From Syntrophales bacterium (lineage in GTDB: Bacteria; Desulfobacterota; Desulfobaccia; Desulfobaccales; 0-14-0-80-60-11), in contig JAQTXE010000002.1 of assembly GCA_028688935.1 (NCBI GenBank), positions 1-32,738 of the forward strand: a DNA stretch of 32,738 nt. Reading direction: 5' to 3'. How positions within the stretch are numbered: the stretch's first letter is position 1; each line of letters begins with the position of its first letter. The notes below the pieces were generated by a model. It saw nothing but the letters and a program-made list of their open reading frames with translations, made no database searches and was not told where the DNA came from. The position numbers were made by a program, and so were the translations under genes. Positions 1-32,738 of this stretch are shown piece after piece.

Positions 1-64
1 CGGCGGCCCAGACTCTTAAAGAGGCCGGCCGGGAATGGGCGATGCCTGCTTACTCCCAATGCTC

Positions 65-703
65 CTAAGGGGCGCCGGTCTTGCCGGCGCTCAAAGCGGA
101 GATTAAGGCCGGAGCCCCGGCAAAGGAATCCAGATGATAATTTGCCTGCAATTCCGGGTTACGGTAGGCCACCAGAGGCACGCCGGCATTCCTGGCGAAT
201 TCTTCATCCACCCGGGAGTCGCCGATATAAATGGCTTCTTGGGGCTCCAGGCCGAAGTGGTTGAGAATACGCCAGAAGGACTCCGGGTCCGGTTTCGGGC
301 GGCTCACATCCAGCGCGGAAATCACCAGGTCGAAGTGCTCCTCCAGACGGTGATACTTTAGCACCGCCCGGGTGGTGGTGGACCGGTTGGTGGCCAGGGC
401 GCTGACGAAATTGGGGCGCAAAAACTCCAGGAACTCCCGCAAATAGGGCTCCTCCACCATCATGGGAATAAAGGGATGGTAATCCAGGGTGCGGGCGAAC
501 TGCCGGACCGCGTCCAGGTCGGGATAGTCCCGGAAGAGATATTCCAGGGAGGCAAACACTGTGTGGCTGTGGACGTACTCCACGGCTATAGGGGTTAAAG
601 GCGGCAGGCCGAATTGCTGCAATATGGCATTGTAGAAAGCAATATTGGCCGCACGCGAGTCAAACAACACCCCGTCGCAATCGAAAGCTATCAATTTCAG
701 CAA
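65..703 (-). CDS. HAD-superfamily hydrolase (phosphoglycolate phosphatase-like)
   Basis: ORF with MLKLIAFDCDGVLFDSR (HAD motif I) and IYIGDSRVDEEFARNAG (motif III/IV). Confidence 0.85.
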   Translation of the reverse strand: MLKLIAFDCDGVLFDSRAANIAFYNAILQQFGLPPLTPIAVEYVHSHTVFASLEYLFRDYPDLDAVRQFARTLDYHPFIPMMVEEPYLREFLEFLRPNFVSALATNRSTTTRAVLKYHRLEEHFDLVISALDVSRPKPDPESFWRILNHFGLEPQEAIYIGDSRVDEEFARNAGVPLVAYRNPELQANYHLDSFAGAPALISALSAGKTGAP

Positions 704-880
704 ATTATTAATCCTGGTGACGCGACGTGATTATTAGAGTTAAGCCCGAGGGTCGGAGTTAGGCCGCTACGCGTCTTACGACCTTTAAATTACTGTCCTT
801 TCGCGGTCTTGTCAATAAGGAATCCCAACGGGAGTGGTCTGGCCGGGAGGAAAAAACGTGTGTCAGGCCCGAAGTTGCGG

Positions 881-1918
<1,038 letters not shown>

Positions 1919-1921
1919 CTA

Positions 1922-2359
1922 TCAACCCTTTTTCACAAATAATTCCATAAGTTCATCATCCACGTCAAATCGCAGCCGGTTAACCGGCGCTTTTTTCTTC
2001 TCTTCCTCCACCGCCAGCCACTGGGCTTCGGGGGTTTGCAATTTAAAGGCCCCTGAGGCCTTCATCTTACTGAGAAAAGCCCCGGCCATCATGTTAGTGG
2101 TCTCTTTGAGGATATCTTCCATTTCCGGCTGGGAGATTTCCTCTTCATCGGTCCCGAGAAAGTTGGCGGCCATTTTCCGGGCCAGGCTCTGGGGCACCTG
2201 CAAGCCGATGCAAATGGATTGGGGACCGGCGATGGTCACCCAGGAGCGGAGAAAAGGCCCCCGGGCCGGCAGCACTTCCCCCTCTTCCAGACTTTCAGGG
2301 AAGAGGTAGAACATGGTCTCCAGGACTTCAAAAGTCGCAGCCTTCAGATTCGATAGCAT
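1922..2359 (-). CDS. CheX/CheC-type chemotaxis phosphatase-like protein
   Basis: Motif D-x3-E-x2-N-x3-G (DILKETTNMMAG) typical of CheC/CheX/FliY; position between cheB and cheY. Confidence 0.7.
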   Translation of the reverse strand: MLSNLKAATFEVLETMFYLFPESLEEGEVLPARGPFLRSWVTIAGPQSICIGLQVPQSLARKMAANFLGTDEEEISQPEMEDILKETTNMMAGAFLSKMKASGAFKLQTPEAQWLAVEEEKKKAPVNRLRFDVDDELMELFVKKG

Positions 2360-2747
2360 CCGGTGTTTGAGCCTCCCCCAGAATACCGGTCAGTTTTTTC
2401 CTGATGGTTTCCGGGCGAAAGGGTTTCTGGATATAATCCTGAACCCCGAGATTCAAGAAGGGGTTGATCACCTCCGGCCGGGACTCCGTGGTAATCAGGA
2501 CCACGGGAATATTGCGCCACAGTTTGTGATCCTTTAAGGTTTCCACCAGGGCGGCGCCGTCCATGCCCGGCATATGGATGTCCGACAGGATGATGTCCAC
2601 CCAGTTGTGCTCCAGGATGCCCAAGGCTTCCTGACCGTTGGCCCCTTCGAAGTATTCGCCGATGTCAAAGCCGGAAATCACCAGCACCTTGCGGATCAGG
2701 GCCCGCATGGTAGCTGAGTCATCCACGATTAGCACATTGTACGCCAT
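2328..2747 (-). CDS. CheY-like response regulator (stand-alone receiver)
   Basis: VLIVDDSATMRALIRKVL, IILSDIHMPGMDG, VVLITTES, DYIQKPF. Confidence 0.93.
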   Translation of the reverse strand: MAYNVLIVDDSATMRALIRKVLVISGFDIGEYFEGANGQEALGILEHNWVDIILSDIHMPGMDGAALVETLKDHKLWRNIPVVLITTESRPEVINPFLNLGVQDYIQKPFRPETIRKKLTGILGEAQTPDAIESEGCDF

Positions 2748-3603
2748 CTTGATTTCCCATCAGACCGAAGAAGACCTGGGCTTCATCCCAGGCGCTGCCA
2801 AATTGCAGCAGGATTTTCTGTAAATTCTTTTCCCGTAGATGAAAGTGCCGCAAAACTTCAGGATAGCCGGTATAAGCCAGGCCGTCGGCGCCCAGATCCT
2901 GGCCGAACATCATGGTCAGGATATCGCCCAGATAAACCAGCAAGGTCAAGTCGTCGGTATAAGCCTCGGGTTTATCCAGATGATGATAGGTGATGGCCAG
3001 ACGCAGCCGGTCCGGGAAATCCCACATCCGGGCCATCTCTCCCCCCATTTCGGCGTGGTCCACTCCCAGGATGATCTTTTCCGCGGCCTGGAAGGGGACT
3101 CCCTCTTTTTCCACCACTTCCATGATTTCATGGAACTTCTGCTCCACAAAGAGACTTAAGACCACCTTGCCGATATCGTGCATCAGGCCGGCGGTGAATC
3201 CCGTGGCCTGGTCGGGCAGGGAAATTTCCCGGGACAGGAGGTCTACCATCAGCGCGCAGCTCACGGAATGCCGCCATAACCCCTGGCGTTCGGTAAAATA
3301 ACCGGGGGTGGGCGCGGAAAAGAGGCGGGTGGCGCCACTGGCGATAATGATTTTCAAAAGCTCCTGGGTCCCCAGCAGCAGCAGGGCCTGATGCAGCGAG
3401 TGAATCTCTCTTCTCAAACCGAAGTAGGCGGAATTGCTAATGCGTAGGATGTTGGCGGTAACGGCTGGATCAAACTTCACCACCTCTACTAATTCCTGAA
3501 TGCTCACTTCCGGTTTATTGAGCAGGAGCAAGGCCCTTTGGGCTACCATGGGAAAAGGCGGCAAATTTTTTAAAGATCGCAGAACTTGTGGCACTAAACT
3601 CAT
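2719..3603 (-). CDS. HDOD domain protein
   Basis: LPPFPMVAQRALLLLNKPEVSIQELVEVVKFDPAVTANILRISNSAYFG and GLMHDIGKVVL match HDOD family signatures. Confidence 0.88.
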   Translation of the reverse strand: MSLVPQVLRSLKNLPPFPMVAQRALLLLNKPEVSIQELVEVVKFDPAVTANILRISNSAYFGLRREIHSLHQALLLLGTQELLKIIIASGATRLFSAPTPGYFTERQGLWRHSVSCALMVDLLSREISLPDQATGFTAGLMHDIGKVVLSLFVEQKFHEIMEVVEKEGVPFQAAEKIILGVDHAEMGGEMARMWDFPDRLRLAITYHHLDKPEAYTDDLTLLVYLGDILTMMFGQDLGADGLAYTGYPEVLRHFHLREKNLQKILLQFGSAWDEAQVFFGLMGNQDGVQCANRG

Positions 3604-3616
3604 GGTTTTTGCTCCC

Positions 3617-4102
3617 TTATAAATCTTTAATTACTTGGTTCTGGCCGATGATCTTTACCCACACCCTGCCCGTGGCGATCTCCAGGTACATGGTCCTGGC
3701 CTTAACTCCGCCCACGTCCTCATTGTCGATCAGGACGTTGTTCTTTAAGAAAATCTTGCGCAAGGCCGCGTAATTACGGCGGCCGATGTTAAAATGTTCC
3801 GGTCCTCCCAAGACCTGGCTGCCTCCGGCCACCTTCACCACCATGCGGTGCTTCACCGCTCCCAGTTTGTAACATTCCCGGAATAGCTGGGGGATGCCGG
3901 TGTCCGCAAACATAAAGGGGTTTTGCCGTCCCTTTTCTTCATCCAGCGAGGATTCCGGCAACATATAGTGGAGGATACCCCCCACCCTGACTTTAGGATC
4001 ATAAACCGCCACCCCGATACAGGAGCCCAGAGCGTGGGTTACCACCAACTGCTGTGGTTGGCTGCTGATCTTCATATCAGCCACCCCTACCACGATCTGC
4101 AT
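3617..4102 (-). CDS. cheD: Chemoreceptor glutamine deamidase CheD (start assigned at the internal Met MQIVVGVADMK)
   Basis: HALGSCIGVAVYDP and GGILHYMLPES motifs. The longer ORF start (4168) overlaps cheR, whereas Met at 4102 lies just after cheR ends at 4114. Confidence 0.9.
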   Translation of the reverse strand: MQIVVGVADMKISSQPQQLVVTHALGSCIGVAVYDPKVRVGGILHYMLPESSLDEEKGRQNPFMFADTGIPQLFRECYKLGAVKHRMVVKVAGGSQVLGGPEHFNIGRRNYAALRKIFLKNNVLIDNEDVGGVKARTMYLEIATGRVWVKIIGQNQVIKDL

Positions 4103-4113
4103 CTTCCGGGCCT

Positions 4114-5010
4114 CTATTTCCGATATATGGTCGGCTTGACGTACGCAAATTGATGGTTGACGTTGCACAGGCTCTCCGAATGCCCGATAAATAAATAACC
4201 GCCCGGCTTAAGGCATTGATGAAATTTTTTGATCAACTCTGTCTGGGTGGCTTTTTCGAAATAGATCATGACGTTGCGGCAGAAGATGACGTCAAACTCA
4301 TCTTTGAAAGGGAAGGGATCCATCAGGTTGAAACGGAAGAATTCCACCAGTTGTTTCACTTCAGGTTTAACCCTGACAAAGCCTTCCCACTGATTAACTC
4401 CCTTTTGAAAAAACCGCCGCCGCCATTCCTGGGATAGAGGTTCCACCCGGGACATTGGGTAAATTCCACGCTGGGCCTGATTCAGCACCTGGGTATTGAT
4501 ATCCGAGGCGTGGATCTTGACCCCGGACAATTCCTTGGCTGGGATGGCGTTTAGCAATACCATGGCCATGGTATAGGGCTCCTCGCCGCTGGAGCAGCCG
4601 GCGCTCCACAAGCGCCACTGGGGCGTCCCTGTACACTTTTGCCGTAAAGCCGGTAACAACTCCTGGCCCAGAAACTCGAAGTGTTTGGGCTCCCTCCAGA
4701 AGGCCGTCATGTTGGTGGAGATGGCATCCAGGAGATTGACGAGTTCCAGCCCGGAAGAATCCTCAAGCACCTGCCGGTAATATTCCTTGAAGCTGGTAAG
4801 CTTTCTGGTCCTGAGGAACTTGGTCAAGCGGGACCGCACCAGTTCCTTTTTCTGGGCAGGCAGGTGAATGCCGGCATGGTCGTAAACCAACTGGCTCAGC
4901 TGGGTGAATTCGGCATCGGAGAGTTCCGGCATCGTCGTGGTGATACCGGGTACGCACGCCGACTTCTCCGTCCCTGCATAGCTACGCTTTTCCCTGGCAA
5001 AATTGACCAA
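4114..5010 (-). CDS. cheR: Chemotaxis protein methyltransferase CheR
   Basis: WSAGCSSGEEPYTMAM, DVIFCRNVMIYF, GGYLFIGHSESL. Confidence 0.96.
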   Translation of the reverse strand: MVNFAREKRSYAGTEKSACVPGITTTMPELSDAEFTQLSQLVYDHAGIHLPAQKKELVRSRLTKFLRTRKLTSFKEYYRQVLEDSSGLELVNLLDAISTNMTAFWREPKHFEFLGQELLPALRQKCTGTPQWRLWSAGCSSGEEPYTMAMVLLNAIPAKELSGVKIHASDINTQVLNQAQRGIYPMSRVEPLSQEWRRRFFQKGVNQWEGFVRVKPEVKQLVEFFRFNLMDPFPFKDEFDVIFCRNVMIYFEKATQTELIKKFHQCLKPGGYLFIGHSESLCNVNHQFAYVKPTIYRK

Positions 5011-5028
5011 TGCTTCTCTCCGGAAGAT

Positions 5029-5544
5029 TTAACTCGCCAAGCCCTCGAGCCCGGCCATCTCTTCACCGGTCAACACTTTATCGATATCCAGCAGGATCTT
5101 GATGGTTCCCTTGGCCTTGGCGATGCCCAGGATGTATTGGGTTTTGAGCCGGGTGCCAAAGGAGGGGGGAGGTTCAATGTCATCCCCATTGATGTTCAAG
5201 ACCTCGGAGACCGAATCCACCACGACCCCCATCTGCACCGACCCCACCTGGCTGTGTACTTCCACCACGATGATACAGGTGCGTTCCCCATATTCAGCTT
5301 CTTCCAGCCCAAACTTGAGCCTGAGGTCGATGACCGGGATAACCCGGCCCCGAAGATTGATGACCCCTTTGACGTATTCCGGGGTTTGGGGGACCGCGGT
5401 GATATCCATCATGCCGATGATTTCCCTCACTTTTAAAATTTCCAGGCCATAATCCTCCGCAGCCAGGGTAAAGGTGAGGTATTTCCCTTCCTTTTCCTGA
5501 AGGGTATTGGTCTCTTGTTGTAGTTGCCTCGCCGCCTGGGACAT
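5029..5544 (-). CDS. cheW: Chemotaxis coupling protein CheW
   Basis: YLTFTLAAEDYGLEILKVREIIGMMDITAVPQTPEYVKGVINLRGRVIPVIDLRLKFG. Confidence 0.96.
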   Translation of the reverse strand: MSQAARQLQQETNTLQEKEGKYLTFTLAAEDYGLEILKVREIIGMMDITAVPQTPEYVKGVINLRGRVIPVIDLRLKFGLEEAEYGERTCIIVVEVHSQVGSVQMGVVVDSVSEVLNINGDDIEPPPSFGTRLKTQYILGIAKAKGTIKILLDIDKVLTGEEMAGLEGLAS

Positions 5545-5666
5545 TGCTATGATCCTCCTGAATTATCAGTCTTCTGTCTGAGTAAAATGTATTTTTCGGG
5601 GCCCACCCGCTGACATTACCGGAGTGGGCCTTCGCTTCTTTCCCTAAAGCATTATCGGCGGTATGG

Positions 5667-7304
5667 TTAAAATTCCTTAAAGTGTTCTTCACCCAAAGGG
5701 ATCACTTGCTCCGGGGAGACTTCCTGGCCTTGGGGAAGATGTAAGGTTTTGGGCTGCGGGGCCAGCTTCCGGCCGTGGGATGGCTTTGCCAGACCTTGTC
5801 CCTGCACGTGCGCCAATTTCTTGCCATTGGCCCCCGGCCTGGCAGTCACCGCCTCCTGCCTGGAGCCGTTCACATTGCCACCCACCAAATCTTCCAAATA
5901 TCTCATGGTAGACTGCAAGTTACGGCTCTGGGATGAGAGTTGCTGGCTGGTGGCCGCGGCTTCTTCAGCGCTGGCCGCAGTACTTTGCACCACCTGGTCC
6001 ATATGGGACACGGACTGGGAAATCTGTTCCAGTCCATGGGCTTGCTCCTGGCTGGCCGCGGCAATCTCGTCCACCAACTGGGCCACTTTCTGGGCCCCAT
6101 GGCTCAGTTCCTGGAATGCAGCCTCCGCCTGTTTCACCAGGCCCGCGCCTTCGTCAATGCGGCTCACCGTCCCTTCGATCAATTCAGAAGTGGTCTTGGC
6201 GGCCGTAGCGGCTCTCTGGGCCAGGGACCGGACCTCTTCCGCCACCACCGCAAAGCCTTTCCCCGCTTCGCCGGCCCGGGCCGCCTCCACTGCCGCGTTT
6301 AGAGACAACAAATTGGTCTGGAAAGAGATTTCATCAATAGTCTTGATAATCTTGGCGATCTCGGAGCCCGCCTGGGAAACCGCGTCCATGGCCTTCTGGG
6401 TGGCTGCCATGGTATCATTGGCTTTGGTTACCACCTGGGTGGTCTCCCGCATCATCTGGTTGGCCTCCCTGGCATTATCGGCGTTTTGCCTGGTCATGGC
6501 CGTCAACTCCTCCAGGGAGGCGGAGGTCTCCTCCAGACTGGCGGCCTGCTCCGAAGAACCCTGGGCCAGGTTCTGGGAGGTGGCGGCCACTTCTGAAGAA
6601 GCGGTCAGCACTTCATCCGAGGCCTGCTGCATCTGCAGGGTTACGCCTCCCAGGCGTCCCAAGCTGCGCATGGGGAAATAGAGGATGCAGGCCAGAAGAA
6701 GAAGGACCGGCACGATTACTATGAGCAAGGCATTACGCGTGGACGCGGCCTGTTCCGCCACATCATTCACGTAGATGCCGGTGCCCAGGATCCACCCCCA
6801 GGGAGTAAAGGCCTTGACGAAGGAAAGCTTAGGGACTATGCGGTTCTTATCGTCTTTCCACTGCCAATAATAGTCCACAAACCCTTCGCCCTTTTCCCTG
6901 CAGACCCTGGCAAACTCCACGAACAAGGCTTTACCCTGTTTGTCTTTGTAGGTGCTCAGGTCCTGGCCGTCCAATTTTGTGACCATGGGATGCATGATCA
7001 TCTTGGGGCCAAAATCATTGATCCATAGATAGTCTTTGCCCTCCGGGCCATAACGCATGCCCTTGATGATCTTCAGAGCGCCTTCCTTGGCTTTCTCTGG
7101 AGTGAGAGTGCCGTTTTTTTCCAGGGCATAGAAGTTTTCCAGGACTCCAAATGCAGTCCGCACCACTTCCTGGACCTGGGTCTGCTTTTCCTTGAAGACC
7201 GCCTTTTTGGCGGACGGCAGTATCCATAGGAAGATCAGGCCCATGAATACCAGGAATACCGCGGTGAACTGCCCTAAAATTTTATAACGGATATGAATGC
7301 GCAT
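5667..7304 (-). CDS. Methyl-accepting chemotaxis protein with single-Cache-like sensor domain
   Basis: TM helix, Cache-like ligand region ([33 protein letters not shown]), hairpin [40 protein letters not shown]. Confidence 0.93.
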
Positions 7305-7495
7305 TACCCTGCCCTCCGGTTAATTTTGAATGAGATGGGAGATGAAAGAGTTCACCATCTCAATTTTTTCTTGGGTTTTCTAATCTCAATCTCTCCCAGC
7401 AGAATGGCCTTTTCCGCCTAACACCCCCTGGAGAGGGCAGTTTCCGGTTAGTTGCACTTTGTCTGCCGTCATTTTCCTGGTCAGTCCTAATTTGT

Positions 7496-9076
7496 CTAGA
7501 AGCCCTGGCTCTTCTCAGGGGGAATATTTCCTTCCGGCGCTCCCACCAGTGATTGCTGGTGTTCCAAAAGATGTTTCCCTTTACCGTTGAAGGCGATGGT
7601 TTGGCGCAACGAGGCCAGCCTCCCCCCGGGGAGGTGTTTACCGTTGCGTGCCGGCCTCATGCCGTTGACGCCTCCGGCCACCATGGACATGAGTTCGTCC
7701 ACAATGCCCTTCATCTGATGGGATTGGGCGGTGAGTTCCTGGGAGGCGCTGGCGCTTTCTTCGGCGTTGGCCGCGTTCTGCTGCACTACCAGGTCCATGT
7801 CGCCCACGGCCCGGTTGATCTGTTCGATCTCCCGGGCCTGTTCCTTACTGGCCTCGGAAATCTCCCCCACCAGGCTGTTGACCTTCTTGGCGGATTCGCC
7901 CATATCGTAGAATTTGGTCAGGGTCTCTTGGATCTGGAGGTTACCCGTCTCAATATGCTTGGCAGTCTCACCGATGAGGTCATCGGTGCTCTTGGCCGCG
8001 TCCGCGGCCCGCATCGCCAGGTTCCGCACCTCGTCGGCCACCACCGCGAAACCCGCGCCCGCCTGTCCGGCCCGGGCCGCTTCCACCGCGGCATTTAAGG
8101 CCAGCAGATTGGTCTGGAAGGCGATCTCATCAATACTCTTGATGATTTTCTTGATGCTGTCCCCGGATTGGGCAATGGTCTCAATGGACGCTTTGGCGGC
8201 CCGGATGGATTTGTGCACGTCCCTGGTCTTTTCATTGGTCAGGATCACCAGGCGATTACACTCTTCGGCATTGTCCGTATTCTGTTTGACCGTGGAGGCA
8301 ATCAGATTCATGGAGGCCGCGGTCTCTTCCAGAGAGGCCGCCTGTTGCGAGGCTCCCTGGGCCAGGGATTGGCTGGAAGAAGAGACCTGATTGGAGGCTT
8401 CGGCCACCTGTTCTGCGGCCCCTTCCAGTTGCAGGGTGACTCCTTGCAGAGTTCCGGTTATGCCTTTGGACATGAGAAAGGCGATGATCAGTCCCATGAT
8501 CAAGGATGCCAGGCCAAGGACCATGATGTTGCGCCGGGTAGTGCTGCTGGCGGCTGCAAAAGCTTCTCCGGTTAAGGAGTGCTCCTTCACCACCTGCCGG
8601 GCTTGGTTGAGCAGAGACTGGATTTTTTCCAGGTTGGCCTTAATCTTGGCTTCATAAATGCTTTGCGGCTTATCTGACTTACTGACCTCCAGGGCAGCTT
8701 GATGCAGGAGGCGGTGGGGCTCCTCTATTCCTTGGAGCACCGGCGCCAGGTCCGGTATCCACCTTTCCGCGTCTTTGCGGCCTGAGCCATAGAGCCAAAG
8801 GCCGAAACCGCATTTATGGTCATCCGTTTCCAAGTCCAACTTGGAGGTTTTGCCGGCGGCCACACCGGCTAAAAGCTTGGTGGTCCACAAAAGATGGTCA
8901 ACTTCCTTCTGGGCCAGCAACGTATCCAGCTTGTTGGCCTGCATCATTACCTCGGCATTATGGGCTAGCCGGCCGATACCCGCGAAACTCACCAAGCCGA
9001 TGGTGGCCAGTAGCAACAAGGTCAGGCCCGAACCCATCGCAACTTTTTTGCCAATTGATAAGTTTCTCCAATTCAT
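7496..9076 (-). CDS. Methyl-accepting chemotaxis protein with CZB-like zinc-binding segment between two TM helices (start assigned at MNWRNLSIG)
   Basis: Hairpin [43 protein letters not shown]-like DHLLW...DHKCGFGLWLYGSG...EPHRLLHQAA. Confidence 0.9.
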   Translation of the reverse strand: MNWRNLSIGKKVAMGSGLTLLLLATIGLVSFAGIGRLAHNAEVMMQANKLDTLLAQKEVDHLLWTTKLLAGVAAGKTSKLDLETDDHKCGFGLWLYGSGRKDAERWIPDLAPVLQGIEEPHRLLHQAALEVSKSDKPQSIYEAKIKANLEKIQSLLNQARQVVKEHSLTGEAFAAASSTTRRNIMVLGLASLIMGLIIAFLMSKGITGTLQGVTLQLEGAAEQVAEASNQVSSSSQSLAQGASQQAASLEETAASMNLIASTVKQNTDNAEECNRLVILTNEKTRDVHKSIRAAKASIETIAQSGDSIKKIIKSIDEIAFQTNLLALNAAVEAARAGQAGAGFAVVADEVRNLAMRAADAAKSTDDLIGETAKHIETGNLQIQETLTKFYDMGESAKKVNSLVGEISEASKEQAREIEQINRAVGDMDLVVQQNAANAEESASASQELTAQSHQMKGIVDELMSMVAGGVNGMRPARNGKHLPGGRLASLRQTIAFNGKGKHLLEHQQSLVGAPEGNIPPEKSQGF

Positions 9077-9339
9077 ATCCACCTCTCTAATCGGGCGCGG
9101 CCCTTCTTCGACCCAATCAGCCCTTCTATGGCGGCTTCCTTGCTGCAACCACCGGTTAAGGCCGTCCTTTTAAGCCCCCTCTGGCAATCAGTCCCGCTTT
9201 TCTTATTTCCTTGTTTTTGGCTATCTCCTTCTGGACAGTCAAAGCTTTCAGGGTTAACGGCCCCACCCTCAAAGTCTTGCCTGGCCCCCTATCTACTATC
9301 CGTCTTGGCTTCTCGATACCTCTTTGGCTAAATCCACCT

Positions 9340-11607
9340 TCAAGCCTGTCCCAAAGAGAACAGACCGGCCAGGTCCAGGATCAGTCCCACCCGTCCATCA
9401 CCCAGGATGGTGCCCCCGGCCAGACCTTTGATATTCTGCAAAGATCCTCCTAAAGATTTGATCACCACTTCCTGTTTGCCCAAAATGTCATCCACCAGGA
9501 GTCCTCTTTGCTTGCCTTCATGCTCTACCACCATGACCAGGGCCTGGGTGGGATGGATATCCCCGTTGCCGGCCCTGAAAAGCCGGTGCAGTCGCAGCAA
9601 GGGAATGAGCTGGCTGCGGACCTTGATAAGCTCCCCCTGGCCCTGGACCGTAAAATAATCGGAGGTTGCGGGGCGCAAGGTCTCCCGCACGGCCACGGCC
9701 GGCAGGATATAACGCTCCTTTCCCACTTTAACCACCAAACCGTCGATTATTGCCAGGGTCAAAGGCATGCGGATGCTGAAGCGGCTGCCCAACTGTGGCC
9801 GGGAGTGGATCTCGACCTTGCCCTGCAGCCTTTCAATGGTCAGACGCACCACGTCCATGCCCACGCCCCGGCCGGAGATATCGGTGATCTTTTCCGCGGT
9901 GCTGAATCCGGGCTCGAAAATGAGGTTATCAATCTGGGAAGGGGTGAGCTGTTCCCCGGGTTGGACCAAACCCTTCTCCTGGGCTTTGGCCAGGATGCGT
10001 TCCCGGTCCAGGCCGCGGCCATCTTCTTCGATGTCGATGACCACGTTGCCCCCCTTATGATAGGCCCGCAACCACAAATTACCTGTGGGAGGTTTGCCCT
10101 GGGCCTCCCTTTCCTTGGGAGTCTCCAGGCCGTGATCCACGGCGTTGCGCACCAGATGCACCAGGGGATCGTAGATGGCCTCCACCATGTTGCGGTCGAT
10201 CTCGGTTTCTTCCCCCTCGATGAACAATTCCACCTGTTTCTTGGATTTGCGGGAAAGGTCCCGCACCAGGCGCACCATCTTCCGCAGGGTCTGGCCTATG
10301 GGGATCATGCGCATGGACATGGAGATCATCTGCAGTTCCGAGGTGATACGGGACATCTGGGCCAGGTCCCGCTCCAGCTTGGGGTCGGAGATTCCCTGGA
10401 GATTCGGGTTTTGCCTCACCTGGCTCTGGGCGATTACCAGCTCTCCCATCAGGTTCACCAGATTGTCCACCTTGGCCAGGTCGATCTTGATGGTGGGGGG
10501 CAATTGGGCGTCAGCCGCCGCTTTCCCCTCCGCCCCCGCCGGGCTGGCCGCGGCTTCGCCGCCCTTCTCCTCGATCAACTGATCCACCAGGGCCTTGGCC
10601 ACCTTTTTGGGGGCCACCTTGCCTTCTTTGACCAGGATTTCTCCCAGGGGCGGGGCCCCGGCTTCTGCCTTTTGCTGTTCCAGGGCCTCGCTCAAGTCGG
10701 AACTGCTCAGTTCCCCCTGGGAAATCAGGATTTCTCCCAACTGGCGCTTGGGGACCTGTACCCCGGCCTCATCCTGATTTTGCAGTTGCTTGACCTGGTC
10801 CTTTATATGCTGTAGTTCGAACTGCCGGGGAGGCCGCTGTTCAGACAGGGCTTCCTGGAGGTCGTCCAACATCTCTTTAAGGGCATCCACCCCCGTCAGG
10901 GTGAGATCGATGATAGCCGCATTGATACTCAGACGGCCGCTCCTGGCTTCATCCAGAAGAGATTCTACTTCATGGCTTAAGTCCTGTATTTGAGGGAGAT
11001 TTAAAAAGCCCGCCACTCCCTTGATGGTATGAAAAGGGCGGAAAACGGCATTGATGGCCGTCAAATCCGTGGGAGCTTGCTCCAGATGGACCAGGCCGCT
11101 TTCGATCCCCTCCAGGTGCTCCCGGGCTTCAGCGATGAAATTGGCGGTCAGCTCCTGATCTTCCCAAACGAATTCTTTCGGGGCGCCGGCCACTTCCGGC
11201 TCTGCCTCCGCCTCCTCCTCTGATACGGCAGAACCTTCACCAGTGTCTCCCAATCCCAACTCTTGGGAGAAACGGCAGTAGCTTCTCCAAGCCTCGGTGT
11301 CCGTGGAGAATTTACGGTCCCGGGCCCAGGCCAGTAGCAGACTGACGCCTTGACCTAATAGTTCCTGGGCCTTGGCTGCTGGGCCAATCTCTTGCAGGAT
11401 CAGCTTGTTACCTACCTCTTCCAACTGCTGAAACAATGACACCGCCTCCGCGGTGGTCTCCGCATCCAGCAGTTTCTGGAGGCTTTCCAAGTGATTCAGA
11501 AAATCTCCCAGGCCCGGGAGGTCCCCTTCCTCCAGCATGACCACTTTGAGAGCCAAACCCTCTAAGCCTGCGATGATTTTCTGATTATCCGGGGTTTTCT
11601 TTGTCAA
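9340..11607 (-). CDS. cheA: Chemotaxis sensor kinase CheA with long N-terminal extension and MshEN-like insert
   Basis: HPt FHTIKGVAGF, P3/P4 (HLVRNAVDHGLETPKERE, DDGRGLDRERI-type region, ISGRGVGMDVV), CheW-like C-terminus. Confidence 0.95.
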   Translation of the reverse strand: MTKKTPDNQKIIAGLEGLALKVVMLEEGDLPGLGDFLNHLESLQKLLDAETTAEAVSLFQQLEEVGNKLILQEIGPAAKAQELLGQGVSLLLAWARDRKFSTDTEAWRSYCRFSQELGLGDTGEGSAVSEEEAEAEPEVAGAPKEFVWEDQELTANFIAEAREHLEGIESGLVHLEQAPTDLTAINAVFRPFHTIKGVAGFLNLPQIQDLSHEVESLLDEARSGRLSINAAIIDLTLTGVDALKEMLDDLQEALSEQRPPRQFELQHIKDQVKQLQNQDEAGVQVPKRQLGEILISQGELSSSDLSEALEQQKAEAGAPPLGEILVKEGKVAPKKVAKALVDQLIEEKGGEAAASPAGAEGKAAADAQLPPTIKIDLAKVDNLVNLMGELVIAQSQVRQNPNLQGISDPKLERDLAQMSRITSELQMISMSMRMIPIGQTLRKMVRLVRDLSRKSKKQVELFIEGEETEIDRNMVEAIYDPLVHLVRNAVDHGLETPKEREAQGKPPTGNLWLRAYHKGGNVVIDIEEDGRGLDRERILAKAQEKGLVQPGEQLTPSQIDNLIFEPGFSTAEKITDISGRGVGMDVVRLTIERLQGKVEIHSRPQLGSRFSIRMPLTLAIIDGLVVKVGKERYILPAVAVRETLRPATSDYFTVQGQGELIKVRSQLIPLLRLHRLFRAGNGDIHPTQALVMVVEHEGKQRGLLVDDILGKQEVVIKSLGGSLQNIKGLAGGTILGDGRVGLILDLAGLFSLGQA

Positions 11608-11724
11608 CTATCGCCTCCTGAAACACCTTTAAGCAGGCGGCGCCGAGATAATGCCGGCAAGCTGCTTATTCCCTATGTCTCTATGACCTTCAACAGGAAC
11701 TCCAATATTTACCGGGCCGCCATC

Positions 11725-12123
11725 TCAGCCGGCCAGTTTCTTAAAAATCTGCTCCAGCTTTTCCTGCAATACTTCCGCGGTGAACGGTTTCACCACGTAA
11801 TTATTCACTCCGGCTTTTACCGCGGCCACCACGTTCTCTTTGAGCCCCTCGGCAGTGACCATCAACACCGGCAGATTTGCGGTTTTAGGATCTTTGCGAA
11901 TCCTTTCCAACAGTTCCAACCCGGTCATGTTAGGCATATTCCAGTCCGTCACCACCAGGCCGATATTTTCATTCTTCAAGACCTGCAAGGCCGCCTGGCC
12001 GTCTTCCGCCTCCACTATGTCGTCGAAACCTATCTGCTTGAGAATGTTGCGGACAATCTTGCGCATGGTGGCAAAGTCATCCGCCACCAGGACTTTCATG
12101 CCATAATCGATATTCTTCTCCAT
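11725..12123 (-). CDS. cheY: Chemotaxis response regulator CheY
   Basis: [67 protein letters not shown]. Confidence 0.95.
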
Positions 12124-12172
12124 GTTGGTCGCCCTAATCTCCTCTTAGGAAGACTAAACTCCATCTGCTCCG

Positions 12173-12201
12173 CCATTCCTCACCATCCTGGTGAGAGATG
12201 G
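12173..12201. promoter_or_regulatory. 29-bp interrupted palindrome in the divergent cheY / M24-peptidase intergenic region
   Basis: CCAT-tc-CTCACCA-tcc-TGGTGAG-ag-ATGG. Confidence 0.5.
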
Positions 12202-12410
12202 GGGCAGTTTGGGTAACATCATGATATTACTTGTATAATTGTATTATGCTCCTAAGGATGAAACACCGGTGTCTCTGGCAAACCCCACCGGAATTCGCCC
12301 TTTCTCACCAGACTTTTCGACTTCTCTAGAGGATATCTTTAACGAAAACTTAATATTCTTCTCCTTTTCTTCCCTTGCTTTTCCCGGGTATTTTCCGCAA
12401 AATCCGGGCT

Positions 12411-13523
12411 ATGGAGACCGCTATTGCCACTGCGCGCCTACTGGCTTTAAGGGGGGGCTGGACCCCGGAACAGGATGCCCTGTTGGTGGCCGGACCTGAA
12501 AACCGCCGTTATCTCAGTGGGTTTACCGCTCGTGATGAAATTCTCACCGAAAGCAGCGGCATGCTTCTGGTTACCAGGGAAAAGGCCTTTCTCCTCACCG
12601 ATTTCCGCTATCTGGAATGGGCCCGGCAGGAAGCCTTAGGCCTGGAAGTAGTGATGTATTCCCATTCTCTGGGAGCGACCCTGGCTGGACTCCTGCAGGA
12701 TGCCGGGGTGCGGGTCCTGGGGTTCGAGGAAACTTACCTGACTTACCGGCAGTACCAACGCTTCAGCCAGGCGGTGGCGGAAGCCGGCCTCAGCGTGGAC
12801 TGGCAGCCGGTTTCCGGCATGGTGGAGGCCCTGCGGGAGACCAAAGCCCCGGAGGAGGTGGCTGCCATCCGCCGGGCCCTGGCCCTGACGGAAGAAGCCC
12901 TCCAGGAGGTGGCCCGGTCCCTGGCTCCGGGCCAGACGGAGGGGGAGGTGGCCTGGAAGATCGAGAGGCTTCTCCGGGAAAAAGGCGCCGAAGGCCTGGC
13001 TTTTCCTCCCATTGTCGCGGGAGGCCCCAACAGCGCCCGCCCCCACCATCAGCCCGGGGATTACCGGCTCCAGGAAGGGGAACCCATCATCATCGACATG
13101 GGCGCCCGGGTGGCCGGCTATTGCGCCGATCTGACCCGCACTTTTGTCCTGGGACCCCCGGATGAGCACTTCCGGAAGATTTACACCCTGGTGCGCCAGG
13201 CCCAGGATAAGGCGGAACAGGAATTGCGGGCGGGCCTGGACAGCCGGGACGGAGACGCCCTGGCCCGGGAAGTGATCGCGGCCGCGGGTTATGGTGAGGC
13301 CTTCGGCCACTCTTTAGGGCACGGCGTGGGCCTAGCGGTGCACGAAGCCCCCAGCCTCAGCCCCCATAAAGACCGGGCCACCACTCTATTGGCGGGCAGC
13401 ATCGTCACCGTGGAACCCGGCATCTACCTCACCGGCTGGGGCGGCGTGCGCCTGGAAGACATGGCCCTGCTCCATGAAGACCGGGCGGAGGTGCTGACTG
13501 AAATTGGGTTTTATGAGTGGTGA
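12411..13523 (+). CDS. M24 family Xaa-Pro aminopeptidase (start taken at METAIATARLL)
   Basis: IDMGARVAGYCADLTRTF, GHSLGHGVGLAVHEAPSL, VTVEPGIYL, GGVRLEDMALL. Confidence 0.93.
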   Translation: METAIATARLLALRGGWTPEQDALLVAGPENRRYLSGFTARDEILTESSGMLLVTREKAFLLTDFRYLEWARQEALGLEVVMYSHSLGATLAGLLQDAGVRVLGFEETYLTYRQYQRFSQAVAEAGLSVDWQPVSGMVEALRETKAPEEVAAIRRALALTEEALQEVARSLAPGQTEGEVAWKIERLLREKGAEGLAFPPIVAGGPNSARPHHQPGDYRLQEGEPIIIDMGARVAGYCADLTRTFVLGPPDEHFRKIYTLVRQAQDKAEQELRAGLDSRDGDALAREVIAAAGYGEAFGHSLGHGVGLAVHEAPSLSPHKDRATTLLAGSIVTVEPGIYLTGWGGVRLEDMALLHEDRAEVLTEIGFYEW

Positions 13524-13535
13524 TTATGCGGCCAT

Positions 13536-13703
13536 ATGTATGATTGTGAAGCCGTCTTCAAGCTCGATTGCCCCGAAGGCCCAACGGAATTACGAGAAAA
13601 CTACAATTTTCCGGCGAAAGAGCTTTCAAAGATCAAGGCGGCTTTGACGGAAAGAACGGCGCACTTATGCGCCGGATGGAGCAGGATTCATGAATCGCCC
13701 TAA
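13536..13703 (+). pseudogene. 5'-truncated DUF4160-like gene remnant
   Basis: Reading frame MYDCEAVFKLDCPEGPTELRENYNFPAKELSKIKAALTERTAHLCAGWSRIHESP* resembles the C-terminal part of DUF4160 proteins. The N-terminal part is absent and the frame is closed upstream by the TGA at 13521-13523. Confidence 0.6.
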
Positions 13704-14117
13704 AAACGAAATCGCAGCGGCAAACAAACGGGCCGCGGCGCTGATGGCCAAAACACCGACCGCGGTAGCGGCGCGTTATGACCGCTGCATCGGCCGCCTG
13801 GTAATCGATCTGAGCACAGGTTTGTCCATCGCGTTTAAACCGCATGACGCGGAAGGGCTCGAAAATGCTAAGCCGGAGCAGCTTGCCAAAATCGAGATTT
13901 CACCGTCAGGCTTCGGCCTTCACTTCCCGGACCTTGAGCTGATCTCTACCTTCCCGGCCTTCTGGAAGGTTTTCTTGGCTCCCGGAAGTGGATGGCTTCG
14001 CAGTTGGGCAAGACAGGAGGACGGTCAACCTCGGCGGCTAAAACCGCCGCGTCCCGGTCAAACGGCAAGAGGGGAGGGAGACCGAAAAAGAAACCTCACG
14101 TCCCCGACGCGGCCTAA
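13690..14117 (+). pseudogene. DUF2442-like gene with a single-base frameshift
   Basis: Frame 1 from ATG 13690 gives ARYDRCIGRLVIDLSTGLSIAF...AKIEISPSGFGLHFPDL. The family-like continuation ADLYLPGLLEGFLGSRKWMASQLGKTGGRSTSAAKTAASRSNGKRGGRPKKKPHVPDAA* is read in another frame from 13938 to TAA at 14115-14117. Confidence 0.75.
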
Positions 14118-14183
14118 AGATCGAGGATAAATGTTCATCTGGGGGGAGGGCAAGGCCCCTTAATTCCTGGCTCCTCCCAAATT

Positions 14184-14630
14184 TTACTTTTTAGCCAGGT
14201 GGATATAAGTGCACATGGCTTTGGCCACCAGGCGTTCGCCCTGGCGCACCTCCACCTCCCCTAAAGAGATGGTGCGGCCCCGTTTAGTGATGCGGGCCGC
14301 GGCCTCCACTTCCCCCTCTTTCACCGCGGCCAGGAAGTTGATCTTCATCTCCACGGTGTTGATGGTCTCCCCTTCTTTAACCAGGCTATAAAGCGCGAAG
14401 GCCACGGCTTCGTCCGCCAGCGCGGCGATGGCTCCCCCCTGGAGGAGGCCGATGGAGTTGGCCAGCTCCCCCTTAAAAGGCAGGACAAACTGGGCGTAGC
14501 CCCGCCCCAGTTGGGGCGCCTGAATGCCCATGAATTTGATGAAAGGGTTGGCGGCCAGCCGGGCTCGAATATTTTTTTCCAACTCCGGGGGCAATGGTTC
14601 CACTGGGGTTTTCATAAAGGTCTCCACCAT
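14184..14630 (-). CDS. PaaI-like hotdog-fold thioesterase
   Basis: FIKFMGIQAPQLGRGYAQFVLPFKGELANSIGLLQGGAIAALADEAVAFAL. Confidence 0.85.
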   Translation of the reverse strand: MVETFMKTPVEPLPPELEKNIRARLAANPFIKFMGIQAPQLGRGYAQFVLPFKGELANSIGLLQGGAIAALADEAVAFALYSLVKEGETINTVEMKINFLAAVKEGEVEAAARITKRGRTISLGEVEVRQGERLVAKAMCTYIHLAKK

Positions 14631-14794
14631 TAATTTTGGACCACCAGGATGCTAAAGAAAATGAAGAAATAATATACTGCCCGATGGCAAAGACACCTGG
14701 CAGTGCCTATTTTTTGGACTATCCCAGTCTCCTTTGTGTCTCTGTGATAAATTCTTTATAATTATATAATTGAATTCTCAATAGGAGATTATCC

Positions 14795-15550
14795 ATGAAA
14801 ATCGCCATCAGCGGCAAAGGCGGGGTGGGCAAGACCACCCTGGCGGCCTGTCTCATCAAATACTTTGCCAACCAGGGAAAAAAGGTCCTGGCCGTGGACG
14901 CGGACCCGGACGCCAACCTGGCCCTGGCCCTGGGCGTTAACGATCCGGAAAACATCACGCCTCTTAGCATGATGAAAGATCTGATCGCCGAACGCACGGA
15001 CTCCACCCCCGGGAAAATGGGGGGGTTTTTTAAGATGAACCCCAAGGTGGATGACATTCCGGAAAAATACTCCCGCCAAATGGACGGGGTCAAGCTCATC
15101 GTCATGGGGGGCGTCAAGAAAGGGGGCAGCGGCTGCATCTGCCCGGAAAGCGTGATGCTCCGCACCCTGGTGACCCACCTGGTGCTCCTTAGGGATGAAG
15201 TGGTGGTCATGGACATGGAGGCCGGCATCGAGCATCTGGGCCGGGCCACCGCTAAAGGCGTGGACAAGCTCATCGTGGTGGTGGAGCCGGGACGCCGCAG
15301 CCTGGAGACGGCCCAACAGGTCCGGAAACTGGCCCAGGACCTGGGTCTGGAGAAGGTGGCGGTGGTGGCCAACAAGGTGCGCCAGCCCCAGGACCTGGAG
15401 TTCATCAAGGAACATCTCCAGGGTTTGCCCCTGTTGGGGTATCTCTCCTTTGACGAGAAAATCATCGATGCGGACTTGAAGGCCCGGCCGCCTTATGAGA
15501 CCAACCCCGCCTTGCTGGAGAAGGCCAAAGAAATCGCCGTGCAGTTATAA
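14795..15550 (+). CDS. CooC/AcsF-like nickel-insertion ATPase (MinD/ParA family)
   Basis: MKIAISGKGGVGKTTLAACL deviant Walker A, CxC-type GCICPES, VVMDMEAGIEHLGRATAKGVD. Confidence 0.88.
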   Translation: MKIAISGKGGVGKTTLAACLIKYFANQGKKVLAVDADPDANLALALGVNDPENITPLSMMKDLIAERTDSTPGKMGGFFKMNPKVDDIPEKYSRQMDGVKLIVMGGVKKGGSGCICPESVMLRTLVTHLVLLRDEVVVMDMEAGIEHLGRATAKGVDKLIVVVEPGRRSLETAQQVRKLAQDLGLEKVAVVANKVRQPQDLEFIKEHLQGLPLLGYLSFDEKIIDADLKARPPYETNPALLEKAKEIAVQL

Positions 15551-15555
15551 AAAAT

Positions 15556-15641
15556 AGGGAAAAAAGGGGAAAGGGGGAAAAGGGCAAGAAAGAAGAAGTC
15601 TTTCCGGACCTTCCCCTTTTTCCCTTTTACCCTTTTCGCCC
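15556..15641. repeat. Inverted pair of short-period A/G-rich and T/C-rich tandem arrays (possible terminator-like hairpin)
   Basis: AGGGAAAAAAGGGGAAAGGGGGAAAAGGGC (15556-15585) faces CCTTCCCCTTTTTCCCTTTTACCCTTTTCGCCCT (about 15608-15641). Confidence 0.6.
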
Positions 15642-15660
15642 TGCTGGTATAACAGCCTGC

Positions 15661-16959
15661 ATGGAAAACGCCCCCAGCCCCTATCAACCCTCCTTCCGTC
15701 TTAAGCTCCTGGTCGTCGGCGTCCTCTATTTTGCCGAGGGGGTGCCCTATGGCTTTGTGGTTACCACCCTCTCTTTTTTCCTCCGGGGGCAAGGGGTGCC
15801 CCTGGAGCAAATCGGCATTTTAAGCCTCCTGGGCCTGGCCTGGAGTTTTAAAATCCTCTGGAGCCCTCTGGCCGACCGCTACGGCTCCCGGGCCGCCTGG
15901 CTGGTCCCCTCCCAGGTGATAATCGTCCTCTGCCTGGCGATCTTCTCTCTGCGCACCGGCCAGCCCATCGGCTGGGTCTTCTTTGTGCTGGTGGGGCTCA
16001 TGTGCCTGGCTTCGGCCACCCAGGACCTGGCGGTGGACGCTTATACCATCGACCTCCTGGAGCCCAAAGAGCTGGGTCTGGCCAACGGCGTCCGTAACGG
16101 CGCCTATCGGGTGGGAGCCCTGTCCGCGGGCTCCGGCTTGCTGATTATCAGCGACTGGGTGGGTTGGCAGCCTGCCTTTGTGGCCTTAGGCGTGGTGATG
16201 ACGGCCCTGGTCGTTACCGTTCTGGTCTTCCGGCCCTTTCACCTGCCCCGGCCGGGGGAGGCAGGACGTCATCCAGCCGGCGAAAAAGGCTTGGCCATGA
16301 TTAAGGAGGCCTTCAAAATACTGAAGCGCCACCCCTATTTCCCGGCCATCATCGTCTTTGCTCTCACTTTCAAGGCCGGAGACGCGCTCATGGCCTCCAT
16401 GGTTTCTCCCTTTTGGAAGGACCAGGGGTTCAGCGGCAGCGAATTCGGGGTGGTCTCCGGCATCCTGGGGGCCGGGGCCACCATCCTGGGGGGGGTTCTG
16501 GGGGGCTGGGCCACCAGCCGCTGGGGCATCGGCCGGGGGCTGTGGACCATGGGCCTCCTCCAGGCCGTCTCCAATCTGGGCTATTGGGCCGCGGCCCTGC
16601 CGGGCATGACCCGCTATGCGGTCTTTACCATTTCCCTGCCGTTTCTCTCCCATCCCGTGGCCGTCTATCCCATTTATCTGGCGTCCCAGGGGGAAAGTAT
16701 TTCGTCGGGCATGGGCTCCGCGGCCTTCATGGCCTATCTCATGGCCTTGTGCGACAAACGCTTCAGCGCTATGCACTATGCCTTTTTCGCCATGCTCTTC
16801 AGCTTCGGGGCCCGGATCTTCGGCTACCTGGGGGGCTGGGGCGCGGCCTATTTCGGCTACGCCAACTTCTTCTTCCTCAGCTTCCTGGCCGCACTCCCCG
16901 CGTTCGCCCTGCTGCCGTGGATCCTGCCGGTAATTAATCGGATTGAGGGGAGAGAATAA
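15661..16959 (+). CDS. MFS transporter, AmpG-like
   Basis: VLYFAEGVPYGFVVTTLSFFLRGQGV, LADRYGSRAAWLVPSQ, ATQDLAVDAYTIDLL; multiple hydrophobic helices. Confidence 0.85.
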   Translation: MENAPSPYQPSFRLKLLVVGVLYFAEGVPYGFVVTTLSFFLRGQGVPLEQIGILSLLGLAWSFKILWSPLADRYGSRAAWLVPSQVIIVLCLAIFSLRTGQPIGWVFFVLVGLMCLASATQDLAVDAYTIDLLEPKELGLANGVRNGAYRVGALSAGSGLLIISDWVGWQPAFVALGVVMTALVVTVLVFRPFHLPRPGEAGRHPAGEKGLAMIKEAFKILKRHPYFPAIIVFALTFKAGDALMASMVSPFWKDQGFSGSEFGVVSGILGAGATILGGVLGGWATSRWGIGRGLWTMGLLQAVSNLGYWAAALPGMTRYAVFTISLPFLSHPVAVYPIYLASQGESISSGMGSAAFMAYLMALCDKRFSAMHYAFFAMLFSFGARIFGYLGGWGAAYFGYANFFFLSFLAALPAFALLPWILPVINRIEGRE

Positions 16960-16962
16960 AGA

Positions 16963-16993
16963 CGGTTTTCGGTTCCCGGTTTCCGGTTTCCGG
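16963..16993. repeat. Heptad tandem array, unit CGGTTTC
   Basis: CGGTTTT CGGTTCC CGGTTTC CGGTTTC CGG, beginning 4 nt after the stop of the upstream CDS. Confidence 0.85.
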
Positions 16994-17114
16994 CACAAAC
17001 AAAGTCAGGGATCATGAAAAGCCAACGCCCACAGCAAAAAACTCATTTTAATAGTTCGCTGGCGATTGCCTCCTCTATCCTGGAAAACTCATCTTATTTC
17101 TTTGGGAACTAATT

Positions 17115-17660
17115 TTGACCAACCGAAAACCGAAAACTGAAAACCGAAAACTGCGTATTCTACTCACCGGCCCTCCCCGATGCGGCAAGACCACGGTGGT
17201 GCAAAAAGTGGCGGCCCGTTTTCCGGGCCGGGCCGCAGGGTTTTACACCCGGGAAGTGCGGGAGAGGGGCGAACGGGTGGGCTTTGAGATCGTCACCCTG
17301 GACGGCCTGGTAGCGTGGCTCAGCCATGTGGATTTTCCCGGACCGTTGCGGGTGGGCAAATATGGCGTGGACCTGGAAGATTTTCACCGGCTGGCCCTGC
17401 CGGCCATGGCTTATCAGCCGGGGATTGACCTGATCATCGTGGATGAGATCGGCAAGATGGAGTGTTTATCGTCCCGCTTCGAGGAGGCCATGGAGCGGCT
17501 TTGGACCGCGCCCGCGCCTTTGCTGGTGACTGTGGCCGAGAAAGGGGGCGGCTATATCCGCAAAGTTAAAGAGAAGCCGGATAAAACGCTGATCCGCATC
17601 ACTCCCGGCAACCGGGACGATCTGCCGGAGAGGATTTTGCAACTCCTTTTGAAATATTAA
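17115..17660 (+). CDS. THEP1-type nucleoside-triphosphatase (start uncertain; TTG at 17115 used)
   Basis: RILLTGPPRCGKTTVVQKVA Walker A, LIIVDEIGKMECLSSRF Walker B. Confidence 0.88.
   Translation: MTNRKPKTENRKLRILLTGPPRCGKTTVVQKVAARFPGRAAGFYTREVRERGERVGFEIVTLDGLVAWLSHVDFPGPLRVGKYGVDLEDFHRLALPAMAYQPGIDLIIVDEIGKMECLSSRFEEAMERLWTAPAPLLVTVAEKGGGYIRKVKEKPDKTLIRITPGNRDDLPERILQLLLKY
17121..17153. repeat. Heptad tandem array, unit AACCGAA
   Basis: AACCGAA AACCGAA AACTGAA AACCGAA AACTG; inverse complement type of the 16963-16993 array; overlaps the 5' end of the THEP1 ORF. Confidence 0.85.
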
Positions 17661-17686
17661 CTATAGAAGCTAATCATCTCTCGTAC

Positions 17687-17756
17687 CCGGGGTTCTGCCC
17701 TGAAAAGGTATGCCCCGGCGCAGGCTAAAGCCTGCGGCTACCTTTGACAACCCCGG
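17687..17756. repeat. Nested palindromic (REP-like) intergenic element
   Basis: CCGGGGTT (17687-17694)/AACCCCGG (17749-17756), AAAGGTA (17704-17710)/TACCTTT (17739-17745), CGCAGGCT-aa-AGCCTGCG (17719-17736). Confidence 0.8.
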
Positions 17757-17825
17757 AGAGGTCTTCCCACTCACTTTCCCCTGTCATCATTGCAATTTAG
17801 CCTCCCCAGGCATATAATTTCCTAA

Positions 17826-18719
17826 ATGGACAAGGAAACCTGGATCGAAGTGCGCCTCCTGGTGCCATTAAGCATGCAGGAAGAAGCCGCCTGCTTCCTC
17901 ACCGAATTCAGCGGCCGGGGGGTGATCTTGGAGGAAGAGGGTCCTTCTCAGGCCGGCGCCTTGATTCGGGCCTTTTTCCGGCCCGAGGACTTCGGGACCT
18001 GGCAACAGGAAGAACTTCAGGAATACCTGCGGCGTCTGGGGGGCCATGGTCTCTTCCCCCTGGGGCTGGAGATGCGCCAGGTGGCCGCGGAAGACTGGGC
18101 CGAGGCCTGGAAGTGCCATTTTAAGGCCCGGAAAGTCACCTCCTGTTTGGTAGTGCGCCCCCCCTGGGAGGAATACCAGGCCGCAGCGGGAGAACTGGTA
18201 ATCACCATTTATCCGGCCATGGCCTTCGGCACCGGCCGCCATCCCTCCACCCTTCTTTGCCTTAAGGCCCTGGAGGAGGTCTGGTCCCGGGACCTGCCCC
18301 TGGACCCCAAACCCTGGCAGGTCCTGGACGTGGGCACCGGCTCCGGCATCCTGGCCCTGGCTGCGGCCCGCCTGGGAGCCGGGGTCCTGGCCATCGACGT
18401 GGACCCGGAGGCGGTGGCCGCGGCCCTGGAAAACGTGCGCCTCAACGCCCTGGAAGACCAGGTCTGGGTGGAGGCTACGCCCTTGTCGGCTCTCAGGCAA
18501 CAGTTCGCCTTGATTCTGGCCAACCTCACGGGCCCGGACCTCCTGGAACTGGCGGAAGCCCTTACCGCCCGCCTGCTCACCGGCGGGGCCTTAATCATCT
18601 CCGGTTTCCTCGAAGAAGACCGGCCCCGGCTGGAGAGCCGCTTCCTCTCCCTGGGCTTGCAAGAAGCGGGATTCCTTACGGAGGAAGACTGGGGGGCCTT
18701 GATCCTGAGACGGCCTTGA
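17826..18719 (+). CDS. prmA: Ribosomal protein L11 methyltransferase
   Basis: PAMAFGTGRHPSTLLCLKALE, VLDVGTGSGILALAAARLGA, LILANLTGPDLLELA, SGFLEEDRPRLE. Confidence 0.93.
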   Translation: MDKETWIEVRLLVPLSMQEEAACFLTEFSGRGVILEEEGPSQAGALIRAFFRPEDFGTWQQEELQEYLRRLGGHGLFPLGLEMRQVAAEDWAEAWKCHFKARKVTSCLVVRPPWEEYQAAAGELVITIYPAMAFGTGRHPSTLLCLKALEEVWSRDLPLDPKPWQVLDVGTGSGILALAAARLGAGVLAIDVDPEAVAAALENVRLNALEDQVWVEATPLSALRQQFALILANLTGPDLLELAEALTARLLTGGALIISGFLEEDRPRLESRFLSLGLQEAGFLTEEDWGALILRRP

Positions 18720-18789
18720 AAAGAAGTGAGCAGTAAAAACAAGGTTTAGGTGACCATCATCTTTTTCCACGACACGTCCCCTTGAGAGA

Positions 18790-18803
18790 TTCAAGGTTCA
18801 AGG
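18790..18803. repeat. Short heptad repeat TTCAAGG x2
   Basis: TTCAAGG TTCAAGG; same unit as the 21009-21036 array. Confidence 0.55.
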
Positions 18804-18870
18804 TATGATTTGTGATTTATTAGTATTATTGATAAGTTAAACTATAGTCGCAGTCAAAAATTATTCAACC

Positions 18871-18930
18871 GTAGGGGCGAACCTTGTGTTCGCCCTAGAG
18901 CCACTGGGCGAACACAAGGTTCGCCCCTAC
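18871..18930. repeat. Perfect 25-bp inverted repeat with 10-nt loop, intergenic
   Basis: GTAGGGGCGAACCTTGTGTTCGCCC (18871-18895) - tagagccact - GGGCGAACACAAGGTTCGCCCCTAC (18906-18930). Confidence 0.92.
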
Positions 18931-18986
18931 AAAAAGTCCCTTTAATTAATAATTGGTATTAATGGTGAGCCGCGGTCTCCTGAAAA

Positions 18987-19007
18987 ACTGCTCACTGCTT
19001 ACCGCTT
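18987..19007. repeat. Heptad tandem array, unit ACTGCTT/C
   Basis: ACTGCTC ACTGCTT ACCGCTT; ACTGCTCACT is the inverse complement of AGTGAGCAGT at 18725-18734. Confidence 0.75.
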
Positions 19008-19028
19008 ACATTAACAGGAGGGTTAACC

Positions 19029-19325
19029 ATGCAGGATTTTCTAAAAAAAGCCTGGCTCTTCGGCGTGGGGATCTTCGATTTTACCAAGGAAAAAGCAGAG
19101 GCCCTGGTGTCCGAGATGGTCAAAAGGGGGGAGGTCAGCCAGCAGGAGAGCCCCCAGGCCGTGGAGCAGATTCTGGATAAAGCCCAGGAGATGCAGAAAG
19201 CCCTGTTCGAGAAAGTCAAAGAGATCATCGGCGGCATGAACCTGGCCCGGAACACGGACCTGGAAGCCCTGGAAAAGCGGGTGGCGGCCCTGGAGGAAGA
19301 GATTAAGGGCAAAGCCGGTTCCTAG
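19029..19325 (+). CDS. Phasin-family-like coiled-coil protein
   Basis: FLKKAWLFGVGIFDFTKEKAEALVSEMVKRGEVS followed by a heptad-rich helical C-terminus (LEALEKRVAALEEEIK); AGGAGGG ribosome-binding site upstream. Confidence 0.75.
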   Translation: MQDFLKKAWLFGVGIFDFTKEKAEALVSEMVKRGEVSQQESPQAVEQILDKAQEMQKALFEKVKEIIGGMNLARNTDLEALEKRVAALEEEIKGKAGS

Positions 19326-19356
19326 GGGGACTTTGGCGCCCCCCCCGCCCGTGACC

Positions 19357-20109
19357 ATGAAACCATCTCCTCCTGCATTCCAGCGCCGTTTTTTTGCGCC
19401 CCCGGCGGCTTTTCAAAAAGGTAAGGTCGTATTAGGCCCGGAAGAGACGCACCATTTGCACAAGGTTTTGCGACTGGGGCCGGGGGCTAAGGTCGAGGTC
19501 TATGACGGCCAGGGCCGCAATTTTGCCGCAGTAGTGCATAAAATAGAGGCCGGAGGCGCGCTCTTGCAAGTCCTGGAGGAACTGGCTCCCTGGGGCGAAT
19601 CGCCCCTGGACCTCACCCTGGGGATCGGCCTGGCCAAGGGGGAGGCCCTGGACGCAGTGGTGCGCCAGGCCACGGAGATGGGAGTCAAGCTGATTATCCC
19701 TTTTACCTCGGAGCGTTCGGAGCAGGTCACCCCGGAACGCGCGGCCCGGCGCCTTTTGCGTTGGCAGCGCCTGACCCAGGAAAGTCTCAAGTCCTGCCGC
19801 CGCTCTTTAGTTCCCAGGATCGAGGAGCCCGTGGACTTTACCACGGCCCTCTCAGGGCCGGAGACGCTGAAGTTGCTTTTTTGGGAAGAGGAACTGGGAG
19901 GCGGACTCAAAGCCTTTCTCAGCCAACCCCGTCCTCAATCGGTGCGGGTGCTCATCGGCCCGGAAGGGGGCTTCTCCCCTAAGGAAGCGGCCCAGGCCCA
20001 AGACGCGGGCTTTGCCGTGGTAAGCCTGGGGCCCCGCCTGCTCAAAGTGCCCACCGCCGCCCTGGCCGCTTTGACCCTCATCCAGTACGCCTGGGGGGAC
20101 CTGGCCTGA
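19357..20109 (+). CDS. rsmE: 16S rRNA (uracil1498-N3)-methyltransferase, RsmE family (alternative TTG start at 19333)
   Basis: RRFFAPPAAFQKGKVVLGPEETHHLHKVLRLGPGAKVEVYDGQG, IGPEGGFSPKEA, SLGPRLLKVPTAALAALTLIQ. Confidence 0.93.
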   Translation: MKPSPPAFQRRFFAPPAAFQKGKVVLGPEETHHLHKVLRLGPGAKVEVYDGQGRNFAAVVHKIEAGGALLQVLEELAPWGESPLDLTLGIGLAKGEALDAVVRQATEMGVKLIIPFTSERSEQVTPERAARRLLRWQRLTQESLKSCRRSLVPRIEEPVDFTTALSGPETLKLLFWEEELGGGLKAFLSQPRPQSVRVLIGPEGGFSPKEAAQAQDAGFAVVSLGPRLLKVPTAALAALTLIQYAWGDLA

Positions 20110-21044
20110 TGCCGGACCTGCCTTACCGGGACTTGAATAGGTATTTACGCCAGCGTTTTGGCGAGCGGGTGCAAAAAATCACCCTGGACGCGGGGCTGAC
20201 TTGTCCCAACCGGGATGGCCGGGTAGGGCAGGGGGGGTGTCTTTACTGCAACGCCCGGGGCTCGGGCACCGGCGCCTGGAGCCGGGGGCTAAACCTCAGC
20301 CAACAGCTGGAGGAAGGCCGGGACCGCCTGGGGCGGCGTTACGGAGCCCGGAAATTTATTGCCTATTTTCAAAGTTTCAGCAATACTTATGCGCCCCTGG
20401 AGCAATTGCAGGCCCTCTACCGGGAGGCCCTGGCCTGCCCGGGGGTGGTGGGCTTAAGCATCGGTACCCGGCCGGACTGCTTAAGCGATGCCGTCCTGGA
20501 TCTGCTGGCGGACTTGCAACGGGATTACCTGGTCTGGTTGGAGCTGGGCCTCCAGTCCGCGCATGACGCCACCTTGAAGCGCCTCAACCGGGGGCATAAC
20601 GTTGCTTGTTTCACGGACGCAGTAAATCGGGCCGCAGGCCGGGGGCTGGAGACCGTGGCCCACGTGATCCTGGGCCTGCCGGGGGAAGGTGCCGGCGAGA
20701 TGGCGGCCACCGCGGCTTACCTGGGGGGACTGCCCTTGCAAGGGGTGAAGCTGCATCTGTTGTATGTCACCCCTGATTCGGCCCTGGCTTCTCTTTACCG
20801 GAGCGGGGATTACAGGTGTCTCACGGAAACGGCGTACGTAACCGCGGTGGTGGACTTCCTGGAGCTGCTGCCGCCGCAGATGGTCATTCACCGCCTCACC
20901 GGCGACCCCCATGCGGGGGAGATGCTGGCTCCGGAATGGTGCCTGGATAAAGCCCGGGTCCTTAATCTGATTAAACAGGAGTTTGCCCGCCGGGGCAGCC
21001 GCCAGGGATTCAAGGTTCAAGGTTCAAAGTTCGAAGTTATCTAA
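20109..21044 (+). CDS. Radical SAM protein, YhcC/TIGR01212-like
   Basis: KITLDAGLTCPNRDGRVGQGGCLYCNARGSG, KFIAYFQSFSNTYAPLEQL, ELGLQSAHDATLKRLNRGH, VIHRLTGDPH. Confidence 0.92.
   Translation: MPDLPYRDLNRYLRQRFGERVQKITLDAGLTCPNRDGRVGQGGCLYCNARGSGTGAWSRGLNLSQQLEEGRDRLGRRYGARKFIAYFQSFSNTYAPLEQLQALYREALACPGVVGLSIGTRPDCLSDAVLDLLADLQRDYLVWLELGLQSAHDATLKRLNRGHNVACFTDAVNRAAGRGLETVAHVILGLPGEGAGEMAATAAYLGGLPLQGVKLHLLYVTPDSALASLYRSGDYRCLTETAYVTAVVDFLELLPPQMVIHRLTGDPHAGEMLAPEWCLDKARVLNLIKQEFARRGSRQGFKVQGSKFEVI
21009..21036. repeat. Heptad tandem array, unit TTCAAGG
   Basis: TTCAAGG TTCAAGG TTCAAAG TTCGAAG; encodes part of the C-terminal tail of the radical SAM ORF. Confidence 0.85.
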
Positions 21045-21071
21045 AGTGCGGCCAAGGCGCCAAAAGATGAT

Positions 21072-21091
21072 GACGGGCGGGGACGCCCGTC
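21072..21091. repeat. Short perfect hairpin
   Basis: GACGGGCG-ggga-CGCCCGTC. Confidence 0.7.
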
Positions 21092-21191
21092 CGACGGTCT
21101 TCCTAAGTTTTATTGCGAGGGCATGAAAGCGATTTCAGTCGCGCCTGAGCCTATGGCCCACCCATTGATGATAAAATCTTTTTGCGTCTTA

Positions 21192-21215
21192 CTTTGCGCC
21201 TCTGCGTCTTTGCGT
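21192..21215. repeat. Period-8 tandem array
   Basis: CTTTGCGC CTCTGCGT CTTTGCGT. Confidence 0.75.
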
Positions 21216-21247
21216 GAGGCCAATCTTTTTAAAGACAGAAAGTTTAA

Positions 21248-22057
21248 ATGAACCAGGGAAAAATGGGAAATCAAGCTGATCTTTCCGAGGCCCGGGCCGA
21301 AAGGAAAATCTTGCCGCAGACCGAAGCTGCTCAGGATGCTAAATCCAGCCGCCTTTTTCTCTGGGGCGGCCTGGCCCTGGTGCTGTTAGTGTCGGGTCTG
21401 ATTTGGGCCTTCAATGGCCGGGATTCCCTCTGGGGCGGCTTCTGTTATTACTACGGCATCATCACGGATAAGGAACATATTCAATCCCTCCTGAAAACAG
21501 CCGGACCTCTGGCCCCCCTGATCTTCATCGTGGTGCAGGCGTTACAGGTGGTGTTCGCCCCCATCCCCGGGGAGGCCACCGGTTTCATCGGCGGTTTTCT
21601 CTTCGGGGTGCCCCTGGGGATGCTCTATTCCACCATCGGCCTGACCCTGGGCTCGATCCTGGCTTTCTTGTTGGGCCGCTGGCTGGAAGTCCACTTCGTG
21701 GCCCGGGTGGTCTCCCCCGAGACCCTGAAACGTTTTGATTTTCTCATGGAGCGCCAGGGCGCGTTGGTGGCCTTTTTCCTTTTTGTCTTTCCCGGGTTCC
21801 CCAAGGATTACCTCTGCTTCATCCTGGGCTTAAGCCAGATGCCCTTCAAGGTCTTCCTGGTCCTGTGCACGGTGGGCCGCCTCCCCGGCACCCTGATGCT
21901 GACTTTGCAGGGGGCCAAGGTCTATGAAGGGGATTATCTCTTCTCCGGCATCCTCATCGCCCTCTGTCTGCTGCTGGGAGGTTTTTTGTATTACTATCGG
22001 GAAACCTTGTACCTCTGGCTGCAGCGCTGGGAACACGGCGGGGGAGAGGAGAAGTAG
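21248..22057 (+). CDS. VTT-domain (TVP38/DedA-like) membrane protein
   Basis: APLIFIVVQALQVVFAPIPGEATGFIGGFLFGVPLGMLYSTIGLTLGSILAFLLGRWL, FVFPGFPKDYLCFILGLSQM. Confidence 0.88.
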   Translation: MNQGKMGNQADLSEARAERKILPQTEAAQDAKSSRLFLWGGLALVLLVSGLIWAFNGRDSLWGGFCYYYGIITDKEHIQSLLKTAGPLAPLIFIVVQALQVVFAPIPGEATGFIGGFLFGVPLGMLYSTIGLTLGSILAFLLGRWLEVHFVARVVSPETLKRFDFLMERQGALVAFFLFVFPGFPKDYLCFILGLSQMPFKVFLVLCTVGRLPGTLMLTLQGAKVYEGDYLFSGILIALCLLLGGFLYYYRETLYLWLQRWEHGGGEEK

Positions 22058-22102
22058 TGGCCAGTGGTCAGTGGCCAGTGGTCAGTAGCCAGTAGCCAGT
22101 AG
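22056..22102. repeat. Heptad tandem array, unit CCAGTGG/TCAGTAG
   Basis: AGTGG CCAGTGG TCAGTGG CCAGTGG TCAGTAG CCAGTAG CCAGTAG; overlaps the stop codon of the VTT CDS. Confidence 0.9.
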
Positions 22103-22230
22103 ATTGATGGCGCACTCCTTATTTTAGATTCATATCATATTCATATTACGTCATTTATCCCCTCTACCCTCGGGGGAGAGGGATAGTGGTGAGGGAGGAA
22201 AAAGACTTTTTGCGGGCTCATCCTTTTAAA

Positions 22231-22265
22231 ACTGATCACTGATCATTGATCACTGACTACTGACT
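22231..22265. repeat. Heptad tandem array, unit ACTGATC
   Basis: ACTGATC ACTGATC ATTGATC ACTGACT ACTGACT; complementary-inverted family to 22056-22102. Confidence 0.88.
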
Positions 22266-22388
22266 GCCATGCCTCCGCCTCTCCTTGACAAGCCCCGGGA
22301 AAAGTAATAGTTTCAAGCAGTCATTCATTGGTTTTTGCCCTAATCGCAAATTTTGCCAAGTTCCTGGTCGGGGTTCCTGACATACAAC

Positions 22389-22409
22389 TTTGAACCTGGA
22401 ACCTGGAAC
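22389..22409. repeat. Heptad tandem array, unit CTGGAAC
   Basis: TTTGAAC CTGGAAC CTGGAAC, 17 nt before ATG 22427. Confidence 0.75.
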
Positions 22410-22426
22410 TTTTTACTGGAGGAAAG

Positions 22427-23479
22427 ATGTCCCCTTTACCCCCCCTGGCGGCCACCGGCATCGGTTCCGTGCCCTTCACCGACCCGGCCGCGGCCGCGGC
22501 GGCGATCCTGGAGCATCTGCCCGAGGTGCCCTTCTGGCCCCAGATGGTGCGCCTGGGATTTCCCGAAGAGATGGTGGCCCAGGCAGCCCGCGGCCTGCCG
22601 GGGTTAAAGGTGGACCTGGAGGCCCGCACGGTCACCACGGACCCGGACCTTCCCCGGGAAGAGGCCCTGGCCCGGCTTTATGAGGAAGTGTGGTCCGGGG
22701 CTCTGGCCCCCTTTGCTTTGGACCCCGGGGAGGCCCAGGGCTTTTTTGCGCTCTTGCGGGCTTGCGCCTCGGCCCAAAACGGGGTTCAGGCCCTGAAAGG
22801 CCAACTCTCCGGGCCGGTGACTTTTGCCGGCATGGTCAAGGATCAAGAAGGCAAACCCATTCTTTTTGACCAGGAGTTGACCCAGGCGGTGTGCCAGGGA
22901 CTGGCCCGGAAGGCCGTCTGGCAGGCGCAGCAGTTCTGGGATTTGGGTAAAGAGGCGGTGATTTTTTTCGACGAGCCTTATCTCACCGGGTTTGGCTCCG
23001 CCTATCTGCCCATCTCCAAGGGTGAGGTGATGGAGATCCTCACCCAGACCCTGGAGGCGGTGCGTCAAGGCGGTCCGGTCGCCCTGGGGGTGCACTGCTG
23101 TGGCAATACCGAGTGGTCCTTGCTGCTGGAGACGCCTGTGGATATCCTCAGCTTTGATTCCTTCGGCTATTTTGACAGCCTCCGCCTCTATGACCAGGCG
23201 CTCAAAGGATTTTTGTCCCGGGGCGGCCGGCTGGCCTGGGGCCTGGTGCCCACCGGGGAGGAACTGGCTGGGGAAACCGCGGACAGCCTGTGGGAGCGTT
23301 TCCAGGGCCAGGTGCAGCAGTTGGCCTCTTCGGGGACGGCGATCAAGGAAATACTCGCCGGCGCCCTCCTGACGCCGGCCTGCGGCATGGGCTACCTGAG
23401 CCCGGAGGCGGCCGACCGGGTTTTGGCTTTGCTCCAGGATTTGAGCGCCCGCGGCCGTAAGTGGCTGGCGACTTTATAG
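22427..23479 (+). CDS. MetE/uroporphyrinogen-decarboxylase-fold methyltransferase-like protein
   Basis: ATGIGSVPFTDPAAAAAAILEHLPEVPFWPQM, LSGPVTFAGMVKD, GVHCCGNTEWSLLLETPVDILSFDSFGY, ILAGALLTPACGMGYLSPEAA. Confidence 0.82.
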   Translation: MSPLPPLAATGIGSVPFTDPAAAAAAILEHLPEVPFWPQMVRLGFPEEMVAQAARGLPGLKVDLEARTVTTDPDLPREEALARLYEEVWSGALAPFALDPGEAQGFFALLRACASAQNGVQALKGQLSGPVTFAGMVKDQEGKPILFDQELTQAVCQGLARKAVWQAQQFWDLGKEAVIFFDEPYLTGFGSAYLPISKGEVMEILTQTLEAVRQGGPVALGVHCCGNTEWSLLLETPVDILSFDSFGYFDSLRLYDQALKGFLSRGGRLAWGLVPTGEELAGETADSLWERFQGQVQQLASSGTAIKEILAGALLTPACGMGYLSPEAADRVLALLQDLSARGRKWLATL

Positions 23480-23489
23480 TTAGCAGTTG

Positions 23490-23510
23490 CTGCTCACTGC
23501 TCACTGCTCA
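23490..23510. repeat. Heptad tandem array, unit CTGCTCA x3
   Basis: CTGCTCA CTGCTCA CTGCTCA, between a stop codon (23479) and the RBS of the next gene. Confidence 0.88.
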
Positions 23511-23529
23511 CTTCAAGGGGAGACACTCC

Positions 23530-23937
23530 ATGAAAGTCCGGGACATCATGGTCAAAGAGGTGGCCACCCTGGATGTCAATGATGAACTCAGCCTGGCCAA
23601 CGATATCATGCGCCTGGGGCGCATCCGGCACCTGCCGGTGGTGGAGGGCGAGCGACTGGCGGGAATTGTCTCGGAAAGGGACCTGTTCCGCAGTTCCCTG
23701 GCCCAGGCTCTGGGTTATGCCTCCGAGGCCACCCGGGATTTAATGAAAACCCTGCGCATCAAGGATGTCATGGTGCCGGCGGTGGTCACTGTTTCCCCGG
23801 AAACGCCGTTGTGTGACGCGGTGAGCCTGATGGTGGAAAAAAAGATCGGCTGCCTGCCGGTGGTGGAGAATGACAGTCTGGTGGGCCTGATCACGGAAAC
23901 GGATATCATGATCCAGTATCTGAAGGATTGCAGTTAG
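23530..23937 (+). CDS. Tandem CBS-domain protein
   Basis: MKVRDIMVKEVATLDVNDELSLANDIMRLGRIRHLPVVEGERLAGIVSERDL and a second CBS repeat; ATG 23530 preceded by AAGGGGAG. Confidence 0.9.
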   Translation: MKVRDIMVKEVATLDVNDELSLANDIMRLGRIRHLPVVEGERLAGIVSERDLFRSSLAQALGYASEATRDLMKTLRIKDVMVPAVVTVSPETPLCDAVSLMVEKKIGCLPVVENDSLVGLITETDIMIQYLKDCS

Positions 23938-23942
23938 CGCCT

Positions 23943-24989
23943 TCAGCAAAAGGCCAGGAAGCGGATAAAATTCTTGAGAGTGCGGCGCTCAAAGATTGCT
24001 CCCTGGGGACCTTCCTGTTTCTGGAGCAACTTTAAAGCAGCAAAAGGAGTCATCGCCAGCCGGTGGGGGCGATTGGTGGTGAGGGCGTCATAGGCGTCCA
24101 TCAACCGGAGAATCCGGGTCCAGGGGTGCTGCTGTTGCAAAAGTAAGCCTTTAGGGTAGCCCGAGCCGTCGGCGTTTTCATGATGTTCCAAAACCAACTG
24201 AATCCCTTCCGCCGGCAAGGTAGAGTAACGTTTCAATATGTGCTTCCCGATTAAGGGATGTCTTTTGGTCTCTTCCCATTCCTCCGGGGTCAGCCTCTCT
24301 GATTTATAAAGAATATCTTCGGAGATGCGGGTCATCCCCAGGTCGAACACCAGGGCCGCGGAGCCTAAGAGGCGGCTCTCCCGCTGGGGTTTCTTCAAAA
24401 AAAGCATTAATCCTACTGCCAGCAGACAAACGTTCACCGCGTGGTTGTAAAGGCTGTAATTGCGGAAAAGAATCTCCCAGAGCATCTTGGGGTAAAATTT
24501 GTCATGTTGAAATTCCTTGATAATCATATCGACCTGCTTTAAAGCCGGATCGATATGGGCCCCCAGCCGGGGAGCGGTAATGGCCTGGCGCAAGGTCAGG
24601 CTGAGGTGCTCCATCAAGACGTTGAACTTCCTTTTAGTTTGGGCCGTTTCCTGCTCCAGCAATTGCAGATGGTTGTTCAGATAAGCCAGGACGTTATCCA
24701 GGTCGGAGCAATGGAAGTAAAGACACATGATCCCTATTTTGAACAGGGGTTCCAGCCACTTGGAGTCCAGCACTTCCCCGGCATCCACATAAGGGAAAAA
24801 CTTAAACCCTGACCACTGGTTATCGCCGGCCTTAAGATAGAGGGAGAAGGTCAGGCGTTCTCCCAGCATGAGCCCCCGGAGATTCAAAGGGATATAATTG
24901 GAAATTCCGGATTTGGAGAGCGCCGGATTGCATTGGACACCCTTCAGGCCTTGGGAGAAGAGGTGTTCTCTATTCCTGGGCGCGCGCAT
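23943..24989 (-). CDS. HD-GYP-like domain protein with altered HD motif (FD)
   Basis: SAALVFDLGMTRISEDILYKSERLTPEEWEETKRHPLIGKHIL ... VLEHHENADGSGYPKGLLLQQQHPWTRILRLMDAYDALTTNRPHR. Confidence 0.85.
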   Translation of the reverse strand: MRAPRNREHLFSQGLKGVQCNPALSKSGISNYIPLNLRGLMLGERLTFSLYLKAGDNQWSGFKFFPYVDAGEVLDSKWLEPLFKIGIMCLYFHCSDLDNVLAYLNNHLQLLEQETAQTKRKFNVLMEHLSLTLRQAITAPRLGAHIDPALKQVDMIIKEFQHDKFYPKMLWEILFRNYSLYNHAVNVCLLAVGLMLFLKKPQRESRLLGSAALVFDLGMTRISEDILYKSERLTPEEWEETKRHPLIGKHILKRYSTLPAEGIQLVLEHHENADGSGYPKGLLLQQQHPWTRILRLMDAYDALTTNRPHRLAMTPFAALKLLQKQEGPQGAIFERRTLKNFIRFLAFC

Positions 24990-25093
24990 GAACTGACACC
25001 CTTTCTAATGAAATAGTTCTCCGATATGTTTATCGGCATGCTTTTACGAAAACTTAAAATTTCTTTGGCTCTTTTCTCTCCTGTCCCATTTTA

Positions 25094-25182
25094 ATACCAA
25101 ACTGCAATCAACAGGCAGCAAACCGGGCGGATGCAAGATTCGCCCGCTACAAATAAAAGGTCCTGTGATTGCGACTTGGTAT
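25094..25182. mobile_element. Small MITE-like element with imperfect terminal inverted repeats
   Basis: ATACCAAACTGCAATCAACAGG (25094-25115) vs CCTGTGATTGCGACTTGGTAT (25162-25182); inner hairpin CGGGCG/CGCCCG (25124-25129/25141-25146). Confidence 0.6.
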
Positions 25183-25248
25183 AAGGGGCGCCGGAGATAC
25201 GGGCTGGGCGTACATATGGTAACCGCGGAAGGTTAGATTTTGGGAGAG

Positions 25249-26292
25249 TTAAGGGATAGCCAAAAACCGGATGAAGTTATTCATGGTACGGAGGTCGAAG
25301 TTTTGTACGGGCATACCTGCCTGTTTCTGGAGGGACTTCAACGCCGCAAAGGGCGCTATGGACTTCTTCCCTGGACGATGACCGGTGAGAGAATCAAATT
25401 CGTCCACCAGACGGACGATCCGGGTCCAGGGATGTTGTTTGCTCAAGGGAAGTCCCTGGGGATAACCTGAACCGTCGGCGTTTTCGTGGTGCTCTTGCAC
25501 CAGTTGCAGGACCTCCGAGGGCAGGACATCGCATTCCTTCAGCATCTGATAACCGACAAGAGGATGCTTCTTCATGGTCTCCCAATCGTCCTCCTCCAGG
25601 GGTTCAGATTGATAAAGCAAATCCTCCGGCACCCGGGTCAAGCCGATGTCGTGAAAGAGGCAGGCCACTCCTAAGATAAGGCTTTCCTGTCGGGAATTAT
25701 GCATAAATAGCATCAAGGCTATCCCCAGGAGACAGACGTTCAGGGAGTGGTTATAAAGGCTGTAGTTCCGATAGAGTAATTCCCAAACCAACTTGAGGGA
25801 TTGAATGTCTCTCTGGAGCATTTGCACCAGGCGTTCCACCTGGTTTTTGGCCAGATTGATATGGCTGCCCATTTGGGGGGAATTGAAGGCCCGGTAGAGG
25901 CTGAAATTCAAATGCTCCACTATGACCAGAAACTTTTCTTTGGGTGGGTTCCCCCGTTGGAGGTCGAACAACAACAGATGGTTGTTCAGATAGGCCAATG
26001 CCAGTTCCAGGTCCCGGCGGCGAAAATAGAAACGGTCGATCCCTAATCTTTCCAGGATCTCCACCCAGGAGGTCTCCAGAACCTCTTCCGCCTCCAGGAA
26101 AGGTAAGAAAGTGATTCCTTCTTGTTCGTTGGTGCTTACTTTCAGGTAAAGGTTAAATGAGATTTTCTCACCCACCATCAGGGCTTGGAGATATATGGGC
26201 AAAAAAGAGGCGGTATCAGTGGCGCTGAAATTACGCTTCAGGACTTTCAGTTGGTTGGCGAACAATTGTTTTCGGGTGGTCTGCACATCCAT
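25249..26292 (-). CDS. HD-GYP-like domain protein
   Basis: VACLFHDIGLTRVPEDLLYQSEPLEEDDWETMKKHPLVGYQML ... VQEHHENADGSGYPQGLPLSKQHPWTRIVRLVDEFDSLTGHRPGK. Confidence 0.9.
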   Translation of the reverse strand: MDVQTTRKQLFANQLKVLKRNFSATDTASFLPIYLQALMVGEKISFNLYLKVSTNEQEGITFLPFLEAEEVLETSWVEILERLGIDRFYFRRRDLELALAYLNNHLLLFDLQRGNPPKEKFLVIVEHLNFSLYRAFNSPQMGSHINLAKNQVERLVQMLQRDIQSLKLVWELLYRNYSLYNHSLNVCLLGIALMLFMHNSRQESLILGVACLFHDIGLTRVPEDLLYQSEPLEEDDWETMKKHPLVGYQMLKECDVLPSEVLQLVQEHHENADGSGYPQGLPLSKQHPWTRIVRLVDEFDSLTGHRPGKKSIAPFAALKSLQKQAGMPVQNFDLRTMNNFIRFLAIP

Positions 26293-26534
26293 GCCAAAAC
26301 CGTCCTTATCCTGTTGCCTGTCCTTATGGACCCCCTTCTGTTGTTATCGGCACCTGACGTCAGACAGTTAAACCCGACGATGATTTTCCCGGCCTCAGCC
26401 CCAGCAGTATGGAATGGAGAGAAGTCTTGACGAACTTTCAAGCTGCTGCACAGCGGGAGCCAGTACCCGGCTCCCAGCATGCCTCCCCAAGGTCTGGTAG
26501 TGGCTTGCTGCTGGAAAGAAAAGCAAATCGAGGT

Positions 26535-27452
26535 TCAGATGTAGGTCAGCCAGCTTTGATAACGGGTGTCTTCCCCTTTCACCACCGCGAAAAACGCAGC
26601 CTGGAGTTTCTCAGTGATGGGGCCGGGTTTGCCGGAGCCGATGGCGCGTCCGTCCACTTCCCTTAAGGGGGTGACTTCTGCGGCCGTGCCGGTGAGGAAG
26701 GCTTCGTCGGCCAGGTAGAGCTCATCCCGGGAGAAGAGATCTTCTCTCACCGGAATTCCCAGGTCCCGGGCCAGGGTCAGGAGGGAGTCCCGGGTAATTC
26801 CCGGCAGAACCGCGGTCAGGGGCGGGGTTTTGAGGAGACCGTCCCGCACCACAAAGATATTCTCCCCCGAGGCCTCGGCCACGTAACCGTCCGTGTCCAG
26901 CAGGATGGCTTCATCATAGCCCAGGAGGGTAGCCTCTCGCTTGGCCATGATGGAATTGACATAGTTCCCCGTGGTTTTGGCCTTGGTCATCATCACGTTC
27001 ACGTGATGCCGGGCAAAGGAGGAAATCTTGCCGCGGATACCTTTTTTCAGCCCTTCATCCCCCAGGTAAGCTCCCCAGACCCAGCTAATGATGGCCAGAT
27101 GGATGGGATTATTTTGGGGGTGCAGACCCATGACCCCCTCTCCCACGAAGCCCAAAGGCCGGATATAGGCCTCTTTCTGCTGATTGACCCGCAGGATCTC
27201 GCAGCAGGCCGCCTTCACCTCGGCCTGGGAAACGGGCAGATCCAGTTGCATGACATGGGCGGAATCAAAAAGACGCCGGATGTGTTCTCCCAGGCGGAAG
27301 ATCGCCGTGCGGCCGTCAACGCCAAGGTAGGCCCTGATGCCTTCGAAGACCCCCAAGCCATAATGCAGGGAGTGGGTTAATAGATGGACCTGGGCTTCCT
27401 CCCAGGGGATGAATTTACCGTCCAACCAGATACTCTTCGCCTTCTCGACCAT
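26535..27452 (-). CDS. ilvE: Branched-chain amino acid aminotransferase
   Basis: [77 protein letters not shown]. Confidence 0.95.
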
Positions 27453-27630
27453 CTGCCGCCCCTCAAAGAGATTAAAACCGACTTTTAACCCATCGACCCC
27501 GGGATGTCAAACGAATTTGCACCCCGGTTTTCATTGTTTAAGGCCGGATATTCCGGTAATATGGGGTTGGTTTTAGCCAATGACATCTCGACTGTTTCAC
27601 ATTCCAAAAATTCTGGGCATTTAGTTGTAA

Positions 27631-28599
27631 ATGAAGACAATTAATAAATTTTTGCCGCCCCTGGTCATCCTCTTGGGGCTGGTGGCCTGGTTGCTGAGCG
27701 GCTCCGGGCACCTGCTCTCTGCCGGGAGCCAAACGCCTCACCACCTGGTGGTTCTGGGCGACCCCCACATCCCGGGAAAATTCCTGCCAGAGAAAGAGGC
27801 GGTGATCCGGACTATTAATTCCTGGCCCGATGTGAAGCTGGTAGTGGCGGTGGGCGATATCTGCGAGGATTTGGGGACGGAACCAGAATATGCCGCGGCC
27901 AAACAATTCTTTGGCAGACTTGCCAAACCATGGGTGCTGATTCCGGGAAATCACGACTTTATCTATGAAGATGTGAAGATGCCGGACGGCAAGAGGATAA
28001 AGGGGGCGCCATCCGCCAGACAGAAAAAATTGGCAAGATTTCAGAAAAGTTTCGGTATCCCTGCAATATATCAAAGTAAACTGGTGGATAATTATCTACT
28101 AATTTTTCTGGCTACCGATGATCGGCAATCAGACCAATTAGCCCGTATTTCCCCGAAACAATTGGCTTGGCTGCGCTCGGTACTCAAAAGCCACCGGAAA
28201 AATCCCACCATCATCTTTTTCCATGCTCCTTTGTACGGGACCTTATCCAGTTTTAGTAGTTATATTAATACCAAAGATTTTATTGCCCAACCCCAAGATG
28301 AGTTGCATGAGATTCTTCAGAACAATCCCCAGGTTTTTCTCTGGGTCAGTGGCCATACGCATGTTCCGGCAACCAATAAAGACTTCCGCTCCGCCCTTAA
28401 TTATTATGAAAACCGCGTGTACACCCTACACAATGCTGATATGAACCGCAAAACTATGTGGACTAATTCTCTTTTCCTTTTCCCTGATAAAGTAGTAATC
28501 AAGACTTACGACCATCGGCTGGGAGCCTGGTCACCCGGACTGGAGAAAACCTTGATACCGCCGCGGCTCTTGATTAGAGGCCGCCAGCTTCATCAATAA
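27631..28599 (+). CDS. Calcineurin-like metallophosphoesterase with N-terminal signal/TM segment
   Basis: HLVVLGDPHIPG, VVAVGDICED, VLIPGNHDFIYED, LWVSGHTHVPA. Confidence 0.85.
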   Translation: MKTINKFLPPLVILLGLVAWLLSGSGHLLSAGSQTPHHLVVLGDPHIPGKFLPEKEAVIRTINSWPDVKLVVAVGDICEDLGTEPEYAAAKQFFGRLAKPWVLIPGNHDFIYEDVKMPDGKRIKGAPSARQKKLARFQKSFGIPAIYQSKLVDNYLLIFLATDDRQSDQLARISPKQLAWLRSVLKSHRKNPTIIFFHAPLYGTLSSFSSYINTKDFIAQPQDELHEILQNNPQVFLWVSGHTHVPATNKDFRSALNYYENRVYTLHNADMNRKTMWTNSLFLFPDKVVIKTYDHRLGAWSPGLEKTLIPPRLLIRGRQLHQ

Positions 28600-28618
28600 A
28601 TCAGGAAGAATAGTGATC

Positions 28619-29563
28619 ATGAGTCAACCTCTCAAAGTCGGAGTCATCGGCGTGGGCTACCTGGGCCGCTTCCACGCGGAGAAATACGCGGCTCTGCCGG
28701 ACGTGGACCTGGTGGGAGTGGCCGATCTGAATCCGGATCAGGCTGCCCAGGTGGCCGGAGCTCTAAATACCCGGGGTTTTCCCGATTACTTGCAGTTGCT
28801 GCCCCTGGTGGAGGCGGTAAGCGTGGCCGTATCCACCACGGCCCATTTTCCCGTGGTCCGGGACTGCCTGGAGCGGGGCTTACAGGTGCTGGTGGAAAAA
28901 CCCCTGGCCGTCACCGCCGCGGAAGCCGATACCCTGGTGGACTTGGCCCGGGATAAGGGCCGCCTCTTGATGGTGGGTCATTTGGAACGCTTCAATTCGG
29001 CCATGGAAGAACTCAGGGCCAAGGTGACCCGCCCCGCCTTCATTGAAAGCCACCGCCTCTCCTTTTATAAGGAACGGGGCATTGATGTGGACGTGGTCCT
29101 GGACCTGATGATCCATGACCTGGACCACGTTCTCAGCCTGGTTCCCTCTCCGGTGCAGGAAATCCGGGCCGCCGGGGTCTCCGTGCTGACCGATAAGGTC
29201 GATCTGGCCAACGTCCGCCTGGAATTCGCCGACGGCTGCATCGCCAATCTCACCGCCAGCCGCATGTCCTTTAAAAGCATGCGTAAATTCCGCCTTTTTC
29301 AACCCGACGCCTATCTCTCCGTGGACTTTGAAGCCCGGGAGCTGACCATGGCCTCCCGCCAGGAAGGGGCCCTGGGCCCGCTGCCCGGGGTGGCCCTGGA
29401 GACCAAGCGTTTCCCCCAGGAAGACGTGTTGTTCAAAGAAATCTCCAACTTTGTCGCCGCCATCCAAGGCCGGGAAGAACCCCGGGTGACCGGGGAGGAC
29501 GGCCGGGCCGCCCTCTCTTTGGCCCTGGACATCATTGGCGCCATGCGCAAGGCCAAGGTGTAA
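28619..29563 (+). CDS. Gfo/Idh/MocA-family oxidoreductase (GTG start at 28613 also possible)
   Basis: LKVGVIGVGYLGRFHAEKYAALPDVDLVGVADLNPDQA, VLVEKPLAVTAAEADTLVDLA, VLDLMIHDLDHVLSLV. Confidence 0.9.
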   Translation: MSQPLKVGVIGVGYLGRFHAEKYAALPDVDLVGVADLNPDQAAQVAGALNTRGFPDYLQLLPLVEAVSVAVSTTAHFPVVRDCLERGLQVLVEKPLAVTAAEADTLVDLARDKGRLLMVGHLERFNSAMEELRAKVTRPAFIESHRLSFYKERGIDVDVVLDLMIHDLDHVLSLVPSPVQEIRAAGVSVLTDKVDLANVRLEFADGCIANLTASRMSFKSMRKFRLFQPDAYLSVDFEARELTMASRQEGALGPLPGVALETKRFPQEDVLFKEISNFVAAIQGREEPRVTGEDGRAALSLALDIIGAMRKAKV

Positions 29564-29620
29564 ACGCAAGTCTAACCGGAGCCGGCCGCTAAAGAAGATC
29601 GCTCCCTCCAGAGCAAAAAA

Positions 29621-31069
29621 ATGATAAGAATCACCATTATTTTTGCAGCAGCCTACTGGTTCATCGAGTCGGCCATAGATGCCCTTCTTTTTAACCGGGG
29701 TACTCTGCTGGAGATGATCTTTACCGCGGATCCCTACGAATATTTTGTCCGCCTTACCGGCGCGGGATTTATTGTCACCATCGGCATGTTAGCCCAATAC
29801 ATGCTTAAGCGTATCCAGGGGAGTGAAGAGCAGTTACGACGCTTCCGGCATCAGAATGAACTGATTTTAGAGAGTGCGGGCGAAGGGATCTTAGGTATCG
29901 ATCAGGAAGGGAAAATAACCTTCATCAATCCCGCGGCCGCGGCCATGAGCGGGTTTACCCCGGCGGAACTGGCCGGGCAAAGCTTTCATGACTTGCTTCA
30001 TTATTCCTACCCTGACGGCTCTCCCCTCCCCCTGGAGGATTGTCCGGTTTTCAATTCCCTCAGAGAAGGGAAAATTCAGCGCCAGTCCCATGATGTCTTC
30101 TGGACCAAAGAAGGGAAAAGTATTTGGGTGGAGTATAGCATCACCCCCATTATCGAGAACCGGAAGATAACCGGCGCAGTGGTGGTCTTTACGGACATCT
30201 CCGCCCGCAAACAGGCGGAGGAGGAATTGCTGCGCCACCGGGAGCACCTGGAAAATTTGGTGGCGGCGCGCACCGGAGAGCTGACCAGGACCAATGAGCA
30301 GATGCGGGAAGAGATTGAAGAACGCACCAGGGCGGAGAAGGCCCTGGTGGAATCGGAGAAAAAACTCCGGTTCTTGACGAAGCAGCTCATGAATGTCCAG
30401 GAAAGGGAGAGGAGCCGGATCTCCGCCGAATTGCACGACGAATTGGGACAGGCGTTAATGGTCTTAAAGATGGATGTCTCTTCGCTGCAGGACAAGCTAC
30501 GGAAAGAGCAGGACCCTCTCAGGAAAGAATGTTCCCGTCTGCTGTCTGAGATCGACCATATCATTGAAAATGTCCGGCGGCTCTGTTGGGATTTGGGTCC
30601 TTATCTCATGGAAGGGCTGGGCCTGACGGCATCTTTGCAGAGTCTGATTGAAGAGACGTGCAAGAAGCATAATCTGATCTGTACCATGAAACTGGATGAG
30701 ATCGATCAGATCTTCCCTCCCGAGATCAAAACCAATATCTACCGGATCCTCCAGGAGTCTTTAACCAATATCGTCAAACATGCTACCGCCTCCCAGGTTT
30801 CCGGGACCATTAGCATAGAACGAGAAAATTTAATTATGGAAGTGGTGGATGACGGCCAGGGTTTCCAGGTGGAAGAACTGTTAGCCCGCCCCGGCCCGGA
30901 CGGGGGATTGGGGCTCACCGCCATGCAGGAGCGGGCCCGGCAAATCGGCGGCGAATTATCAATTTCCAGTCAAGCCGGGCAGGGAACCGTGATTAAGCTG
31001 ACCCTGCCATTGCCCTCGGGTCCCGGCCCAGGAGAATCACTGTCTAAGTCTGTTAATCCCCAACCTTGA
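29621..31069 (+). CDS. Membrane PAS-domain sensor histidine kinase (HisKA_3/NarX-type)
   Basis: N-terminal TM helices, PAS (ILESAGEGILGIDQEGKITFINPAAAAMSGF), RSRISAELHDELGQALMVLKMD, HATPase VVDDGQGF, GGLGLTAMQERARQIGG. Confidence 0.92.
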   Translation: MIRITIIFAAAYWFIESAIDALLFNRGTLLEMIFTADPYEYFVRLTGAGFIVTIGMLAQYMLKRIQGSEEQLRRFRHQNELILESAGEGILGIDQEGKITFINPAAAAMSGFTPAELAGQSFHDLLHYSYPDGSPLPLEDCPVFNSLREGKIQRQSHDVFWTKEGKSIWVEYSITPIIENRKITGAVVVFTDISARKQAEEELLRHREHLENLVAARTGELTRTNEQMREEIEERTRAEKALVESEKKLRFLTKQLMNVQERERSRISAELHDELGQALMVLKMDVSSLQDKLRKEQDPLRKECSRLLSEIDHIIENVRRLCWDLGPYLMEGLGLTASLQSLIEETCKKHNLICTMKLDEIDQIFPPEIKTNIYRILQESLTNIVKHATASQVSGTISIERENLIMEVVDDGQGFQVEELLARPGPDGGLGLTAMQERARQIGGELSISSQAGQGTVIKLTLPLPSGPGPGESLSKSVNPQP

Positions 31070-31089
31070 ACCTGGAACCTTGAACTTTT
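31062..31089. repeat. Heptad tandem array, unit AACCTTG/AACCTGG
   Basis: AACCTTG AACCTGG AACCTTG AACTTTT; overlaps the kinase stop codon (31067-31069) and abuts the lpxB start. Confidence 0.8.
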
Positions 31090-31091
31090 CC

Positions 31092-32318
31092 ATGTCACAG
31101 GCCCATAAAATTCTCATCGTCGCCGGGGAGGCCTCCGGGGATAGCCACGCGGCGCGGCTGGTGGCGGCCATCAAGGAAGAACTCCCCACCGCCGAGTTTT
31201 TAGGGGTGGGAGGAGAGGCTTTGGCCGCCCAGGGAGTACGCCTGCTCTACCCCGCCTCCGAGTTGGCGGTGGTGGGGCTCCTGGAAGTGGCCGGCAGGCT
31301 GCCTGCGGTCTTTAAGGCACTCCGGGATATCGGCCGGGCCTTGAAAAAAGAGCGTCCTCAACTGGTCATCCTGGTGGATTTCCCGGACTTCAATTTCTGG
31401 GTGGCCCGCTTGGCCCGCTGGCACCGGGTACCGGTGATGTATTACATCAGCCCCCAGGTGTGGGCCTGGCGCACTTACCGGGTGCGCACCATCGCCCGCC
31501 TGGTGGACCGTATGGTGGTCATCTTCCCCTTTGAGGCCGAGTTCTACCGGGACCGGGGGGTGCCTGTGGAATACGCCGGCCATCCCCTGGTGGAGACCTT
31601 GCCGCCCCTGCCGCCACGGGCCGCCCTCTTGCATAACTGGGGCCTGGACTCCCGGCGTTTCACTTTGGCTTTGCTCCCCGGCAGCCGGGGTAGCGAAATC
31701 GAGCGGCACTTGCCCACCATCCTTAAAGGGGCTGCCCTCATTAAGCAAGTTATCCCGGAAACCCAGTTTATCCTCCCCCTGGCCTCCACCGCGCCCCGGG
31801 GGCTGGTGGAGGAGATGGTTAAAAAAAATGTGGAACAGCCGCCCCCGGCTGTTCTGGAGCAGGCGAGGGCGCCTGCTCCACATTTCCCCGGCCCTCCCAT
31901 TAAAATCATTGATGGTCAATCCTACGCCGCCCTGGCCGCGGCCCACCTGGCGGTGGTGGCCTCGGGCACGGCCACGGTGGAGGCGGCCCTGGCGGGAACG
32001 CCCAGCATCATTGTCTACCGCCTCTCCCCCTTCACCTTCGCGGTGGGCCGCCTGCTCATCCGGGTGGAGCACGTGGGCATGGCCAATCTCCTGGCCGCAG
32101 AAAGGCTCTTTCCGGAACTGCTCCAACATCTGTTTACCCCGGAGAGCCTGGCTCAAGAGGTCCTGTCTCTGGTCAAAGACCAGGAGCGCCTGGAAAGCAT
32201 ACACCGAGGCCTGATACGTATCAGGGAGTGTCTGGGGGGGGAGGGCGCTTCCCGGCGCGCGGCCCGGGTGGCCTTGGAGGTCATGGCCGCGATGGTCTTG
32301 CCGGCAGAAGGGAATTGA
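31092..32318 (+). CDS. lpxB: Lipid-A-disaccharide synthase
   Basis: KILIVAGEASGDSHAARLVAAIKEELP, YYISPQVWAWRTYRVRTIARLVDRMVVIFPFEAEFY, ALLPGSRGSEIERHLP, ALVASGTATVEAAL-like VVASGTATVEAALAGTP. Confidence 0.95.
   Translation: MSQAHKILIVAGEASGDSHAARLVAAIKEELPTAEFLGVGGEALAAQGVRLLYPASELAVVGLLEVAGRLPAVFKALRDIGRALKKERPQLVILVDFPDFNFWVARLARWHRVPVMYYISPQVWAWRTYRVRTIARLVDRMVVIFPFEAEFYRDRGVPVEYAGHPLVETLPPLPPRAALLHNWGLDSRRFTLALLPGSRGSEIERHLPTILKGAALIKQVIPETQFILPLASTAPRGLVEEMVKKNVEQPPPAVLEQARAPAPHFPGPPIKIIDGQSYAALAAAHLAVVASGTATVEAALAGTPSIIVYRLSPFTFAVGRLLIRVEHVGMANLLAAERLFPELLQHLFTPESLAQEVLSLVKDQERLESIHRGLIRIRECLGGEGASRRAARVALEVMAAMVLPAEGN
31826..31885. repeat. 60-bp palindromic (cloverleaf-capable) element within the lpxB CDS
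   Basis: AAATGTGGA (31826-31834)/TCCACATTT (31877-31885) enclosing GAACAGCCG/CGGCTGTTC (31833-31841/31846-31854) and GGAGCAGGCG/CGCCTGCTCC (31856-31865/31870-31879). Confidence 0.85.
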
Positions 32319-32389
32319 GAGTTCAATTTGCTTGCCCTGTCTTCTGAAGATCTTATAATAGTTTCAAAGGTTAATCCAGGAGGCAGTCG

Positions 32390-32644
32390 ATGGTAAAGAA
32401 TCAGAGCTTGTTAAGACCGAATCCTGACAACCCTAAGAGATTAACTAAGAAATCGTCCAATAAAGGACGAGCCAATAAATCCAACCAGAGGGAACAGTGC
32501 AATTTTAGTAGTAATCATCGATATATATGTCCTCAACTGTTGGACCACCAGAATCGAATGTTGAGGTGGTTTATTACTAGTGTATTGATGATTATTGGGA
32601 CTGCTGTGGCAATCCTTGCTGTACTGATTTCTCTAATAAAGTGA
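32390..32644 (+). CDS. Small predicted membrane protein of unknown function
   Basis: 84-aa ORF with AGGAGGC RBS and a single C-terminal hydrophobic helix (FITSVLMIIGTAVAILAVLISLI). Confidence 0.5.
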   Translation: MVKNQSLLRPNPDNPKRLTKKSSNKGRANKSNQREQCNFSSNHRYICPQLLDHQNRMLRWFITSVLMIIGTAVAILAVLISLIK

Positions 32645-32655
32645 GGAGGGAGGCC

Positions 32656-32738
32656 ATGATCAAGAAGATTCAGAGCTTGTTGGGCCCCGAGGCCGACGAA
32701 TTATTGACCCATAAATGCACGGGCTTCAAAAAGGAAGA
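32656..32738 (+). CDS. Start of a class I fructose-bisphosphate aldolase-like gene (truncated by the window end)
   Basis: GAGGAGGGAGGCC-ATG then MIKKIQSLLGPEADELLTHKCTGFKKE, resembling the N-terminus of archaeal/bacterial-type class I aldolases; only 27 residues visible. Confidence 0.5.
   Translation, partial: MIKKIQSLLGPEADELLTHKCTGFKKE

Follow-up and report, generated by a model that had tools for sequence, protein, structure and literature searches.

Period-7 tandem arrays form oriented, inverted pairs at gene borders in a Syntrophales bacterium

Heptad arrays at the gene borders of the window

The window, i.e. the whole stretch of 32,738 nucleotides that was analysed, contains genes for an MFS transporter, a THEP1-like NTPase, PrmA, a phasin-like protein, a radical-SAM protein, a VTT-domain protein, a CBS-domain-like protein, a PAS-histidine kinase and LpxB. 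Short tandem arrays with a period of seven nucleotides lie at several of their borders, see Table 1. Arrays in the window were detected with TRF and an ungapped period scan, and the gene calls are home-made. All arrays listed in the initial annotation are present; the one at 18987–19009 is slightly weaker and the one at 18790–18804 has only two copies. The main feature had been missed there: the arrays are oriented and form inverted pairs that bound a spacer.

Table 1. Arrays, cores and nested repeats in the window
Feature	Position	Strand	Context
Left arm, GTTTTC/AAAACNG family	16963–16993	+	3 nt past the stop of the MFS transporter gene (15661–16959); TRF and period scan
Core (loop) of first hairpin spacer	16994–17120	.	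Between paired arms
Right arm, AAAACCG/AAAACTG	17121–17151	+	Abuts start region of THEP1-like NTPase gene
Degenerate left arm, AAGAAGTGAGCAGT	18721–18734	+	Directly past PrmA stop (18719); 93% complementary to 18987–19000
Two-copy TTCAAGG remnant	18790–18804	+	Within PrmA-phasin spacer; TRF score 30
Perfect REP-like inverted repeat, GTAGGGGCGAACC...	18871–18930	.	Nested in core; 25-nt arms, 100% complementary
Right arm, ACTGCTC family	18987–19009	+	20 nt 5' of phasin-like start (19029); score 10
Left-type arm, TTCAAGG family	21009–21038	+	Spans 3' end of radical-SAM gene (stop 21042–21044)
Left arm, CAGTGGC/CAGTAGC	22056–22102	+	Begins inside stop codon of VTT-domain gene (22055–22057)
Core of VTT-metE-like hairpin spacer	22103–22230	.	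Length and sequence differ in relatives
Right arm, ACTGATC/ACTGACT	22231–22265	+	Ends right before promoter-like block
Right-type arm, GAACCTG	22392–22409	+	17 nt 5' of gene start (gene 22427–23479)
Left-arm remnant, AGTTAGCAGT	23478–23487	+	At stop codon 23477–23479; 90% complementary to 23496–23505
Right arm, ACTGCTC	23490–23512	+	17 nt 5' of CBS-domain-like gene (23530)
Right-type arm, AACCTTG/AACCTGG	31062–31085	+	Overlaps PAS-histidine kinase stop (31067–31069); 6 nt 5' of called LpxB start (31092)

The arms at 16963–16993 and 17121–17151 are inverted relative to each other (29 nt, 83% complementary). The gene to their right (ORF ending at 17660) was recognised by eye as THEP1-like, and in the relatives G001 and G002 the orthologue of the 17121–17151 junction carries ACTG/CAGT-type arms in place of the AAAACNG type. 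Similarly, the arm at 22231–22265 is inverted with respect to 22062–22093 (32 nt, 75% complementary). Here the left arm at 22056–22102 and the promoter-like block (about 22275–22320) are both conserved in G001, G002 and G004. The TTCAAGG arm at 21009–21038 has no counterpart at this junction in G001 and G002, and the G002 orthologue of the 23490–23512 junction measures 9 nt and is without an array.

Unit families, orientation and pairing

Period-7 arrays are confirmed as real, far above chance and located at CDS borders. Had they been an effect of composition, shuffled DNA should contain as many, but at a score of at least 12 the window has six period-7 arrays against a mean of 0.0 in 20 trinucleotide-model shuffles, and no period besides 7 and its harmonic 14 exceeds one array. 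The host genome was sampled as 81 stretches. At a score of at least 14, 805 kb of this genome contain 55 arrays of period 7, compared with 7 of period 8, 3 of period 6 and 16 of the harmonic 14; the corresponding numbers in 278 kb of relatives are 43, 6, 0 and 26. Shuffling of the first 655 kb gave one array per period, which was traced to one contig reading as N. In a pattern search, four ACTG units spaced at period 7 were present in 24 of the 29 genomes of the order, while the same pattern at periods 6 and 8 occurred in 0 of the 29.

The initial annotation thus proposed correctly that the period is fixed and the unit variable. It also described the units as unrelated in sequence, which is wrong: they belong to a handful of families that are dispersed genome-wide. 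Four families (AAAACNG, ACTGNNN, GCTGNNN and GAACYTK) take in 87 of 94 arrays, whereas random heptads would fall into them 13% of the time. Several of the units listed for the window are reverse complements of one another. One family contains CGGTTTC and, inverted, AACCGAA, a second contains TTCAAGG, AACCTTG and CTGGAAC, and CCAGTGG, ACTGATC and CTGCTCA are ACTGNNN units. Runs of at least three G are absent from all four families.

The arrays are mainly intergenic, with 6 of 94 inside a called CDS, and the suggested placement at gene ends is borne out: the outer array edge lies a median of 9 nt from the CDS that it faces, compared with 61 nt when arrays are placed at random within those gaps (0 of 5000 permutations). 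Left-type arms follow the CDS to their left (median 8 nt) and right-type arms precede the CDS to their right (median 10 nt). This rule places 77 of 83 arrays on the predicted side (p 8e-17), a figure that is partly circular since the orientation motifs were picked after examples had been seen. The cross-phylum loci are a less circular test; in about ten phyla, ACTGNNN arrays follow the same polarity in 61 of 84 cases. Within the genome, paired arrays are ordered left-core-right in 21 gaps (20 LR, one LRR), and neither RL nor LL pairs occur among its array gaps. Only a single arm reaches the threshold in 38 of the 60 array gaps.

Paired arms have hairpin potential. The left-core-right stretches fold with a median z of -5.2 (n=43), and both arms belong to the same family in 32 of 45 pairs, compared with 12.8 by permutation (maximum 23); the other 13 mix families. 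Within a family, the 6-mer make-up is more alike within a pair (0.498) than across loci (0.396, p 0.006). In hairpins with an ACAGAG core, the numbers of AGCT units in the left and right arms are correlated (rho 0.81). No correlation of arm length is found over all 45 pairs (rho -0.08), and the arms of a pair are no more complementary in register than arms from different loci (p 0.28).

Turnover at orthologous junctions and the origin of the arrays

Orthologous junctions in related species have arrays of the same family, of a different family, or nothing. Copy number differs between species by whole heptads, one genome per species being compared. At one conserved junction (9/10 of L037), the arms read CTGTTTTC/GAAAACAG in the own genome and CGTTTTGC/GCAAAACG in G005, and the species-specific unit variants agree between both arms.

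We suggest, with a probability of roughly 0.48, that each array is an arm of a short quasi-palindromic spacer, and that the arrays are shaped by 7-nt slippage and hairpin-templated copying. The spacers would sit between functional borders, i.e. a stop codon, a ribosome-binding site or a promoter, and arrays may stop at CDS borders because they are tolerated only where the junction is dispensable. Slipped-strand replication could change the array length by 7-nt steps in both directions. Template switching at quasi-palindromes, in which a replicating strand folds back and uses one arm as the template for the other, would keep both arms in one family; homogenisation of inverted-repeat arms by template switching has been published (PMC8604942, PMC8794818). 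New hairpins may also be copied from junction to junction, at times along with their core; the ACAGAG palindrome, seen with AGCT arms at several junctions (see below), is one example. The pattern can be explained without assuming a dedicated regulatory role. However, families common to unrelated junctions require the additional copying step, and the mixed-family pairs, the one-armed gaps and the null results for arm length and in-register complementarity all speak against this explanation.

The arrays could instead be mobile miniature elements, in which the heptad arms are the terminal inverted repeats of foldback- or MITE-like units inserted between stop codons and ribosome-binding sites by a hypothetical transposase or recombinase. 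In the genus, about seven distinct junctions carry whole units of AGCT arms and an ACAGAG core, and homology stops at the outer arm edges. This composite has terminal inverted repeats and dispersed copies that end at the repeats, as expected of a MITE or foldback element. The inverted arms with their fixed polarity agree with such an origin, as does presence or absence at orthologous junctions, where G002 has an empty junction of 9 nt and G004 an insert of about 150 nt with defined ends. However, we regard it as doubtful, as cores are mostly unrelated, many arrays are one-armed, and transposition alone does not give whole-heptad arm variation at shared loci. Further, no target-site duplication was seen by eye among these distant relatives, and no enzyme was found, Y1 transposases (the one type examined) being without association.

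It is unlikely that the arrays are functional sites, in which (ACTGNNN)n 5' of starts and its complement 3' of stops serve as regulator-binding sites or mRNA hairpins. Their closeness to ribosome-binding sites and stops and the strong folding would fit, and a role has already been proposed for TAACTGA repeats (PMC4679880) and in Geobacter (PMC2700814). A depletion between divergent genes (odds ratio 0.40, p 0.064) is suggestive but not significant. Against such a role, families are swapped or arrays missing at orthologous junctions, the neighbouring genes are of unrelated function, and the ACTG type is absent from the related, near-complete genomes G010, G025 and G026; G028 and G003 are array-rich sister genomes.

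Independent simple-sequence repeats, arising locus by locus through slippage of a polymerase that prefers 7 nt, a view attributed to Mrazek and colleagues (in PMC4679880, PMC4692102), would account for the dominance of period 7 and for the 7-nt shifts in copy number between relatives. It is a very unlikely explanation, as there are few families genome-wide and independent local events are not expected to give fixed polarity or same-family inverted pairing.

Spread as REPIN-like elements by RAYT (Y1) transposases is rejected as extremely improbable: every array-rich genome has Y1_Tnp genes and six genomes with 0–1 ACTG arrays lack them, yet most of the Y1 genes examined (in G000, G002 and G004) have REP families of their own at their flanks, a heptad array lies within 330 nt of only about 3 of 20 of them, and several array-poor genomes have many Y1 genes (seven in G016, five in G011).

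Four other candidates were rejected. The hairpin nuclease SbcD falls below the family cut-off in every genome of the order, array-free ones included, and its absence as a permissive cause therefore does not discriminate. G-quadruplexes are rejected for units without G-tracts. Integron attC sites, considered for their position and inverted 7-nt core sites, differ by eye in core motif and polarity, and gene order is conserved across genera. A reading of the genes as cassettes is rejected as well, since synteny persists across the gain and loss of arrays.

Relation to known heptamer repeats

The heptamer STRRs of heterocystous cyanobacteria, said to go back to Mazel et al. 1990 and mentioned in PMC4692102, reportedly share with the present arrays the period of 7, several units per genome and an intergenic location; we know of no description of inverted pairing or polarity in them. 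The comparison drawn in the initial annotation is supported. The same annotation knew of no equivalent in this lineage, but equivalents have been published, one of them from Geobacter metallireducens, which probably belongs to the same phylum. Between the genes of that genome lie pairs of tandem hepta- and octanucleotide sites, one on each strand and separated by variable distances; they form several families with 3–5 tandem units and 8–24 pairs each and were interpreted as binding sites of putative global regulators (Aklujkar et al. 2009, PMC2700814). The several families and opposite-strand intergenic pairs are as found here, while the commonness of period 8 is different.

The closest match to the gene-end orientation rule is the GGGAATC heptamer of Xanthomonas (Rehm et al. 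2015, PMC4692102). It is intergenic, mostly in four units, with 70–75 inverted pairs per genome; one strand follows stops, which it overlaps, and the other precedes starts within 50 bp. As there, inverted pairs here have a fixed strand relative to gene ends. However, the Xanthomonas loci consist of a single G-rich unit, are reported as stable and were explained by G-quadruplexes, whereas here orthologous junctions turn over and the four families lack G-tracts, and therefore quadruplexes cannot be the general cause. The TAACTGA repeats of marine Beggiatoaceae, Cyanobacteria and Bacteroidetes (MacGregor 2015, PMC4679880) are of the ACTGNNN type (ACTGATA). Most sets aim at a start codon, stopping a few nt short of it, a placement like that of right-type arms here; there is a single unit, 12 of 170 sets aim at a stop, one inverted repeat is reported and no pairing rule was proposed. 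REPINs consist of two inverted copies with a variable spacer, form hairpins and are intergenic; each arm is one conserved 16-mer with a link to RAYT genes (Bertels and Rainey 2011, PMC3116915). Inverted doublets form hairpins between genes here as well, but the arms are tandem heptad arrays and not RAYT flanks.

Paired or polarised heptamers were thus already known from Xanthomonas, Geobacter and Beggiatoaceae. Distinctive here are the few families under one orientation rule, their swaps at the same junction between species, and the counterparts in many phyla. It can tentatively be speculated that one widespread, hitherto undescribed intergenic element, a hairpin with tandem-heptad arms, a common unit grammar (mainly ACTGNNN) and an unchanging polarity towards genes, exists in about ten or more phyla, and that STRRs, TAACTGA, GGGAATC pairs and the present arrays are local forms of it with a common heptad-producing mechanism. 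So far, heptamer repeats have been reported piecemeal, each with its own explanation (quadruplexes, regulator sites or slippage). A single geometry within one genome, common to several families that look unrelated and replace each other at orthologous junctions of relatives, argues against single-sequence explanations and suggests that a mutational or mobile process is at work. The question why the period is 7, and not 6 or 8, becomes testable, and the arrays suggest how compact genomes gain, lose and replace spacer DNA and why some genes draw their stop codon from a repeat.

Period-7 arrays and their unit families

The window is contig 91 in a 384-contig, 3.94-Mb assembly. The arrays named in the initial annotation are all present in the sequence, essentially at the coordinates it gave, but 18790-18804 holds merely two copies. 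In an ungapped period scan, six arrays of period 7 in the window score at least 12, and none do across 20 shuffles. Strong arrays in an 805-kb sample of the same genome number 55 at period 7, seven at period 8 and three at period 6. Among 29 genomes of the order, 24 contain four ACTG copies at period 7, one of them with as many as 311 matches; at periods 8 and 6 none of the 29 has a match. Hence, the period is specific.

The units were initially described as unrelated. This is apparent only before strand and rotation are considered: four families, AAAACNG (35), ACTGNNN (26), GCTGNNN (17) and GAACYTK (9), cover 87 of the 94 sampled arrays, against a chance fit of 13% for random heptads. Three of the seven leftover arrays resemble mutated members of these families. 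The four-unit ACTG pattern occurs in 46 of 198 genomes drawn evenly from the window's phylum. Other lineages of the phylum (genomes G018, G081, G116, G204 and G168) abound instead in the reversed pattern, GTCANNN x4, which suggests that heptad families are lineage-specific. Among the matches listed for (ACTGNNN)x5 in named genomes, record titles give Cyanobacteria, Planctomycetes, Acidobacteria, Chloroflexi, Bacteroidetes, Gammaproteobacteria, Omnitrophota, Deltaproteobacteria, Clostridia, Sulfurovum and others.

Geometry at gene borders

Sorting the arrays by orientation revealed a rule absent from the initial annotation. Left-type arms (GTTTTC, CAGTNNN, TTTCAGC, GGTTCAA) immediately follow the CDS on the left, and right-type arms, with the complementary units, immediately precede the CDS on the right. 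The rule is kept by 77 of 83 placeable arrays (p 8e-17), with genes for all geometry counts called by a simple hexamer script and orientation motifs chosen after examples had been read. Arm-CDS distances cluster at about 3 nt on the stop side and 17 nt on the start side. Gaps with at least two arms are ordered left-right (20), left-right-right (1) or right-right (1); left-left and right-left never occur among these gaps. The core between the arms is 7 to 435 nt long (median 77). In four convergent gaps the left-core-right unit leaves only 1-45 nt unfilled; in two divergent gaps 84-228 nt are left over, as expected if promoters are spared. At the VTT-metE-like junction of the window, the right arm ends at a block that resembles a promoter and is conserved across four species. 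One perfect array is an exception to the intergenic rule (see table).

Polarity is also seen outside this genome. ACTG matches listed in other genera of the order form minus-then-plus pairs separated by a few tens to hundreds of bases, as on contigs G022:C224, G023:C51 and G021:C265. Among matches listed in named genomes, 61 of 84 intergenic ACTGNNN arrays have the predicted facing toward the nearer CDS (p 4e-5). Where these arrays have an inverted partner, it is on the inner side 27 times and on the outer side three times (p 8e-6).

In the window, the THEP1-like gene has no ATG adjoining its conserved N-terminus and the right arm occupies the expected start position, so translation may begin at a TTG in repeat-derived sequence. 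In this species a heptad array codes for the C-terminus of the radical-SAM protein, where relatives have a different sequence.

Locations of features (L, sampled DNA stretches; G, genomes compared)
Feature	Location	Context
120-bp palindrome CACAGAGGCACAGAG ... CTCTGTGTCTCTGTGG	L032:11491-11686 and L138-L157	gene junctions in genus, with or without heptad arms
Perfect array CCGTTTTCCGTTTTC	L061:5489-5520	within called CDS
THEP1-like gene, start region	window 17100-17200	right arm
Possible TTG start	window 17115	THEP1-like gene
Radical-SAM C-terminus	window 21000-21044	heptad array
Y1/RAYT-like transposase paralogues	L298-L317	G000, G002, G004

Turnover and likeness of paired arms

The comparison of orthologous junctions covered six further species of the genus, with protein identity mostly 70-95%. 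The family is kept, for example, at junction 12/13 of L032 (own genome, G001, G003, G004, G005). It is swapped at MFS-THEP1, GTTTTC/GAAAAC in the own genome versus CAGT/ACTG in G001 and G002, and at L032 junction 7/8, AGCT in the own genome and G006 versus CAGTGAG in G002, G003 and G004. Two junctions are array-free in G002, metE-CBS (9 nt) and L037 junction 9/10 (about 36 nt). At the latter the unit varies by species, and within each species the variant is largely common to both arms.

Paired arms belong to the same family in 32 of 45 pairs (12.8 expected), and unit make-up is closer inside a pair than between loci (p 0.006). Arms of one pair are no more complementary in strict register than arms from different loci (p 0.28), and arm lengths show no correlation over all 45 pairs. 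AGCT arms combined with a 120-bp CACAGAG...CTCTGTG palindrome form a composite that is found at about seven different junctions of the genus; the homology stops at the arm edges. The palindrome, internally composed of 8-9-nt quasi-repeats, is also found without arms, then itself abutting the CDS. AGCT unit counts on its two sides covary (rho 0.81), which partly reflects armed versus unarmed copies.

Origin of the arrays and relation to known systems

Stretches that run from the left arm through the core to the right arm fold strongly (median z -5.2). The best account is that the arrays are arms of a quasi-palindromic spacer, altered by slippage and cross-hairpin copying. The arms would lengthen or shorten via 7-nt slippage and be homogenised through copying across the hairpin, a documented mutation type at inverted repeats (PMC8604942, PMC8794818). 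Spread from junction to junction would require a further step, and the main rival is that it took a transposon-like route. RAYT transposases were rejected as the source: they track array presence across genomes, yet in G000, G002 and G004 the genes examined lie mostly among REP families of their own. Several Y1/RAYT-like paralogues exist per genome, most of them flanked by their own REP family, e.g. GTAGGGTGGGCG..., GGCACAGGCTTTCCAGCCTGTGCC and TTCCCAAGC... A regulatory role is also possible, though the family swaps at junctions and the array-free sister genomes are hard to reconcile with one. SbcD was discarded as a discriminating factor, as none of the 29 genomes of the order meets the family cut-off and the search gave just weak metallophosphatase-type matches.

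Rehm et al. 2015 (PMC4692102) described paired GGGAATC arrays in Xanthomonas that follow a strand rule at gene ends, with quadruplexes as the proposed cause. The pairing arrangement is identical to ours and the strand rule of the same kind; a quadruplex cause cannot apply to the present arrays. The TAACTGA repeats of MacGregor 2015 (PMC4679880), which point toward start codons, are an ACTGNNN unit. Paired tandem heptads and octads are reported in Geobacter metallireducens (Aklujkar et al. 2009, PMC2700814). The present case joins these reports, with multiple families in a single genome, one geometry and rapid turnover.
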